From Dyella halodurans (GTDB lineage: Bacteria; Pseudomonadota; Gammaproteobacteria; Xanthomonadales; Rhodanobacteraceae): a stretch of 64,000 nucleotides of DNA. Positions 1 to 64,000 of this stretch are shown here, one piece after another; the stretch's first letter is position 1; each line of letters starts with the position of its first letter. The DNA lies in contig NZ_JAPDPF010000001.1 of the NCBI RefSeq assembly GCF_026283925.1, forward strand, positions 124,001 through 188,000, written 5' to 3'. The notes under the pieces are model-generated. The model was not told the DNA's origin. It made no database searches and saw only the letters and a program-made list of their open reading frames with translations. The position numbers were made by a program, and so were the translations under genes.

Positions 1-191
1 CGTCCTGAGGACGCGGCCGTTCGTTTTGTGATATACCCTTCGCCTTCCATATGCTGCTGTTCACGTTCTGATGACATTCCAGTCGGTCAGGTCCGTGGGG
101 GCGTGTTATAAACCCTGTAGCGCCGGTTTCCGGATCGGCGTCAGGGAAGTACGGAAATGCTGTAGGGCGGAACCCGGCACACGCTGTGCGA
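1..191. other. window edge, no gene recognised
   Basis: No convincing coding region is visible here. Short open frames on both strands lack recognisable protein character. In related genomes lpxC precedes this DUF721/secA neighbourhood, so the stretch is probably the spacer after an upstream gene, but no lpxC C-terminus can be recognised. Confidence 0.4.
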
Positions 192-686
192 TCAAGCGGT
201 TCCGTCGGATCGGGAATCAGAAACTTCGGCGATGGACGCCAACTCGAGGAACAGATCCCGTAATTCCGGGTCTGTGGTTGAGGCCGCGGCGGCTCTCAGG
301 TGAGAGGCGGCGGCGGGCGAAAGCGGTTTGGACCGATCCGGCACGATTTCTGTCGGTGGTTGGGGGGCCACTTTCACGGTGACTGCACTGGCGTACGTGC
401 CGATGGCGCGTGCGGTCGAGAGGATTTGCGTCTGGAGCAGGCGCAGCCTCGCGGCCAGGGCCGGGGTAGGAGCCAGAAAAACGAGACGGCCGTCGTGCAG
501 GTTGGCAAAACGAACCTGGTCGCGGAGTGGTGACGGTAACGTCTGGCGCAGTGCGCGATCCAACGCATCCAACTCACGGGCTTTGCGGGCCAGTGAGGCA
601 ACGGGGCCAAACTCGATGACGGGTTTCAGGCCAGAGCCGGTGCGGCGGGATGGAGTTGGGACGTCGCGCTGCATGGATGCCGACAT
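192..686 (-). CDS. DUF721 (DciA-like) protein
   Basis: A protein of about 164 aa with the DUF721 core: an N-terminal helix region (ALDRALRQTLP near residues 45-55), then a beta-rich part reading RFANLHDGRLVFLAPTPALA. DciA proteins of this family help load or operate the replicative helicase DnaB in bacteria lacking DnaC. That role is family knowledge and is inferred here. The gene is divergent from the M23 peptidase gene. A longer TTG-initiated version reaching 710 would overlap that gene, so I chose the ATG at 686; an ATG at 674 is also possible. The C-terminal tail is rich in Ala, Ser and Pro and probably disordered. Confidence 0.75.
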   Translation of the reverse strand: MSASMQRDVPTPSRRTGSGLKPVIEFGPVASLARKARELDALDRALRQTLPSPLRDQVRFANLHDGRLVFLAPTPALAARLRLLQTQILSTARAIGTYASAVTVKVAPQPPTEIVPDRSKPLSPAAASHLRAAAASTTDPELRDLFLELASIAEVSDSRSDGTA

Positions 687-704
687 CTTCAAAGTAGTAG
701 AGAC

Positions 705-1634
705 ATGCAAATCATACTTGTGTCACGCACCAAAAAGGTGCCGAAAACCTGGAATCTTGCTGACAAGCGGCTGCGTTTTCGCCTGTTTGGGCTCGCCGCC
801 GCAGCCGTGCTCGGTTGCGCTGGACTGGGTGGTGCCGTGGCCATGGCCGTCGCCAGTCCGCACGACCGGGCGCTGGCCGAGATTCGCCAGCTGCGCCAGC
901 AGGTGCAGCAGCAGAATCTTCAGCTGACCGGCGTGCGCAAGGATGCCCAGCGAGATATCGACGCGCTGGCGGTAAAATTGGGCCAGTTGCAGGCCCAGTC
1001 CACCCGGCTCAACGCGCTCGGCGAGCGCCTGACCCAGGTCGGCAAGCTCGACGATGGCGAGTTCAACTTCGACGAGCAGCCCGCCGTGGGTGGTGTGGAA
1101 GACTCGGCGGACAGCGCATATGCCTTGCCGCCGACACTGAATGCCAGCATCGACCAACTGGCCGGCCAGTTCGACAGCCAGCAGGCGCAGCTATCAGCGC
1201 TGCAAAGCCTGCTGCTCGACGCCAAGATCGAATCCAATCTGAAGCCTACCGGCATGCCGGTTGAGGGCTATATCTCTTCCTATTTCGGTGGCCGCCCCGA
1301 TCCGTTCAGCGGACACGCGGCCTACCACACGGGTCTCGACATCTCCGCGCCCAAGGGGACCCCGGTGCATGCCGTAGCCGAGGGCATGGTGACCTTTGCG
1401 GGCGAGCGTACCGGCTATGGCGACGTGATCGAGATCGATCACGGCAACGGCTACATGACGCGCTATGCCCACAACAGCAAGCTGGACGTGAGTCCTGGCC
1501 AGCGTGTGCACGTGGGCGACGTGGTCTCCGAGGCCGGCTCCACCGGTCGTTCCACCGGCTCGCACGTGCATTTCGAGGTCTGGTACAAGGGCCGCGTGGT
1601 CAATCCGCTGGCCTTCGTGAAGAACCATCGCTGA
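705..1634 (+). CDS. M23 family metallopeptidase (LytM/MepM-like)
   Basis: A 309-aa membrane-anchored peptidoglycan endopeptidase. After a basic N-terminus, a single TM segment lies at about residues 26-48. A coiled-coil stretch follows (about 55-110, rich in Gln and Leu heptads), then a C-terminal LytM domain. The zinc motifs are visible: HTGLD (HxxxD) near residue 213 and HVHFE near the end. Such proteins cut peptide crosslinks in the periplasm or activate amidases. The gene sits between DUF721 and secA, an arrangement common in Xanthomonadales. Residues 1-20 are unusually basic. The start at 705 is an ATG with only a weak ribosome site. Confidence 0.9.
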   Translation: MQIILVSRTKKVPKTWNLADKRLRFRLFGLAAAAVLGCAGLGGAVAMAVASPHDRALAEIRQLRQQVQQQNLQLTGVRKDAQRDIDALAVKLGQLQAQSTRLNALGERLTQVGKLDDGEFNFDEQPAVGGVEDSADSAYALPPTLNASIDQLAGQFDSQQAQLSALQSLLLDAKIESNLKPTGMPVEGYISSYFGGRPDPFSGHAAYHTGLDISAPKGTPVHAVAEGMVTFAGERTGYGDVIEIDHGNGYMTRYAHNSKLDVSPGQRVHVGDVVSEAGSTGRSTGSHVHFEVWYKGRVVNPLAFVKNHR

Positions 1635-1878
1635 GTGATGATCCGGGTGGCCTGCGGCCGCCCTTGAAAGCCCCCTTGCGCGCCGCCACTCCTTGACGGG
1701 GACGATGAACGGGGGGGTTCGGCGCGGCCGATGGCCACGCCGGGCGGGTTGTTCCAAGGCTCCGGCAGCAGGCGGAGCTCAGCGTTTGGGATACCCAGCC
1801 GACCCTAGTATCATCATTCCTTTCGTCCTGCCCGGATTTGCCGGGCGGGCGGCTTATGAATCCTGATCCGGAAGATCG

Positions 1879-4617
1879 ATGTTCAATCGTGCCCTGACGA
1901 GCCTTTTCGGTAGCCGCAATGAACGCGTGCTGCGCCAGCTCTCCAAGAATGTAGCCCGCATCAATGCGTTGGAACCCGAGTTCGAGAAGCTGAGCGACGA
2001 CGCTCTGCGCGCCAAGACCGAGGAGTTCAAGCAGCGTATTGCCGGCGGCGAAGCGCTGGACAAGCTGCTGCCCGAGGCGTTTGCCGTCGTGCGCGAGGGT
2101 GCCAAGCGCGTGCTCGGCATGCGCCACTACGACGTGCAGCTGATCGGCGGCATGGTGCTGCATTCGGGTCGCATCGCCGAAATGCGCACGGGCGAGGGCA
2201 AGACCCTCGTGGCGACCTTGCCGGTGTACCTCAATGCCCTGGAAGGCAAGGGCGTCCACGTGGTGACCGTCAACGACTACCTGGCTCGCCGCGACTCGGC
2301 GCAGATGGGCAAGCTGTACAGCTTCCTCGGCCTTACCACGGGCGTGGTGTGGCCGGGCATGGATCACGCCGACAAGCACCAGGCGTATAGCTCCGACATT
2401 ACCTACGGCACCAACAACGAATTCGGTTTCGACTATCTGCGCGACAACATGGCCTTGAGCAAGGACCAGCGCTACCAGCGCGGCCTGCATTACGCCATCG
2501 TCGACGAGGTCGACTCCATCCTGATCGACGAGGCGCGTACGCCGCTGATCATTTCCGGCCCGGCCGAGGATTCGCCGCAGCTGTATATCGCGGTGAACAA
2601 GATCGTCCCCAAGATGATCCGCCAGGAAAAGGAAGACACCGACGGCGATTATTTCGTCGACGAAAAGCAGAAGCAGGTGCACTTGTCCGAAGAGGGCATG
2701 TCGCATGCGGACGAGCTGCTGCGCGAAGCGGGCGTGATTGATCCGGAAAGTGGCCTGTACGACTCCAAGAACCTGGCGGTCGTGCACCACCTCAACGCGG
2801 CGCTGCGCGCCAACGCGATCTATCACCGCGATGTGGATTACATCGTGCGTGACGGTGAAGTGGTGATCGTCGACGAGTTCACTGGCCGCACCTTGCCGGG
2901 CCGCCGCTGGTCGGATGGCCTGCACCAGGCGGTGGAGGCGAAGGAAGGCGTGCCGATCCAGCGCGAGAACCAGACGCTGGCCACGGTGACGTTCCAGAAC
3001 CTGTTCCGCATGTACAAGAAGCTGTCCGGCATGACCGGTACGGCCGATACGGAAGCGTACGAATTCCAGCAGATCTACGGCCTGGAAGTGGTGGTCATCC
3101 CCACCCACAAGCCGATGATCCGCCAGGACAACGCCGACATGGTCTTCCTGGGCCAGGAGGTCAAGTACAAGGCGGTGATCGAGGACATCAAGGATTGCCA
3201 CAAGCGCGGCCAGCCCGTGCTGGTGGGCACCACCTCGATCGAAGTGTCCGAGCTGCTGTCCGAGCTGCTGCGCCAGGCCAAGATTCCGCACGAAGTGCTC
3301 AACGCCAAGCAGCATGAGCGCGAGGCGCATATCGTGGCCCAGGCCGGTGCGCCGGGCTCGGTCACGATTGCCACCAACATGGCAGGTCGCGGTACCGACA
3401 TCGTGCTGGGCGGCAGCCTGGAAGCGGCGCTGTCAGCGCTGCCCGAAGATGCCAGCCAGGCGCAGCGCGACCAGGTCAAGGCCGACTGGAAGAAGCGCCA
3501 CGAACAGGTGCTGGCTGCCGGTGGCCTGCACATCGTAGGCACCGAGCGCCACGAGTCGCGTCGTATCGACAACCAGCTGCGTGGCCGTTCGGGCCGCCAG
3601 GGCGATCCGGGCTCGTCGCGTTTCTATCTGTCGCTGCAGGACAACCTGCTGCGGATCTTTGCGGGCGACTGGGTCGGTCGCTGGATGCGCATGTTCGGCA
3701 TGAAGGAAGACGATGCGCTGGAAGACCGCATGGTCAGTCGCCAGATCGAAAAGGCGCAGCGCAAGGTCGAGCAGCACAACTTCGACATCCGCAAACATCT
3801 GCTTGAGTTCGATGACGTTGCCAACGACCAGCGCAAGGTGATCTATCGCCAGCGCGATGAGCTGCTGGAAGTCGATGATGTCTCCGAGACCATCGCCGAC
3901 ATCCGCGACGACGTGGCGATCGAGATGGTTCGCCGCCATATCCCGGCCGACAGCATCGACGAGCAGTGGGATATCGCCGGCCTCGATCGCGAGCTGGAGA
4001 GCGAGTTCGGGCTTTCGGCCGACCTGAAGCATTGGATCGACCAGCAGCACGAGGTCGACGACAAGATGATCCTCGAGCACGTGCGCGAGGCGATCGAGCA
4101 GCTGTTCAAGAACAAGGAACAGCAGATCGGCCCCGAAACGATGCGCCAGCTCGAAAAGCACATCATGCTCAGCGTGGTGGACAACGCCTGGAAGGAACAC
4201 CTGGCGAGCATGGACTATCTGCGCCAGGGCATCTACCTGCGCGGCTATGCGCAGAAGCAGCCGAAGCAGGAGTTCAAGCGCGAATCGTTCGAACTGTTCT
4301 CCAGCATGCTCGATCGCATCAAGACGGAAGTCGTGCAGATGCTGGCGCGCGTGCGCGTGCGCAGCGAAGAAGAAGTCGCCGCGATGGAAGCCGAGCAGCA
4401 GCGCATGGCCGAACGCCTGCAGCGCCACATGCTGGCCAGTGGCGGTGGTGCGCCGGTGGGCGCGCTGGGCGCCGATCCGGAAGCATTGGCGGCCGGCAGC
4501 ATGGTGGCGCAGCCCGCGGCGGCCGCGCCGCACGACGGTCCCAAGATCGGCCGCAACGATCCCTGTCCGTGCGGTTCGGGCAAGAAATACAAGCATTGCC
4601 ACGGTCAACTGACCTGA
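1879..4617 (+). CDS. secA: preprotein translocase ATPase SecA
   Basis: A 912-aa SecA, the motor that pushes unfolded preproteins through SecYEG. Visible motifs are Walker A MRTGEGKT near residue 105, the DEVD-type Walker B ([13 protein letters not shown] near 209), the helicase motif [10 protein letters not shown], and [19 protein letters not shown]. The C-terminal zinc and SecB-binding motif [14 protein letters not shown] is intact, preceded by an Ala-rich linker. Length is normal for proteobacteria. The ATG at 1879 is preceded by GGAAG. A clear intrinsic terminator follows directly. A possible -10 element (TAGTATCAT) lies about 70 bp upstream. Confidence 0.98.
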
Positions 4618-4623
4618 GCAATA

Positions 4624-4654
4624 AAGAAACCCCGCCTCGGCGGGGTTTCTTTTT
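4624..4654 (+). terminator. intrinsic terminator after secA
   Basis: A 12-bp perfect stem (AAGAAACCCCGC paired with GCGGGGTTTCTT) with a 4-nt CTCG loop, followed by a T run. It begins 7 bases after the secA stop and faces the convergent apaH end. The A-rich left arm means it could also serve as a terminator for the opposite strand. Confidence 0.92.
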
Positions 4655-4706
4655 GTGGACGTCACTGGGCTGGATCAGGCGCTGGTAGGCAGCGCCCGAG
4701 CGGCTA

Positions 4707-5558
4707 TCAGTCGCCACCGCCGGGTGGCCGCTTGCGGTACGGCTCTGCATCGACGGCGATGTAGCGCGGTTCTTCTTCGTCCAGGCGCAGCGCGGTGAGC
4801 TGGCCACCCCAGACGCAACCGGTATCGATCGCATAGACGCCCAGGCCAGCGAAGCGACCCAGGGCCGACCAATGGCCGCATACGAAGCGCGTCTCCCGCC
4901 GACGCATGCCCGGCACCTCGAACCAGGGATACATGCCCGGCTTCTGCGTACCGGGAATGCCCTTGCTTTCGAAATCGATGCGCCCCTGCACGTCGCAATA
5001 GCGCATGCGGGTCAGCGTATTGATCGAGGCGCGCATGCGCTCGATGCCCTGCAGTCGGCTATTCCACGCGGCCGGACGATTGCCGAACAGGTTCTTGAGG
5101 AGTCGCGGATGGCGGGGACTTCCCAGTTCGCGTTCGATCTCCTGCGCGGATCGTTGCGCCTGGCGCAGCGTCCACGACGGCGCCAGTCCCGCGTGCACCA
5201 TGGTCCAGTTGAGCTGTTCGTCATGGTGCAGCAGTTTCTGCGAGCGCAGCCACTCCAGCAGTACTGGCGCGTCTTCGGCGAACAGGACTTCGCGCAGCTC
5301 CGGGTTGACCTTGGACTGCGCCTCGGGGCGCCGCTGGGCGATCGCCAACAGGCTCAGGTCGTGATTGCCCAGGGTGACGATCGACTGCTCGCGCAGGCCG
5401 TGGATCAGGCGCAGGGTTTCCAGCGACTGCCCGCCACGATTGACCAGGTCGCCGCAGAACCACAGGCGATCACTCGCGGGGTCGAAGCGGATCTTGTCGA
5501 GCAGGCGTTGAAGTTCGGGGTGGCAGCCCTGCACGTCCCCAATGGCGTACGTAGCCAT
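4707..5558 (-). CDS. apaH: symmetrical diadenosine tetraphosphatase ApaH
   Basis: A 283-aa cytoplasmic metallophosphoesterase that splits Ap4A and removes Np4A caps from RNA. Signature blocks are the N-terminal AIGDVQGC, then WFCGDLVNRGGQS, then GNHDLSLLA, which supply the metal-binding Asp, Asn and His residues. Further blocks are MVHAGLAPSW and FVCGHWSALG near the C-terminus. It is the last gene of the lptD-surA-pdxA-rsmA-apaG-apaH order. Its ATG overlaps the apaG stop (TGATG), suggesting translational coupling. Confidence 0.97.
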   Translation of the reverse strand: MATYAIGDVQGCHPELQRLLDKIRFDPASDRLWFCGDLVNRGGQSLETLRLIHGLREQSIVTLGNHDLSLLAIAQRRPEAQSKVNPELREVLFAEDAPVLLEWLRSQKLLHHDEQLNWTMVHAGLAPSWTLRQAQRSAQEIERELGSPRHPRLLKNLFGNRPAAWNSRLQGIERMRASINTLTRMRYCDVQGRIDFESKGIPGTQKPGMYPWFEVPGMRRRETRFVCGHWSALGRFAGLGVYAIDTGCVWGGQLTALRLDEEEPRYIAVDAEPYRKRPPGGGD

Positions 5559-5941
5559 CAGTGCAGCGTTCGCGGAATCGACAGGGTGAACGGCGGAATC
5601 GGCGTCTCGAAGCGCGTACCGTCGTCAGCCAGCATTTCATAGCTGCCCTGCATCACCCCGACCGCTGTTTCCAGCACGGCACCCGAGGTGTATTCATATT
5701 CGTCGCCGGGTCGAATCCACGGTTGCTCGCCGACCACACCTTCGCCGGTAACCTCTTCGACCTTGCCATTGGCATCCGTGATGACCCAGTGGCGCGTCAG
5801 CAGACGTGCGGGGACATCGCCAGCGTTGTGGAGAGTGATCGTGTAGGCGAAGACGTAGCGGTTGTCGCCGGGACGGGATTGATCGGGGACAAAGCGGGGT
5901 TCGACCTGCACGTCGATCGTGTAGGAAGATCTTTCGTTCAT
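5558..5941 (-). CDS. apaG: Co2+/Mg2+ efflux-associated protein ApaG
   Basis: A 127-aa protein that is almost entirely an ApaG (DUF525) fibronectin-like beta domain. Conserved blocks include [22 protein letters not shown], broken up here as FAYTI, LLTRHW and ITDANG, plus [19 protein letters not shown] and GVMQGSYEM. Length matches the family. The exact function is unsettled; mutants in enterics affect cobalt resistance and magnesium efflux. It overlaps apaH by one base and is separated from rsmA by about 160 bp. Confidence 0.95.
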
Positions 5942-6103
5942 GCCGAGATTGTACGGGTTGTCGCCACGGATGGGGAAAGCTTGCCTGCGCTGGGCTGAAT
6001 CGCCGCCGGCCGCGGCGATGGGCCAGGTGGCAGGTTTTGGCTTCGCGTTGCCGTGACAGCTGGGGCCTTATGTTTGGTTGTCGCGCTTTCGCAAACCCCA
6101 ACC

Positions 6104-6889
6104 TCAACCGATCGCAACCTTGGCCAGACGCACGTAGTCAAGCGGTGAGAGGGTTTCGGCGCGCGCCTTGGGGTCCACATCCGCGGCGATGATGGCGCTG
6201 CTGTCCATGACGTGCTTGAGCGCGTTGCTGAGCGTCTTGCGGCGCTGGGCGAAGGCTGCCTTGACGATGGTATAGAGCCGCTCGGGATCGGCATCCGGCA
6301 ACTGTTCGGGCGCGAGCGGCACCAGTCGCACGACGGCTGAATCGACTTTCGGCGGCGGGCGAAATGCACCCGGCGGTACCGTGAACAGCGGTTCCACCCG
6401 GCAAGCCAGCTGCAACATCACGGAGAGCCGCCCATACACCTTGCTGCCAGGCTCGGCCGCCATGCGGTCGACCACTTCCTTCTGCAGCATGAAGTGCATG
6501 TCCTGGATGGCACGGGCGTGCTCGACGCAGTGGAACAGGATCGGACTGGAGATGTAATACGGCAGGTTGCCCGCCACGCGCAGGCGCTCCACACCTCGCC
6601 GATGGGCGAGGGCGGTGAAGTCCACCTTGAGCACGTCGGAATGAATGATGTTCAACTCGCCGACGCTGGCTGCGCGTGCCTTGAGGTCGGGGATCAGGTC
6701 CGTGTCCAGCTCGATGGCGGTGAGCTTGCCCGCGGCGGCCAGCAGCGGCAGCGTCAGTGCGCCTTCGCCCGGGCCGATCTCCACCACAAAGTCCTCCGCG
6801 CGCGGCGAGATGGCGCTGACGATGCGCTCGATATAGCGCTTCTCGTGGAGGAAGTGCTGGCCAAAACTTTTCTTGGGGCGGGCGTTCAT
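6104..6889 (-). CDS. rsmA: 16S rRNA dimethyladenosine transferase RsmA (KsgA)
   Basis: A 261-aa SAM-dependent enzyme that dimethylates two adjacent adenines in helix 45 of 16S rRNA. The start MNARPKKSFGQHFL is typical of the family. SAM motif I is VVEIGPGEGALT, and the catalytic motif IV appears as NLPYYISSPI. The C-terminal domain ends in a helix-rich stretch (FAQRRKTLSNAL). I chose the ATG at 6889 over an upstream in-frame start at 6937 because the family begins there. It lies 75 bp after pdxA. Confidence 0.97.
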   Translation of the reverse strand: MNARPKKSFGQHFLHEKRYIERIVSAISPRAEDFVVEIGPGEGALTLPLLAAAGKLTAIELDTDLIPDLKARAASVGELNIIHSDVLKVDFTALAHRRGVERLRVAGNLPYYISSPILFHCVEHARAIQDMHFMLQKEVVDRMAAEPGSKVYGRLSVMLQLACRVEPLFTVPPGAFRPPPKVDSAVVRLVPLAPEQLPDADPERLYTIVKAAFAQRRKTLSNALKHVMDSSAIIAADVDPKARAETLSPLDYVRLAKVAIG

Positions 6890-6964
6890 GATGTGACCTG
6901 GTAGGAGCAGGGGCTGGGGCGAGTAGTGAGGGAGCAAAGTCAGTGGCGCTGGGTTACCGCGCCC

Positions 6965-7999
6965 TCACTGGTCGCCTCTCGCCCCTCGAGCGCGTTGTAT
7001 GAGATCCAGCGCCATCCGCGCCGCGGCAATCAGGCTGGACGGATCGCCTCGACCCGTCCCGGCGAGATCGAGTGCGGTGCCATGGTCCACCGAGGTGCGG
7101 ATGAAGGGCAGGCCCAGGGTGAGATTGACCGTGCGGTCAAAGGCCTCGCTCTTGAGCACCGGCAGGGCCTGGTCGTGGTACATCGCCAACACCGCATCGT
7201 AGCGCTCACGCTGGGCAGGCACGAAGGCGGTATCGGCGGGTAGTGGCCCGACGAGTTGCATGCCTTCGGCGCGCAGCGTGTCCAGCAGGGGGACGATGGT
7301 ATCGATCTCCTCCCGCCCGAGATGACCACCTTCACCGGCATGGGGGTTGAGGCCGAGCACGCCAATGCGTGGTTCGGCAAAACCAAACTTAGCCTGCAAT
7401 TCACGATGCACGATGCGCAGGACGCGTTCCAGCGTCGCGCGTGTCACCGCAGCCGGTACCGCCGACAAGGGCAGGTGGGTCGTGGCCAGCGCGACTCGCA
7501 GCTCCGGACTGGCCAGCATCATGACCACCTCGGCGTGGGCACGCTCGGCAAAAAATTCGGTATGCCCGCTGAAGCGAATGCCCGCTTCGTTGATGGACGA
7601 TTTTTGCAGCGGGGCGGTGACCACGGCCGCATAGCGTCCTTCCATGCAGCCGTCCGCGGCCTCGGCGAGCGTGGCCAGCACATGCCGGGCATTGCATGGA
7701 TCCGGCTGACCCGGCACTTCCTGCGCATCCAGCGGTAAATGATGGATGCGCAGTTCGCCGGGACGCCGCGTGCGGACCGGCTTTGAGTCGTCGTCGATCA
7801 GCTCGACCGGCAGGCCGCAGCGGTCAGCGGCGCGCTGCAACAGATGGCGATCGGCAATCGCAACGAAATTGGCCGCCAGCGGAGTGGCGGCCAATCGGAT
7901 CAACAGCTCTGGGCCGATCCCCGCCGGCTCACCCGCAGTGATGGCAAGCCGGGGTAGGGTCGCGTTGCTCAACGCCGTCTCAAGGGGACTTGGCCGCAC
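6965..7999 (-). CDS. pdxA: 4-hydroxythreonine-4-phosphate dehydrogenase PdxA
   Basis: An enzyme of about 344 aa in the DXP-dependent pyridoxal 5'-phosphate pathway that oxidises 4-phosphohydroxythreonine. It shows ITAGEPAGIGPEL near the N-terminus, the metal-binding FSGHTEFFAE region, GLNPHAGEGGHLG and YHDQALPVLKS, all characteristic. The given GTG start overlaps surA by 20 nt. A TTG at 7972, eight bases after the surA stop, would give a shorter protein starting at LSNATLPRLAIT and is a real alternative. Confidence 0.95.
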   Translation of the reverse strand: MRPSPLETALSNATLPRLAITAGEPAGIGPELLIRLAATPLAANFVAIADRHLLQRAADRCGLPVELIDDDSKPVRTRRPGELRIHHLPLDAQEVPGQPDPCNARHVLATLAEAADGCMEGRYAAVVTAPLQKSSINEAGIRFSGHTEFFAERAHAEVVMMLASPELRVALATTHLPLSAVPAAVTRATLERVLRIVHRELQAKFGFAEPRIGVLGLNPHAGEGGHLGREEIDTIVPLLDTLRAEGMQLVGPLPADTAFVPAQRERYDAVLAMYHDQALPVLKSEAFDRTVNLTLGLPFIRTSVDHGTALDLAGTGRGDPSSLIAAARMALDLIQRARGARGDQ

Positions 8000-9329
8000 C
8001 CTGCTGCTCGCCAGGCTCGCGCAGCTCGGGCACCAGGATGTTCACGTAGGCGTTGGAACGCATCTCGCGCAGGTAGTCCTCATAGACCTGTTCGGCCTTG
8101 CGGTTGCCGATGGCCTGGCGGGCCTGGTTGCGCGAGATCTCATCCGTGCGGTCGGCCTGGCGGGTGCCCAGGCGCTGCAGGATGTGCCAGCCGGCCTCAC
8201 TCTGGAACGGCTGCGCAACCTGGTTGTCCTTCATCTCGCCCAGGTGCTGGGCAATGATCGAGCCCCAGTCCCCCTGCGCGAACCAACCCATATCGCCACC
8301 ATTATTAGCGGTGGTGTCGTCCTTGGAGTTTTCCTTCGCCAGCTTGGCGAAGTCCTCATGCTTGTTGACGATCTGGTTGTACAGGTCCATCGCCTTCTGA
8401 TGGGCCTGCTCCGGCGTCAGCAGCTCGCTGGGCTTGATCAGGATCTGGCGGGCGTGGAACTCATCCACCATCTGCCGGCTCGGAGCGCGCTGCTCGATCA
8501 GCTTGAGGATGTGGAAACCGGTGGGGCCGCGCAGGGCGGGCGTGACATCGCCGGCCTTCATGTTGGCCACGGCGTCGGCGAAGGCCGGCGGAACCTCATC
8601 CATACGGCGCCAGCCGAGATCGCCGCCCTCAAGCGCATCCTGGGCATCGGAATAGCGGATCGCCGCCGCATGGAAGTCCATGCCGCCCTTGATCGCATTG
8701 ATGGCCTGCTCGGATTTCTCCTGGGCAGCCTTGATGTCGGCGGCGCTGGCCCCCGCGGGCAGGCTGACCTGGATATGCGCCAGATGGATTTCACCGGCCT
8801 TGTAGGACGGGCTGGCCAGCATGTTGTTGATTTCGCTATCGGTGACGGTCACCTGGTCGCGCACGACGCTGTCGTGCAGGCGCTGGGCCACCAACTGGTC
8901 GGACAGCTGATGACGGAACGCGGCGAAGCTGGAGCCGTCCTGCTCAACTGCGGCGCGCAGCTGTTCCGCCGTCATCCGGTTCTGCTGGGCAACCGCATTG
9001 ACGGCCTGATCCACATCGGCATCGGAGACACGGATGCCCTGGTCATCGGCACGCTGCACCTGCAGCTTCATCAGGATCAGGCGATCGAGTACCTGTCGCT
9101 GGAGCACGTCCATGGGCGGCAGCTGGCCGGGATTGCTGGCGTACTGCTGCTGCACGGAGTGCACGGCCTCGTTCAGCTCGCTCTGCAGGATGACGCCTTC
9201 ATCCACCACCGCCACGATACGGTCGAGCGGCTGCTTGCCGGTGGCCGCCTGGGGCAGCAACTGGGCATGGGTGGGCAAGGCGGTCGCCGTAGCGATCGCG
9301 AGCAGGAACAACGCGAAAGGTTGCTTCAT
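7980..9329 (-). CDS. surA: periplasmic chaperone and peptidyl-prolyl isomerase SurA
   Basis: A 449-aa outer-membrane protein chaperone. A signal peptide (MKQPFALFLLAIATATALPTHA) is followed by the SurA N-terminal domain (LDRIVAVVDEGVILQSELNEA) and two parvulin domains. The first parvulin domain is near residues 175-280 (GGDLGWRRMDEVPPAFADAV) and the second near 285-390 (GGDMGWFAQGDW). The C-terminal helix (QVYEDYLREMRSNAYVNI) completes the chaperone core. It delivers barrels such as LptD, whose gene lies immediately upstream, to the BAM complex. Confidence 0.97.
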   Translation of the reverse strand: MKQPFALFLLAIATATALPTHAQLLPQAATGKQPLDRIVAVVDEGVILQSELNEAVHSVQQQYASNPGQLPPMDVLQRQVLDRLILMKLQVQRADDQGIRVSDADVDQAVNAVAQQNRMTAEQLRAAVEQDGSSFAAFRHQLSDQLVAQRLHDSVVRDQVTVTDSEINNMLASPSYKAGEIHLAHIQVSLPAGASAADIKAAQEKSEQAINAIKGGMDFHAAAIRYSDAQDALEGGDLGWRRMDEVPPAFADAVANMKAGDVTPALRGPTGFHILKLIEQRAPSRQMVDEFHARQILIKPSELLTPEQAHQKAMDLYNQIVNKHEDFAKLAKENSKDDTTANNGGDMGWFAQGDWGSIIAQHLGEMKDNQVAQPFQSEAGWHILQRLGTRQADRTDEISRNQARQAIGNRKAEQVYEDYLREMRSNAYVNILVPELREPGEQQGAAKSP

Positions 9330-9367
9330 TAGTCCGGAGCCTTCAATCGCCCGAGGCGACAGGGAAG

Positions 9368-11866
9368 TTATTGATATCCAAGAATACCACTGCGCAGCAG
9401 GTTTTCCGACTTGCCCATGGAGCTCCCCATGCCCTTGAATTCGACTTCGAACATGATCGAGGTGTTGGTGGAGGCGCCTGCCGCCGGCGTCAGGTAGTTG
9501 TAGGAATTCACGTAATGTCGCGCGATCAGGCGCAGGGCAACGCAGCAGCTGTCATATTCCACACCCGCGAGCGCCTCCACCGTGGCCTTGTCCAGCACCG
9601 AATACGTCCAGTGGCCGAGCAGGCGCCAGCGATCGGAGACGGGATAGACAATGGATGCGTCGTATTGTTCCAGCAGCGGTTGGACGCTACCGGGGGTACG
9701 GCGATAGCGGTAGGAGAAATTGATGATGCCGTCGGTGAACAGGCGTCGCTGGACCCCGATCGCACCGAGATCGGTGAGACGGGTGTTCGGGTTCCACTGG
9801 TACGACGAGGTGACTCGCCATTGGTCGTCGAGCTGGGTGTCCACCTCGGCGACGTAGTCGGAGCCTGACCAGTTGGTGGGCGGGGTGGTGGTGTTCGGGC
9901 TGTTTGGCAGCTGCACTCGCTGCGAGGTGAAATAGCGGATCTGGCCGAAGCTGGCCGACAGCCGCTCGATACCATTGTCGTCGAGCAAACGCGAGGTGAT
10001 GGCGCCGGTCAGGTTATTGGCGTTCATCTGGCGGTCCGCGCCGGAATACTGGTTAGGTGAGAACAGCTGCCAGGTGTCGAACGACATCAGGTTCGTATCG
10101 AACAGCGGCAGGTTGTCCTGGTTGCGATACGGCACGTACAGGTAATAAATGCGCGGTTCCAGCGTCTGGGTATAGCTGGTGCCAAACAGCGACGTGCTGC
10201 GGTCAAAGATCAGGCCGCTGTCCAGGCTGATGATTGGCAGTGAACGGCTGGGCGAGCTTTGTGTGAACGGCGACGGCGTACCTACCGGGAGCGGCCCGGG
10301 GGCGCTGTATCCGGTATAGCCGAACTCGTTGTAATTGCCGATGAGGTCGTAATCGGTGTAGCGATAGGCAATCTTGGGGCGCACGAACCAGGCGGCGCCG
10401 CGGAAGTCCGCCGCGAGATAGGGGTATAGATCGAGACGATTGCCTTCCACCGCCTGATCCTTGCGAAACGCGACCGCTTCGGTCTGGGCGCCGAACTCAA
10501 GCCAGCGTTCGATCGGCACGCTCAGATTGAAGGCCGCGCGTGGCCAGCGCTTGTACTGCACCGAGCTGTCGGGCAGCGAGGGGTCGATGTTCTGGTAGTC
10601 GTCCGCGCCGATCTGGGCGAACCACGAAATACCGCCACCCCAGCTTCCCGCGCCGCTTAGGTAGGCGCTGGACGTTAGCGTGCCGATGGAAGCGGTGAAC
10701 AGGTCGTTGCCGAAGTCGCGCAGATAATTGCGGTCGGAGGCTCGATTGATGCTGGTACTGAACGACCACGGTCCAAACAGATGCGTATAGTCGTTGAGCT
10801 TGAATAGGTAGCGATCGGTGTTCTTGGTGTTGATGATGCTATCGGGATCCGTGGTGCCCTGGTCATTGGGCAGGAACTCGATATTCATCTGGCCGGTGCT
10901 GCCAGGGACGTAGTAGCGGAACTCACCACCCAGCAACACGCCGCGATCGGTGTAGATACGCGGATCCAAAGTCGCGTCGTAGTTCGGCGCCAGATTCAGG
11001 TAGTACGGCGCACTGATCATGAAGCCCGAGCGGCTGGAGTTGCCGATGCTGGGATCGAGGAAGCCGGTCTTGCGCTCGTCGTTGATCGGGAAACTGAAGT
11101 AAGGCATGTAAAAGATCGGCACGTTGCCGACATACATGGTCGCGCTGCGGGCAATGCCCTCGCCGGTCTCCTTGTCCATGCGGATGTCTTTGGCGCGCAG
11201 TTCCCACACGTGGCTGCCGACATCGCAGGTGCTATAGGTCGCCTGGAAGTAGCGCGTGCGCTGGTCGTCCAGCATCTGGCCCTGTTCGGCGACACCGTGA
11301 CCGCGATTGATCAGCATCTGATAGGTCACGTTGTCGGCGATGCCGGTGCTGGCGTCCTGGTTGCCGCGCATGTGGTCGGACGACATCAGTTGGCCGGCTT
11401 CCTGGTAGCGCACGTTGCCGCGCGCATCGTAGTCGCTGGTGTCCTGGTTGTAGTCCGCCACGTCCGCCTGAATCTGCTGATCGGCGCGATCCATCTTCAC
11501 CCGTCCTTCCAGGTGGTAGATGGATTGGTTGGAGCTGTCCACGCGTTCGGCGTACACATAGGTATTGGATGTCGCGCGCACCGAGCTGTCCTTGCTCAGC
11601 GTCGGGTCGTAGAAATCGAGCATCGCGTTAGGGCGACACAAGACGTAACTGATGGGGCGCGGCGAACAGTGGAAGGCGCCCAGCGGGCAGTTGGCAACGC
11701 CGCGAGGGGTCATGTTGAGCGGCGGCGCCGCCGGTGCGGCCTGCGCAGGCGACTCGGACTGGGGTTGGGACTGAGCTTCAACCGGGCCACCGAACAGGGC
11801 AATGGCAGCAGCGACCGCCAACAGGCGGCGCGGGGGCAGGTGGCGCGAAGTCAGCTTGGGCGTCAC
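9368..11866 (-). CDS. lptD: LPS-assembly protein LptD
   Basis: An 832-aa outer-membrane barrel that inserts LPS with LptE. A signal peptide (about 1-31, ending VEAQ) precedes a Pro/Gln-rich linker, an LptA-like jellyroll (YVYAERVDSSNQSIYHLEG) and the large C-terminal barrel. Cysteines for the interdomain disulfides are present: STCDVGSH in the N-domain and the adjacent pair DSCC near the C-terminus. Additional N-terminal cysteines (NCPLGAFHC) also occur. The start is a GTG without a strong ribosome site; no nearer ATG exists. Confidence 0.95.
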   Translation of the reverse strand: MTPKLTSRHLPPRRLLAVAAAIALFGGPVEAQSQPQSESPAQAAPAAPPLNMTPRGVANCPLGAFHCSPRPISYVLCRPNAMLDFYDPTLSKDSSVRATSNTYVYAERVDSSNQSIYHLEGRVKMDRADQQIQADVADYNQDTSDYDARGNVRYQEAGQLMSSDHMRGNQDASTGIADNVTYQMLINRGHGVAEQGQMLDDQRTRYFQATYSTCDVGSHVWELRAKDIRMDKETGEGIARSATMYVGNVPIFYMPYFSFPINDERKTGFLDPSIGNSSRSGFMISAPYYLNLAPNYDATLDPRIYTDRGVLLGGEFRYYVPGSTGQMNIEFLPNDQGTTDPDSIINTKNTDRYLFKLNDYTHLFGPWSFSTSINRASDRNYLRDFGNDLFTASIGTLTSSAYLSGAGSWGGGISWFAQIGADDYQNIDPSLPDSSVQYKRWPRAAFNLSVPIERWLEFGAQTEAVAFRKDQAVEGNRLDLYPYLAADFRGAAWFVRPKIAYRYTDYDLIGNYNEFGYTGYSAPGPLPVGTPSPFTQSSPSRSLPIISLDSGLIFDRSTSLFGTSYTQTLEPRIYYLYVPYRNQDNLPLFDTNLMSFDTWQLFSPNQYSGADRQMNANNLTGAITSRLLDDNGIERLSASFGQIRYFTSQRVQLPNSPNTTTPPTNWSGSDYVAEVDTQLDDQWRVTSSYQWNPNTRLTDLGAIGVQRRLFTDGIINFSYRYRRTPGSVQPLLEQYDASIVYPVSDRWRLLGHWTYSVLDKATVEALAGVEYDSCCVALRLIARHYVNSYNYLTPAAGASTNTSIMFEVEFKGMGSSMGKSENLLRSGILGYQ

Positions 11867-12109
11867 GATGGCAGTCTGTCGGCTGGGAGGCTCGTAAAAC
11901 TATCAGAAAGACCCCTTGGACGGCAGTTGCATTGGCAGCCCGTGATGCGAAGGGTCAGGTAACAGCCGGCCAAACCGAGCAAGGCTGACGCCTTCGGGCG
12001 AGCCGATACGACCCTGGAACCGTCCATCGCCTGTCCTTGCACGGTCAGTGCTATCCCGCACCGTTGCCAGCCGTCCAGCCGCTGGCACTGCTTGACTACA
12101 TAAGCTGCG

Positions 12110-13030
12110 CTAGGCGTCCAGCAACTCGCCGACGTGTGCAGCAACGCTCGCGGCGAGGGCCAACAGGTTGTAACCACCTTCCAGGCTGGACACCAATCGT
12201 CCTTCGGCATGGGCGTGCGCCACGTCGACTAGCCGGCTGGTGATCCAGGCATAGTCTTCGCTGCCAAGGCGCAGATCGGCCAAGGGGTCGTTGCGATGGG
12301 CGTCGAAGCCTGCCGATACCAGCACCAGCTGTGGCTTGAATGCGTGCAGCCGGGGGATCAGGGCGCCTTCCCACAGCTCGCGGAACTCGTAGGAACCATC
12401 GCCTGGCGACAACGGCGCATTGACGATATTGCCGACGCCGCGTTCATCCTCGCGCCCGCTGTCGGGGTACAAGGGCATCTGGTGGCTGGAAATGAACAGC
12501 ACCCGCGATTCCGTGGCGAAAATATCTTGCGTGCCATTGCCGTGATGGACGTCAAAGTCGGCGATGGCGACCCGCTTGAGGCCATGAGCCGCCATGGCGT
12601 GGCTCGCCGCCACGGCGATATTGTTGAACAGGCAGAAGCCCATGGCACGGTCCGGCGGCGCGTGATGGCCTGGCGGCCTTACTGCGCAGAAGGCCTGCCC
12701 ACCGCCGCTGAGCACGGCGTCTACCGCCGCCACCGCGGCGCCGGCCGCCCGCAGCGCGGCTTCGGCTGAACCGTGGGACATCAGGGTGTCTTCGTCGAGC
12801 CGGACGGTGCCGCTTGCGGGCACGATGCCCAGGATGCGATCGATGTGCTCGGCGGTATGCACGCGCAGCAGCTGTTCGCGCGTGGCGCGCGGTGCCTCGA
12901 TGCGGTCGAGGGCAGCGAACCGATCATGGTCGAGCGCTTGCAGTACGGCGCGCAGGCGCGCAGGCGATTCAGCGTGATCCGGGCCGGGGTCGTGCTGCAG
13001 GCAGCTTGCGTGCGTATAGAGCCGGAGCAT
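12110..13030 (-). CDS. histone deacetylase family protein
   Basis: A 306-aa member of the arginase/deacetylase fold (class II HDAC, AcuC, acetylpolyamine amidohydrolase group). Active-site blocks are RPPGHHAPPDRAMGFCLFNN (tandem His), IADFDVHHGNGTQ (zinc Asp and His), SAGFDAH (second zinc Asp) and LEGGYN. It probably removes acetyl groups from small molecules or protein lysines; the substrate cannot be told from sequence. The chosen ATG at 13030 lies 5 bp after the upstream adenosyltransferase stop, with AGGG upstream. Members of this family often start MLRLYTH-like. Confidence 0.92.
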   Translation of the reverse strand: MLRLYTHASCLQHDPGPDHAESPARLRAVLQALDHDRFAALDRIEAPRATREQLLRVHTAEHIDRILGIVPASGTVRLDEDTLMSHGSAEAALRAAGAAVAAVDAVLSGGGQAFCAVRPPGHHAPPDRAMGFCLFNNIAVAASHAMAAHGLKRVAIADFDVHHGNGTQDIFATESRVLFISSHQMPLYPDSGREDERGVGNIVNAPLSPGDGSYEFRELWEGALIPRLHAFKPQLVLVSAGFDAHRNDPLADLRLGSEDYAWITSRLVDVAHAHAEGRLVSSLEGGYNLLALAASVAAHVGELLDA

Positions 13031-13035
13031 CGGCC

Positions 13036-13596
13036 CTATGCCTTGCGACGACGCTCGTGCTGCCATAGCACCTCGCCGTGGCCGCTGGCTCGGGCCAGTA
13101 CACGGGAGATCACGAACAGCAGGTCGGACAGGCGGTTGAGGTAGCGCTGGGCTTGCGGTCGCACGTCTTCGGCACGGGCCAGCGCAATCACCTCACGCTC
13201 GGCACGGCGGCACACGGTGCGTGCCAGATGGCAGCAGGAGGCGGCCATGCCGCCGCCGGGCAGGATGAAGTCCTTGAGCGGCGGCAGCGGGTCATTGAAA
13301 CCGTCCAGCACCTGCTCCAGCCGCTCGATGTCCTTGTCCTCGATCATCGCCATGCCGGGAATGCACAGCTCGCCGCCGAGGTCGAACAACTCATGCTGGA
13401 CCTGGGTCAGCGCTTCGCGGATGGCCTCGTCCACGCCGGCGGAAGCCAGCACCATGCCGATGGTGCTGTTGAGTTCGTCGACCGTGCCATAGGCGGATAC
13501 GCGCAGCGAGTCCTTGGCGACGCGGGAACCATCGCCCAGGCCGGTGCTGCCATCGTCACCCGTGCGGGTGTAGATCTTTGAGAGGCGATTACCCAC
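13036..13596 (-). CDS. PduO-type cob(I)alamin adenosyltransferase
   Basis: A 186-aa enzyme that transfers the adenosyl group from ATP to cob(I)alamin. The N-terminal motif KIYTRTGDDGSTGLGDGSRV is the ATP-binding signature of the PduO class. The Arg/Glu-rich helix (CHLARTVCRRAEREVIAL) and LNRLSDLLFV are also typical. Start is GTG, giving the family's usual MGNRLSKIYTRTGD beginning. It lies between a deacetylase gene (5 bp) and a BtuN-like membrane gene (17 bp), probably as one operon, which suggests B12 salvage rather than de novo synthesis. Confidence 0.93.
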   Translation of the reverse strand: MGNRLSKIYTRTGDDGSTGLGDGSRVAKDSLRVSAYGTVDELNSTIGMVLASAGVDEAIREALTQVQHELFDLGGELCIPGMAMIEDKDIERLEQVLDGFNDPLPPLKDFILPGGGMAASCCHLARTVCRRAEREVIALARAEDVRPQAQRYLNRLSDLLFVISRVLARASGHGEVLWQHERRRKA

Positions 13597-13613
13597 GAAT
13601 GGACACTGCCTCG

Positions 13614-14222
13614 TCAGTGGTGCAGGTCACGCGACGCCGCGGTATGACCGAGCGTGCGGGCAAGCTGGGTGACCAGCACGTGCAGCAGGGCGCCGATGCC
13701 TACGTAAAACGCGGTGGTGCCGAGGAACGGCAGGTACCAGTCGCCCAGGTTCGCGAACCAGGCGCTGAAGCTGCGCGGCTGCGGCACGCTGTTGCTGAGC
13801 CAGTAGAAGCTGCCGTTGGAGAGCACGTAGCAGACCAGCTGGCTGACCAGCAGCGCCACCGCGGCCAGACCCAGGGTCGACAGGCTCAGGCCGCGCTGGT
13901 GGCGCGCCAGCCAGCTGCCGCCCATCCACAAGGACAGGTAGGCCGGAATCAGGAACCAGTAGGCCACCGATACGCAGTAGTGGCTCCAGAAGTCGATGCC
14001 TTGCCCGTTGATCACCAGGTAATCGATGAGGACAGCCCCGGCCATGAGCAGCGGAAAGGCCCAACGAAACGAGCCGCGCAGCCAGAACCCGGCCAGGAAG
14101 AACACCGCCCACGAAGCATCGCGCACATCATGGTTGAACAGCGAAAGGTGAACGCGGGTGGCGGTCATCACCAGGGCGAGTGCCAGGAAGATGCCTAGCC
14201 GCTGGGTTTGCGTCATAGCCAT
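13614..14222 (-). CDS. multi-spanning membrane protein, BtuN-like
   Basis: A 202-aa hydrophobic protein with about six predicted membrane segments, including LGIFLALALVMTATRVHL, WAVFFLAGFWL, FPLLMAGAVLIDYLVI, LSTLGLAAVALLVSQLVCYVL and FLGTTAFYVGIGALLHVLV. It resembles proteins annotated as an optional B12-transporter component (BtuN), and its place directly upstream of a cobalamin adenosyltransferase fits. That identification is from memory and context. The ATG at 14222 has GGAG 7 nt upstream and is preferred over a TTG at 14246. No B12 riboswitch is apparent in the short leader. Confidence 0.7.
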   Translation of the reverse strand: MAMTQTQRLGIFLALALVMTATRVHLSLFNHDVRDASWAVFFLAGFWLRGSFRWAFPLLMAGAVLIDYLVINGQGIDFWSHYCVSVAYWFLIPAYLSLWMGGSWLARHQRGLSLSTLGLAAVALLVSQLVCYVLSNGSFYWLSNSVPQPRSFSAWFANLGDWYLPFLGTTAFYVGIGALLHVLVTQLARTLGHTAASRDLHH

Positions 14223-14345
14223 GAATTGCTCCGTCTGATGCGCCAAATGCAGACGGCAAGTCTATCGCAATTAGGGATAGCCGGACGCCTCCTGGATGGG
14301 GGCTGTCATGGGGTCCGGGCGCCTCAGCGCGTATCATCCCCCGCC

Positions 14346-15587
14346 ATGATTACCTCAACTGATCACGTCGCCCCTGTGACTTCCGCTCAGCAGCCGGTCC
14401 TTATCATTGGTGGGGGCCTGGTCGGCGCCAGCCTGGCCATTGCGCTCGATGCAGCCGGTATCGACGCCGTCATGGTCGAGGCCGCCGCGCCACGCGTCGG
14501 CGAACAGCCCAGCTACGACGAACGCAATCTTGCATTGGCCCGGGCGACCGTCAACGGCCTCGCCGCGATCGGCGTATGGCCGCATGCAACGGCCCAGGCG
14601 ACCCCGATTCATCACATCCACGTCACGCGCGCCGGCGAATTCGGCAGTGTCCAGCTGGATGCCGCGAAACATGCGGTCGACGCCTTGGGCTGGACCTTGC
14701 CCGCACGCGAACTCGGCGCGGCCTTGCTGCGGCGTCTGGACGAGTGCCGACGCCTGCGGCGGCTGGCGCCGGCCCGGCTGGAGGCGTTGGAGCCGCTGGC
14801 CCAGGGGTGGCGGGCGCGTATCCGCACGGCCGAAGGCTTGCTGGACATCGATACACCGCTGCTGGTCGGCGCGGACGGCACGACCTCGTTCGTGCGCGAT
14901 CAGGTCGGCATCGGCGCGGAACGACACGACTACCAGCAGACGCTGTTCGTCTGCACGATCACGCCGGAGCGCGACCACGCCAACCGCGCGTACGAGCGTT
15001 TCGCGGACCACGGCCCGATCGCACTGCTGCCGCTGACGGAACGCCGTTGCGGCCTGGTGCTTACCGTTCCACGGACCGAGGCTGATGCCGTTGCCGCGCT
15101 TGACGATGAGGGCTTTGTCGCCCTGGCCCAGCAGCGCTTTGGCTGGCGGCTGGGCCGCCTGAGTCGGCCGGGCAAACGACATGCTTATCCCATCCAGCGC
15201 GTGGCAGCCAGCGCCCTGGTCGCGCCAAGGGCGGTGCTGGTAGGCAATGCAGCCCAGACCATTCATCCGATTGGCGCGCAAGGCTTCAATCTGGGCCTGC
15301 GCGATGCGCTGACCCTGGCGGAAATGGTGGCCGGCGTTGCCGATCCCGGGACTCAGGACCTGTTGGAGCGCTATGCTGCCCGCCGCGCGGCTGATCGCGA
15401 AGGCACCATGGCGATGAGCCATGGCCTGGTGCAACTGGCTTGTCTGCCGCAACCTTGGTTGGGGCCGTTGCGCTCCATGGCCATGCTGGCGTTCGATCGC
15501 CTGCCGCCGGTGCAGCGATTGCTGGCCCGGCGCGGCATGGGGTTTCGCAGCGATCCGCCCCGTGCGGTACTGGAGCGACTGCCATGA
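14346..15587 (+). CDS. ubiH: 2-octaprenyl-6-methoxyphenol hydroxylase UbiH
   Basis: A 413-aa class A flavin monooxygenase of aerobic ubiquinone synthesis. The FAD-binding Rossmann motif IIGGGLVGASLAIALDAAG is near the N-terminus. The DG motif region is GADGTTSFVRDQ, and the second FAD motif is GNAAQTIHPIGAQGFNLGL, the Asn-containing version usual for UbiH. Its stop overlaps the start of the next flavin hydroxylase (ATGA), so both are translated together. The ATG at 14346 is used; an upstream in-frame extension to 14208 has no family support. Confidence 0.93.
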   Translation: MITSTDHVAPVTSAQQPVLIIGGGLVGASLAIALDAAGIDAVMVEAAAPRVGEQPSYDERNLALARATVNGLAAIGVWPHATAQATPIHHIHVTRAGEFGSVQLDAAKHAVDALGWTLPARELGAALLRRLDECRRLRRLAPARLEALEPLAQGWRARIRTAEGLLDIDTPLLVGADGTTSFVRDQVGIGAERHDYQQTLFVCTITPERDHANRAYERFADHGPIALLPLTERRCGLVLTVPRTEADAVAALDDEGFVALAQQRFGWRLGRLSRPGKRHAYPIQRVAASALVAPRAVLVGNAAQTIHPIGAQGFNLGLRDALTLAEMVAGVADPGTQDLLERYAARRAADREGTMAMSHGLVQLACLPQPWLGPLRSMAMLAFDRLPPVQRLLARRGMGFRSDPPRAVLERLP

Positions 15588-16801
15588 GCGGCCCCAGCCT
15601 GACGCGAGGTGAGTCTGCACGCCGGCGTGGACCCGCCTTGGATGTGGCGGTCGTGGGCGGCGGCATGGTGGGTGCTGCTGCCGCGCTGGCACTGGCGCGT
15701 GCCGGCTTTGCTACGGCCTTGCTCGAAGCCCGCGCCCCTTCGCCATGGTCGGTCCAGGGCGAAGTGGATTTGCGCGTGGTTGGCCTGGCGCCTTCGTCGG
15801 TGGCGCTGCTCGACGAACTCGACGTATGGCCGTCCATCCGCGACGCGCGCGCGAGCCCCTATGCGCATATGCATGTATGGGATGCGGCGACAGGCGCCGC
15901 GATCCATTTCGACGCGGCCGCTGAAGGGCGCGATCTGCTCGGCTACATCGTCGAGAACAGCCTGGTGCAGTGGCAGTTGTGGCAGGCGCTGGAGCATGCC
16001 GGCGTGCGCCGGCTGTGCCCTGCGCAGGTGGATCGCTTCGACGTGCTGGAGGACCGCGTTCAATTGGAACTCGGCTCTGGCGAGGCCTTGTCCGCGCGCT
16101 TGCTGGTCGCCGCTGACGGCGCCGGTTCGCCGCTGCGCACACTGGCCGGCATCGAGACGCAGGGGCGCGACTATGCCCAGCGCGGCGTGGTGGCCCACGT
16201 CACCACCGAGCGCGCTCACGAAGGCACCGCGTGGCAGCGTTTCCTGGTCACAGGTCCGCTGGCGCTACTGCCGTTGGCGGATGGGCGCAGCTCCATCGTG
16301 TGGTCGCTGCCTGAGGCCGAGGCGCAGCGCGTGATGGCGCTGGACGATCAGGCCTTTCTTGATGAACTCGGCGTCGCCAGCGACTTCCGTCTGGGGCGCG
16401 TGATGGGCAGCACGCCACGCGCCGCATTCCCGCTCAAGTTGCAGTTGGCGAAGAGTTACCAGGCCGAACGCTTCGTTCTGTTGGGCGATGCGGCGCATGC
16501 GGTGCACCCGCTGGCCGGGCAGGGGGTGAATCTGGGGCTGCGCGATGTGGCCGAATTGCGCGACACCCTGTTGGCTGCGCGCGACGATGGCCGTGACTTC
16601 GCCGCCAGCCATGTACTGCGCGGTTATGCGCGGCGTAGGTGCAGCGCCGACACCCTCGATGCGCTGGGCTTCGACGCGCTGGCGCGTATCTACAGTTGGC
16701 AGTCGCCGCCCCTGGTGGCTGCGCGCGGCCTGGGTGTGCGCCTGCTCGATCGGCTGTCCCCCATCAAACGTCGGTTGGCGGAACACGCGGCTGGCCTTTG
16801 A
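15584..16801 (+). CDS. ubiquinone-pathway FAD hydroxylase (UbiI/UbiF/VisC family)
   Basis: A 405-aa paralogue of the preceding UbiH. FAD motif VAVVGGGMVGAAAALALARA lies near residue 20 and the second motif is GDAAHAVHPLAGQGVNLGL, the Asp version of the UbiI/UbiF/VisC branch. It likely hydroxylates another ring position of the quinone precursor. Which carbon (C5 by UbiI or other) cannot be settled from sequence. The start ATG overlaps the ubiH stop by four bases, so frame and start are well supported. Confidence 0.9.
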   Translation: MSGPSLTRGESARRRGPALDVAVVGGGMVGAAAALALARAGFATALLEARAPSPWSVQGEVDLRVVGLAPSSVALLDELDVWPSIRDARASPYAHMHVWDAATGAAIHFDAAAEGRDLLGYIVENSLVQWQLWQALEHAGVRRLCPAQVDRFDVLEDRVQLELGSGEALSARLLVAADGAGSPLRTLAGIETQGRDYAQRGVVAHVTTERAHEGTAWQRFLVTGPLALLPLADGRSSIVWSLPEAEAQRVMALDDQAFLDELGVASDFRLGRVMGSTPRAAFPLKLQLAKSYQAERFVLLGDAAHAVHPLAGQGVNLGLRDVAELRDTLLAARDDGRDFAASHVLRGYARRRCSADTLDALGFDALARIYSWQSPPLVAARGLGVRLLDRLSPIKRRLAEHAAGL

Positions 16802-16841
16802 ATCAGAGCATTCTTGAACCCTGCAACGAGGAGTGATCGTC

Positions 16842-17630
16842 ATGCGTATTGCCCGACTTTGTTGTGCGCTGTTGTTGTCCGGCTTTGCCTTCGCCGCCCA
16901 GGCCAAGATGGTGCACAAGCCGGTGGAATGGACGCAGGACGGTACGCATTTTCATAGCGTGCTCGTCTACGACGACGCCGTGTCCGCCAAGCGTCCGGGC
17001 CTGGTAATGGTGCCTAACTGGTATGGCGTGAACGATCTGGCGGTGAAGAAGGCCGAGGGCATCGCCGGCAAGGACTACGTGATCCTGGTGACCGACATGT
17101 ACGGCGAGCAGGTCCGACCGACCAACGACGATCAGGCGATGGCGGCAGTGAAGGTGCTGTACGGCGATCGCGCCTTGATGCGCAAGCGCGTCAACCTCGC
17201 GCTGGACCAGCTGAAGACGCAGGCCAAGGACGCGCCCATCGATCTTTCGAAGCTGGCGGCGATCGGCTTCTGTTTCGGTGGCTCGGCCGTGCTCGACCTG
17301 GCGCGCAGCGGCGCCGATATTGCTGCGGTGGTGTCGTTCCACGGTGGCTTGCAAACCGATGACCCGGCCCTGGCGAAGCAGATCAAGGCGCGCGTGCTGG
17401 TGATGAACGGCGCCGACGACAAGGGCACCATGCCCGATGCGGACAAGTTCATGGACGAGATGCGCGGCAGCAAGGCCGACTGGCAGTTCGTGGTGCTGGG
17501 CAACGCGGTGCATTGCTTTACGGAAACCGATCAGCACAAGCCCGGCTGTGCCTACGACGAACGGGCGGCTCAACGCAGCTATCGCATGATGCAGGACTGG
17601 CTGCACGGTGCGTTTACCGGTACGCCGTGA
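16842..17630 (+). CDS. secreted dienelactone hydrolase family protein
   Basis: A 262-aa alpha/beta hydrolase with a signal peptide (MRIARLCCALLLSGFAFAAQA). The nucleophile elbow GFCFGGS places a catalytic Cys at about residue 144. An Asp block (NGADDKGTMPD) and the His region (LGNAVHCFTE) complete the triad. The substrate is unknown; the family includes carboxymethylenebutenolidase, but exported members with this pattern are poorly characterised. GGAG precedes the ATG at 16842. It is followed by a perfect hairpin shared with convergent ispB. Confidence 0.9.
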   Translation: MRIARLCCALLLSGFAFAAQAKMVHKPVEWTQDGTHFHSVLVYDDAVSAKRPGLVMVPNWYGVNDLAVKKAEGIAGKDYVILVTDMYGEQVRPTNDDQAMAAVKVLYGDRALMRKRVNLALDQLKTQAKDAPIDLSKLAAIGFCFGGSAVLDLARSGADIAAVVSFHGGLQTDDPALAKQIKARVLVMNGADDKGTMPDADKFMDEMRGSKADWQFVVLGNAVHCFTETDQHKPGCAYDERAAQRSYRMMQDWLHGAFTGTP

Positions 17631-17642
17631 GCCTTGACCGCT

Positions 17643-17670
17643 CGCGTGCACCTCGCTCGAGGTGCACGCG
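17643..17670. terminator. perfect hairpin between convergent genes
   Basis: A 12-bp perfect inverted repeat (CGCGTGCACCTC and its complement) around a GCTC loop, placed between the ends of the hydrolase and ispB genes. There is no T-run on either side, so it may act with Rho or as an mRNA 3' stabiliser rather than as a classic terminator. Confidence 0.6.
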
Positions 17671-17685
17671 ACGGCGTCGACGGGA

Positions 17686-18687
17686 TCAGTAGTCGCGCTG
17701 TACCGAGTAGTCGGCCAGTGCAGCCAACGCGTCGCGCCAGGGCGATTCGGGCAGCTCGCTCAGCGCATGTCGGGCCGCGTTGGCATGTGCCACGGCGCGC
17801 TCGTGCGTGCGCTCCAGGGCGCCGGAATCGCGAATGGCGCCAATGATCCGATCGAGCGAATCGAGGCCGCCGTGCTCGATGGCATGGCGCAGCGACAGCG
17901 TCTGCTCGGCATCGGCGCTCTGCAAGGCGTAGATCAGCGGCAGGGTGGGCTTGCCCTCGGCCAGGTCGTCGCCGACGTTCTTGCCCATGGTGCCGGCATC
18001 CGAAACGTAGTCGAGCAGGTCGTCGGCAATCTGGAAGGCATAGCCCAGCTCCATGCCATAGCGCCGGAGCGCACTGATCTGACGCTCGGGCAGGCCGCCC
18101 AGCAAGCCGCCGAGTTCGGTGGCGGCGGCGAACAGCACGGCCGTCTTGCGTTCGATCACGGCCAGGTAGGAGGCCTCATCGACGTCGGCATTGCCGATGT
18201 TGAGCAGCTGCAGCACCTCGCCCTCGGCGATGGTGTTGGTGGTGTCGGCCAGGATGCGCATGATGCGCATATTGTCCAGCTCGACCATCAGCTGGAACGA
18301 GCGCGAGTACAGGAAGTCGCCGACCAGCACGCTGGCCGCGTTACCCCACAGCGCATTGGCGGTCTTGCGGCCACGGCGCAGGTCCGACTCGTCCACCACG
18401 TCGTCGTGCAGCAGGGTGGAGGTGTGGATGAACTCGATCACCGCCGCCAGCTTGATGTGCTGATCGCCGTGGTAGCCGGCCGCGCCAGCCGCCAGGACGT
18501 GCAGCATCGGTCGCAAGCGCTTGCCGCCACTCGCAATAATGTGATCCGCGATCTGGTTGATCAGCACCACGCCAGAGGACAGGCGGGCCCGGATCAAGGT
18601 GTCGACGCGCTGCATATCACCGGCAGCGAGCGCTCGTACGGCGGCATAATCGGCGGAGCGGCGGGTGTCGGTGGAAGTCGTTGTCAT
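17686..18687 (-). CDS. ispB: octaprenyl diphosphate synthase
   Basis: A 333-aa trans-polyprenyl diphosphate synthase that makes the ubiquinone side chain. The first Asp-rich motif is LLHDDVVDESDLRRG and the second is QIADDLLDYVSDAGTMGKN. The basic GGKRLRPML block binds the isopentenyl substrate. Length and motifs fit IspB-type long-chain enzymes. Its nearness to ubiH and the UbiI-like gene, which use its product pathway, supports the call. The ATG at 18687 is clear. Confidence 0.94.
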   Translation of the reverse strand: MTTTSTDTRRSADYAAVRALAAGDMQRVDTLIRARLSSGVVLINQIADHIIASGGKRLRPMLHVLAAGAAGYHGDQHIKLAAVIEFIHTSTLLHDDVVDESDLRRGRKTANALWGNAASVLVGDFLYSRSFQLMVELDNMRIMRILADTTNTIAEGEVLQLLNIGNADVDEASYLAVIERKTAVLFAAATELGGLLGGLPERQISALRRYGMELGYAFQIADDLLDYVSDAGTMGKNVGDDLAEGKPTLPLIYALQSADAEQTLSLRHAIEHGGLDSLDRIIGAIRDSGALERTHERAVAHANAARHALSELPESPWRDALAALADYSVQRDY

Positions 18688-18763
18688 GAGTAGGTCAAGG
18701 CTTGTATCCGCCGATTATAAGGATATGGCGGCGCAAGAATGCGCCGCGACACGCGACCACAGT

Positions 18764-18789
18764 TTGACGGATGGGTCGAAACGTATAAT
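18764..18789 (+). promoter_or_regulatory. sigma-70-like promoter for the MFS gene
   Basis: TTGACG and a perfect TATAAT are separated by 14 bp, slightly short of the optimum. The position predicts transcription starting near 18796, which favours the GTG start at 18824 for the downstream transporter over an ATG at 18788 inside the -10 box. Confidence 0.6.
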
Positions 18790-18823
18790 GACGGGATGGC
18801 CCGTCCTTACAAGATCCCCTTCG

Positions 18824-20044
18824 GTGAGCAAACTCTCCCCTCTTGAGCGGCGCAGCGCGCTGACCCTCGCCTGCGTGATCAGCCTGCGCTTGTTTGGCCT
18901 GTTCCTGATCATGCCGGTGTTTTCGCTTTATGCGAAACAGATGCCGGACGCCACCCCGTGGCTGATCGGACTGGCCCTGGGGGTTTACGGCCTGGGCCAG
19001 GTGCTGCTGCAGATCCCGCTGGGCCTGCTGTCCGATCGGATCGGGCGCAAGCCCGCGATTACCATCGGATTGCTGGTGTTCACGGCGGGAGGTCTGTTGG
19101 CGGCGTCTTCACATAGCCTGGTCGGTATCGTCATCGGGCGGGCCTTGCAGGGCATGGGGGCGGTGGCCGGGGCGGGTACGGCGCTGGCCGCGGACCTGAC
19201 GCGTCAGGAGAACCGCAGCAAGGTGATGGGCATCATCGGCGTCTCGATCGGCGTGGCCTTCCTGCTGGCATTGATCCTGGGGCCGCCACTGGAGGCGGTT
19301 GCTGGCCTTGCCGGGCTGTTTGCCGCCACGTCCATGCTGGCGCTGGCCGCCCTGGTCCTGCTGTGGTTGATCGTCCCGACGCCGGAGCGGCAGCAGGCGC
19401 CGGCCGCCGCGGCATTTGGCAGCGTGCTGTCAATGTTGCGTGATGGCCGCATGCTGGTCCTCAACGGATCGGTGTTTTTCCTGCACATGCTGCTCACGGC
19501 CAGCTTCGTCGGCTTGCCCCTGCTGTTGGCGGACCGCCTGCACCTGCCGGTGAGCCGTCATTGGGAGCTTTACCTGCCGGTGATGGTGATCGCCGCCCTG
19601 GTGATGGGCGCCTGCCTGCACCGTATGCGCGACGTGGCGCAGAGCCTGCGCATCGTGGCGGTATGCGTGGTGGCCATTGGCCTGGGCTTGCTGGGGTTTG
19701 CCTGGTCCGGGGACCATCTCTTCGCGCTGGGCGTGGCGGCAGCCGTGTTCTTCTCGGCCTTCAACCTGTTGGAGGCGGCCCTGCCGAGCCTGGTCTCCCA
19801 ACTGGCACCCGCCCATTTGCGCGGGGCGGCCATGGGCGCCTATTCCACCAGTCAGTTCCTGGGTGCCTTTGTCGGCGGCGCGGTCGGCGGGGTGGCGCTT
19901 GGGCAAGTCGGTGCCGGTGGGGTGTTCATCTGCGCGGCCACGATGACCCTGATATGGCTGCCGCTGGTGCTGATCGGCGGACGTCGCATGGCCAAGGTGG
20001 ACGCCCGCGTGGCAGGGGCGCTGCAGGCGTCGGCGGGGGCCTGA
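18824..20044 (+). CDS. MFS transporter, 12 TM
   Basis: A drug/proton antiporter-like MFS protein of about 406 aa. The start of TM1 reads LACVISLRLFGLFLIMPVFSLYAKQ. The MFS loop 2-3 signature is GLLSDRIGRKPAITIG, and motif C-like GVAFLLALILGPPLEA lies in TM5. The pattern resembles the YajR-type group of Xanthomonadales, but without that family's usual C-terminal extra domain. Substrate is unknown. A GTG start at 18824 (MSKLSPLERRSALTL) fits the predicted promoter; an ATG at 18788 is the alternative. Confidence 0.88.
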   Translation: MSKLSPLERRSALTLACVISLRLFGLFLIMPVFSLYAKQMPDATPWLIGLALGVYGLGQVLLQIPLGLLSDRIGRKPAITIGLLVFTAGGLLAASSHSLVGIVIGRALQGMGAVAGAGTALAADLTRQENRSKVMGIIGVSIGVAFLLALILGPPLEAVAGLAGLFAATSMLALAALVLLWLIVPTPERQQAPAAAAFGSVLSMLRDGRMLVLNGSVFFLHMLLTASFVGLPLLLADRLHLPVSRHWELYLPVMVIAALVMGACLHRMRDVAQSLRIVAVCVVAIGLGLLGFAWSGDHLFALGVAAAVFFSAFNLLEAALPSLVSQLAPAHLRGAAMGAYSTSQFLGAFVGGAVGGVALGQVGAGGVFICAATMTLIWLPLVLIGGRRMAKVDARVAGALQASAGA

Positions 20045-20159
20045 CGTCGCCTCGGGTGTGAGCGCAAAATGGATTGCGTTTGGACCCGGTCGCCCCAATG
20101 ATCGGGAAACTGCAGCGCCCATACCGGCCGGGTCTTTGGCCGGGCGAGGTTTCCCGCCC

Positions 20160-21131
20160 ATGGCTCATCACATTGTCGAGCTGATCGCGCAATACGGCTT
20201 GTTGCTGGTTTTCATCAACGTGCTCATCGAGCAGGCAGGCGCGCCACTGCCTGCCGTGCCGACCATGATCGTCGCCGGTGCCCTGGCTGCCGCCGACAAG
20301 CTGCCGTTGGCCGGGGTCTTGGGTGTGGCCGTGCTGGCCTGTCTGCTGGCTGACTTTGCCTGGTATGCGGCGGGCCGTTATTACGGTGGCGGCGTGATGC
20401 GTACGCTGTGCCGCATCTCCTTGTCGCCCGATTCCTGTGTGAAGCAGTCGGAGCTGCGCTTCCAGCGCTGGCGTGGCGGCATGTTGCTGCTCGCCAAGTT
20501 CGTGCCCGGTCTTTCCACGGTGGCGCCGCCGCTGGTGGGGGCGATGGGCCTGCGGCCGGCGGCGTTTACGCTGTTCGATGGACTGGGCTCGCTGCTTTGG
20601 GTCGGCGTGGCGGTCAGCCTGGGCTATGTATTCGCCAGCCAGATCGACGACGTGCTTCAAGCCATGGCCAATGCCGGCAGCATCGCCTTGATGTTGCTGG
20701 GCTGCCTGTTGGCGCTCTACATCACCGTCAAATGGTGGCAGCGCCACCGCTTGTTGCGGACATTGCGCATGGCGCGCATCACGGTGGAAGAACTCAATGA
20801 CGCGATTACGGCAGGCCTGACACCGGCGGTGGTCGATGTGCGCTCAACCGCTGCGCGGCTGGTGGATACGCGGGTGATTCCGGGCGCGTTGCTGGCCGAC
20901 GTCAACAGCGTCGACCGCATTGTCCAGGCCGTGCCCGTCGATAGCGAACTGGTGATTTATTGCAGCTGCCCGAACGAGGCTTCCGCCGCGATGGTGGCGA
21001 AGGCGCTGATGGCGCACGGCTACACCCGCGTGCGCCCCTTGCTGGGTGGCCTGGATGCCTGGGACCACGCCGGGCTCCCGATCCAGCACCTGGTCGTGGT
21101 CGACGATACGGTGATGACCACCACGGCCTGA
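20160..21131 (+). CDS. DedA (VTT) membrane protein fused to a rhodanese domain
   Basis: A 323-aa fusion. Residues 1-200 form a DedA/VTT domain, with FINVLIEQAGAPLPAVPTMI as the re-entrant loop signature and FVPGLSTVAPPLVGAMG later. DedA proteins are thought to act as lipid flippases or proton-dependent transporters. Residues about 225-310 form a rhodanese domain (VVDVRSTAARLVDTRVIPGA) with the active-site loop YCSCPNEASAA and final GGLDAWDHAGLP. The family pairing is known but its role is not. The ATG at 20160 matches the DedA start. Confidence 0.9.
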   Translation: MAHHIVELIAQYGLLLVFINVLIEQAGAPLPAVPTMIVAGALAAADKLPLAGVLGVAVLACLLADFAWYAAGRYYGGGVMRTLCRISLSPDSCVKQSELRFQRWRGGMLLLAKFVPGLSTVAPPLVGAMGLRPAAFTLFDGLGSLLWVGVAVSLGYVFASQIDDVLQAMANAGSIALMLLGCLLALYITVKWWQRHRLLRTLRMARITVEELNDAITAGLTPAVVDVRSTAARLVDTRVIPGALLADVNSVDRIVQAVPVDSELVIYCSCPNEASAAMVAKALMAHGYTRVRPLLGGLDAWDHAGLPIQHLVVVDDTVMTTTA

Positions 21132-21240
21132 GCGGCAAATTTTTACGCGTTCTATACGCCCCCGGGGTCATTCGCTACCCCTTTCTTATGCGCCAGTTCC
21201 GACAATTCGCACCGTTGATTAATACGGTGAGTCGGTACCC

Positions 21241-21333
21241 ATGGACGCCATCTATCTGCTGTTTTCGTTCGTGCTGTTTGCGGCAGCACTCGGCTTTCTG
21301 CTGATCTGCGACCGCTTGGGTCGACGCCCCTGA
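21241..21333 (+). CDS. small one-TM protein upstream of kdpF
   Basis: A 30-codon ORF (ATG at 21241, TGA at 21331-21333) with a GGTGAG ribosome site. The peptide has one membrane segment (IYLLFSFVLFAAALGFLLI) ending in a basic tail CDRLGRRP. Similar tiny ORFs with a C-terminal D/E-R-L pattern precede kdpF in other kdp operons as I recall, but no function is established. It precedes KdpF by 65 bp and may be an accessory Kdp subunit. Confidence 0.65.
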   Translation: MDAIYLLFSFVLFAAALGFLLICDRLGRRP

Positions 21334-21398
21334 TTGCCGCCCGTCGCCAGCGCGGCGACGGTTTCCCTGGCTCACGCTTCCTCTGCGGGAGATCTCCC

Positions 21399-21491
21399 AT
21401 GAACGTCATCTATATCGTGGCCGCCGTCATCGCGGTGGCCCTGACGGGCTATTTGTGCGTAGCCCTGCTCAAGCCGGAGTGGTTTGAATGA
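21399..21491 (+). CDS. kdpF: K+-transporting ATPase subunit KdpF
   Basis: A 30-aa single-TM peptide (MNVIYIVAAVIAVALTGYLC then VALLKPEWFE). The C-terminal LLKPEWF-type ending is characteristic of KdpF, which stabilises the KdpABC complex in the membrane. Its stop overlaps the kdpA ATG (ATGA), the usual coupling. Too short for normal gene calling. Confidence 0.93.
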   Translation: MNVIYIVAAVIAVALTGYLCVALLKPEWFE

Positions 21492-23290
21492 CTACCTTCG
21501 ATTTCTTCCAGGTCGTGCTCTACCTGGCCGTGCTGTTGGTGCTGATCAAGCCGGTAGGCAGCTATATGGCGCTGGCGTTTGCCGAGACGCCCAATCGTGT
21601 CACGCGATTCGGCGGTGGGGTGGAGCGACTGCTCTACCGGATTGCCGGCGTGCGCGCCGACGAGCAGATGGGCTGGCGGCGTTATGCGATCGCCATGTTG
21701 CTGTTCAATATGGTCGGCATGCTGGCCGTGTACGCGTTGCAGCGTGCGCAACAATGGCTGCCGCTGAACCCGCAGCACTTCGCGGCGGTGACGCCCGATT
21801 CGGCAATCAATACGGCCATCAGCTTCATCACGAACACCAACTGGCAGGGCTACGGTGGCGAAAACACCATGAGCTACCTGACCCAGATGCTCGGCCTGGC
21901 GGTGCAGAACTTTCTTTCCGCAGCGACCGGTATCGCCGTGCTGCTGGCGGTCGTGCGCGGTTTCACCCGCCGGAGCGCCGACAGCGTCGGCAACTTCTGG
22001 GTGGACATGACGCGCAGCACGCTCTACGTGCTGGTGCCGTTTTCGCTGCTGATGTCCTTGCTGCTGGTATCGCAGGGCGTGGTGCAGAACTTTTCGGCCT
22101 ACGTCGACGTGCCGGTGGCACAGGTCACCAGCATGACCGAGACCGTCAAGGATGCCGCTGGCAATCCGTTGAAGGATGCGGCCGGCCACGACGTCACCCA
22201 CGAATCGAAAGTGACGACGCAGACCTTGCCGATGGGCCCGGCCGCTTCGCAGATCGCGATCAAGCAGCTGGGCACCAATGGCGGCGGCTTCTTCAACACG
22301 AATTCGGCACATCCGTACGAGAACCCGACGCCGTTCAGCAATTTCCTGGAGATGCTGGCGATCTTCCTGATCCCCGGCGGTCTCTGTTACACCTTCGGCA
22401 GCATGGTGGGCGACCGGCGGCAGGGCTGGGCGATCCTCGCCACCATGCTGCTGATCTTCATACCGTTGGCCTACTGTGCCATTGGCGCAGAACAGGCGGG
22501 CAACCCGGCCTTGCATGGCCTGGCGGTGGATCAGCACGCCTCTGCGCTGCAAGCCGGAGGCAACATGGAAGGCAAGGAAACGCGCTTTGGCATCGCCGCC
22601 AGCGGCCTGTTCGCCACCATCACCACGGCGGCTTCGTGCGGCGCGGTGAACGCCATGCACGACTCGATGACGCCGCTCGGTGGCCTGGTGCCGATGTGGC
22701 TGATCCAGCTCGGCGAAGTCGTGTTCGGTGGCGTCGGCTCAGGTCTCTACGGCATGCTCGCCTTTGCGGTCGTGGCGGTGTTCATTGCCGGACTGATGGT
22801 GGGCCGCACGCCGGAATACCTCGGCAAGAAGATCGAGGCGCACGAGATGAAGATGGCCAGCCTCGCCGTACTGGTGCCGTGTGCGCTGGTGGTGATCTGC
22901 ACAGCCATCGCGGTGATGACGCCGGCGGGCGTGGCTGGGGTGTCCAATCCTGGTGCGCACGGCTTCAGCCAGATGCTTTACGCCGTCTCCTCGGCCTCCA
23001 ACAACAACGGCAGTGCGTTTGGCGGTCTCTCGGCCAACACGCCGTTCTGGAACGTGCTGTTGAGCGTGTGCATGTATCTGTCGCGCTTCCTGTTGGCGAT
23101 CGCGATGTTGGCCATGGCCGGTTCGCTGGCGGCCAAGCGCCACGTGCCAGCCTCGGCCGGCACCTTGCCCACCCATACGCCGCTGTTCGTCACCTTGCTT
23201 GCCTGCGTGGTGATCGTAGTTGGCGCGCTGACTTTCCTACCGGCGCTCGCGCTGGGACCGATTGCCGAATTCCTGATGTCGGTCCGCTGA
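21488..23290 (+). CDS. kdpA: K+-transporting ATPase subunit A
   Basis: A 600-aa channel-like subunit with about ten TM helices and four selectivity loops. Signature stretches are SFITNTNWQGYGGENTMSY, GTNGGGFFNTNSAHPYENPT, TTAASCGAVNAMHDSMTPLG and SSASNNNGSAFGGL, each with the Gly residues of a K+ filter loop. It provides the K+ entry path of the high-affinity pump. Length is a little above the E. coli form because of an insertion (DAAGNPLKDAAGHDVTHE) in a periplasmic loop. Confidence 0.98.
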   Translation: MTTFDFFQVVLYLAVLLVLIKPVGSYMALAFAETPNRVTRFGGGVERLLYRIAGVRADEQMGWRRYAIAMLLFNMVGMLAVYALQRAQQWLPLNPQHFAAVTPDSAINTAISFITNTNWQGYGGENTMSYLTQMLGLAVQNFLSAATGIAVLLAVVRGFTRRSADSVGNFWVDMTRSTLYVLVPFSLLMSLLLVSQGVVQNFSAYVDVPVAQVTSMTETVKDAAGNPLKDAAGHDVTHESKVTTQTLPMGPAASQIAIKQLGTNGGGFFNTNSAHPYENPTPFSNFLEMLAIFLIPGGLCYTFGSMVGDRRQGWAILATMLLIFIPLAYCAIGAEQAGNPALHGLAVDQHASALQAGGNMEGKETRFGIAASGLFATITTAASCGAVNAMHDSMTPLGGLVPMWLIQLGEVVFGGVGSGLYGMLAFAVVAVFIAGLMVGRTPEYLGKKIEAHEMKMASLAVLVPCALVVICTAIAVMTPAGVAGVSNPGAHGFSQMLYAVSSASNNNGSAFGGLSANTPFWNVLLSVCMYLSRFLLAIAMLAMAGSLAAKRHVPASAGTLPTHTPLFVTLLACVVIVVGALTFLPALALGPIAEFLMSVR

Positions 23291-23310
23291 AGACCACGGG
23301 ACACTGATCC

Positions 23311-25392
23311 ATGACGACGACACATACTCACGTTCACACAGTGCGGACGTTCGATCGCGCACTGATCCTCAAGGCCGTGGCGGACTCGTTCCGCAAACTG
23401 TCGCCGCGGTTGCAGTTCCGCAATCCGGTGATGTTCGTGGTGTTCGTGTGCAGCGTGCTGACCACCTTGTTGTGGGTGCAGGCGCTGACCGGACACGGCG
23501 AGGCGCCCACCAGCTTCATCTTCTGGGTCACCATCTGGTTGTGGTTCACCCTGCTGTTCGCAAACTTCGCCGAAGCCCTCGCCGAAGGTCGTGGCAAGGC
23601 ACAGGCGGCGGCGCTGCGCAGTTCGCGCAAGGACGTCATAGCGAAGCGCTTGAGTAGCCCCCATCGTGAAGCATCGGTGACGTTCACGCCGTCATCCGAG
23701 CTGCGCATCGGTCATCTTGTGCTGGTGGAAGCCGGCGAACAAATGCCGGGTGATGGCGAGGTGGTGGTCGGTGCGGCGAGCGTGGACGAGAGTGCGATCA
23801 CCGGTGAATCCGCGCCGGTCATCCGCGAATCGGGTGGCGACCGCAGTGCGGTCACCGGCGGCACGCGCGTGCTTTCGGACTGGCTGGTGGTGCGCATCAC
23901 GGCGAACCCGGGCGAAAGCTTCCTCGATCGCATGATCGCCATGGTGGAAGGCGCCTCGCGGCGCAAGACGCCGAATGAAATCGCGCTGACCATCCTGCTG
24001 GCGAAGTTCACCCTGATCTTCCTGCTGGCCTGCGCCACGCTGCTGCCGTATTCGATCTACAGCGCGCAGGCGGCGGGTTCGGGTAGGCCGATCACCATCA
24101 CCGTGCTGGTGGCGCTGCTGGTCTGTTTGATTCCCACCACCATCGGTGCGCTGCTGTCGGCGATCGGCATTGCCGGCATGGATCGCATGATTCGCGCCAA
24201 CGTCATTGCCACCTCCGGTCGTGCGGTCGAAGCAGCGGGCGACGTCGATGTGCTGCTGCTCGACAAGACCGGCACCATCACCCTGGGCAATCGCCAGGCG
24301 GTCGCCTTCCTGCCCGCCCCGGGCGTGGAGGAGAGCATCCTCGCCGATGCTGCCCAACTCGCGTCACTGGCCGACGAAACGCCGGAAGGCCGCAGCATCG
24401 TGGTGCTCGCCAAGGAGCGTTTCGGTTTGCGCGAACGCCAGCTGGAAGAGGGTCATGCGGAGTTCGTGCCGTTCACCGCACAGACGCGCATGAGTGGCGT
24501 GAACATCGGCGAGCGCGTTATCCGCAAGGGTGCGCTCGACGCCGTGGAGCGCTACCTGGAAGCGAACGGCAGCCATCTGCCGCCGCTGGTCAAGCATATG
24601 GCCGAAGATATCGCTCGTCGTGGCGCCACGCCGCTGATCGTGACCGAAGGCTCCACGGCGCTGGGTGTGATCGAGCTGAAGGACATCGTGAAGGGCGGCA
24701 TCCGCGAGCGTTTTGCCGAGATGCGCCGGATGGGTATCAAGACGGTGATGATTACCGGCGACAACCCGCTCACCGCTGCTGCGATTGCTGCCGAAGCTGG
24801 TGTTGACGATTTCCTTGCCGAAGCCACGCCGGAGGCGAAGCTCAAGCTGATCCGCAAGATTCAGGCCGAGAATCGACTGGTAGCGATGTGCGGTGACGGC
24901 ACCAATGACGCGCCAGCGCTGGCCCAGGCCGACGTTGCCGTGGCCATGAATACCGGCACGCAGGCGGCCAAGGAAGCCGGCAACATGGTCGACCTGGATT
25001 CCAACCCGACCAAGTTGATCGAAGTCGTGGAGATCGGCAAGCAGATGCTGATCACGCGCGGCTCGCTCACCACCTTCTCCATCTCCAACGACATCGCCAA
25101 ATACTTCGCCATCATTCCGGCGGCGTTTGCCACCACTTATCCGGCATTGAATGCGCTCAATGTGATGAAGCTGGCCACGCCGCAGAGTGCGATTCTGTCG
25201 GCCGTGATCTTCAACGCGCTGATCATCATCTTCCTGATTCCGCTGGCGCTGAAGGGCGTAAAGTACCGGGCACTGGGTGCGGGCGCTTTGCTCCGCCGCA
25301 ACCTGCTCGTCTACGGTCTCGGCGGTATCGCGGTGCCGTTCATCGGCATCAAGCTGATCGACATGCTGCTGGTCCTGTGCGGACTGGCCTGA
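23311..25392 (+). CDS. kdpB: K+-transporting P-type ATPase subunit B
   Basis: A 693-aa P-type ATPase. Key motifs are the phosphorylation loop [12 protein letters not shown], the actuator loop [10 protein letters not shown], the nucleotide site around [12 protein letters not shown] and KGALDAVE, the hinge [29 protein letters not shown], and [19 protein letters not shown]. Subunit B hydrolyses ATP and passes K+ from KdpA inwards. It starts 20 bp after kdpA. Unusually, kdpC does not follow directly: a small ORF and a barrel gene come between. Confidence 0.98.
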
Positions 25393-25409
25393 AGCGAGAG
25401 GTTTAGATC

Positions 25410-25619
25410 ATGCAGACACTTAAGCTTTCTGTTTCGCTGCCCGACGACACGCACCCGGACATGGAGCTGCGCCTGTCCACCGATGATTCCACCTGTGATG
25501 TGGTGATCGCGTTGCCGTCGACTTCGGCGCGGACGGTCAAGGTAGAGCGGAAGAATGATGACCAGGCGCCCAGCAGCGCTCAGGACGATTACGTGCTCGG
25601 CGGCTACGCCGGCATTTGA
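25410..25619 (+). CDS. small hypothetical protein in the kdp operon
   Basis: A 69-aa protein with GAGAGG upstream of its ATG and 17 bp from kdpB. No TM segment or signal peptide is seen. It is acidic and Ser/Thr-rich (LPDDTHPDMELRLSTDD, then a more basic RTVKVERKNDD) and ends in YVLGGYAGI. I do not recognise a family. Its placement, reading direction and spacing suggest co-expression with the pump. A modest chance remains that it is a non-functional ORF. Confidence 0.55.
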   Translation: MQTLKLSVSLPDDTHPDMELRLSTDDSTCDVVIALPSTSARTVKVERKNDDQAPSSAQDDYVLGGYAGI

Positions 25620-25711
25620 AGTCGATGCCGGAAGGCATCGACGCTCCACGGCACCACACAACCCCACAAGAAAAGGACGGTCCTTCCCCGGGCCGAATGT
25701 CAGGAACACCT

Positions 25712-27214
25712 ATGGTTTCGAAGAAAATGCTGTCGAAGACAACGCTTTCGTTTGCGGTTCTGCTTGCGCTTGCGCCCGCTGGCCAAGTGCTTGCGTCCAC
25801 GACTGACGTTTCACCCGCTGCTGCCATTGCCGACGTCGACCATGTGGCGCCCTCGGCGCCGGTAGCGGGTAGCGCCGATTGTTCAAGCGGTTTCTTCTCG
25901 CGCCTGGCGTCGGCTTACCGCGAGGACGCCCAGCCGGCCGACCCCAATGCGCCCGCGCCCGCGCGTCGCGCCATGGACGCACCGCTCAATTCGCCGCCGT
26001 TTCCCAGCTCGGAATGGCAGCTCGGTGGCGTGGCTGCGCCGATCGGCGTGCCCAACGCATACGGTCAGTATCCGCTGCAGAAGGCGCTCTCCTGCACCAA
26101 GCTGGGCAACTGGATGGAACGCAACAAGATCGAAATCAACGGTTGGATCAATCCATCCGCCAACGTGAGCTCGTCCAGCTTCACTAACTTTCCGCTCTCG
26201 TACGCGACGCGTCCGAATCGCGTGGAGTTCGACCAGCTGGTGCTCAACATCACTCGCGTGGAAGACACGGTCCAGACCGACCACGTCGACTGGGGCTTCA
26301 ACATTTCCACGCTGTACGGCTACGACTACCACTACACCATCACGAAGGGCGTGTTCAGCAACCAGCTTCTGAACAATCCCAGGGCGAACAGCGCGCTGCA
26401 GGGCAATACCTACGGCGTCGATCCGATGCTGTTCTATGGTGACATCTACATCCCCTGGGTGGCCGAGGGTATGGTCGTTCGCATCGGTCGCTGGTTGTCG
26501 CTGCCGGATATCGAGGCACAGTTCGCACCCCAGAACTACCTGGTCACGCATTCGATCCTGTACACGGTCGATCCGTATACCCAGACCGGCGTAATGACCA
26601 CGACCAAGCTCAACAGCCAGTGGACGTTTCAGATCGGCATCAACGCTTCCAACGACACGGCGCCGTGGAACGGTTCGGCACGTCCCTCGCTGCAGACCTG
26701 TGTGCGCTGGGTGTCGGCGGACAACAACGACATGCTTTACCCCTGCGTGAACAATTGGAACAAGTCGGACTACAACTACAACAACGTGCAAATGTACGTG
26801 ATGACCTGGGGTCACCGCTTCAACAACAGCGTGCATATGCAGACCGAGGCCTATCGCATGTACGGCCGCAATATTCCGGGCTTTGGACCGTACGGCACGC
26901 CGGGTGTGGCAGGGTCTTCCCCGCTGGCAGGTACGGCTGGCGCATTCGGCATCGTCAACTACCTCAACTTCGAGTTGAACTCGAGCAACATGATGTCGTT
27001 CCGCAACGAGTACTACGACGACGAGAAGGGGCAGCGCACGGGCTTCGCGACGCGCTACAGCAGTCATACGTTGGGCCTCACGCATTGGGTCTCCCAGGAT
27101 CTGGAGATCCGCCCGGAATTGCGCTACGAGCACTCGTACGACGTGAATGCCTACGACGCGGGCAAGAAGAATTACCAGGTCGTCGGCTTGATCGACGCGA
27201 TCCTTCACTACTGA
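25712..27214 (+). CDS. outer-membrane beta-barrel (porin-like, BBP2-type) inside the kdp operon
   Basis: A 500-aa secreted protein with signal peptide (MLSKTTLSFAVLLALAPAGQVLA) and a 75-residue Ala/Pro-rich linker. A barrel-like region of alternating aromatic strands follows, for example VEFDQLVLNITRVE, HVDWGFNISTLYGYDY and WVAEGMVVRIGRW. It resembles the putative barrel porin-2 (OmpL-like) group; that match is from memory. The final strand ends in Tyr (VGLIDAILHY), suiting BAM insertion. AGGA precedes the chosen ATG. Lying between kdpB and kdpC, it may supply K+ passage across the outer membrane; that is inference. Confidence 0.8.
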   Translation: MVSKKMLSKTTLSFAVLLALAPAGQVLASTTDVSPAAAIADVDHVAPSAPVAGSADCSSGFFSRLASAYREDAQPADPNAPAPARRAMDAPLNSPPFPSSEWQLGGVAAPIGVPNAYGQYPLQKALSCTKLGNWMERNKIEINGWINPSANVSSSSFTNFPLSYATRPNRVEFDQLVLNITRVEDTVQTDHVDWGFNISTLYGYDYHYTITKGVFSNQLLNNPRANSALQGNTYGVDPMLFYGDIYIPWVAEGMVVRIGRWLSLPDIEAQFAPQNYLVTHSILYTVDPYTQTGVMTTTKLNSQWTFQIGINASNDTAPWNGSARPSLQTCVRWVSADNNDMLYPCVNNWNKSDYNYNNVQMYVMTWGHRFNNSVHMQTEAYRMYGRNIPGFGPYGTPGVAGSSPLAGTAGAFGIVNYLNFELNSSNMMSFRNEYYDDEKGQRTGFATRYSSHTLGLTHWVSQDLEIRPELRYEHSYDVNAYDAGKKNYQVVGLIDAILHY

Positions 27215-27223
27215 GGTCATGAT

Positions 27224-27793
27224 ATGAGCAGGCTCTTGCGCAATGCGGTGGGGATGTTGCTGCTGATGACGGTGATCACCGGCATCGCCTATCCGCTGGT
27301 GGTTACCGGACTGGCCCAGGTGCTGTTCCCGTCGCAGGCGAACGGCAGCCTGATCGTGAAAGACGGCAGGCCGATCGGCTCCACGCTGATCGGCCAGTCC
27401 TTCACCGAACCGAAGTACTTCTGGGGGCGCCCGTCGGCAACCACGCCACAGGCCAACAACGGCACGGCGTCCAACGGTTCCAACTTGGGCCCGACCAACC
27501 CCGCGCTTACCGATGCGGTGAAACAACGGATCGATGCGCTGCGCGCCGCCGATCCGGGCAACACCGCGCCGGTGCCAGTGGACCTGGTCACCGCCTCGGG
27601 CAGCGGTCTCGATCCGGAGATCTCGCCAGCGGCCGCGGCCTATCAGGTGGCGCGGGTGGCCAGGGCGCGCGGGTTGAGCGATGCGCAGGTGCAGGCGCTG
27701 GTGACCATGGCCACCAGCGGCCGCCAGTTCGGTATGCTCGGCGAGCCTCGGGTGAATGTGTTGAAGCTCAATCTGGCCCTGGATGGCCATTGA
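27224..27793 (+). CDS. kdpC: K+-transporting ATPase subunit C
   Basis: A 189-aa subunit with one N-terminal TM helix ([23 protein letters not shown]) and a periplasmic domain. Family blocks are [37 protein letters not shown], the sequence [21 protein letters not shown] and [15 protein letters not shown]. KdpC assists nucleotide binding and complex stability. It begins 9 bp after the barrel gene, which places that gene firmly inside the operon. Confidence 0.97.
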
Positions 27794-27833
27794 GTCATAA
27801 CGTAGCCGCCGATCACTGAGATACTGGGACAGC

Positions 27834-30500
27834 ATGTCCGAACCTTCCCGCGAAGCACGCGCCGACGCCTTGCTTGATTCCGTCCAGGAAGAGCGCAGCC
27901 GTCGCCTGAAGATCTTCCTGGGCGCGGCCCCGGGCGTCGGCAAGACGTTTGCCATGCTCTCGGCCGCACGCGAGCTGAAGCGGCAAGGCGTGGATGTGGT
28001 GATCGGTTTGGTCGAAACCCACGGCCGTCCGGAAACCTCGGCACTGCTCGAAGGACTGGAGCAGCTGCCACGGCGGCCGGTGACGTATCGCGGGCGCGAC
28101 TTCACCGAGTTCGACCTCGACGCCGCCTTGCAGCGGCGCCCCGAAGTGATCCTGGTCGACGAGCTGGCGCATAGCAACTTGCCCGGCGGGCGTCATGAGC
28201 GTCGCTGGCAGGACATCGCCGAGCTGCTGGATGCCGGTATCGAGGTCTACACCGCGCTGAATGTGCAGCATCTGGAAAGCCTCAACGACCAGGTGCGGCG
28301 CATTACCAATGTCACCGTGCGCGAAACGGTGCCGGATGCCTTCCTCGATCAGGCACGCGATATCGTGCTGGTCGACCTGCCTCCGCGCGAGCTGATCCAG
28401 CGGCTCAAGCAGGGCAAGGTCTATGTGCCGGAAACAGCGGCCGCGGCGCTCGATGCGTTCTTCTCGCCGACCAACCTGGTCGCGCTGCGCGAGCTGGCGG
28501 TGGACACGGTGGCCGGCCATGTCGACAGCGATCTGCGCGAGCACATGCTGGCGCGGGGTGGTGCCATGCCGGTACGTCGCCGCGTGCTCGCCGCCATCGA
28601 CGGCCATTCGCAAAGCGAGTACCTGGTGCGGATCGCGCGGCGGATTGCCGAGCGGCGCGGTGCGCCGTGGAGCGTCGCTTTTGTCGACACCGGCGCCACG
28701 CTCGACAAGGCGCGACGGGAGCGGCTGGATGCTGCCATGCGCCTGGCCCGCCGTCTCGGTGGCGACACCGTGGTCCTGCGCGGTCACGCGATCGCCGACG
28801 AATTGATTGCCCATGCCGATCGCGAGGGCATTGGCCAGATCATTCTCGGCCGCACGCGCGAGCGGTTGCTGGCGCGCATGCTTGGGCGATCACTGACCCA
28901 GCTGCTATTGCGTCGCGGCGCGCATCTCGAGCTCACCATCATCGCCACGCCGACTGAGCGCGCGAAATCGCGCCTGCGCTTGCGCATGCCGGGCGGACGC
29001 GGGCGTCGGGATGAGTACATTTACGCCACGCTGGCCACCCTGGTTGCGTTTGCGTTGTCGTTCGTTGCGGACCGATATCTTTCCGTTGCCAACCTCTCGC
29101 TGATCTTCCTCACCGCCGTGCTGGTGGTGGCGGTGCGCACGCGCATGGCGGTGGCCGTATACACGGCAATCTTATGTTTCCTTGGTTACAACTTCTTCTT
29201 TGCGCCGCCGCGCTACACCCTGGCCATTGCCAACTTCGACGATGTGCTGGCGGTCTGCTTGTTCCTGGTGGCGGCGCTGGTTTGCAGCCGGCTGGCAACG
29301 CAGCTGGCCAGCCAGGTGGAGTCGATGCGCGCGGCGCATGCGCATGCGCGTGCCCTGCTGGCGTTGGGCCAGCGGCTGTCCACCAGTACCGATGCTGCGG
29401 GCATCCGCGCCGTGGGGGCGGCCGCCCTGGCGCATGCCCTTCGTTGCGACACCGCCATCCTGGCGCGCGATGCCGGCCAGGTGCTTCGCGTGGTGGCATC
29501 GTCGCCGCGCGACTTCCCGCTGCTTACACAGGATCTGGCCGCGTCCGGCTGGAGCGAGCAACACGCCGAGCAGGCGGGTCGCTATACCGACACGCTCAAT
29601 GCGGCGCCTTGCTGGGTGTTGCCGCTTGGCAACGAGGACAACCGGCTGGGCGTGGCCGCCTTGCGCTTCCCGCCTGAGCTGGGTGAGCCCTCGCCTGATC
29701 AGCGCAGCCTCGCGCTGGCGATGGTGCAGGACATCGGCCAGGCGCTGCAGCGCGCGCGGCTTGCCGAGGAGCTGGAAGGGGCGCGCGTACAAGGCGAGAC
29801 CGAGCGCTTGCGCAATGCGCTGCTGTCTTCGGTATCGCACGACCTGCGCTCACCGCTCGCGTCGATGATCGGCTCCGCCGGCACACTCGCCAGTTACGGA
29901 GACCAGCTGCCGCCGGGCGAACGCCACGAGCTGCTCGAGGCCATCCTCGGCGAAGGGCAGCGGCTGGACCGCTATATCCAGAATCTGCTCGACATGACCA
30001 AGCTGGGCCACGGCACGCTCAAGCTCAATCGCGACTGGACTGATGTGGCCGAAATCGTGGCTGCGTCCACCACGCGGCTGCGCAAGCTGTTCCCGGACCT
30101 GAAGCTGGTGACCGAACTGCCACCGGGCACGCTCTTGCTCTATGTGCACCCGGCGCTGATCGAGCAGGCCCTGTTCAATATCCTGGAAAACGCGGCACGC
30201 TTTTCGCCGCCGGGTGAGCCGGTGCGGGTGGTGGCGCGCTCGAAAGGCGAGCAGTTGCAAATTGATGTCATCGACCGCGGGCCAGGTATTCCCGAGGACG
30301 AACGGGCGCTCATCTTCGACATGTTCTATTCGGTGTCGCGTGGCGATCGGGCGAAACAGGGCACGGGACTTGGCCTCGCCATCTGCCGCGGCATGATCGG
30401 CGCCCATGGCGGCAGCGTAGAGGCCTTGCCCGGCGAGGGCACAGGCACCACCATTCGCATCACCTTGCCCTTGCCGCCGCCGCCCGAACAACCCGGATAA
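27834..30500 (+). CDS. kdpD: sensor histidine kinase KdpD
   Basis: An 888-aa sensor for K+ limitation and osmotic stress. The N-terminal KdpD domain has a Walker-type motif GAAPGVGKTFAML (about residues 28-40). A Usp-like domain follows (about 245-370), then four closely spaced TM segments (about 395-495, DUF4118), a GAF-like region, and a HisKA domain with phosphoacceptor His near 669 (SVSHDLRSPLASM). The ATPase domain shows NILENAARFSPPGE, DRGPGIPEDE and GTGLGLAICRGMI. All parts are present and the length is normal. Confidence 0.97.
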   Translation: MSEPSREARADALLDSVQEERSRRLKIFLGAAPGVGKTFAMLSAARELKRQGVDVVIGLVETHGRPETSALLEGLEQLPRRPVTYRGRDFTEFDLDAALQRRPEVILVDELAHSNLPGGRHERRWQDIAELLDAGIEVYTALNVQHLESLNDQVRRITNVTVRETVPDAFLDQARDIVLVDLPPRELIQRLKQGKVYVPETAAAALDAFFSPTNLVALRELAVDTVAGHVDSDLREHMLARGGAMPVRRRVLAAIDGHSQSEYLVRIARRIAERRGAPWSVAFVDTGATLDKARRERLDAAMRLARRLGGDTVVLRGHAIADELIAHADREGIGQIILGRTRERLLARMLGRSLTQLLLRRGAHLELTIIATPTERAKSRLRLRMPGGRGRRDEYIYATLATLVAFALSFVADRYLSVANLSLIFLTAVLVVAVRTRMAVAVYTAILCFLGYNFFFAPPRYTLAIANFDDVLAVCLFLVAALVCSRLATQLASQVESMRAAHAHARALLALGQRLSTSTDAAGIRAVGAAALAHALRCDTAILARDAGQVLRVVASSPRDFPLLTQDLAASGWSEQHAEQAGRYTDTLNAAPCWVLPLGNEDNRLGVAALRFPPELGEPSPDQRSLALAMVQDIGQALQRARLAEELEGARVQGETERLRNALLSSVSHDLRSPLASMIGSAGTLASYGDQLPPGERHELLEAILGEGQRLDRYIQNLLDMTKLGHGTLKLNRDWTDVAEIVAASTTRLRKLFPDLKLVTELPPGTLLLYVHPALIEQALFNILENAARFSPPGEPVRVVARSKGEQLQIDVIDRGPGIPEDERALIFDMFYSVSRGDRAKQGTGLGLAICRGMIGAHGGSVEALPGEGTGTTIRITLPLPPPPEQPG

Positions 30501-30511
30501 TCCCAGCCCCC

Positions 30512-31207
30512 ATGACTGCTGCCATTCCCTGCGTGCTGGTGATCGATGACGAGGCGCAGATCCGCAAGTTCCTCGATATCGGCCTGCGTGCCGAAGGCTA
30601 CGAGGTGCTGTTGGCGGCCAATGGCGCTGAAGGCCTGGCGCTTGCGGCAACACGCTCTCCCGACCTGGTCATCCTGGATATCGGCTTGCCGGATCGCGAA
30701 GGGCACGATGTGCTTGCCGAGCTGCGGCAATGGAGTCACGTGCCGGTCCTGATGTTGTCGGTGCGCGATACGGAAAACGAAAAGGTGAAGGCGCTCGACG
30801 CGGGCGCCAACGACTACGTCACCAAGCCGTTCGGCATCCAGGAACTGATGGCGCGGCTGCGCGCCCTGTTGCGCGCCCGTCCGGGCGAGCCGGAGGCGCC
30901 GCAGCGCTATGACGATGGTCAGCTGGTGATCGATCTGGCGCGCCGTGAAGTCATGCTGGATGGGACCTTGCTCGCGCTTACCCGCAAGGAGTACGCCGTA
31001 CTCACCACCCTGGTGCGCCATGCCGGCCGCGTGGTGACCCAGCAGCAACTGTTGCGCGATATCTGGGGCGCCACCCATACCCACGACAGCCACTACCTGC
31101 GCATCGTGGTCGGCAAGCTGCGCCAGAAGCTGGGCGACGATCCGGCCACCCCGCGCTGGCTGAAGACCGAACCCGGCGTGGGCTACCGCTTTATCAGCGG
31201 GGTCTGA
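30512..31207 (+). CDS. kdpE: response regulator KdpE
   Basis: A 231-aa OmpR/PhoB-type regulator. The receiver has the acidic pair IDDEAQ, the phosphoacceptor Asp at about residue 56 (VILDIGLPD), and Lys in YVTKPFG. The winged-helix domain reads LTRKEYAVLTTLVRHAGRVVT and ends VGYRFISG. It follows kdpD by 11 bp. It should activate the kdp operon when phosphorylated; no operator can be assigned from this sequence alone. Confidence 0.97.
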   Translation: MTAAIPCVLVIDDEAQIRKFLDIGLRAEGYEVLLAANGAEGLALAATRSPDLVILDIGLPDREGHDVLAELRQWSHVPVLMLSVRDTENEKVKALDAGANDYVTKPFGIQELMARLRALLRARPGEPEAPQRYDDGQLVIDLARREVMLDGTLLALTRKEYAVLTTLVRHAGRVVTQQQLLRDIWGATHTHDSHYLRIVVGKLRQKLGDDPATPRWLKTEPGVGYRFISGV

Positions 31208-31368
31208 GCGGCCATCCGCTGATCCGTCAGTCGCAATCCTTGAGAGTCGCCAGTGGTCTGATTCCGCGACGTTTTTCGTCCGGCCCGGACAATAGGGTAG
31301 GGCACTGAACCGACAGACTCACGAGCACGGGGCCCAGGTCAATCCCTGTACTCGGCGGGTGGCACGGT

Positions 31369-31374
31369 TATGAT
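31369..31374 (+). promoter_or_regulatory. possible -10 element of ssb
   Basis: TATGAT lies 73 bp upstream of the ssb ATG, with a weak CTGTAC 17 bp before it as a possible -35. The 239-bp gap between kdpE and ssb holds no other recognisable feature, so an ssb promoter is expected here. Confidence 0.35.
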
Positions 31375-31446
31375 AGCCACCAGTTCAACCATCCCGGTGC
31401 TGACTGCCCCAGAACGCAGCGCCGGCTTCAAGAGGAAACGAAACCC

Positions 31447-32004
31447 ATGGCACGTGGCATCAACAAGGTCATCATCGTCGGCAATCTCGGCGCCGACCCG
31501 GAAACCCGCTACACCGGCAACGGCACGGCGATTACCAGCATCCGCATCGCTACTTCCGAGAACTGGACCGACAAGCAGAGCGGCGAAAAGCAGGAGCGCA
31601 CCGAGTGGCACCGCGTCAAGCTGTTCGGCCGCCTGGCGGAGATCGCCGGCGAGTACCTGAAGAAGGGTCGCCAGGTGTATATCGAGGGTTCGCTGCGCAC
31701 CGACAAGTACACCGACAAGGACGGCGTTGAGCGCTTCAGCACCGACATCATCGCCGCGGAAATGCAGATGCTCGGCGGCGGCTCCGAAGGTGCCGGCGCG
31801 GGTGGTGGCGGTGGCGGCGGTTATCGCGAGCGCCCGCAGGGCGGCGGCGGTGGCCAGCAGCGCCAGGCTGCTGGTGGCGGTGGCGGCTACGGTGGTGGCC
31901 AGTCGCGCGGTGGTGGCGACAACTACGGCGGCCAGCAGCAGCGCCAGCAGTCCGCGCCGCCGGTGCAGAACAACAGCTTCGACGACGACGATATTCCGTT
32001 TTAA
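31447..32004 (+). CDS. ssb: single-stranded DNA-binding protein
   Basis: A 185-aa SSB. The N-terminal OB fold (about 1-112) begins [21 protein letters not shown] and contains [22 protein letters not shown] long Gly-rich, Gln- and Arg-containing flexible linker (about 113-170) leads to the acidic tip DDDDIPF, which docks partner repair and replication proteins. It is essential in replication, recombination and repair. A strong terminator follows 33 bp after the stop. Confidence 0.98.
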
Positions 32005-32037
32005 TGCTTGCCACCTAGGCACATTGTCGCGTTTGTC

Positions 32038-32067
32038 AAAAAGGCCATGATTTTCATGGCCTTTTTT
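32038..32067 (+). terminator. intrinsic terminator after ssb
   Basis: A 13-bp perfect stem (AAAAAGGCCATGA with its complement) closes a TTT loop and ends in a run of six T. It lies 33 bp past the ssb stop and is A-rich on the left, so it could work in both directions. Confidence 0.95.
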
Positions 32068-32267
32068 AATGCTTGAGAAGGGGCGCGGTTGGGACGCCGG
32101 AAGATATGAAGTAGACCAGGTGACCGTCGTTGGCTATGCGAGGCACGGACTGAAGACTGCCGCGAGACTTGGAGTGCGACGCCAGTCCAGTCATTCGAGA
32201 GCCTGCGCCTCATGCCCTCCTTCTCTGGGCTTGCCCTGCCATCGGATTTTTCCTACTTAACCTCAAG

Positions 32268-32281
32268 TTGATCTCGGTCAA
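32268..32281 (+). promoter_or_regulatory. FNR/ANR-type box upstream of the cytochrome-barrel gene
   Basis: TTGATCTCGGTCAA matches TTGAT-N4-ATCAA with one mismatch. It ends 62 bp before the ATG of the downstream gene. An FNR homologue with the matching recognition helix is encoded 3.3 kb away. Confidence 0.7.
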
Positions 32282-32343
32282 GATTCAGTGGTGCTCGTGG
32301 GCACAACCTGTCTGCCAATAGGGGTAGATGGGGAAGCATCTAA

Positions 32344-33744
32344 ATGCGTCATGGCTTGGCTTCGGTGTCTCGCGGCGGATGGATCGCTGGTCTCGGCTTG
32401 TTGGCCTGGCTCGGCTTCATCGGCGCCGCACACGCCTTGCCCGCTTATGCAAGGCAGACCGGGCAGGCGTGCGTTGCCTGCCACGTGAGCTTTCCCGAGC
32501 TGACGCCCTATGGCCGCATGTTCAAGCTCAGCGGCTACACGATCGGCAAGCGGCAGGATCTCCCCTTGGCCACGATGGCGCAGTTCGGCGTCACCAGCGT
32601 GAAAAACAACAGGGACGACCAAGGCCAGAAGATCGTACCCAAGACCAATCAGCCGGTGCTCTCCGCCGCCAGCGTATTCGCGGCGGGCAAGATCACCGAC
32701 AACATCGGTGGCTGGATCCAATGGACGTACAACAACCTCGCCACTGACAGCGCGGGTGGCACGGTAGGCCATAGCGGTATCGACAACACGGATCTGCGTG
32801 TCGTCGGCCGCTCGGAGAATACGGACCAGACCGATATGCGCTGGCTCTACGGCTTCACCATCCACAACAATCCCACCGTGCAGGATGTGTGGAACAGCAC
32901 GCCAGCGTTTGGGTTTCCCTTTACCGTTCCGCCCAATGGCATTGCCGCAGCGGCAGCCACCCTGCTTGATGGTGCGCTGGCTCAGCAGGTTGCCGGTACC
33001 GGTGGTTATGTCTACTGGAATCGCAGCGTGTACGTGGAGCTGACCGGTTACCAGACCGCTGACGGCTTCTTCTCCCCACTACGCGCGGGACAGGACATCC
33101 ACACTGCGGGTGGCGTGCATCGCCTAAGTGGCGTGAATCCGTACTGGCGCGTGGCCTATAACCGCGAATGGGGATCCAACTCGTTGATGGTTGGCACTTA
33201 TGGCGCAAAGTTCCGGCTGTATCCCGACAACACGATGCCGTTCACCCCGACCGACAGCTACACCGATATCGCTGTCGACGCACAGTTCCAGCACATCAGC
33301 GACCCGCACACCTATACGTTCCAGTTCACGCGGATCCGCGAGAAGCAGGACTATCGCGCCAGCTACCCCGCCACCCTGGCCGGATCGCCCATAGGTGTCG
33401 GCCCCACGCCGGCGAACGCCGACGACACGCTGACCACCGACAAATTCAAGGCCACCTACTACTTCGAGCGAAAGTACGGCGCAACGCTGGCCCTGTTTCG
33501 AACACATGGCACGACCGACCCGGGCTTGTATGGGCCGGGCTCGGTGGGAGGGAGCGCCAACGGCAGTCCAGATACTGACGGCTATATCGTCGAATTGGAC
33601 TACCTGCCGTTGCAGAACCTGCGCCTGATGCTGCAGTACTACGGCTACACCAAGTTCAACGGGGCACGCAGCAACTACGATGGTTCGGGTCGCCCGGCAG
33701 GCGACAACAATACGTTGTTCGTGAATGTGTGGCTGGTGTACTGA
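32344..33744 (+). CDS. outer-membrane monoheme cytochrome-barrel fusion (Cyc2-like architecture)
   Basis: A 466-aa secreted protein with a signal peptide ending about residue 31 (AAHA). One heme c motif, CVACH, occurs at residues 43-47, followed by FPELTPYGRMFKLSGYT. The remaining 400 residues look like a beta-barrel: alternating strands such as VYVELTGYQTADGFFSPL and WRVAYNREWGSNSLMVGTYG, ending in LFVNVWLVY. A heme plug joined to a porin is the plan of Cyc2 iron oxidases, though assignment to that family is inference. GGGGAAG precedes the ATG. An FNR box lies upstream and a diheme cytochrome gene follows. Confidence 0.8.
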   Translation: MRHGLASVSRGGWIAGLGLLAWLGFIGAAHALPAYARQTGQACVACHVSFPELTPYGRMFKLSGYTIGKRQDLPLATMAQFGVTSVKNNRDDQGQKIVPKTNQPVLSAASVFAAGKITDNIGGWIQWTYNNLATDSAGGTVGHSGIDNTDLRVVGRSENTDQTDMRWLYGFTIHNNPTVQDVWNSTPAFGFPFTVPPNGIAAAAATLLDGALAQQVAGTGGYVYWNRSVYVELTGYQTADGFFSPLRAGQDIHTAGGVHRLSGVNPYWRVAYNREWGSNSLMVGTYGAKFRLYPDNTMPFTPTDSYTDIAVDAQFQHISDPHTYTFQFTRIREKQDYRASYPATLAGSPIGVGPTPANADDTLTTDKFKATYYFERKYGATLALFRTHGTTDPGLYGPGSVGGSANGSPDTDGYIVELDYLPLQNLRLMLQYYGYTKFNGARSNYDGSGRPAGDNNTLFVNVWLVY

Positions 33745-33787
33745 CATGCATGGCACATCAACCGCGAAGCGCAGCCGAGGACACCTC

Positions 33788-34411
33788 ATGACCCGCGTCA
33801 AAAGCCGTTGCAGGTGGATAAGCGCCTTGCTGCTATGCGTGGTTGCCACAGCGGCTGGCGCGCAATCGACCATCGCCAGCGATGATGTGGCCATCAAGTT
33901 GGCGAGCCAGGTTTGTTCGAGTTGCCATGGCCCCGGCGGTAACAGTATTTCGCCCACTTTCCCCAAGCTGGCCGGTCAGCAGCAGGCCTACCTCGTCGCA
34001 CAGATCCAGGCCTTCAAGAGCGGTGGACGTGGCGAACAGGAGGCACACGACTACATGCTTGGCATGACCACCTTGATCGACGACGCCACCGCGGCAGCGT
34101 TGGCGCGCTACTTTGCCAGGCAGCCTCCTCCGCCTGGGGTCAGCACGGATCCCGCACTGATGGCGGCGGGGCGGAAATTGTTCACTCAAGGCGTCGCCGA
34201 TCGCGTCGTGCCTTGCGCCAACTGTCACGGCGACCGGGCGCAGGGTAACGGCATCTTTCCGCGCCTGGCAGGGCAGCATGCACCGTACATCGTGCGCCAG
34301 CTCAAGGTGATCCAGGGCAATCTGCGCAACTCCCCCGTCATGCACGGCATCATCAAAGATCTCACGCCGGAAGAAATGAATGAGGTCGCGGCATATCTGC
34401 AGTCGCTATAG
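33788..34411 (+). CDS. diheme cytochrome c (c4-like)
   Basis: A 207-aa periplasmic cytochrome with signal peptide (ISALLLCVVATAAGAQ) and two heme c sites, CSSCH near residue 43 and CANCH near 141. Each begins a c4-type half with GPGGN or GDRAQGNG and LAGQ repeats (FPKLAGQQQAYLVAQI and FPRLAGQHAPYIVRQL). Methionines in YMLGMTT and VMHGI may be axial ligands. GAGG lies 6 nt before the ATG at 33788. It probably shuttles electrons from the preceding outer-membrane heme protein to a terminal oxidase, an inference from order. Confidence 0.9.
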   Translation: MTRVKSRCRWISALLLCVVATAAGAQSTIASDDVAIKLASQVCSSCHGPGGNSISPTFPKLAGQQQAYLVAQIQAFKSGGRGEQEAHDYMLGMTTLIDDATAAALARYFARQPPPPGVSTDPALMAAGRKLFTQGVADRVVPCANCHGDRAQGNGIFPRLAGQHAPYIVRQLKVIQGNLRNSPVMHGIIKDLTPEEMNEVAAYLQSL

Positions 34412-34490
34412 CGATCCTCTGCACCGGCCCAGGGAAACCCATGCCTGGCTCGGTGCATGCCACCGGCAGGTGGCCCATTGCCCCCTGCAT

Positions 34491-35291
34491 TCAATGCGCC
34501 AGGAATAGTGGCTGGCGCGTATGCTCCAGAAGCCAGCGAGTAGCGCCTCCCAGCAACAGCTCGCTCATCCGTGATCGACCCCACGCGCCCATCACCAGAA
34601 GATCGGCCTGCCGCGCCGTCGCTTCGGCTTGCAGGTTTCGGCCGGCGTCGTGCCGGCCCTTGAACGCATGCCAGTGCGCGTGTACGCCATGACGCGCCAA
34701 CCACGCACGAAGAGGTGGGCATGGCGGACTAATGCCCGGAAGCCCGTCCAGCGCACCGTCGAGCACATGTACTTCGGCCGCATGCATCAACAAGGGCAGC
34801 GCGGCCTTGATGGCGCGAGCCGCTTCCCCGCTGCCGTTCCACGCAATCATCACGCGCTGTGCTTGCAGTGTCTCCTGCCAGGTGTCCGGCACCAACAGCA
34901 TGGGGGCCCGGTCGGCGAACAATACGCGCGCCAGTTCCCCAGCCCCGCCAATGACGGTGTGGGCACGGGTGGACCATCGGCCGATGACAAAATCGGCCAA
35001 TTGAGCACGTTTGGCCAGGGAGGCAATATAGGGTCCGCAAATGACCTCCCAGTCACCGACCGTGCCCGCTTTCGAGCACAGGTCGAGCCACCATGTGCGG
35101 CGCCCGAGCGCGTCCTGCTCTTCAGCGTCGAGCAGCATGCTGGCGTCGGCCACGCCGATGAGGGACGGGTTGACTGCCACGATCTGCAAGCCCGTCAGAA
35201 AGGCATGCTCGCGCCTGGCCAGTTCCAGGGCGCCCCGCAACAGGGAGGAATCGTCGTTGGCGCCATCGACGTTGAGAATGATATCCAGCAC
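34491..35291 (-). CDS. universal stress protein (tandem Usp)
   Basis: A protein of about 266 aa with two Usp folds. The C-terminal half carries the ATP-binding signature VMGAWGRSRMSELLLGGATR and ends QPLFLAH; the N-terminal half (LDIILNVDGANDDSSLLRGA) is degenerate. Start choice is uncertain: there is no ATG. I take the GTG at 35291 with GAGAA upstream. A TTG-initiated form reaching 35363 would run into an FNR box. The FNR box plus GATAAA at 35319-35324 gives good class II promoter spacing, suggesting induction at low oxygen. Confidence 0.85.
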   Translation of the reverse strand: MLDIILNVDGANDDSSLLRGALELARREHAFLTGLQIVAVNPSLIGVADASMLLDAEEQDALGRRTWWLDLCSKAGTVGDWEVICGPYIASLAKRAQLADFVIGRWSTRAHTVIGGAGELARVLFADRAPMLLVPDTWQETLQAQRVMIAWNGSGEAARAIKAALPLLMHAAEVHVLDGALDGLPGISPPCPPLRAWLARHGVHAHWHAFKGRHDAGRNLQAEATARQADLLVMGAWGRSRMSELLLGGATRWLLEHTRQPLFLAH

Positions 35292-35349
35292 GGCCGCGTT
35301 CTCGATCTGCAAGGCAGTTTTATCTTGCGTTTTTGACCGGACGGCACAA

Positions 35350-35363
35350 TTGACCGTGGTCAA
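35350..35363 (-). promoter_or_regulatory. perfect FNR-type palindrome upstream of usp
   Basis: TTGACCGTGGTCAA reads as TTGAC-N4-GTCAA, a perfect inverted repeat. Its centre is about 35 bases from a -10-like GATAAA (minus strand, 35324-35319), matching the class II FNR layout. It also lies about 200 bp before the FNR gene itself, so it may serve both directions. Confidence 0.75.
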
Positions 35364-35557
35364 ACAGAATCAAAACGGCAGCTGATGCGGCCAGCCGGCA
35401 GCCGTCCAAACGGATCATCATGGGGTCTCGCGCACGGAGTGGCCTGGTAGGCGGCGAGACCTGCCTGGCGATGTCGGGCGGCGCGTGGCATGGTGCTATT
35501 GTTTGCGCAGCCCACCAGCAGATGGGCTACCACCCACGGCGCAGTACGGTGACCCTG

Positions 35558-36322
35558 ATGGAATGCGGTGCTGTCGTTCTCGATCTGAATCAGTTGCGAC
35601 GCAGTTGCGGCTCATGCGCCCTGCATGAACTGTGTCTGCCCGCCGGTATCGACAGCGCTGACCTGGAACGGCTGGATGCGGCCGTGCGTGACAAGCGCAA
35701 GCTTGCTCGTGGCGGTGCCTTGTTCCGCCAGGGAGACGCCTTCCATGCGCTTTACGTGGTGCGTTCCGGATCGCTCAAGACCTTCGTGGAAAGTCCCGCT
35801 GGCGACGTGCAGGTACTGGGATTTCATCTGCCAGGAGAGATCGTGGGCGTCGATGCCCTCACCAACGATCACCATCTCTGTGGCGCTGAAGCGTTGGAGC
35901 AAACCAGTATCTGTGAATTGCCCTACGTGCAGCTCCAGCAAGTGGTGCAGGAGGTGCCATCGTTGTATCGACAGCTGATGCGGGTGATCAGTCGCGAAGT
36001 GGTTGCCGAACAGCGCCACCTGATCATGATGGGCAAGCAGCAAGCCCAGGAGCGGCTGGCCATCTTTCTTCACAGTCTCGCCGATCGCTATGGTCGATTG
36101 TCGCGTGATACGAGCACCTTGACCTTGCCAATGTCACGTTATGACATCGCCAACTATCTCGGCCTGGTGGTGGAAACGGTCAGCCGCCTGTTCGGCCGGA
36201 TGGAGGACGCAGGCATCCTGGCCGTGAACCGCAAAACGATCCGCATCCTGCGGCCGGACCTGCTGGCCGACCTCTGTGGTCAAGGGCTTGGCCGCCTGCC
36301 TCACGGCACCGAAGTGGCTTGA
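35558..36322 (+). CDS. fnr: oxygen-sensing transcription regulator FNR/ANR
   Basis: A 254-aa Crp/Fnr regulator with all four cluster cysteines. Counting from the ATG at 35558, Cys17, Cys20 and Cys26 (CGSCALHELC) and Cys119 (SICELPY) align with E. coli FNR Cys20, 23, 29 and 122 at a constant offset of three. The cAMP-type fold follows, then HTH helix YLGLVVETVSRLFGRM, whose E, S and R match those reading TTGAT in FNR. It should form a [4Fe-4S] dimer without oxygen. GGTGA precedes this ATG; longer in-frame starts upstream are less likely. Confidence 0.95.
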   Translation: MECGAVVLDLNQLRRSCGSCALHELCLPAGIDSADLERLDAAVRDKRKLARGGALFRQGDAFHALYVVRSGSLKTFVESPAGDVQVLGFHLPGEIVGVDALTNDHHLCGAEALEQTSICELPYVQLQQVVQEVPSLYRQLMRVISREVVAEQRHLIMMGKQQAQERLAIFLHSLADRYGRLSRDTSTLTLPMSRYDIANYLGLVVETVSRLFGRMEDAGILAVNRKTIRILRPDLLADLCGQGLGRLPHGTEVA

Positions 36323-36341
36323 GGCCCAACCTCGTTATTTA

Positions 36342-36355
36342 TTGACCCCGGTCAA
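36342..36355 (+). promoter_or_regulatory. FNR-type palindrome upstream of GNAT gene
   Basis: TTGACCCCGGTCAA is a perfect TTGAC-N4-GTCAA inverted repeat. A -10-like TACAAG lies at 36377-36382, so the box centre would be near -41, the class II FNR position. The GNAT gene starts at 36449. Confidence 0.75.
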
Positions 36356-36448
36356 GTCGGGCCGCTGGGCACGGCGTACAAGGAAGGCGAACGCCTTCGC
36401 TGGCCCCTGCCCAACGCACGCTAAAGCGTGACTACCGGAGGTCACCTC

Positions 36449-37015
36449 ATGAGTACGCCCTTCACCAGGCACCCCGCCGAAGGAGCGGATGTCCCGCGAC
36501 TGGCAGGCGAGCATTGGATCGAAACGCTGAACGATGGTAGTCACGTCCTGATCAGGCCGATTCGACCGGAAGACCGAGCCCTCGAGAGCGAATTTATCGA
36601 ACGCCTGTCGGCGGAATCCAAACGCTTCCGCTTTTTGGGCGAAATGCGCGACGTCAGTCCCGCGCTGCTCGATCAATGGGTCAACGTGGATTATCGGACG
36701 GACATGGCATTTGTGGCGCTGGTGCACGACAACGGCGTGCTGCGTGAAGTGGGGGTGAGTCGTTACAGCGCGTCGGGTGACAACCAGCACTGCGAATGCG
36801 CCGTGACAGTCGCTGACGACTGGCGGCACCGTGGCCTGGGCGTCCTGTTGATGCGTCACCTGATCGATGTGGCACGCCGCAACGGCTTCCATCAGATGTT
36901 CTCGATGGATGCCGCATGCAACGAAGCCATGCGCGATCTGGCCAGCTACCTGGGGTTCGACCGAAAGCGCGATCCAAGGGATGCCGCGCAGGTCATCCAT
37001 ACCCTCGAGCTGTGA
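36449..37015 (+). CDS. GNAT family N-acetyltransferase
   Basis: A 188-aa acetyltransferase. The N-terminal strand reads GSHVLIRPIRPEDR, followed by EFIERLSAESKRFRFLG, as in the GNAT modules fused to Pat-type protein acetylases. The acetyl-CoA loop is VADDWRHRGLGVLLMRHL (R-x-x-G-x-G/A). GGAGG precedes the ATG. It lies 93 bp downstream of an FNR-type box, in a cluster with CBS and Usp proteins typical of low-oxygen adaptation. Its target is unknown; a protein lysine is plausible. Confidence 0.88.
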   Translation: MSTPFTRHPAEGADVPRLAGEHWIETLNDGSHVLIRPIRPEDRALESEFIERLSAESKRFRFLGEMRDVSPALLDQWVNVDYRTDMAFVALVHDNGVLREVGVSRYSASGDNQHCECAVTVADDWRHRGLGVLLMRHLIDVARRNGFHQMFSMDAACNEAMRDLASYLGFDRKRDPRDAAQVIHTLEL

Positions 37016-37036
37016 TGGCTGCCCTCAGGCCGACGA

Positions 37037-37050
37037 TTGAATATGGTCAA
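37037..37050 (+). promoter_or_regulatory. FNR-type box upstream of CBS-BON gene
   Basis: TTGAATATGGTCAA keeps the TTGA-N6-TCAA frame and the GGTCAA half-site shared by the three other boxes in this cluster. It lies 111 bp before the ATG of the CBS-BON gene and 21 bp after the GNAT stop. Confidence 0.6.
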
Positions 37051-37161
37051 GTGAGCAGCGGAATCCGCGGCGGCCAAAGCATGCATCGCTCGTCCACCGA
37101 GGGCATGCAAGCCACGCTAAGCGGGCGGCCATCCCCGAACCGACCAACGGAGGCGGGTGTC

Positions 37162-37857
37162 ATGAAAGTGAGCGATGCGATGACCTACGAAGTGCGGACC
37201 GCCCTTGTCACGGACCCAGTGTCATTAGCCATGCGCATCATGCTGGGGGCCAGGGTGAGCGGGCTTCCAGTCGTTGATGGCCAGGGGGCCCTGGTGGGCA
37301 TCGTGACCGAGGGCGACCTGCTGCGCCGGGCGGAGCTTGGCACTGAGCGGCGGCGGCCGCGGTGGCTGGAAATCATTCTAGGCCCTCGACGTCTGGCGCG
37401 GGAATATGTGGAGACGCACAGCCGACGGGTCGGGGATCTGATGACGACCAGGGTCCTGACCACCGAAGAGTCGGCGCCGCTGGCCGATGCCGTGGCTCTG
37501 GTGGAGAAGCACCATCTCAAGCGTCTGCCCGTGATGCGCCAGGGACGGCTGATCGGCATGCTTAGCCGTGCAGACCTGATGCGCGCCTTCCTGAGTACGC
37601 TTCCCAGGGATCAGGCCGTAACCGATGTGCCGGATGCCGATATCCGGCAACAGATCGATCAGGAGATGCTCAGGCATCCATGGATCACCCGTTCTGCCAT
37701 TCAGATCACGGTGCAACAGGGCGTGGTTGATCTCAACGGCGTCGTCACAAATGAGGTCATGCACGATGCGCTGCGTGTACTCGTCGAAAATGTCCCCGGC
37801 GTTGCATGCGTCAACGACAAGCTAAGCACGATTGAGCCGACGACGGGATATATCTAG
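37162..37857 (+). CDS. CBS-pair and BON domain protein
   Basis: A 231-aa cytoplasmic protein. Two CBS motifs form one nucleotide-sensing pair: residues about 1-60 (MKVSDAMTYEVRT, SGLPVVDGQGALVGIVTEGDLL) and about 90-145 (VGDLMTTRVLTTEE, HLKRLPVMRQGRLIGMLSRADL). A C-terminal BON domain (about 155-225) reads QITVQQGVVDLNGVV and VPGVACVNDKL. CBS pairs usually bind adenine nucleotides, while BON domains are thought to contact membranes or ligands. GGAGG precedes the ATG at 37162. Likely a stress or energy-state regulator under FNR. Confidence 0.92.
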   Translation: MKVSDAMTYEVRTALVTDPVSLAMRIMLGARVSGLPVVDGQGALVGIVTEGDLLRRAELGTERRRPRWLEIILGPRRLAREYVETHSRRVGDLMTTRVLTTEESAPLADAVALVEKHHLKRLPVMRQGRLIGMLSRADLMRAFLSTLPRDQAVTDVPDADIRQQIDQEMLRHPWITRSAIQITVQQGVVDLNGVVTNEVMHDALRVLVENVPGVACVNDKLSTIEPTTGYI

Positions 37858-37936
37858 CATGGCCTGGATGTCGGCGCCGACTGGGCCCCTGGCAGGTATC
37901 CTTCGATCGGGTGGCTGGACGTGTTGGAGAGGCGCA

Positions 37937-38191
37937 ATGAGCACAACGTTGATCAAGGACATGCTGCTCTGGTCAATAGGCCTGAATTACGCAGTTCTGC
38001 TGCTCTGGGCAGGCACGTTCGTCTTTGCCCGGGGCTGGATGTACAGGATGCATGGCCGTTGGTTCAAGCTTTCTGACGAGACCTTTGACGCTATTCATTA
38101 CGCAGGCCTCGCCGTTTATAAAATAGGAATACTCCTGTTCGTCCTGATGCCATGGCTTGCGCTCTACCTGGCGGATTCGATCCGCCATTGA
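37937..38191 (+). CDS. small two-TM protein (DUF6868-like)
   Basis: An 84-aa membrane protein with two hydrophobic segments (LNYAVLLLWAGTFVFA and KIGILLFVLMPWLALYLA) and a central amphipathic stretch RMHGRWFKLSDETFDAIHYAG. That central pattern is typical of a widespread small-protein family that I recall as DUF6868. GGAGAGG lies just upstream of the ATG. It follows the CBS-BON gene by 79 bp and may be cotranscribed. Function unknown. Confidence 0.8.
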   Translation: MSTTLIKDMLLWSIGLNYAVLLLWAGTFVFARGWMYRMHGRWFKLSDETFDAIHYAGLAVYKIGILLFVLMPWLALYLADSIRH

Positions 38192-38305
38192 TCGACGCGA
38201 AGATGGCGCACGGCCATGCTGGAAGCAGTGGGGATGTCGCATTGCTCTTGCCCCGAAGGCCCCATGGCCGATGGCGTTGGCGGGCCGGTGGACGGCGATG
38301 GGCTT

Positions 38306-38977
38306 TCAGCTCAGCAAGGCATAGGGGCCGCCGCGTTCGAGCGCGCGCTGATAGGCGGGCCGCTGATGAATGCGTTCGAGAAAGGCTGCGATATGCGGAT
38401 AGCTTGCCTGGTCGCGATCGCGTGCGCTGGCCGCTTCCAGTGGAAAACTCATCTGGATGTCGGCCGCGCTGAATGCATCGCCCACGAACCAGCCCGTTCT
38501 GGCTAGCGATTCATTGATATACGAAAGATGCAGTTTCAACTGTGGATCGACGAAGCCGGCTTGCAGTGAGCTGGCGATCTTGCGCGCAATCGGCTTGGCG
38601 AAGAAGGGCATGGGCGCGCGAGCGATGCGTGACGCCACCAGCTTCAGCAATAGCGGCGGCATCGCCGACCCTTCCGCGTAATGCAGCCAGTAGCTGTAGC
38701 GCAGCCGTTCGGGTGTGCCGGTTGCGGGAGCGAGATGGCCGTCACCGTAGCGCTCGATCAGATACTCGATGATCGCGCCGGATTCGGCGATGACCAGGCC
38801 GTCATCCTCGACGACCGGCGACTTGCCGAGTGGATGGATCGCGCGCAGTTCGGGCGGCGCAAGCATGGTCTTCTTGTCGCGCTGGTAGCGTCGGATCTCG
38901 TACGGCACCCCGAGTTCCTCCAGCAGCCATAGTACGCGCTGGGAGCGGGAGTTGTTCAAGTGGTGGACGATGAGCAT
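38306..38977 (-). CDS. glutathione S-transferase
   Basis: A 223-aa GST. The N-terminal thioredoxin fold starts MLIVHHLNNSRSQRVLWLLEEL, where the Ser after Asn (NSRS) is the likely catalytic residue. Glutathione-site residues are GKSPVVEDD and AESGAIIEYLIERYG. The C-terminal helical domain contains FVGDAFSAADIQMSFPLE. I chose the ATG at 38977 because the family starts there; an in-frame ATG at 39007 is possible. Probably detoxification; substrate unknown. Confidence 0.92.
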   Translation of the reverse strand: MLIVHHLNNSRSQRVLWLLEELGVPYEIRRYQRDKKTMLAPPELRAIHPLGKSPVVEDDGLVIAESGAIIEYLIERYGDGHLAPATGTPERLRYSYWLHYAEGSAMPPLLLKLVASRIARAPMPFFAKPIARKIASSLQAGFVDPQLKLHLSYINESLARTGWFVGDAFSAADIQMSFPLEAASARDRDQASYPHIAAFLERIHQRPAYQRALERGGPYALLS

Positions 38978-39169
38978 GGGGGCGCCAGCCAAAGGTGGTA
39001 AGCACATCGTACCGGTGTCTGGCTGCTGCCGGTATTGGCCTGGTAGCTATATCAGTGTTGCTGTTGGTGGACGCCCGCGCCACCCTTACAGCCAGATACG
39101 AGCCATAAGCTTGCCATTTCGATGTGCAAACTGCTCTGCTGATCATCCAGGACTGCAAGGACGTATTCG

Positions 39170-40195
39170 ATGAAAATGACGAGAGTTCGTACACCGGCCG
39201 TCGCCGCACTGCTGTTCAATCTTGCGCTTGCCTGCTCGCCGCCATCTGCCGCAGCTGCTGAGACGGCTTCACCGGCCGCGGCCCAAGCCGACCTCCAGCA
39301 CACACTGGAATCGTTGGCGGAACGGGCCCGTCCCGGACTGCTCGGGATTGCCGTGCTGGATCTGCAGAGTGGCAACGCATGGCGGGTCAACGCAGACCAT
39401 GCGTTTCCGATGATGAGCATGTTCAAAGCCCCGGTCGCCGCCGCGGTGCTGTCCCGCATCGAGCGCGGCGAGCTGTCGCTGGGGCAGCAAGTCACCATCA
39501 AGCGCGCCGACGTCTTGCCCGGTTCCGCCGTGCCTTCGATCGGCGCGAAGTTCCAGGGCGAGGAAATGACGTTTACGGTCGACCAGCTGCTCACCGCAGC
39601 GGTCAGCGAAAGCGACAACACGGCCGTGGACGCCTTGATCCGGGTGGTTGGCGGCCCGCAGGTTGTCACTGCGTTCCTGCATGCGCATGGCGTCGACGGC
39701 ATGCGCGTGGACCTGGACGAGGCCGGAGTGGGCCGTATGTTCCGCGCCCTTGCGCCGGGAGAGACGGTGCCCACCAACGAGTCGGCACAAGCCGAGCACG
39801 CGCGGCACCAGCGTGGATTCCAGGCTTTCATGGCCGATCCCCGCAACCGCAGCACGCCTGACGCCGCCGTCACCTTCCTGCGCAAGCTTTGGCGCAACGA
39901 GTTGTTGTCGCCGGCCTCGACGCAACACTTGTTGCGCCTGATGTATGCCCAGACCATTCCCAACCGTCTCCGGGCGGGCTTGCCCAAGGATGTTCGTTTC
40001 GCGGACAAGACCGGCACGTCCGGAACGCTGGATGGCGAAGTCGGGGCCTATAACGATATGGGCATAATGACCTGGCCCAACGGCCACACCGTGATCGTCG
40101 CCGCCTTGCTCAGCGGGTCGCGCGCCACCGACGCCGAACGTGATGCGTTGTTTGCCGAACTGGGCCGACGCATCGCCGCGGCGTTCCAGCACTGA
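39170..40195 (+). CDS. class A beta-lactamase (extended, A2/PER-like)
   Basis: A 341-aa secreted serine beta-lactamase. Catalytic motifs are SMFK (Ser83, Lys86), SDN (148-150) and KTG (280-282). The omega-loop region reads TNESAQAEH, in which Glu204 is the candidate general base; the usual ExxxN spacing of class A1 enzymes is absent, as in the PER/CfxA-type subclass. The N-terminus is a signal peptide, possibly with a weak lipobox around Cys22 (LALACS). AAGGA lies upstream. No LysR-type regulator gene is adjacent. Confidence 0.9.
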   Translation: MKMTRVRTPAVAALLFNLALACSPPSAAAAETASPAAAQADLQHTLESLAERARPGLLGIAVLDLQSGNAWRVNADHAFPMMSMFKAPVAAAVLSRIERGELSLGQQVTIKRADVLPGSAVPSIGAKFQGEEMTFTVDQLLTAAVSESDNTAVDALIRVVGGPQVVTAFLHAHGVDGMRVDLDEAGVGRMFRALAPGETVPTNESAQAEHARHQRGFQAFMADPRNRSTPDAAVTFLRKLWRNELLSPASTQHLLRLMYAQTIPNRLRAGLPKDVRFADKTGTSGTLDGEVGAYNDMGIMTWPNGHTVIVAALLSGSRATDAERDALFAELGRRIAAAFQH

Positions 40196-40446
40196 ACCGT
40201 GCTCGCTGGCGCCCATGCCCGGACGTCCGTGGCATTGTCCGCGGACGCCGATGCCGAACGGTCGGGCACCGGTAAGCGGTTGAAATGACGCGATTCCGCC
40301 GAGGCTGATGCGCTGGCACGCGGCTTGCTGTGACGTGGGGTAAGGGCGCCGAATTCCGGAGTGGACACAGGCGCCGGCCACGCCCTGCGGTCGTCGCGCT
40401 TGATGACTTCAGTGGCTCGAGACAAATTCAAATGGGGAGAGTTACC

Positions 40447-41637
40447 TTGGCAAAGTTTCGCAATGCCGTTTTTTTCGCACTGACCTTGGTTGCCGGCACC
40501 GCGGCGGTCGACGCATCGTCCGAGGCGATCGCTGCCGAAGTTGCCCATGATGCGGCAGCGCCGGTCCAGGCCAAGACGTTGATGATGTCGCGTGACGAGG
40601 TCACCCGGATTCTCGACAGCAATCGCAAGATCGTCTCGCCGCAAGGCATCGACGAAAGGATCAAGCTGCACATCGGTGGCATCGATCAATGGGTGACGAT
40701 TCGCGGCAAGGACCGGCGCAACCCGATCCTGTTGTTCCTGCATGGAGGCCCGGCCTCTACGGCCATGCCGGAGGCATATACCTTCCAGACGCCCTGGGAG
40801 GATTACTTCACCGTGGTGCAGTGGGACCAGCGCGGCGCCGGCAAGACCTACCGCGCCAATAGCGAAGAGGCGATGGCGCCCGGCATGACTGTGGAGGGCC
40901 AGGTCAATGATGCGGCAGAGCTGGTCCAGTATCTGCGTCAGCACTATGGCAAGGAAAAGATCTTCCTGCTCGGACATTCCTGGGGTTCGGTGCTGGGCGT
41001 GCATCTGGCGCAGCAGCACCCGGACTGGTTCTACGCCTATATCTCGGTAGGGCAGGTGGTGAACGGGCGCCGCAATGAAGAAGTGGGTTACGCCTTCGCC
41101 CTGCAGCAGGCGAAAGCGCAGGGCAACGAGGAGGCCGTGCGCGAACTGCAGGCGCTCGCACCCTATCCCGGCACCAAGTTGACGCTGGACCGCGTCGGCA
41201 TGCGCAGCAAATGGGAGATGTACTACGGTGGCCTCGCCTATGGCCGCAAGGACTATCAGTTCGAAGACGATGTGGAGAAGCTCTCGCCCGACTACAGCCA
41301 GCAAGACCTCGACGCCATCGGCAAGGGCAGCCTGTTTTCGCTGGACCACCTGCTGCCATCGCTGCTCGCCGTCGACTTCGATCACACGACGCATTTCGAG
41401 TGCCCGGTGATCGTGTACGTGGGGCAGCACGACTACACCACGGCACACGAACTGGCCGAGCAATGGTTCGAGCATATCCAGGCGCCGTCGAAGCGATTGG
41501 TCTCGTTCGCCGACTCGGCCCATATGATGATGCAGGAACAATCCGGCCGCTTTCTGGTGCATCTGGTCAACGATGCCTTGCCGTTGGCGCAGAAGTCGGG
41601 AGATGCGGCCCCAGCGGAAGTGGTACGCGACCGCTAA
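40447..41637 (+). CDS. secreted alpha/beta hydrolase, proline iminopeptidase-like
   Basis: A hydrolase of about 396 aa with signal peptide (FRNAVFFALTLVAGTAAVDA). Motifs are the oxyanion stretch FLHGGPAS, VVQWDQRGAGKT, the nucleophile elbow GHSWGSVLG and the late His in SFADSAHMMMQEQ. These match proline iminopeptidases of the S33 family, but export of this one suggests another substrate. A TTG at 40447 has a good GGGAGAG ribosome site 7 nt away. The ATG at 40432 (adding five residues) has none and is the alternative. Confidence 0.87.
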   Translation: MAKFRNAVFFALTLVAGTAAVDASSEAIAAEVAHDAAAPVQAKTLMMSRDEVTRILDSNRKIVSPQGIDERIKLHIGGIDQWVTIRGKDRRNPILLFLHGGPASTAMPEAYTFQTPWEDYFTVVQWDQRGAGKTYRANSEEAMAPGMTVEGQVNDAAELVQYLRQHYGKEKIFLLGHSWGSVLGVHLAQQHPDWFYAYISVGQVVNGRRNEEVGYAFALQQAKAQGNEEAVRELQALAPYPGTKLTLDRVGMRSKWEMYYGGLAYGRKDYQFEDDVEKLSPDYSQQDLDAIGKGSLFSLDHLLPSLLAVDFDHTTHFECPVIVYVGQHDYTTAHELAEQWFEHIQAPSKRLVSFADSAHMMMQEQSGRFLVHLVNDALPLAQKSGDAAPAEVVRDR

Positions 41638-41649
41638 GCCCGCGTCGAA

Positions 41650-41678
41650 GCTGGCGCGCGCACTCTGCGCGCGCCAGC
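41650..41678 (+). terminator. hairpin after the S33 hydrolase gene
   Basis: A perfect 13-bp inverted repeat (CTGGCGCGCGCA core) around a CTC loop, 13 bases beyond the stop codon. It lacks a T-run, so it is a candidate Rho-assisted or stabilising 3' hairpin. Confidence 0.5.
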
Positions 41679-41831
41679 CGACACGCTGCCGACCAGGGGG
41701 CTTACTCGCGACGGGCATCGCAGACCTGCTTGCGACCGCGCTTGGACCAGTCTCATCAAGCATGACGAAGAGTTCACTTGCTGTTCTCCCGAAACAACGC
41801 ACACTTGAAGGGCTTAACTACGGGAATAGCA

Positions 41832-43007
41832 GTGCAGCACCGTTTCAGTCACAAAAGTTCATTTCGTCTTGCAGGTAGGCATGGCTCGTGTCTCTTGCTG
41901 CTGGTCGCCTGCATCGGTCCGATCTTTGCGGCCCAGGGCCAGGGCGTCGCTGCTCGTTCACCTGCGGATGTCGCATCAGGACAGGGCACCGAGCCGCTGT
42001 CCATCCAAGTCAACGATGATCGGATGACGCTCGCGCTTACCCGCGTTCCTCAGGTGTATCTCTACGGCAGCATCGACGCTGACGCGCCGCGCCGTTTTGA
42101 AGGCATGATGAAGTCGCGCAAGATCCCCCCAGGCTCCGATATCTATCTGAATTCGCCGGGTGGTGATTTGAATGCCGGGCTGGCCCTGGGACGGTTGTTT
42201 CGATCCGGCTCGATGGTGACGCATCTTGGGGCGCCGAGAAAGAAGTTGCGCTCCGGCGCGGGGCCCAGGGACTCCTTGTGCGTCGGCGCTTGCACCTATG
42301 CGTACTTTGGCGGGCTCTATCGATGGGCGGTGACAGGTAACGACCGCATCGGGCTGAACACGTTCAACACGGCAAGTACGAAAAGTGGCGAGGCGGGAAC
42401 GCCACCGCAGGTACCGGGCGAAGTGGCTTCGTATTTGAAGGAGATGGGCATCGACCAGGACGCGTTGATGCAGGCGCCAATGACGTCGAACGATAGAATC
42501 ATGTGGTTCGCTCCGGAGCACATGCTTGCCTCGGGACTTGCCAATAACGGGCGCCTGCCGCCGACCTCGAAATATCTCCCGTCCGCAGGAGGCTCGTATC
42601 TCGAGCTCAGCCAAATCGCTCGCGACGGCGAGCATAAGATCACCTTCCAGTGCCGACCCGATGGACTCACGCTTAGCTCCTCCTTCAAAGTAGGTCTGGA
42701 TCGCGCCAGGCAACTCGCAGCGCGGGGCGCCGGAGCCTACTTTCAGGTCGACGACCTGGAGATGTTGCCGGAACAACGTGCCAGCGTGGATGACGGCAAC
42801 CAATCGCTGGTGATCGATCGCCCGTTCCCCATGGGAGGGCTGGCGCGTCTGTTGACGGCGACTTCCATGGGGGCCTGGATCAGTGACCGGAATGGCGCCG
42901 TCCGTTATGGCTTCACCTTCGAACTTGATCCGGTAAGGAATGAGCTCAAGGCCTATTACGCGAGCTGCAAGCAGGTTGCCGAGCGCGCGAGATCGCCTAA
43001 GCCCTGA
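41832..43007 (+). CDS. secreted ClpP/crotonase-fold protein (COG3904-like)
   Basis: A protein of about 391 aa with a signal segment (GSCLLLLVACIGPIFAAQ). The first half has a ClpP-like pattern: VYLYGSIDADAPRRFEG, IYLNSPGGDLNAGLALGRL and then CVGACTYAYFGG. In related predicted periplasmic proteins the last block is C-x-S-A-C; here Gly replaces the Ser expected as nucleophile. The second half (residues about 230-390) is not recognised. A GTG with GGGAA 6 nt upstream is chosen over TTG codons further upstream. Function unknown; may be non-catalytic. Confidence 0.75.
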   Translation: MQHRFSHKSSFRLAGRHGSCLLLLVACIGPIFAAQGQGVAARSPADVASGQGTEPLSIQVNDDRMTLALTRVPQVYLYGSIDADAPRRFEGMMKSRKIPPGSDIYLNSPGGDLNAGLALGRLFRSGSMVTHLGAPRKKLRSGAGPRDSLCVGACTYAYFGGLYRWAVTGNDRIGLNTFNTASTKSGEAGTPPQVPGEVASYLKEMGIDQDALMQAPMTSNDRIMWFAPEHMLASGLANNGRLPPTSKYLPSAGGSYLELSQIARDGEHKITFQCRPDGLTLSSSFKVGLDRARQLAARGAGAYFQVDDLEMLPEQRASVDDGNQSLVIDRPFPMGGLARLLTATSMGAWISDRNGAVRYGFTFELDPVRNELKAYYASCKQVAERARSPKP

Positions 43008-43228
43008 GCGCACGGGTGTCCGAAGGTTCTCGGGGGGGCATCGCCAGCACCAATGCGAAGACCCGCACACCGCGGCCGCGAATGACCCAGCCGCGTCGGT
43101 GCCGCCCAAGGAAGGGAATGGTTTCCCGGTCTGGTGATCCCGGCGCTACAATCGAAGCATCGGTTGGCTGAGCACCCTGCGGCACTGCGTTGCGCGCAGC
43201 ATACGGATGGCACTACGAGGGCACCGAC

Positions 43229-44470
43229 ATGAGCAACGAGCTGGGTCCCATGTCGTCATCGCGTCGCCGCTTCCTGCAGACGGCGGGGCTGTTCGGATCC
43301 GTGGGGCTACTTGGCACGGGCACGGCGTTGGCCGGTTCGGCCACGTCCATCCGCTTGCCGTTTGCCAACGGCGATCGTGACCTCACCAACGAGTTCCCGC
43401 AGAAGGGCCAGATGATCCTGCTGCGCGGACGGCCTCCGTTATTGGAGACGCCGTTCGACGTGTTCGACCACGGCGTCTTCACGCCGAACAATCGCTTTTA
43501 TGTACGTTGGCACCTGGCCTCCATCCCTACGGATGTGGATGCGGCGGCGTTTCGTTTGAACGTCCATGGGCAGGTCGGCAAGAACCTGTCGCTGAGCCTG
43601 CATCAGCTCATGACCGAGTTCGAGCCGGTCGAGCTGGCGGCGGTGAATCAGTGCTCCGGCAATTCGCGAGGGCATTTCAATCCGCGCGTGCCGGGCGGCC
43701 AGTGGGACAACGGTGCGATGGGCTGCGCGCGATGGACCGGTGTACGGCTCAAGGATGTGCTGGATCGAGCGGGTGTCAATGCTGGCGCCGTACAAGTGCG
43801 CTTCAACGGCCTGGATAGCGGCTTGATCCCCGCGACGCCGGACTTCATGAAGTCGCTGGATATCGAGCATGCGCGCGATGGCGAGGTGCTCATCGCCTAT
43901 GGCATGGATGGCGAACAGCTGCCCTTGTTGAATGGCTTTCCGACGCGGCTGGTCGTGCCGGGTTGGTATGCCACTTACTGGGTCAAGATGCTCAATGACA
44001 TCGAGGTGCTCGACAAGACCGATGACAACTATTGGATGGCCAAGGCCTATCTGATTCCCGACACGCCACATGCGGATGTCGCACCTGGCCAGAGCGGGTT
44101 CAAGAGTGTGCCGATCAATCGCATGCTGCCGCGATCCTTCTTCACCAACCTCCGCGACGGGTCTCGCGTTCTTGCTGGCCATGCGGTTTCGCTGCGCGGC
44201 ATCGCGTTTGGCGGCGACACCGGCGTCGCCAAGGTCCTGTGGTCTGGCGATGGCGGCGCACACTGGCAAGAGGCGAAGTTGGAGCAGGACTTCGGCAAGT
44301 ACAGCTTCCGCCGCTGGAACGCGCAGTACACGCCGCGCACGAAGGGCGAGGACGTGCTGATGGTCAAGGCGATCAATAGCAACGGGGTTGAGCAGCCCAT
44401 GACGCCGAACTGGAATGCAGGCGGCTTCATGCGCAACGTCGTCGAGTCGATCAAGCTGACGGTGGGGTGA
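43229..44470 (+). CDS. sulfite dehydrogenase molybdenum subunit (SorA-like)
   Basis: A 413-aa molybdopterin enzyme with a Tat signal (SSRRRFLQTAGLFG). The sulfite-oxidase fold has Moco ligand Cys142 in VNQCSGNSRGHF, then GARWTGVRL-like CARWTGVRLKDVL and LLNGFPTRLVVPGWYATYWVK, and a C-terminal dimerisation domain (GIAFGGDTGVAKVLWSGDGG). It should oxidise sulfite, or a related oxyanion, to sulfate in the periplasm. The partner cytochrome gene begins 4 bp downstream. The ATG at 43229 gives a normal-length Tat leader. Confidence 0.92.
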   Translation: MSNELGPMSSSRRRFLQTAGLFGSVGLLGTGTALAGSATSIRLPFANGDRDLTNEFPQKGQMILLRGRPPLLETPFDVFDHGVFTPNNRFYVRWHLASIPTDVDAAAFRLNVHGQVGKNLSLSLHQLMTEFEPVELAAVNQCSGNSRGHFNPRVPGGQWDNGAMGCARWTGVRLKDVLDRAGVNAGAVQVRFNGLDSGLIPATPDFMKSLDIEHARDGEVLIAYGMDGEQLPLLNGFPTRLVVPGWYATYWVKMLNDIEVLDKTDDNYWMAKAYLIPDTPHADVAPGQSGFKSVPINRMLPRSFFTNLRDGSRVLAGHAVSLRGIAFGGDTGVAKVLWSGDGGAHWQEAKLEQDFGKYSFRRWNAQYTPRTKGEDVLMVKAINSNGVEQPMTPNWNAGGFMRNVVESIKLTVG

Positions 44471-44474
44471 GGAC

Positions 44475-44828
44475 ATGGCCATGAATCACGTCCGCATGCT
44501 TTGTCTCGCGCTGGTCCTGCTGGCACTGGGTATGGATATGGCCAGCGCGCAGGAGCGCACGGCACCTATGGCAATCCATTCGGTATCCGTGCAATTGCCG
44601 GCTGGATTAGCCGAATTTCCGCCAGGTCCAGGCGTCGATGTTGCCGGGAAGTGTCTGATTTGCCACTCCGCCGACATGGTCCTGAAGCAGCCGCTGATGT
44701 CGGAAGCGGCGTGGAAAGGCGTCATCAACAAGATGCGCAGCGCCTATGGCGCGCCGATCACCGATGACGACGTCAACGTGCTCACCGCTTACATGGCACG
44801 CATCAACGCGGAGCAGCAAACCCCCTAG
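44475..44828 (+). CDS. monoheme cytochrome c subunit (SorB-like)
   Basis: A 117-aa periplasmic cytochrome with a signal peptide ending MASA. One heme site CLICH is at residues 60-64, and Met residues downstream (LMSEAAW, INKM) may supply the sixth ligand. It starts 4 bp after the molybdenum subunit gene, the arrangement of sorAB sulfite dehydrogenases, and is the probable electron acceptor. An internal ATG at 44481 has better spacing from GAGGAC and may be the true start. Confidence 0.9.
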   Translation: MAMNHVRMLCLALVLLALGMDMASAQERTAPMAIHSVSVQLPAGLAEFPPGPGVDVAGKCLICHSADMVLKQPLMSEAAWKGVINKMRSAYGAPITDDDVNVLTAYMARINAEQQTP

Positions 44829-44856
44829 TTGCGCAAGGCCGGTCCTCTGCAACGGG

Positions 44857-45255
44857 TCAATGGGCAGCCTGTTCCAGCAGGCCGATGGCGCCTGCGAGAT
44901 TTCCGCCGATGGCGGCCGGCAGTCCATGGCGCTGCGTGATGTAGTTGGGCGTGTTGTATCCGATCCAGGTGGTGCCGTGCTCGTCCTCCCACACGAGTGC
45001 CTTCAGGGGAAGGTCCAGCCCGACGACGGGTTCGGCTTGCATCAATGGCGTTCCGGCCTTTGGATTGCCGAAGATCAGCATCTGCTCTGGGCGCAGCTCA
45101 AGCCCGGCGCGTACCGCGTCCCCACTGAAATCGATGCGCGCAAATATCATCACACCATGTGCCTGGAGCAGCTGCTCCAACTTCTCCATGGTTTGCGGCA
45201 CATCGTGTTCGGATCGAAGGCGAACGATGCCTTGATCATCGTGAGCAGTGGACAT
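44857..45255 (-). CDS. DUF302 family protein
   Basis: A 132-aa protein made of one DUF302 domain: RLRSEHDVPQTMEKLEQLLQ, then IFARIDFSGDAVRAGLELRP, then LIFGNPKAGTPLMQAEPVVGLDLP and KALVWEDEHG, all typical. The fold is beta-alpha-beta; function is unknown, although members are often seen near redox or metal genes. GGAGG precedes the ATG at 45255. It is convergent with the SorB-like gene. Confidence 0.9.
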   Translation of the reverse strand: MSTAHDDQGIVRLRSEHDVPQTMEKLEQLLQAHGVMIFARIDFSGDAVRAGLELRPEQMLIFGNPKAGTPLMQAEPVVGLDLPLKALVWEDEHGTTWIGYNTPNYITQRHGLPAAIGGNLAGAIGLLEQAAH

Positions 45256-45623
45256 GAACGGACCTCCGGGAGTCGATTGTCGTGCTGGTGACTGGTGAAA
45301 CGTCTGCACCCGATGAGTCTACTTGCCACCATCCACTTGATGCATGGCTGCGTTGTGGCTGGGCAGTCGCCGAGGAGTCATGGTCAGCCGGCGAGCGAGG
45401 CCATGGTACGGCTTGTGCCCTCGTCGATGTCCAGTTCCGCAGCCGAAGCGAACGCGCCGGACGCCAAGCGGCGTCGGCAAGTTCATTGGCCTTCACAGGC
45501 GCTTCACGGCTCAAGCGAGGTCATTCGCCTGGCGCCGGGAACCGACGTCGAGCGGTCCGGACGAAACCGAGGTGTTTTGTCTTCAGCTTGCCCCGTTGAG
45601 TTTGCCTGAGTGAGGTTGCACCC
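45256..45623. other. intergenic region, nothing recognised
   Basis: About 370 bases between divergent DUF302 and YqhA-like genes. Several overlapping open frames of about 100 codons exist but show no family resemblance, no ribosome site and skewed Arg/Ser composition. It presumably carries two divergent promoters; none stands out. Confidence 0.5.
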
Positions 45624-46100
45624 ATGCTGCGCCGTATCCTGGCTTCAAGCCGCTACATCATGCTCGTTCCCATCATCGGGACCTTTGTTGGCTTCGTGGC
45701 ACTGATTTTCTATGAGGCGATGGTCTTGTCGGTGGGCGTCGTCGATGCCGCCCGCAATGGCACCCTCTCGGCCAAGTCGGTGAAGCTCTTTGCGGTGAGC
45801 ATCGTCGAGGCGGTGGATGTCTTTCTGATTGCCATCGCCATCTACATCATCAGCATCGGCCTCTACTCGCTGTTCGTCGACGACAAGCTGCCGTTGCCGA
45901 AATGGCTGGAGGTCAACAACCTCGAGGACTTGAAGGGCAACCTGGTCAGCGTGGTCATCGCCGTGTTGGCGGTGCTGTTTCTGCGCGAAGTCGTGGCCTG
46001 GGATGGCAGCGGCGATATCGCCACCCTGGGTATCGCGCTTGCCTTTGTCGTGGCGGCGCTGACGTTCTTCCTCATGAAAAACAACGCCAGGCGGCAGTGA
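45624..46100 (+). CDS. UPF0114 (YqhA-like) membrane protein
   Basis: A 158-aa protein with about four TM segments: YIMLVPIIGTFVGFVALIFYEA, VDVFLIAIAIYIISIGLYSLF, NLVSVVIAVLAVLFL and TLGIALAFVVAALTFFLM. LASSRY near the N-terminus and SIGLYSLFVDDKLPLPKWL are the YqhA family hallmarks. Function is unknown. GAGG lies upstream of the ATG. Confidence 0.92.
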   Translation: MLRRILASSRYIMLVPIIGTFVGFVALIFYEAMVLSVGVVDAARNGTLSAKSVKLFAVSIVEAVDVFLIAIAIYIISIGLYSLFVDDKLPLPKWLEVNNLEDLKGNLVSVVIAVLAVLFLREVVAWDGSGDIATLGIALAFVVAALTFFLMKNNARRQ

Positions 46101-46260
46101 ATCCGTGCTCCCGTTCGGGACGCTCGTCTCGACGAAGCCAGGCACCCATCCACGCTGAATATCAGCTATCCATCCCGAGCTGCGGCCCTGCTCGGGGCTA
46201 TGGTCTTTTCTCAGTGGCGACTCTAATAATGCCGGCGCATTCACACACTGGGAGGGTCGC

Positions 46261-46722
46261 ATGAAATTGCTGTTCAAGCGCATGATTCTGACTGCTGGTT
46301 TGGGCATGTTGTTGCCCTTGTCGGCGTATGCCGATATGCCGGGGCGTCACCCCGCTTATCTGCACGCGTTGTCCGATCTCCGCGCGGCTCGCTGGATGCT
46401 CGAGCACCGCCCGGGCGACGCCGCGGTCAGTGGCCAGGAGGATGTGGCGATCGACGAGATCGACCACGCCATCGGCGAAATCAAGCGCGCTTCGTACGAC
46501 GACGGCAAGGATCTGCGCGATCACCCGGCGGTCGACATGCCGATGGATGGCCCGGGACGTTTGCACAAGGCTGGCGAACTGCTCGCCAAGGTCCACAGCG
46601 ACATCGACCGCGAGGAAGACGATCCGGAGAGCCGCGAGATGAAGCATCGTGCCCTCATGCACGTGGATGAGGCAGCTCACGCCGTGGAGCACGCCATTCA
46701 CGATGTCCGCGATGGCCGCTGA
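46261..46722 (+). CDS. secreted helical protein of unknown function
   Basis: A 153-aa protein with a signal peptide (ILTAGLGMLLPLSAYA). The mature part is predicted all-helical and His/Asp-rich: MPGRHPAYLHALSDLRAARW, IDEIDHAIGEIKRASYDDG, HKAGELLAKVHSDIDRE and HVDEAAHAVEHAIHDVRDG. I recall similar unnamed periplasmic proteins in Burkholderia and Xanthomonadales, but no function. Metal binding is possible from the His-rich repeats. GGGAGG precedes the ATG and a terminator follows. Confidence 0.82.
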   Translation: MKLLFKRMILTAGLGMLLPLSAYADMPGRHPAYLHALSDLRAARWMLEHRPGDAAVSGQEDVAIDEIDHAIGEIKRASYDDGKDLRDHPAVDMPMDGPGRLHKAGELLAKVHSDIDREEDDPESREMKHRALMHVDEAAHAVEHAIHDVRDGR

Positions 46723-46755
46723 TTTCCAGCCAGCCTGACCGGACTCGCCTCGGAC

Positions 46756-46786
46756 ACGGCCGCTCAATCCATCGAGCGGCCGTTTT
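46756..46786 (+). terminator. intrinsic terminator
   Basis: A 10-bp perfect stem (ACGGCCGCTC and its complement) with an 8-nt loop, followed by TTTT. It lies 33 bp after the stop of the secreted helical protein gene. Confidence 0.8.
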
Positions 46787-47007
46787 CATTGAGGGCTGGG
46801 CAAGAGGGGCGGGCGATCCAGGCGCGCCAGCGCCTGGGGAGCGGCCTGGCGGGGGCGGACCCATGCATGACCAACGACGGGGGGCACGGGCACCCGATCC
46901 ACGGTAAGGTGGCGGCGGGGGATATCGCATGATCGTGGCGCAACGCGCATCGTCTGGCTGTCCGCCCGTACAGCGACCTTGCCTCTTGCCCACGGAGATG
47001 TTGTCTC

Positions 47008-48327
47008 ATGCGCCTGCTACCTCTTTTCGCCGCCATCAGCCTGATCCTTGCAGCCACCGGCGTGGCCCGGGCCGATGACGCGCCGGCGGCCCCCGCCCGC
47101 GTGGTCGTCCGCGCCGCCCACTTGGTGGACGTGCAAAGCGGCACGGTGCGCGACAATCCGCTGGTGGTCATCGACGGCGAGCAGATCACCGAGGTGCGCT
47201 ACGACGGCCAGGTGCCGGCCGGGGCCAAGGTGATCGACCTGGGCAGCGCCACGCTGTTGCCTGGCCTGATCGATTGCCATGTGCACCTGACCGGTGATCC
47301 GGGCGAGATCAAGGGCGACTATTACGAGGCCATCCTCAAGCGCAGCGCGATCGACTCCGCCATCCTCTCGCCGATCTATGCCAAGCGTACCCTGGACGCC
47401 GGCTTCACCACGGTGCGCAATCTCGGCGCCAGCGACTATGTCGATGTCGCCCTGCGCAACGCGATCAATCGTGGCGATATCCCCGGCCCGCGCATGCTGG
47501 TGTCCGGCCCGCCGCTGGGCGCGACGGGCGGCCATGCCGACGACACCACCGGCTTCTCGCCGTGGATCGAATTCCACAGTGTCGACGGCGTCGCCGACGG
47601 GGTGGACGCCATCCGTCATCGCATCCGCGAGAACGTCAAGAACGGCGCCGACGTGATCAAGTTCATGGCCAGCGCGGGCGTGCTCAGCGCCGAGACATCG
47701 GTCGGTGCACCGCAGTATTCGCAGGAAGAAATGAACGCGATCGTCGACGAGGCGCATCGCTGGGGCAAGAAGGTGGCGGCGCATGCCCATGGTGCGGAAG
47801 CGATCAAGATGGCCATCCGCGCGGGCGTGGACTCGGTCGAGCACAGCAGCATGATCGACGACGAAGGCCTCAAGCTGGCCAAGCAGCACGGCACCTATCT
47901 CGATTTCGACGTCTACAACGACGACTACATCCTGAGCGAATACACCAAGAAGGGCTTCCCGGCGAGCACCATCGACAAGGAGCGCCTGGTTGGTCGCACC
48001 CAGCGCGAGAACTTCCAGCGCGCGGTGGGCGCGGGCGAAAAGCTTGCCTTCGGCACCGATGCCGGCGTCTACCCGCACGGCTGGAATGGCAAGCAGTTCG
48101 CCACCATGACCAAGTGGGGCATGACGCCGATGCAGTCGATCCAGGCCGCCACGGTGAACGCCGCAGACCTGCTCGGCATGAAGGACAAGGTCGGTGCCGT
48201 GGCCACGGGTCACTATGCCGACCTGGTTGCCGTTGGCGGCGATCCCATCAAGGACATCACGCAGCTCCAACACGTCGCCTTCGTCATGAAGGGCGGCACC
48301 GTGGAAAAGAACGAGCTCAACCGCTAA
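47008..48327 (+). CDS. secreted amidohydrolase (imidazolonepropionase/Xaa-Pro dipeptidase type)
   Basis: A 439-aa metal-dependent hydrolase with signal peptide (MRLLPLFAAISLILAATGVA). The metal-binding motif is LIDCHVHLTGD, followed by VIKFMASAG with a possible bridging Lys. Further ligands are in AAHAHGAEAIKMA, GVDSVEHSSMIDD and FGTDAGVYPHG. Exported members of this group act on peptides or dipeptides, often with prolyl bonds; the substrate here is not known. GGAG precedes the ATG by about ten bases. Confidence 0.92.
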   Translation: MRLLPLFAAISLILAATGVARADDAPAAPARVVVRAAHLVDVQSGTVRDNPLVVIDGEQITEVRYDGQVPAGAKVIDLGSATLLPGLIDCHVHLTGDPGEIKGDYYEAILKRSAIDSAILSPIYAKRTLDAGFTTVRNLGASDYVDVALRNAINRGDIPGPRMLVSGPPLGATGGHADDTTGFSPWIEFHSVDGVADGVDAIRHRIRENVKNGADVIKFMASAGVLSAETSVGAPQYSQEEMNAIVDEAHRWGKKVAAHAHGAEAIKMAIRAGVDSVEHSSMIDDEGLKLAKQHGTYLDFDVYNDDYILSEYTKKGFPASTIDKERLVGRTQRENFQRAVGAGEKLAFGTDAGVYPHGWNGKQFATMTKWGMTPMQSIQAATVNAADLLGMKDKVGAVATGHYADLVAVGGDPIKDITQLQHVAFVMKGGTVEKNELNR

Positions 48328-48342
48328 GGCGAGCTGAGCAGC

Positions 48343-48379
48343 ATCATCGCGGGCCGGGCGCGAGCCAGGCCCCGATGAT
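48343..48379. terminator. imperfect hairpin between convergent genes
   Basis: ATCATCGCGGGCC pairs with GGCCCCGATGAT across a short loop with one bulged base. It lies between the amidohydrolase stop and the encapsulin stop, but without a T-run. Confidence 0.4.
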
Positions 48380-48445
48380 CACGACCTTGCCGCGCCTGAT
48401 CCGCGAGCCTGCGGCCGACTTCCTGGCGCCGCCAGCACGCGTCTC

Positions 48446-49255
48446 TTACTTGCCCTTGGATGACGACAACATCACCGCGGCTTCCGCGGTCAGTTGCAGG
48501 AAGGTGAAGGTCTCCTGCAGGTACAAGTGAATGGACGTCTCGGTATGGCTCAGATAGCCGATGGCGATGTCCTGGCCCAGGTGCAGCGCGAAATCCCCTC
48601 CACGCGTGCTGAGCACGGCGCCGCCATCGATGGCTGGCGCCCAGATGATCTCGCCATCGACCAGGTTTCGCATGTCGCGCGCGATCGGATAGCCCGCCTG
48701 GGTCGCCGCGCTGACCGCGGTATAAGGGCCTTCGCCCAGCAAGAGCGTGTAGGGGCCGTTGACGCCCGCGTCGCGTAGCTGGTTCACCGCCTGCGCGACC
48801 GCGGCGGGGTACGCGGCGACATCCTTCGGCAGGGCGATGGCGGCATGGCTGCAACCGTTGCGAATGCCGCGAATGTGGCCGGTTTCGTAGCCTTCAAAAA
48901 TGGCGCGGTCTTCCGCAAACGCGATCTTTCGCGCCGCATCCTTGAGCGGCTGCAGGTCCGGGTCGTTGGCCCCGCGCTCCACCGAGTCCATGGCGCGACG
49001 CGAGAGCTCAAACGGGACGCGCAGCTGCACCAGCGGCTTCACTTCGCGCAACCACGCCTCGATGCCGGCATCCGGCGGCTGGATCACTTCCAGGTGTCCC
49101 GTGCCTACCGCCGCGTATTCGGGTCCTTGCGGTCCCAGCACATCGACGACGCGTCGTGCCGCCAGGTAGCGCTTCAGTGTCCGCGCCGCTTCCTGCTCGA
49201 TCTGTTCCCATGCCTTGCCGGAAATGGGCGCAAGCTCCCGATGCAGATTATTCAT
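48446..49255 (-). CDS. encapsulin nanocompartment shell protein (family 1)
   Basis: A 269-aa HK97-fold shell protein. Features include the N-terminal NNLHRELAPISGKAWEQIEQEA, VLGPQGPEYAAVGTG, RAMDSVERGANDPDLQPLKD, FAEDRAIFEGYETGHIRGI, and a C-terminal GQDIAIGYLSHTETSIHLYL block, all typical of family 1 encapsulins. It self-assembles into an icosahedral cage that holds an enzyme cargo. The ATG at 49255 overlaps the end of the DyP peroxidase gene by 8 nt, so shell and cargo are cotranslated. A longer in-frame ORF to 49342 lies inside the peroxidase gene and is unlikely. Confidence 0.95.
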   Translation of the reverse strand: MNNLHRELAPISGKAWEQIEQEAARTLKRYLAARRVVDVLGPQGPEYAAVGTGHLEVIQPPDAGIEAWLREVKPLVQLRVPFELSRRAMDSVERGANDPDLQPLKDAARKIAFAEDRAIFEGYETGHIRGIRNGCSHAAIALPKDVAAYPAAVAQAVNQLRDAGVNGPYTLLLGEGPYTAVSAATQAGYPIARDMRNLVDGEIIWAPAIDGGAVLSTRGGDFALHLGQDIAIGYLSHTETSIHLYLQETFTFLQLTAEAAVMLSSSKGK

Positions 49256-50303
49256 GTGCTGGCTCTCCTTTGAGCGAACCGATGCCGAGCGAACCGTCAG
49301 GCGATGGTGGGTGGGTAGGCGTGGCGTCCCGCGCGTCGCCATCGCCCGCTGGAGGCGCCACGGAAACGCCGTCCACCGGCACCTCGGCGAGGAAGGTCGC
49401 GGAAGGGACGAAGAACAGCGTGCCGGTCACCGCCGTGCTGAAGTCGAGCAGACGGTCGTAGTTGCCCGGTGGCTTGCCGACGAACATGTTGACGAGCATC
49501 TGCTCGATGCGGGCAGGGGAGCGCGCATAGCCGATGAAGTAGGTGCCGAACTCGCCCTTGGCCACGTCGCCGAACGGCATGTTGTCGCGCACGATCTCCA
49601 GTTCCTCGCCGTTCTCTTCGATGCTGGTGAGCACGTTGTGCGCATAGCTCGGCTTGGCGGCATCGTCCAGTTCGATGTCCGACAGCTTCTTGCGGCCGAC
49701 GATGCGCTCCTGTTGTTCGATCGGCACCGCATGCCATGCCTTCAGGTCGTGCAGGTATTTCTGCACGATCACGTAACTGCCGCCGGCAAAGGCGGGGTCC
49801 TCGTCGCCGATGATGGTCGCCTCCAGGGCGTCCTGGTCCACCGGGTTCTCGGTGCCGTCGACAAAACCCAGCAGGTCGCGCGCGTCGAAGTACTTGAAGC
49901 CGTGCACTTCGTCGGCGCTGGCAACGCTGTCACCCAGCCGGGACATGAGCTGGGTGGCCAACTCGAAGCACAGGTCCATCTGCATGGCACGGATGTGGAA
50001 GAGTAGGTCGCCCGGCGTGGAGACAGCGTGGTGCTCCCCGCGTATCTCCTGGAATGGATGCAGGTTGGCGGGCCTGGGATGCCCGAAGATCCGGTCCCAG
50101 GCATCCGAGCCGAAGCCCATGACGCACGACAGGCGCCCGTCCGGCTGGCGAAAGCCGATGGCGCGCAAGAGCGAAGCCAGATCGCCGCAAAGCATTCGCA
50201 CCGCCTGGCCGGCGCGTGGATCCGGCGTCAGGGTCACCACCAGGAAGATGGCGGCAGGCGTCAGCTTTTCGGCAACCGGTTGCGAAACCATGGAAGGCAC
50301 CAT
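49248..50303 (-). CDS. DyP-type peroxidase, encapsulin cargo
   Basis: A 351-aa B-type dye-decolorising heme peroxidase. The distal Asp is in GFVDGTENP, the proximal heme His is probably that of SYAHNV, and the Arg and Asn of IVRDNMPFG match the active-site set of characterised B-type enzymes. The C-terminus holds a Pro/Asp/Ala linker and then DGSLGIGSLKGE, the cargo-loading peptide that binds the inside of family 1 encapsulin shells. The next gene encodes that shell. The ATG at 50303 has AGGAG close upstream; an ATG at 50291 is an alternative. Confidence 0.95.
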   Translation of the reverse strand: MVPSMVSQPVAEKLTPAAIFLVVTLTPDPRAGQAVRMLCGDLASLLRAIGFRQPDGRLSCVMGFGSDAWDRIFGHPRPANLHPFQEIRGEHHAVSTPGDLLFHIRAMQMDLCFELATQLMSRLGDSVASADEVHGFKYFDARDLLGFVDGTENPVDQDALEATIIGDEDPAFAGGSYVIVQKYLHDLKAWHAVPIEQQERIVGRKKLSDIELDDAAKPSYAHNVLTSIEENGEELEIVRDNMPFGDVAKGEFGTYFIGYARSPARIEQMLVNMFVGKPPGNYDRLLDFSTAVTGTLFFVPSATFLAEVPVDGVSVAPPAGDGDARDATPTHPPSPDGSLGIGSLKGEPAHE

Positions 50304-50700
50304 CCACTCCTTTCGATTGGATCTTGAATCAAGTTTGTCTTGTCGTGTCGTGCAGTGCATCGGCGGACCAGATATCGGTCCCCGCGAACGTGATCACGCC
50401 GGTGAAGCAGCGGTGTACCACATTCGCGTGCAAGACCACGTCCAGGCCCTCCACGCGCCCCCATGCGAGGGTCCGGGCAAGCCCACGCACGGTCTCCCAT
50501 GCGTCCGTCGTCAACGGCATTCCCGCCATGGCGCCCTGGGACGCCTGGAGCGCAGGCCGATGCCCGGCCAGCGTAGCCACGCCTTCGCCAAATAGACTGA
50601 ACCACCACGTCCAGGGTGCAAGGATCGTGGTTCTGTCTGAGCGAAGGGCGGCATGCCTGGCCGCCTCGCCATGCGCACCACCCGCTGGAGGGCACTCATC
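50304..50700. other. intergenic region upstream of the encapsulin operon
   Basis: About 400 bases between divergent DyP and thioredoxin-like genes. It contains a minus-strand open frame (50329-50580) with codon-like GC3 that may be a small gene; see that entry. Otherwise no promoter or operator motif is obvious. Confidence 0.4.
50329..50580 (-). CDS. possible small ORF upstream of dyp
   Basis: An 83-codon GTG-initiated frame, or about 64 residues from an ATG near 50529, in the same direction as dyp and ending 25 bp before it. The translation contains a non-repetitive globular-looking segment (WETVRGLARTLAWGRVEGLD, FTGVITFAGTDIWS), and third positions are GC-rich except in the last five codons. 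I recognise no family. It could be a remnant of a longer gene or chance coding. Confidence 0.3.
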   Translation of the reverse strand: MATLAGHRPALQASQGAMAGMPLTTDAWETVRGLARTLAWGRVEGLDVVLHANVVHRCFTGVITFAGTDIWSADALHDTTRQT

Positions 50701-51759
50701 ATGAAAGCAAGCAAGTTGCTGCCGGCTTGCCTCATGGCCTGCGTCATGGGGATGTCGTTCGGGGCTCGCGCCGAGGCGATGGACTTGCCGGTCGAGGGCG
50801 AGATGCCGTCATTCAAGGGGGCGACCGGTTGGCTTGATGCGCAGCCGTTGACGCCGGCCGAGCTGCGCGGAAAAGTCGTGCTCGTCGACTTCTGGACCTA
50901 CTCCTGCATCAACTCGATACGCCAGCTGCCGTATCTGCGCGCGTGGGCCAGGAAATACAAGGACCAGGGCCTGGTCGTGATCGGCGTGCATTCGCCCGAG
51001 TTCGCGTTCGAGAAAAACCCCGACAACGTTCGCCAGGCGCTCAAGGACCTCAGGGTCGGTGCGCCGATAGCCACCGCCATCGACAGCGATCATGGGGTCT
51101 GGCTCGACTTCAACAATGAATACTGGCCTGCGATCTATCTGGTGGACGCCCGTGGCCGCATTCGACACCATGTGTTTGGCGAAGGCGAGTACGAGCAGAC
51201 GGAACGAGTCATCCAGCAATTGCTGACGGAAGCCGGCGCGCGCAACGTCGACCAGGCGCTGGTCGTCGGGGATGGCAGGGGCATTGAAGCCGCGCCGGAC
51301 CTGGCCAACCTGAAGTCGCCGGAAACCTACGTCGGCTCGGAGCGCGCGGAGAACTTTGTGTCCAAGGGAGGCCGCCTTTTCAGCAGCCGCAGCGTCTATG
51401 CCGCGCCGGACTCTTTGAGTCTCAATCATTGGGCCCTGGTCGGCGACTGGACCATCGGCAAGCACTCGGCCGTGCTCAACACGGTCGGCGGACGCATCGT
51501 GTATCGCTTTCATGCGCGCGATCTTCATCTCGTCATGGGGCCGAGGGAAAATGGCAGCGCGGTGCGCTTTCGCGTGCTCATCGATGGAAAGCCGCCGGGC
51601 GCCGCGCACGGCATCGACGTCGATGCGCAGGGCAACGGTACGCTTTTCGCACAGCGCCTGTACCAGCTCATTCGGCAAGCGGAGCCCATCACGGATCGCG
51701 AGTTCGAGATCGAATTCCTCGATGCGGGCGCCGAGGCCTTTGTGTTCACGTTTGGCTGA
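50701..51759 (+). CDS. secreted thioredoxin-like protein (TlpA/DipZ C-terminal type)
   Basis: A 352-aa protein with a signal peptide (LLPACLMACVMGMSFGARA). The thioredoxin fold starts KVVLVDFWTYSCINSIRQLP; the motif is CINS, so the second Cys of a CxxC pair is missing, as in the DipZ/TlpA-like group with WTYTCINW-type sites. A C-terminal jellyroll-like domain (WALVGDWTIGKHSAVLNTVG, RFHARDLHLVMGP) matches the DipZ C-terminal region. Probably a periplasmic thiol or peroxide-related protein. It is divergent from the DyP-encapsulin operon. Confidence 0.88.
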   Translation: MKASKLLPACLMACVMGMSFGARAEAMDLPVEGEMPSFKGATGWLDAQPLTPAELRGKVVLVDFWTYSCINSIRQLPYLRAWARKYKDQGLVVIGVHSPEFAFEKNPDNVRQALKDLRVGAPIATAIDSDHGVWLDFNNEYWPAIYLVDARGRIRHHVFGEGEYEQTERVIQQLLTEAGARNVDQALVVGDGRGIEAAPDLANLKSPETYVGSERAENFVSKGGRLFSSRSVYAAPDSLSLNHWALVGDWTIGKHSAVLNTVGGRIVYRFHARDLHLVMGPRENGSAVRFRVLIDGKPPGAAHGIDVDAQGNGTLFAQRLYQLIRQAEPITDREFEIEFLDAGAEAFVFTFG

Positions 51760-51815
51760 TCGGGCCCAGGCCGTCGGCATCTGCAACCGCGCTTTTTTTC
51801 ACAAGGAGATTCACC

Positions 51816-52883
51816 ATGAAAAAGATCACCCCCTCCGACGAGATTGATCCTCGTCGTCGTAGCCTGCTCGGTGCCGCCGCGGCGACGCTCGCCGCCTTGC
51901 CGCTGGGCGTGGCAACGCTGGCAGATGCCCAGCAAGGTCCCACGGGGGCCAAGGGCCAGGCGGCGGCCAAGCCGGCTTCGCATGCGTCGTTCCCGGCGAT
52001 AAAGCAGATCGATGCCGGCCTCCTGAATGTCGGCTATGCCGAAGCCGGGCCGGCCAACGGACCGGTGGTGCTGCTTTTGCACGGCTGGCCTTACGACATC
52101 TACAGCTTTGTCGATGTCGTGCCGCTGCTGGTTGCCGCGGGTTACCGGGTGATCGTCCCGTTTCTCCGCGGCTACGGCTCAACCCGCTTTCTCTCCGGCG
52201 AGACGGTCCGCAATGGTCAGCCGTCGGCGCTGGCCATGGACATCATCACGCTGATGGATGCGCTCAAGATCGAGAAGGCGACGATCGGCGGATTCGATTG
52301 GGGTGCGCGAACGGCCAATATCATCGCGGCCCTGTGGCCGGCGCGCTGCAAGGCGATGGTGTCGGTGAGTGGTTATTTGATCGGCAGCCAGGCAGCGGGC
52401 AAGGCGCCCTTGCCGCCCAAGGCCGAGCTGCAGTGGTGGTACCAGTTCTATTTCGCCACCGAGCGCGGTCGCGCCGGCTATGACAAGAACCGGCACGATT
52501 TCGCGAAACTCATCTGGCAGCTCGCTTCGCCGAAGTGGAACTTCGATGACGCTACCTTCGATCGCTCGGCGGCCGCGTTCGAGAACGCCGATCACGTGGC
52601 CATCGTCATCCACAATTATCGCTGGCGCCTCGGGCTGGCTGAGGGCGAGGCGAAGTACGACGAGTACGAAAAGAAGCTCGCCGAAGCGCCAGTCATCAGC
52701 GTGCCCACGATCACGATGGAAGGCGATGCCAACGGCGCACCGCATCCGGACCCCAGCGCTTACGCCAAGAAGTTCTCCGGCAAGTACGCCCACCGGCTGA
52801 TCGAAGGCGGCATCGGGCACAACCTGCCGCAAGAGGCGCCCGAGGCGTTTGCCAAGGCCATCATCGACGTCAACCACATGTGA
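51816..52883 (+). CDS. Tat-exported alpha/beta hydrolase (epoxide hydrolase-like)
   Basis: A 355-aa hydrolase with a twin-arginine signal (DPRRRSLLGAAAATLAALP). The oxyanion motif is LLHGWPYD. The nucleophile elbow GGFDWGAR carries Asp rather than Ser, as in epoxide hydrolases and haloalkane dehalogenases, and the catalytic His is in GGIGHNLPQEAPEAF. It follows the thioredoxin-like gene by 56 bp with AAGGAG before the ATG. The natural substrate is unknown; export by Tat suggests folding or cofactor binding before secretion. Confidence 0.9.
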   Translation: MKKITPSDEIDPRRRSLLGAAAATLAALPLGVATLADAQQGPTGAKGQAAAKPASHASFPAIKQIDAGLLNVGYAEAGPANGPVVLLLHGWPYDIYSFVDVVPLLVAAGYRVIVPFLRGYGSTRFLSGETVRNGQPSALAMDIITLMDALKIEKATIGGFDWGARTANIIAALWPARCKAMVSVSGYLIGSQAAGKAPLPPKAELQWWYQFYFATERGRAGYDKNRHDFAKLIWQLASPKWNFDDATFDRSAAAFENADHVAIVIHNYRWRLGLAEGEAKYDEYEKKLAEAPVISVPTITMEGDANGAPHPDPSAYAKKFSGKYAHRLIEGGIGHNLPQEAPEAFAKAIIDVNHM

Positions 52884-52935
52884 GCTGTGCCAGACCGGCG
52901 TCGGTGGTCAGCACGCATGACGACGACGCGCGTTT

Positions 52936-54420
52936 TCAAAGGCACAGCTTGAGCTTGCGGATGCCATCGTGGATTTCCTCCGCGGTGGCACCGCCGTATC
53001 CCAGGATCAAGCCACCTCGTGCAGGTGGCTTGAGATAGCACAGGGACAGCGGCCGGACCGAGACGCCGAGTTCGGCGGCCTTGCGCGACACGGCCACATC
53101 GTTGACCTCAGGCGGGAGCAGGGCGGCGAGTTGCATGCCTGCCTCGGCGCCAATCACCTCGAGTTTGTCGCCCAGGTGTTGATGGATGGCTTCGAGCACG
53201 GCGCTGCGCCGTTGCGTATAGAGCATGCGCATGCGGCGGATATGGCGTGCGAAATGGCCTTCGCGGATGAAGTCGGTCATGGCCAATTGATAGAGCGTGG
53301 ACGAGAACGTGTCCATGGCATCGCGGCCGGCGTGGAACGCGGCGGCAAGATCCTTGGGCACCACCATGTAGCCCAGGCGCAGGGCGGGAAACATCACCTT
53401 GCTGAAGGTGCCCAGGTAGATCACCCGCGCCTCGGTATCCAGGCCTTGCAGGGACATGGTGGGTCGTCCGCCAAAGCGGTACTCGCTGTCGTAGTCGTCC
53501 TCGATGATCCAGGCATCGTTCTGCGCCGCCCAGCCCAGCAGCTGCATGCGTCGGGTGGCGCTCATGGTGGTGCCCAGCGGAAACTGATGCGACGGCGTGA
53601 TGTAGGCCGCGCGCGCAAGCGGCGCAAGGCGCTTGCCTTCGGCGACGCGGATGCCTTCGTCGTCGACGGATACGGGCACCAGTTGCGCGCCGGCCGACTG
53701 CAGCGCCTGGCGCGCGCCCGGGTAACCGGGCTCCTCCACCCACACGGCATCGCCGGCATCCAGCAGCACGTGCGCGCAGATCTGCAGGCTGTGCTGCGAA
53801 CCCGTGGTCACCACGATCTGCGACGCGTCGCATTGCACCGCGCGCACGGTGCCGAGGTATTCCGCGATGGCCTGGCGAAACGGCAGCAGTCCCATCGGGT
53901 CGCCATAGGCCATGGCCTCAAGCGGCATGTGGCGGGAATGGCGGTTGACCAGTCGCGACCAGGCCTCGCTGGGGAAGTGATCGAGCGCCGGCAGGCCGAC
54001 GCGAAACGCGCCCATATTGCTCAGCCAGGTTTGTGCAGGTGCGCGCATCTGCGCCGCGCGGCGGGACACGCTGCGCGTGGCGGCTTTCTTCACGCCTGGC
54101 GCCGAGCTCGCCTTGCGGGGCTTGGCGCCGGCAGCTGGCGCGGCATCGTCGGGTATCGATCGTGCGACACAGGTACCGGCCCCGGGAAATGTCTCCAGGT
54201 AGCCTTCCGCCAGCAACTGCTCGTAAGCGCTGAGCACCGGGATGCGCGATACCTGCAGCTCGCTGGCCAGGGCCCGGGTCGACGGCACGCGCTGGCCGGG
54301 GCGTAGATGTCCGTCGATGATCGCGCGCCGGAACCACTCGGACAGTTGCTGATAGATCGGGGCGCCACCCGCTGCGTTGAGCGCCACCGGGGGAAGAAAG
54401 CTGGCCGCTAGACGTTGCAT
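52936..54420 (-). CDS. MocR/PdxR-type regulator (GntR HTH plus aminotransferase)
   Basis: A 494-aa regulator. An N-terminal GntR winged helix (about 20-90: PIYQQLSEWFRRAI, PGQRVPSTRALASELQVSR) is joined by an Ala/Ser/Lys-rich linker to a fold-type I aminotransferase domain. PLP-site residues appear in ITPSHQFPLGTTM, IIEDDYDSEYRF and GTFSKVMFPALRLGY, whose Lys should hold PLP. MocR proteins sense PLP or amino-group ligands. A repeat operator lies just upstream, next to the divergent barrel gene. The ATG at 54420 is chosen; a GTG-type extension to 54477 would cover the operator. Confidence 0.93.
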   Translation of the reverse strand: MQRLAASFLPPVALNAAGGAPIYQQLSEWFRRAIIDGHLRPGQRVPSTRALASELQVSRIPVLSAYEQLLAEGYLETFPGAGTCVARSIPDDAAPAAGAKPRKASSAPGVKKAATRSVSRRAAQMRAPAQTWLSNMGAFRVGLPALDHFPSEAWSRLVNRHSRHMPLEAMAYGDPMGLLPFRQAIAEYLGTVRAVQCDASQIVVTTGSQHSLQICAHVLLDAGDAVWVEEPGYPGARQALQSAGAQLVPVSVDDEGIRVAEGKRLAPLARAAYITPSHQFPLGTTMSATRRMQLLGWAAQNDAWIIEDDYDSEYRFGGRPTMSLQGLDTEARVIYLGTFSKVMFPALRLGYMVVPKDLAAAFHAGRDAMDTFSSTLYQLAMTDFIREGHFARHIRRMRMLYTQRRSAVLEAIHQHLGDKLEVIGAEAGMQLAALLPPEVNDVAVSRKAAELGVSVRPLSLCYLKPPARGGLILGYGGATAEEIHDGIRKLKLCL

Positions 54421-54434
54421 ACCCGCTCCGCGTG

Positions 54435-54483
54435 AAGTGGTTATATCACTTCCACTTAAAGTGGCTATTTCACACAACCACTT
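54435..54483. promoter_or_regulatory. MocR-type operator: tandem repeats with inverted half-sites
   Basis: AAGTGGTTATATCAC (54435-54449) and AAGTGGCTATTTCAC (54459-54473) are direct repeats 24 bp apart. Each is followed by a CCACTT half-site (54452-54457, 54478-54483), so the site reads as two tandem inverted repeats. It lies between the MocR start and the divergent barrel gene, the usual place for MocR operators. Confidence 0.75.
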
Positions 54484-54549
54484 GATAGCCTAGTTTCTAT
54501 CCATGCGCCCCGGCAAGTCCCGGGGAAACGACAGGTTGCAGGGCAGGTT

Positions 54550-55527
54550 ATGAACCCGCTTCGCCGTATCGGATGCCTCTTTCTGCTGTTGTCCTGCAGC
54601 TGGTTCTTCCAGCTGGCGCCGGTGCACGCTCAGGCGGCGGCTCCCGCTGGCATCGTCCAGGACGATGCCTGGTGGACCGGGCCGATGCTGGCGAACTCCG
54701 CCGAGACGCTGCCGCAAGGCCATGTGCTGATCGAGCCCTATCTGTACGACATCATGGCCGAGCATTCGAACAGCTACGGCTCGCGCACGTATATGAACTA
54801 TGGGCTGGTGGACCGGCTGACGGTCGGCATCATTCCCATCTTTGGCTACAACCAGGTCGACCATGGGCCGAACAGTTCGGGCGTGCTGGTGGGCGACTTC
54901 ACCGTGCAGGCGCAGTACCGCCTGACCAAGTTCCATGAAGGCAGCTGGATACCGACCATCGCCATCCAGCTGCAGCAGTCGTTTCCCACCGGTAAGTACG
55001 ATCAGCTGGGCAATCGCCCGAGCAACGGCATCGGTAGCGGCGCGTATGAGACCAACCTGGGCATCAACGCGCAGACCTATTTCAGGATGCCGAATCGACG
55101 CCTGTTGCGCCTGCGGCTGAATGTATCCGAGACGTTTTCCAGCCACGTGAACGTCAACGGCGTCAGCGTGTACGGCACGGGGTCGAACTTTCGTGGCACG
55201 GTTGAGCCGGGAAACAGCACCTTCGTCGATACCTCGGTGGAGTACAGCCTGACGCAACGCTGGGTGCTTGCGCTCGACGCCATTTATAGCCGCGGTCGCA
55301 ACACCACCATCAATGGTGTCGATTTTCTGAGCACGTCTTCGGGGCTGCCCGATCCGCCGCGCATTCATTCGACTGGCGGGGCGAGCGAAGCCTTTGGCTA
55401 CGCGCCTGCCGTGGAATACAGCTGGACGTCCAGTCTCGGCGTGCTGCTTGGTGTCCGCGTGATCGCGGGTGGTCACAACACCGAGCGCACTGTGACGCCG
55501 GCGGTTGCAATCAATTACGTCAATTGA
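54550..55527 (+). CDS. outer-membrane barrel protein, MetA-pathway-like
   Basis: A 325-aa protein with a signal peptide (CLFLLLSCSWFFQLAPVHAQ). The rest is beta-barrel-like, with aromatic strand girdles such as GHVLIEPYLYDIMAEHSN, LTVGIIPIFGYNQVDHG, FTVQAQYRLTKFH and WTSSLGVLLGVRVIAGG, ending TPAVAINYVN. It resembles the transporter-like outer-membrane proteins of the phenol meta-pathway group; this is from memory. It is divergent from the MocR regulator and is its probable target. Confidence 0.8.
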   Translation: MNPLRRIGCLFLLLSCSWFFQLAPVHAQAAAPAGIVQDDAWWTGPMLANSAETLPQGHVLIEPYLYDIMAEHSNSYGSRTYMNYGLVDRLTVGIIPIFGYNQVDHGPNSSGVLVGDFTVQAQYRLTKFHEGSWIPTIAIQLQQSFPTGKYDQLGNRPSNGIGSGAYETNLGINAQTYFRMPNRRLLRLRLNVSETFSSHVNVNGVSVYGTGSNFRGTVEPGNSTFVDTSVEYSLTQRWVLALDAIYSRGRNTTINGVDFLSTSSGLPDPPRIHSTGGASEAFGYAPAVEYSWTSSLGVLLGVRVIAGGHNTERTVTPAVAINYVN

Positions 55528-55624
55528 AGTCCCTGCCAGGCGGCACGCGTGGGAGGGACGCATGGAGCGGTGGTTAGCCAACAGGACTTGTCGATGGCAG
55601 CTTTGATGCGGAGGAGGTCTTTCC

Positions 55625-56647
55625 ATGAAGCGCCAACCGTTGTCTGTCGTGCTCGTTGTCTTTGCGCTCGCGTGCTGGGCATGCGGGCGGGTGAATGCCG
55701 AGGTGGGTCCGCCAAGCTATGTGGCCGCCGCGCTGGCCGATCCAGCGCGACCCGTGGACGACCGCTCCCTGGATGGTGGCCGCAAGCCGGCCGAGGTGCT
55801 GGCGTTCGCGGGTATCAAGCCGGGCGACAAGGTCGTGGACCTGATGCCTGGGGCGGGCTACTACACCCGGGTCTTCAGCAAGATCGTGGGAGCCGGGGGT
55901 GTCGTGTACGCGGTGCAACCGGTGGAGATGGACAAGGCGGCGCCCAAAGGCCTGCAGACCCTGAACAGCTTTGCCGGCACGCCCGGTTACCCCAACGTCA
56001 GCGTGCTGGTGCAGCCGATAGCCGCGCTGTCGCTACCGCAACACGTCGACCTGGTCTGGACCTCGCAGAACTACCACGACCTGCATGATCCCTTCATGGG
56101 ATCGCCAGACATCGCTCGCCTCAACAAGGCCATCTTCGACGCACTGAAGCCAGGCGGTGTCTATATCGTGCTGGACCACGCCGCTGCTGCCGGAAGCGGC
56201 GTATCCAGGACAGACGACCTGCATCGCATCGATCCGGCCGTGGTCAAGGCCGAGGTGACGGCGGCGGGTTTTGAATACCTTGGTGAAAGCGACGTCCTGC
56301 GTCAGGCCGCGGACGATCATTCGACGCCGGCATTTGACAAGGCCATGCGCGGCAAGACGGATCGGTTCATCTACAAGTTTCGCAAGCCGGTGGGCGCAGC
56401 ATCGGCCGGGCGCGCGATCGTTCCGGCGATTCTCCATCAGCTTGGCGTCGGTCCCGCTGGCGCCCAACGCATCTGCAAGATAGTCGAGTCGCTGCATGAG
56501 CGCCTGCGCCAACTCAAGACGCTGCCGGCGGTCGCCGAAGCGGCCGGCATGCGCTTGTTGAGGCCGTGCCCTGGGCACGATTCGTTCGCATCGCGCGTAG
56601 TGCCGATCAGAACTTGCTGTGCTCAACATGGCGCTCTCGATGCATGA
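55625..56647 (+). CDS. secreted class I SAM-dependent methyltransferase with C-terminal extension
   Basis: A 340-aa protein with a signal peptide (VVLVVFALACWACGRVNA). SAM motif I is VVDLMPGAGYYTRVFSK, followed by VYAVQPVEM and VWTSQNYHDL, as in exported methyltransferases of the COG4798 type. Those usually end at the equivalent of FIYKFRKP (about residue 258). Here another 80 residues follow with a different character (RICKIVESLHERLRQLK, RTCCAQHGALDA) and run 41 bp into the 3' end of the convergent SLOG gene. A lost stop codon or a fusion with junction sequence is likely. Confidence 0.85.
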   Translation: MKRQPLSVVLVVFALACWACGRVNAEVGPPSYVAAALADPARPVDDRSLDGGRKPAEVLAFAGIKPGDKVVDLMPGAGYYTRVFSKIVGAGGVVYAVQPVEMDKAAPKGLQTLNSFAGTPGYPNVSVLVQPIAALSLPQHVDLVWTSQNYHDLHDPFMGSPDIARLNKAIFDALKPGGVYIVLDHAAAAGSGVSRTDDLHRIDPAVVKAEVTAAGFEYLGESDVLRQAADDHSTPAFDKAMRGKTDRFIYKFRKPVGAASAGRAIVPAILHQLGVGPAGAQRICKIVESLHERLRQLKTLPAVAEAAGMRLLRPCPGHDSFASRVVPIRTCCAQHGALDA

Positions 56648-58289
56648 GCGCCCATTCGGCATGCTCGCTGAGCGCGGCGTCGCCCAGTGAAATGAGGATG
56701 TCGCGCTGCTCGGCCGGGTCATGGGTTCGATCGAGCGCCGCGCGCGCTCCGGCAAAAATATGCTGCATGAAGCGGTATTGCCGGATCAGTTCCCGATCCG
56801 CCTTGCGGTACGCATAGGCCTCGCGCACGGCAGCCATGATCGACAGCACCGCCATCGTCATCACCAACGGCGTCTTGGTGGCCTCGGAAAGTTTCAGGGC
56901 GAACAAGGCCAGGAAGACGCTGATCGCGATGCCCGCCCACAGGCTGATCGCACCGATCGTCTCGGTGACGCGATTGAGCGAGGTGCGCTCGATGATCTTG
57001 CGTTCGAAGTAGTCGAGCTGCCCGGATTTCCCCGAGTTGCCTACCCATTCGTCGATGACCATGCCCAGGTCGGCGGTGGTGGTCCGGGGTGGTGGCCGCA
57101 GGCCGGCGGCACGCATCACGTTGCGAATCCAGCCCAACTCGATGTTTTGCCGCTGCAGAAAATTGCCGTGGGCGAATTCGTGATCGATCGAGGTCATCAC
57201 GCCGGCACGTCGCCAGTACCACTGGATGCGCAATCCTTCCGCCAGCGCGCGGTCGTCGAGATATTTGCGGTGCCAGCCACGGTGATGGGCGAGGAACGCC
57301 ACGACACCACCCGCCGCAAACAGGAACACGAATAAATAGATGAGATTGTTCTGTTCCGAGAGATGGGCGTAGAACGTGAAAGCGATGCCCATCATGGCGG
57401 CAATCGTGTAGGTGGCGCGCATGGCCACCATCACGCGTTTCTGGAAGTGCAGGGCCAGCCAGTCGGAGGCGCGAAACAGCTCTTCGATCGTCGCTATGGG
57501 AGACGAACTCGCCGATGGCGCCTGCGCTGCGGATGCCGCTATCTCCTCGGCGTACTTCGCGCAGTCGGCATTGAACTCCGACATGCGCGTGAACATCAGC
57601 CGGAACTCGGCCGGCATGTCGACCTCGGTGGAAGTGGTATCGGCGCTACGCCATAGCGTCTGCAGCGGCTGCAAGCCCTCGGCTACGCCGCCATCGAAGA
57701 CGTCGCGGGAGCAGACGATGTGGTAGATGAGGCGTTCGTCGCCGCGGCCCAGGATCTGGCGCGCGTCGCGGTGCCGTTCGAGCAGTCCGGGCATGGTGCC
57801 GGTCAGGTGATATTTCACGATCTGCGCCGTGCCGCCAAGCCGGCCCGAATCCTTGCCATCCCAGATCGCCAGCAGGATATGGCAATGGCTGGCAATGTAG
57901 ACACCTGCTTTCGCATACTGCCGGTCACGCTCTGCGCCGTGCGATTCAATCGCCTGCCTCGTTTCGCCCTTGCGCAACGGGAGTTGCACGACTTCGGCCT
58001 GGTCGCACAGCGCGTCAAAAGCGGCGCGCACGCCGGGGTCGCGGAAGTCTTCGATATAGAGATCCCTGGGTAGCGGCAGCGGCGCAATGAGATGCGCGCC
58101 GGCTGCCAGCGCTTCCTGGGCCACCAACTGATCACCGCCCTCGGCCAGCGCGCTGACCACGACGAGTTGGAGTTCCGGGAAGTCACGCGCAAGCCGCGCA
58201 AAAAAATCCCGCACGCGTTGCCGGATCGGTTCGACCTCGTGCGCGGGGATGTTGCGGTGGCTGGTAACACCGATAACCAGAGGCGTCAT
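56607..58289 (-). CDS. SLOG nucleotide-sensor protein with four TM segments (SLATT-like)
   Basis: A 560-aa protein. Residues 1-200 show a SLOG/LOG Rossmann core: PLVIGVTSHRN, LVVVSALAEGGDQLVAQEAL, GAHLIAPLPLP and LLAIWDGKDSGRLGGTAQIV. Predicted TM helices lie at about 285-309, 316-335, 445-467 and 474-491. The stretch after TM2 (DDRALAEGLRIQWYWRRAG) is like SLATT effector modules, which are membrane pores paired with nucleotide sensors in predicted conflict systems. Ligand and action are inferred. It is the last gene of the minus-strand unit with the TIR gene; start ATG at 58289. Confidence 0.82.
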   Translation of the reverse strand: MTPLVIGVTSHRNIPAHEVEPIRQRVRDFFARLARDFPELQLVVVSALAEGGDQLVAQEALAAGAHLIAPLPLPRDLYIEDFRDPGVRAAFDALCDQAEVVQLPLRKGETRQAIESHGAERDRQYAKAGVYIASHCHILLAIWDGKDSGRLGGTAQIVKYHLTGTMPGLLERHRDARQILGRGDERLIYHIVCSRDVFDGGVAEGLQPLQTLWRSADTTSTEVDMPAEFRLMFTRMSEFNADCAKYAEEIAASAAQAPSASSSPIATIEELFRASDWLALHFQKRVMVAMRATYTIAAMMGIAFTFYAHLSEQNNLIYLFVFLFAAGGVVAFLAHHRGWHRKYLDDRALAEGLRIQWYWRRAGVMTSIDHEFAHGNFLQRQNIELGWIRNVMRAAGLRPPPRTTTADLGMVIDEWVGNSGKSGQLDYFERKIIERTSLNRVTETIGAISLWAGIAISVFLALFALKLSEATKTPLVMTMAVLSIMAAVREAYAYRKADRELIRQYRFMQHIFAGARAALDRTHDPAEQRDILISLGDAALSEHAEWALMHRERHVEHSKF

Positions 58290-58388
58290 GTCGGCTCCCT
58301 GCGTCTGTTCCCTGGACAGCGGATGGCTGATGACTTGCTTGATCTTGCGCCGGCCGTTGACTCACCTCAAGCTTGGGTTTGACCTGAG

Positions 58389-58766
58389 CTAGTTGTTGTG
58401 AATGCTTGGACTTCCCCTCCCTGCGGCCCGTGGATCTGCCGCGCCACCGCCTGATGCGACCGGTGGCGTAGCAAAGAGCCGGTTTTCGTAGAGCACGGAC
58501 ACGTAATATTCGTAAGGGTTCGCCCCGATTGTATTGGTGTCGTCGATCGTGATCTGCGTGTTGCCGATGCGCAGATTGGCGAAGCAGGGCGGCGTGTTTA
58601 TACCGAAGTTAAGCGCGTTGAAAACGAAATTTTGAATCGGGGATGCCGGATCCACGGACCAGGTGATCACGTTGTTGCCTGTCGAGACGGGAAGTACTGC
58701 CGGGCTCACGGTCAGGACGGGAGCATTGGCCGGGCCCAGGCTCACGAGTACGCTTAGATTTGCCAT
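58389..58766 (-). CDS. small beta-rich protein, unrecognised
   Basis: A 125-aa protein with a strong AGGAG site 7 nt before its ATG. It is predicted mostly beta, with ITWSVDPASPIQNFVF, ANLRIGNTQITIDDTN and PYEYYVSVLYENRLF, in the style of an Ig-like sandwich. The last 25 residues are Gly/Pro/Ala-rich and look disordered, ending in SIHNN. It has no signal peptide or TM segment. It lies between the TIR and SLOG genes (116 and 99 bp) in the same direction, so it may be a structural or ligand partner. I do not recognise a named family. Confidence 0.7.
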   Translation of the reverse strand: MANLSVLVSLGPANAPVLTVSPAVLPVSTGNNVITWSVDPASPIQNFVFNALNFGINTPPCFANLRIGNTQITIDDTNTIGANPYEYYVSVLYENRLFATPPVASGGGAADPRAAGRGSPSIHNN

Positions 58767-58882
58767 GACTTAACTCCTATAAGGGGATGGGATGGCGATG
58801 GGCGGTCTGGGTCGGGCGGGTCGCCTACCGCCTTGGATAGCTGGTTCGAAGATCGGCCTCGGCCATTCGTCTCCATAAGCAT

Positions 58883-61069
58883 TCAATTCATCGCCTTCGC
58901 GATTCGCTGCTCGGCCTCGGCATCGAGCGGGTACGCCACTTGCTTGAGCGTGACCAGGGCGACGAAATCCGGTGCCCGGTAACCCATGCCCGCAAGCTTC
59001 GCCACGACCGGACGCGCCACATCGATATCGTCGAGCAGCAGTAGTGCGCCGGCCCAGGTTGAGAGCACATTGGGGTCATCGCTCGAGCTTGCGGTGGCGG
59101 CGATGACGTTGCGCGCTCGCACCCAAGCATCGTGCGCGGCAGCCGGGTCATGGCGTACGGCGGCGATCTGCCCGAGCACCGTGTAGGCCTGTGCCACAAG
59201 CAGCGTCAAGCTGCGATCGCTGGCGTTCTTCGCACGCAAGGTCTGGATGGTCGCCAACGCCGATCTGGCCAAGGGCTCGGCGGCATCCTGGTCAGCTTGC
59301 GCCAGCCGCAGCCGGGCGCTTTCCAGCTGGCTTTGCGCCAGTTCCTTTTGAAGGTCCTCCAGCGCGGGGTCCTTGGCCGCAAGCGCGCTCAAGATCTGAG
59401 TGGCGTCGCCGTTGGCGACGGCGGCGGCATCCCATTGACCCTGCTGTCGTAGCAGGCCGCCCAGTTGCTGGCTGTATAGCGCAACGTACTCTCGCCATTG
59501 TTCATTGGCAGGATCGAAGGCCACGAGTGCCTTGGCTCGGTCCACTGCCTGCTTCGTGTAGCTCGCCGCTGCTTCGAGATTGCCGCAAAGCGCAAGCGTA
59601 CGACCAAGGATTGCGTCACCGACCACGAGATCTTCCTGCGCCTGATGATTGCTCGGATCACGCGTGGCCAGCGCGACCTTGATGCGTTGATCATTACGAT
59701 AGGCTGCGATGGCCGCATCGAGGCGTCCTTGTTCCAGTGCCAGCTTGCCGAGACGATCCCAGGCATAGCCAAGCTCGGATTGCCACAGCGTGTTGGCCGG
59801 CTGTTTGGCGATCAGGCTCTGGAGGATTTTCAGGGCCTCGTCGTACTCGATCTTCGCGCCCACCAGTTCGTCGACCGCTTGTAGCACCTGGCCGGTATTG
59901 CTTCGTGCCATGGCGAGGGCGAACGCAATGTCGGTATTGGCGGGTTGCGCCGCGATCGCTTTTTGCAGCAGCGTACTGGCGGTCTTGAAGTTCTGGGAGG
60001 CGCGTTGAAGATCACCCTGGTACCAGTAGGTCTGCCCGACCCACTTCAGGCTGTCGGCATAGGCGGCCTGGCGGGCGATGTCGCCGGGCGCACGATGTAC
60101 CAGTTGGGCGGCGAGCGTGGCGGCTGCCTGATAGGCTTCGAGTGCCGCGGGAAGTTGATTCTGGTCGATGCGCACGCTGCCGATCTTCTCCAGCGCCGTG
60201 ACGCGCTGGGCCAGCCCCGCATCAGTGACATCGCTGCTCGGCAGCGAAGCGAAATAGGCCATGGCTTTGTCGCCAACGGCCTGCATGATGTCGAGCCGAT
60301 GCACCTCGCCGAGTTTGTCGCTGAGGTTGCCGAGCATGAAGCCCACCAGATCTTCGGCCTGTTTCTGGCGGCGCTCAGCAGCGCGGCGGGCGACCACGGC
60401 GTCGATCGCGAGGAAGGTGGTGACCAGCATGATGACGATCGCGACCGCGCTGACGGCAGTCATGCGCCGGTAGCGTCGCTGCAATTCGCGCTGTTTGAGC
60501 TGGTCGAAGCCCACGTCGAGCATGCCGGCGATCAGCTTCAACTTGGCGTTGATCTTGCCGTCCTTGCCAGGGCGCACGTCGGCGGCGATGGGCTCGGTTT
60601 GCTCCAGGCTCAACTCGCCGTCGTTGCCGAGTGGGTGGCGTAGCGCCGGTGCAAAGCATTCCTCGGCCTCGCGGCCTGGCAAGTCGCTCGCATTGGGTTC
60701 GCCATCGACGATCAGGCAAAAGATCCGCTCGCTGCGGCCCAGCCGCTTGAAGCTCAACACTTCTTCGTTGACCCAGTGCGACAACGCCGAGCGCGGCGAG
60801 CAGATCACGATCAAATTGGCGGACTCGCCGAGCGCCTCGTTGACCTTGCGACCCAGGTCGGTCGCGCTGGCCAGTTCGTCGCGGTCACGGAAGACCGGCG
60901 CCAGGTGCGGCGGAATCGTGCCGGCGGCCGTGACCTTGCCGACCAGACGTGACGGGACGCGGTAGGTCTCCAGGGCTTTGTGCAGCCAGTCGGCCCAGGT
61001 CCTGTCCTGGTGGCTGTAACTGATAAATGCCCGATACCGGAAAACCGGTTCCGCAGAGGCCTGGGTCAT
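58883..61069 (-). CDS. TIR domain, transmembrane, TPR-repeat protein
   Basis: A 728-aa protein. Residues about 11-165 form a TIR domain (RAFISYSHQDRTWADWLH, PVFRDRDELASATDLG, SALSHWVNEEVLSFK). Glu103, four after Trp99, is the expected NADase catalytic position. One TM helix (about 203-225, VSAVAIVIMLVTTFLAID) separates it from about 480 residues of helical TPR-like repeats (LGYAWDRLGKLALEQGRLDA, LYSQQLGGLLRQQGQWDA). The cytoplasmic TIR would face NAD+, with the TPR array as sensor or scaffold. The ATG at 61069 is chosen over a GTG at 61081. Confidence 0.88.
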   Translation of the reverse strand: MTQASAEPVFRYRAFISYSHQDRTWADWLHKALETYRVPSRLVGKVTAAGTIPPHLAPVFRDRDELASATDLGRKVNEALGESANLIVICSPRSALSHWVNEEVLSFKRLGRSERIFCLIVDGEPNASDLPGREAEECFAPALRHPLGNDGELSLEQTEPIAADVRPGKDGKINAKLKLIAGMLDVGFDQLKQRELQRRYRRMTAVSAVAIVIMLVTTFLAIDAVVARRAAERRQKQAEDLVGFMLGNLSDKLGEVHRLDIMQAVGDKAMAYFASLPSSDVTDAGLAQRVTALEKIGSVRIDQNQLPAALEAYQAAATLAAQLVHRAPGDIARQAAYADSLKWVGQTYWYQGDLQRASQNFKTASTLLQKAIAAQPANTDIAFALAMARSNTGQVLQAVDELVGAKIEYDEALKILQSLIAKQPANTLWQSELGYAWDRLGKLALEQGRLDAAIAAYRNDQRIKVALATRDPSNHQAQEDLVVGDAILGRTLALCGNLEAAASYTKQAVDRAKALVAFDPANEQWREYVALYSQQLGGLLRQQGQWDAAAVANGDATQILSALAAKDPALEDLQKELAQSQLESARLRLAQADQDAAEPLARSALATIQTLRAKNASDRSLTLLVAQAYTVLGQIAAVRHDPAAAHDAWVRARNVIAATASSSDDPNVLSTWAGALLLLDDIDVARPVVAKLAGMGYRAPDFVALVTLKQVAYPLDAEAEQRIAKAMN

Positions 61070-61199
61070 GACAAGCCGCACCCTCGTGCGAGGTTACGCA
61101 TTCCCTGCCGGGAAGTTGCCGTCCTTCGAATCGGTTTGATGCGCCCTCGATCGGGAACCGATCGAAACCCCCTGCGATAGGGCAGCCTATCGCCGTAAA

Positions 61200-61215
61200 T
61201 GTGACGGAAATCACA
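61200..61215. promoter_or_regulatory. CRP/Clp-type palindrome
   Basis: TGTGACGGAAATCACA is a perfect TGTGA-N6-TCACA site. In Xanthomonadales the CRP homologue Clp binds such sites and responds to cyclic di-GMP. It lies 131 bp upstream of the TIR start and 236 bp upstream of the TonB receptor start, so the target is open. Confidence 0.7.
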
Positions 61216-61287
61216 ATTATAGGGGTCGCCAGGGCAGCACTGACGCCAGCTTTTGCCGAATCCCAGGCCGGTGCGAGACGAAGGTTA

Positions 61288-61304
61288 TTGCGAATCATTC
61301 GCAA
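61288..61304 (+). promoter_or_regulatory. Fur box upstream of siderophore receptor
   Basis: TTGCGAATCATTCGCAA is a perfect 8-1-8 palindrome of the GCGAAT-N-ATTCGC type common in Fur-regulated promoters. It lies about 147 bp before the receptor ATG. Confidence 0.75.
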
Positions 61305-61450
61305 GAAGCGTATCTTGCCGCTCGCGTCACCTAGCCCACGGGCCACGCCCCGCCACGGTCAGCGCACCTCACTCCCCCAACCCAGCAGACGATGCGAAAG
61401 CCCCCGGTTTAGCCGAGGCGGGCGGCGTGCGTCTGCGCCAAGGATCGAGC

Positions 61451-63754
61451 ATGACCTCCAAACCCATGGTGTCTTCCGCAGCCAGCCCTCCGATCAAACT
61501 GGTGGCCAGCGCGCTGGGCCTGGCCCTGGCTTCCACCGCGGCCGCAGCCGCCACCGGCGACGCCGCCGATGTTCGTGACGGCGCGGCCGATCCGCAGAAC
61601 GCACAGGAGTTGGATGGGGTCAAGGTGCGCTCCACCGTGGTCAACACCCCGTCGCCCAAGTTCACCGCGCCGCTGCTCGACACGCCGCGTTCGGTGACGG
61701 TGATCCCGCAGGCGATCATCCAGCAGACGGCGGCGACGTCCCTGCTCGATGTGTTGCGCCAGGTACCCGGCATCACCTTTGGCGCGGGCGAGGGCGGCAA
61801 TCCGAATGGCGACCGGCCGATCATTCGAGGCTTTGACTCCGAGAGCTCGGTGTTCATCGACGGCATCCGCAGCTCGGGCTCGCAAAGCCGCGAGATCTTC
61901 GACATTGACCAGGTCGAAGTCATCAAGGGCCCCAGCTCCGCCTACACCGGGCGCGGTGGCGTGGGCGGCAGCGTCAACCTGACCACCAAGCAGCCCATGG
62001 CCGAGGACTTCCTGCGCGGCACGGCCGGCATCGGCACGGATAACTACTATCGCGGTACCGCGGACTGGAACCAGTTGGTAGGTGTGGATTCGGCCGCGCG
62101 CCTCAACGTGATGGGTCACAGCAACGACGTGCCCGGTCGTAACGGGCCGGAGATGTCGCGCTGGGGCATCGCGCCGTCGGTCACCTTCGGCTTGCATGCG
62201 CCGACCAGCGTGACGCTGGCTTACTACCATCTGCAGAGTGACGACACGCCGGATAGCGGCATCCCGTACAACAACCCGTTTGCCGCAACCAGCCCCTACG
62301 CCAAGCTCAACGGCGACGGCCGTCCGTATGCGGTTGCGCGCGGCACCTACTACGGCTGGCTGGATCGCGACTACCAGAAGCAGGGCAACGACATCGGCTC
62401 TGTACTCGTCAAGACCAACTTCGGCGACGGCTGGTTGTTGCGCAACACCACGCTGTATGCGCGATCCACCAATGACTATATCTGGACGCAGCCGGACGAC
62501 AGCCAGGGCAACTTCCTGCTCAATGGCGGCGTGTGGCGCCGTAACAACAACCGCGACAGCAGCACCACCAACCTGACCAACCAGACCGACCTCACCGGCG
62601 AGTTCGACACCGGCTCGTTGAAGCACAGCTTCGCCGCCGGTATCGAGCTCAGCAGCGAGAAGACCCAACGCAGCAGCTATCTGGTGGACCCGGCAACGAA
62701 CGCGGCGGACACCCACAACACGGGCTCCATCGTCAACGGCGCGTGCAGCAGCAAGTACGGCATCGGCGCCGCGTCCGGCTATTGGTGTACGTCGGCCCAA
62801 CGCCCCAACCCCAACGATCCGTTCGATGGGCTGATCATCGGCGGCCAGAACCCGACGCGCATCGTTACCGATACACGTTCGGCCTGGGCGTTCGATACGG
62901 TGACGTTCAATCCGACGTGGTCGCTCAACGCCGGCCTGCGCTTCGACAGCTTCAGCACCCGCTCCACCGTGACGACGACCGCCACCGGCGTGGTTACGCG
63001 ACTGGGCAATGACGCCAACTTCTGGAACTACCAGTTGGGCGTGGTGTACAAGCCGGCCCAAAACGGCAGTGTGTACCTGTCGTATGGCACCTCGTCCAAT
63101 CCGCCTGGCGCAGATGCGGGCGATGGCGCCGATGGCATTGCGGTGACCAATGCCGATCTGAAACCGGAGGACAGCCGCAACATCGAGCTGGGTACCAAGT
63201 GGGAAGTGTTCGATCAGCGCCTGTCGCTTAGCGCTGCCGTGTTCCGCAGCGAGAAAACCAATGCGCGCGTGGCGACGGGCGGACGCGGTAGCCCGCTGAT
63301 CAATCTCGGCGAGCAGCGTGTCGACGGTCTGGAGCTGGGCTTCAGCGGCCAGATCACCGAGCGCTGGAGCGTGTTCGGCGGTTATACCTATCTCGACAGC
63401 GAGCTGGTCAAGACGGGACCCGGCGCGGTCGCGAACCAGGGCAACCAGTTCCCCAACACGCCGAAGAACAGCTTCACCCTGTGGACCACGGTGGCGGTGA
63501 CCTCGCGTTGGGCCGTGGGTGGCGGTGCCTATTACCAGGACAAGGTGTTTGGCGACGCCGCCAATACCAAATGGGTGCCGGGCTATACGCGCTTCGATGC
63601 CATGGCGTCGTACCAGCTCAGCAAAAACCTGACGCTGCAGCTCAACGTGCAGAACCTCACCAACAAGTATTACTTCGACAAGGCGTACGCCGCGCACTAC
63701 GCCTCCGTGGCGCCCGGTCGCGTCGCCATGCTCACGGCGAACTTCAGCCTCTGA
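61451..63754 (+). CDS. TonB-dependent siderophore receptor (catecholate, Fiu-like)
   Basis: A 767-aa outer-membrane receptor with a signal peptide (about 1-35, ending AAAA). The plug domain reads FTAPLLDTPRSVTVIPQAII, SLLDVLRQVPGITFGAGEGG, RPIIRGFDSESSVFIDGIR and VEVIKGPSSAYTGRGGVGG. The 22-strand barrel follows, with LNVQNLTNKYYFDKAY and VAMLTANFSL at the end. A Fur-type palindrome lies upstream and piuC directly downstream, the arrangement of fiu/piuA catecholate-siderophore loci. AAGGA precedes the ATG. It imports ferric siderophores using TonB energy. Confidence 0.95.
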   Translation: MTSKPMVSSAASPPIKLVASALGLALASTAAAAATGDAADVRDGAADPQNAQELDGVKVRSTVVNTPSPKFTAPLLDTPRSVTVIPQAIIQQTAATSLLDVLRQVPGITFGAGEGGNPNGDRPIIRGFDSESSVFIDGIRSSGSQSREIFDIDQVEVIKGPSSAYTGRGGVGGSVNLTTKQPMAEDFLRGTAGIGTDNYYRGTADWNQLVGVDSAARLNVMGHSNDVPGRNGPEMSRWGIAPSVTFGLHAPTSVTLAYYHLQSDDTPDSGIPYNNPFAATSPYAKLNGDGRPYAVARGTYYGWLDRDYQKQGNDIGSVLVKTNFGDGWLLRNTTLYARSTNDYIWTQPDDSQGNFLLNGGVWRRNNNRDSSTTNLTNQTDLTGEFDTGSLKHSFAAGIELSSEKTQRSSYLVDPATNAADTHNTGSIVNGACSSKYGIGAASGYWCTSAQRPNPNDPFDGLIIGGQNPTRIVTDTRSAWAFDTVTFNPTWSLNAGLRFDSFSTRSTVTTTATGVVTRLGNDANFWNYQLGVVYKPAQNGSVYLSYGTSSNPPGADAGDGADGIAVTNADLKPEDSRNIELGTKWEVFDQRLSLSAAVFRSEKTNARVATGGRGSPLINLGEQRVDGLELGFSGQITERWSVFGGYTYLDSELVKTGPGAVANQGNQFPNTPKNSFTLWTTVAVTSRWAVGGGAYYQDKVFGDAANTKWVPGYTRFDAMASYQLSKNLTLQLNVQNLTNKYYFDKAYAAHYASVAPGRVAMLTANFSL

Positions 63755-63815
63755 TGGTCGCACATAGCTGCTGCGCCTCCCGCAAGGGAACGCGGTGCGA
63801 AGACAAGGAAACGCC

Positions 63816-64000
63816 ATGTTGCTCCACGTACCGAATGTGCTGTCACCCGAGGAGCTGGCGCATTGCCGGCAGCGCCTGAAGAACGCGCCGTGGGCGGATG
63901 GACGGGTAACCGCCGGACACCAGTCCGCGCTGGCCAAGGACAACCTGCAACTGCCGGAGGATTCGGTCGAAGCAAGGCAGTTGGGTGAACTGATCCTCGA
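63816..64000 (+). CDS. piuC: Fe(II)/2-oxoglutarate PKHD-type hydroxylase PiuC (partial)
   Basis: The first 61 codons are in the window, cut off by its end. The ATG at 63816 has AAGGA 8 nt upstream. The sequence MLLHVPNVLSPEELAHCR and then ADGRVTAGHQSALAKDNLQL is characteristic of the YbiX/PiuC N-terminus. It lies 61 bp after the siderophore receptor and is probably in its operon under Fur. Its substrate is not settled. Confidence 0.9.
   Translation, partial: MLLHVPNVLSPEELAHCRQRLKNAPWADGRVTAGHQSALAKDNLQLPEDSVEARQLGELIL

Follow-up and report, generated by a model that had tools for sequence, protein, structure and literature searches.

SLOG-SLATT and TIR-SLATT associations were reportedly described by Burroughs in 2015, who is said to have predicted SLATT as a nucleotide-responsive membrane effector and to have noted TIR-SLATT neighbourhoods in phages. 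In Rap-Phr and RRNPP systems a TPR receptor is encoded beside a small protein, the C-terminus of which acts as ligand. According to PMC11204291, Thoeris loci have one ThsA, accompanied by a ThsB or by several of them, and PMC9503650 and PMC7159879 place TIR, SLOG and SLATT domains mostly in conflict systems. The locus reported here resembles Thoeris in that a TIR-domain gene adjoins an effector gene and a single effector goes with one or several TIR genes; in Thoeris, SLOG is the receptor domain in one effector type and the other type is a membrane effector. Unlike Thoeris, where the effector is SIR2-SLOG or TM-macro, the effector here consists of SLOG and two SLATT-like hairpins, the TIR domain resides on a TM-TPR receptor and an extra DP-EP-like partner is encoded. 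Canonical Thoeris was rejected on the effector, for which no SIR2 or macro match was obtained at E≤1 in Pfam. Compared with the associations attributed to Burroughs, one polypeptide carries SLOG together with both hairpins, and the TIR protein is a TM-TPR receptor accompanied by a tail protein. No description of a unit of TIR, tail protein and SLOG-SLATT was found among the literature matches listed, and the TIR-SLOG-SLATT link may partly be in print.

The three genes are located on the minus strand (56607..61069) of the window, i.e. the whole 64,000-nucleotide stretch of Dyella halodurans DNA that was analysed. They encode a TIR-TM-TPR protein, a small beta protein and a SLOG-4TM protein, and are real genes that form one conserved unit, as the original prediction had it and as the conserved cassette and the co-occurrence data below bear out. 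The order TIR-small protein-SLOG, which was to be looked for in other genomes, is common but not universal: the small gene was not found in several cassettes (e.g. L036 and L037), and the TIR and SLOG genes are divergent in L030, L032 and L034. Gene distances throughout are approximate due to a crude ORF caller (GC-frame score). At its 3' end the SLOG gene overlaps a convergent methyltransferase-like gene (55625-56647) by 41 bp (56607-56647).

The TIR-TM-TPR protein (58883..61069, minus strand; 728 aa from ATG) matches Pfam TIR_2, ThsB_TIR and TPR above cut-off, and the profile search thus supports the TIR domain proposed originally (Pfam range residues 15-124; 60698..61027, minus strand). Its Glu103 (codon 60761-60763), singled out beforehand as an intact candidate catalytic residue, is kept in 83/83 aligned TIR proteins, and we take it to be the catalytic position from the spacing in SARM1 and plant TIR domains. 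By analogy with the family, the protein probably makes an NAD-derived signal; it matched no PADLOC model. A hydrophobic segment corresponding to a TM helix is followed by a juxtamembrane module and the start of the TPR array (60125..60484, minus strand), with a motif shared with nSTAND1 and kinase receptors. In 62/64 cassette receptors the charge is higher on the N side of the helix than on its C side, which predicts a cytosolic TIR end and a TPR array across the membrane.

The SLOG-4TM protein (56607..58289, minus strand; 560 aa; structure model pLDDT 83, pTM 0.82) adopts the YpsA/DprA-type SLOG fold, which is Rossmannoid with conserved nucleotide-pocket motifs present, and the SLOG nucleotide-binding fold put forward earlier is hence confirmed (approximately residues 1-225; 57615..58289, minus strand). 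The predicted SLATT-like membrane helices are likewise supported, as two hairpins with curated scores below cut-off: the first covers residues 270-354 (57228..57482, minus strand; NCBIfam SLATT_3 1.4e-5, below cut-off) and the second has matched residues 436-496 (56802..56984, minus strand; NCBIfam SLATT_1 3.8e-5, below cut-off). Against the curated SLATT/DUF4231 profiles the window protein scored 25.1 and 23.7 bits (cut-offs 45 and 41), and among its relatives 41/44, 39/44 and 32/44 matched SLATT_3, SLATT_1 and DUF4231, respectively, at E≤1e-3 only. We consider it improbable that the SLOG protein is an off-switch that degrades the TIR product rather than a pore effector: many SLOG folds are enzymes (LOG, PpnN) and the GGT motif is invariant in 44/44 relatives, but the position at which the LOG motif carries an acidic residue is Ile or Val in 44/44, and the two membrane hairpins point to an effector.

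Full-length SLOG genes number one per genome in 32/32 genomes, with an N-terminal fragment also present in one (G014). In D. humicola the stretch between the SLOG and small genes (L022:9554-9973) holds an additional, truncated SLOG N-terminus (≈80 aa, 79% identical) and a short ORF described below. In L119, L124 and L131, where SLOG is more distant, it is followed by genes for an MgtC-like membrane protein and a papain-like peptidase (by eye), which is a different cassette, and large STAND/TPR-type genes precede SLOG in L119 and L131. In two Rhizobium plasmid records a SLOG-like N-terminal match overlaps a gene annotated as caspase family protein.

Among 101 genomes, 31 carry both SLOG and TIR-TPR, one SLOG alone, two TIR-TPR alone and 67 neither (Fisher p=1.7e-22, which is optimistic because the genomes are related; TIR-TPR was counted where the match covers the TIR domain, giving 33/101 genomes, and SLOG was present in 32/101). 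Expressed differently, TIR-TPR is found in 31/32 genomes with SLOG and 2/69 without. The TIR and SLOG genes are thus linked, as originally proposed; the SLOG fold is present, the genes co-occur and no metabolic partner accounts for the SLOG gene. Within the genus, TIR-TPR and the small protein are present in 14/14 SLOG genomes, and 0/6 other genomes have either; TIR-TPR genes per SLOG genome (n=14) number one in 11, two in two and three in one. The window genome itself has three TIR-small pairs (contigs C11, C24 and C1) and one SLOG gene. By gene counts, many TIR receptors go with one SLOG effector. The C24 pair is followed by a metallo-hydrolase-like gene (by eye; L138:10833-11924), not SLOG, and this gene is 94% conserved in D. 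humicola.

In the best 80 of 242 contig loci, TIR is located within three genes of SLOG in 60/80, and 71/435 genes near SLOG are TIR genes vs 2/500 far genes. Of the 20 loci lacking TIR within three genes, 13 are more distantly related (L109 to L132). The others are L053, with a TIR-small pair elsewhere in the genome (G012); L064, which belongs to the same species as L026 (with TIR as fourth gene); L068, with the TIR gene cut by the contig end; and L055, L075, L099 and L101. Four distant loci (L114, L119, L127 and L131) have SLOG near a gene with a DUF4062-like beginning; in L119, the only one of these scanned, this gene is nSTAND1-TPR and its DUF4062 score falls just below cut-off. Two recombinase-like genes (by eye) adjoin the cassette in Frateuria terrea (L038 and L082).

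The small protein (58389..58766, minus strand; 125 aa), a beta protein left unplaced in the original prediction, can now be described as a DP-EP-like tail protein that accompanies TM-TPR receptors with several kinds of output. Its fold is the SO1698-type beta-sandwich (DP-EP, DUF1888, PF08985); the body of the protein varies, whereas the C-terminal P-x-I-x-N tail (SPSIHNN; 58392..58412, minus strand) is invariant, P120 and N124 being the sole invariant columns in 28 aligned proteins. SO1698 is, reportedly after Osipiuk in 2012, a self-cleaving DP-EP protein, and deposited mutant titles together with chain lengths indicate that its D116A chains appear uncleaved. The window protein differs from SO1698 in falling below the Pfam cut-off (no PF08985 match at E≤1) and in having Ser119 before the tail Pro instead of Asp116. 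PF08985 was matched by 1/28 small-protein relatives at E≤0.1 and was rejected as search profile since it was too narrow, reaching 1/369 class genomes; our own profiles were used instead. Searches of the literature on DUF1888, PF08985, SO1698 or the DP-EP family returned nothing relevant among the matches listed.

The tail is enriched near (82/6198) vs far (1/3650), where the former number includes certain species twice (L021-L052 overlaps with L053-L133) and reduces to 66 tail proteins that are unique by their last 60 residues. In these 66, the residue before the tail Pro is N in 36, D in 23, S in 4 and G in 3, with T, Q, H and V forms missed as the pattern admitted D, N, S and G only. A signal-like N-terminus is present in 6/66, which fits badly with a periplasmic TPR array. 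Four short ORFs of 63-68 codons have signal-like N-termini and the same tail (L022:9782-9973, L057:9297-9494, L086:9657-9857 and L097:9423-9629), the first of which has 63 codons and is positioned between the SLOG and small genes in D. humicola. These unverified mini tail ORFs are too short for the beta fold, and they point to the tail as the recognised element.

A PF08985 gene above the Pfam cut-off is located 33 bp after a wHTH-nSTAND1-TM-TPR gene in another genome (G445, L145), and the juxtamembrane segment of that receptor resembles that of the window TIR protein. We then compiled 74 TM-TPR receptor loci, comprising all 14 non-TIR matches of the TIR-TPR search and 60 hand-picked from far longer lists; G580 was dropped as a duplicate of G641, and leaving out L192 and L222, which had no room, gave 72 for the tail count. 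A tail protein is encoded ≤300 bp downstream in 42/72, in every output class seen (four), although the module profile (A6) may favour tail-bearing receptors, given that 10 of its 13 rows come from outside the window genome and were chosen for having a tail partner. The corresponding downstream intervals hold 93 short ORFs in total, and elsewhere in the receptor loci a loose tail is present in 36/3223 short ORFs. By class, with classes assigned from simple patterns that Pfam confirmed for 2/2 nSTAND1 and 2/2 kinase receptors tested, the numbers are 15/25 for wHTH-STAND, 12/22 for kinase, 14/24 for TIR and 1/1 for DUF4062. Newly fetched loci with room have a tail partner in 33/58, vs 9 of the first 14; in six further TIR-type loci outside these counts (L162-L167) the module is present in 4, and a tail partner in 1/4.

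The partner profiles match each other: hhalign of A2 (partners linked to TIR) with A5 (built mainly from partners of other receptors, plus one TIR-linked row) gave 93.7% and E 1.9e-7, and A5 matches 3NJH at 5.1e-6. Their tails differ by class, with D before the tail Pro in 15/15 wHTH and 12/12 kinase partners, D-P-Q in 14/15 wHTH partners, an acidic residue after Asn in 10/12 kinase partners and a basic one there in 9/14 TIR partners, and these differences may in part be due to shared ancestry. As the small tail protein is paired with TM-TPR receptors, a dedicated partner of the TPR array is encoded alongside, and we infer that the small protein is a ligand or gate of the receptor, a role for which no description was found in the literature searched. 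The alternative that it is an antitoxin-like inhibitor of the TIR protein, and neither ligand nor sensor, would account for the adjacent gene and for its presence only in genomes with TIR-TPR and SLOG (21/21, among 101 genomes), but its occurrence also beside kinase and nSTAND1 receptors and its absence from some TIR-SLOG cassettes make this unlikely.

SLOG adjoins TIR outputs in 14/25 of the 74 loci vs 0/49 for kinase, nSTAND1 and DUF4062 outputs (p=9.8e-9; the regions compared spanned 4.4-10.5 kb in non-TIR loci and mostly 11.5 kb in TIR loci), and it is present in all 5 TIR loci of the shorter-region set. That SLOG is beside TIR outputs only supports TIR-to-SLOG signalling. We favour a TIR-signal-to-SLOG-effector system with a dedicated receptor partner, to which we assign a probability of roughly 0.55. 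In such a system the TIR protein would be a single-pass receptor, its TIR domain facing the cytosol and its TPR array the opposite side of the membrane as judged from charge, and the DP-EP-like protein would occupy or gate the array through its P-x-I-x-N tail. A trigger would alter the contact between tail and TPR array such that TIR domains assemble; Glu103 would, as in the family, convert NAD+ to an ADP-ribose-type signal. Binding of this signal to the SLOG domain of the single effector might then cause the two SLATT hairpins to open a membrane pore, leading to cell arrest or death.

With respect to evolution, the small protein of the window and of D. humicola (the nearest species pair) share 59% identity with a dN/dS of 1.04 (bootstrap 0.59-1.94, which includes values <1), vs 95% and 0.083 for SLOG and 93% and 0.16 for TIR. 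For the C24 pair of the window genome the identity is 67% for the small protein vs 87% for TIR, with a small-protein dN/dS of 0.17 at saturated dS. The small protein changes fast: in 17/19 species pairs (pairs not independent; SLOG identity ≥72%) its dN is at least 2.2 times the SLOG dN, the exceptions being L125-L129 and L084-L086. In pairs other than the focal one its dN/dS is about 0.1-0.9, and selection for change is suggested by these alignments for the focal pair only. Cassette dS (0.22-0.32) is lower than that of four flanking genes (0.48-0.61), as if the cassette had been exchanged as a unit. Neighbours differ across most species (by eye), with two exceptions, the window vs D. humicola and L029 vs L031.

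A defence island was rejected: 79 neighbours from 16 loci (170-1000 aa; one tail protein among the 80 listed was left out) gave 16 PADLOC models at E≤1e-10, each on one protein, i.e. 12 PDC-S06, LmuB, PbeA, PrrC and mad2. The best PDC-S06 match (9.9e-225) implies that at least one neighbour is a true member, and mad2 corresponds to the methyltransferase gene of the window. A phage or plasmid home was also rejected, with 0 phage matches, one partial contig in the viral collection and 13 plasmid records, the latter with N-terminal matches only and none >80% of the query; no full-length copy was thus found in the phage, plasmid or viral collections searched.

Phage defence is in our judgement the likeliest use of the unit, plausible at about even odds. 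It is possible, if doubtful, that the same signalling chain is not anti-phage, and that TM-TPR receptors and tail proteins sense neighbours, kin, peptides or envelope state with SLOG-SLATT altering the membrane or killing the cell. The same receptor module driving kinase and wHTH-nSTAND1 outputs, the outward TPR array predicted from charge (62/64), the predicted secreted mini tail peptides, and the lack of a defence island and of full-length copies in the collections above are consistent with this, while the fast change of the small protein and the occurrence of TIR, SLOG and SLATT mostly in conflict systems (PMC9503650 and PMC7159879) argue for defence.

Tentatively, DP-EP-like proteins might be the encoded ligands of a large Gram-negative TM-juxtamembrane-TPR receptor family with TIR, Ser/Thr kinase, wHTH-nSTAND1 and DUF4062 outputs that recognises the P-x-I-x-N tail. 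Forms that retain Asp would free the tail by Asp-Pro self-cleavage, and N-P and S-P forms, such as that of the window, would present it intact, with the TIR types relaying an NAD-derived signal to one SLOG-SLATT pore. As in Rap-Phr, a TPR receptor adjoins a small protein with a putative C-terminal ligand, and some mini forms have signal-like N-termini; unlike Rap-Phr, the receptor is a Gram-negative membrane protein with TIR, kinase or nSTAND1 outputs, and most of its partners are folded, with lengths of about 110-200 aa.

What is new here is the small beta tail protein and, possibly, a new receptor-ligand class. Being a tail-bearing partner of TM-TPR receptors is a candidate role for a structurally solved but functionally orphan self-cleaving family, and the ligand reading, if true, would give DUF1888 a function with a logic like that of the Rap-Phr peptide receptors. 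Output domains are exchanged on a single receptor module, which amounts to a natural experiment: the SLOG effector tracks the TIR enzyme and no other output. With this unit, TIR signalling would gain a third effector architecture, SLOG plus SLATT, and, if our reading is right, the switching-on of such TIR receptors becomes directly testable.
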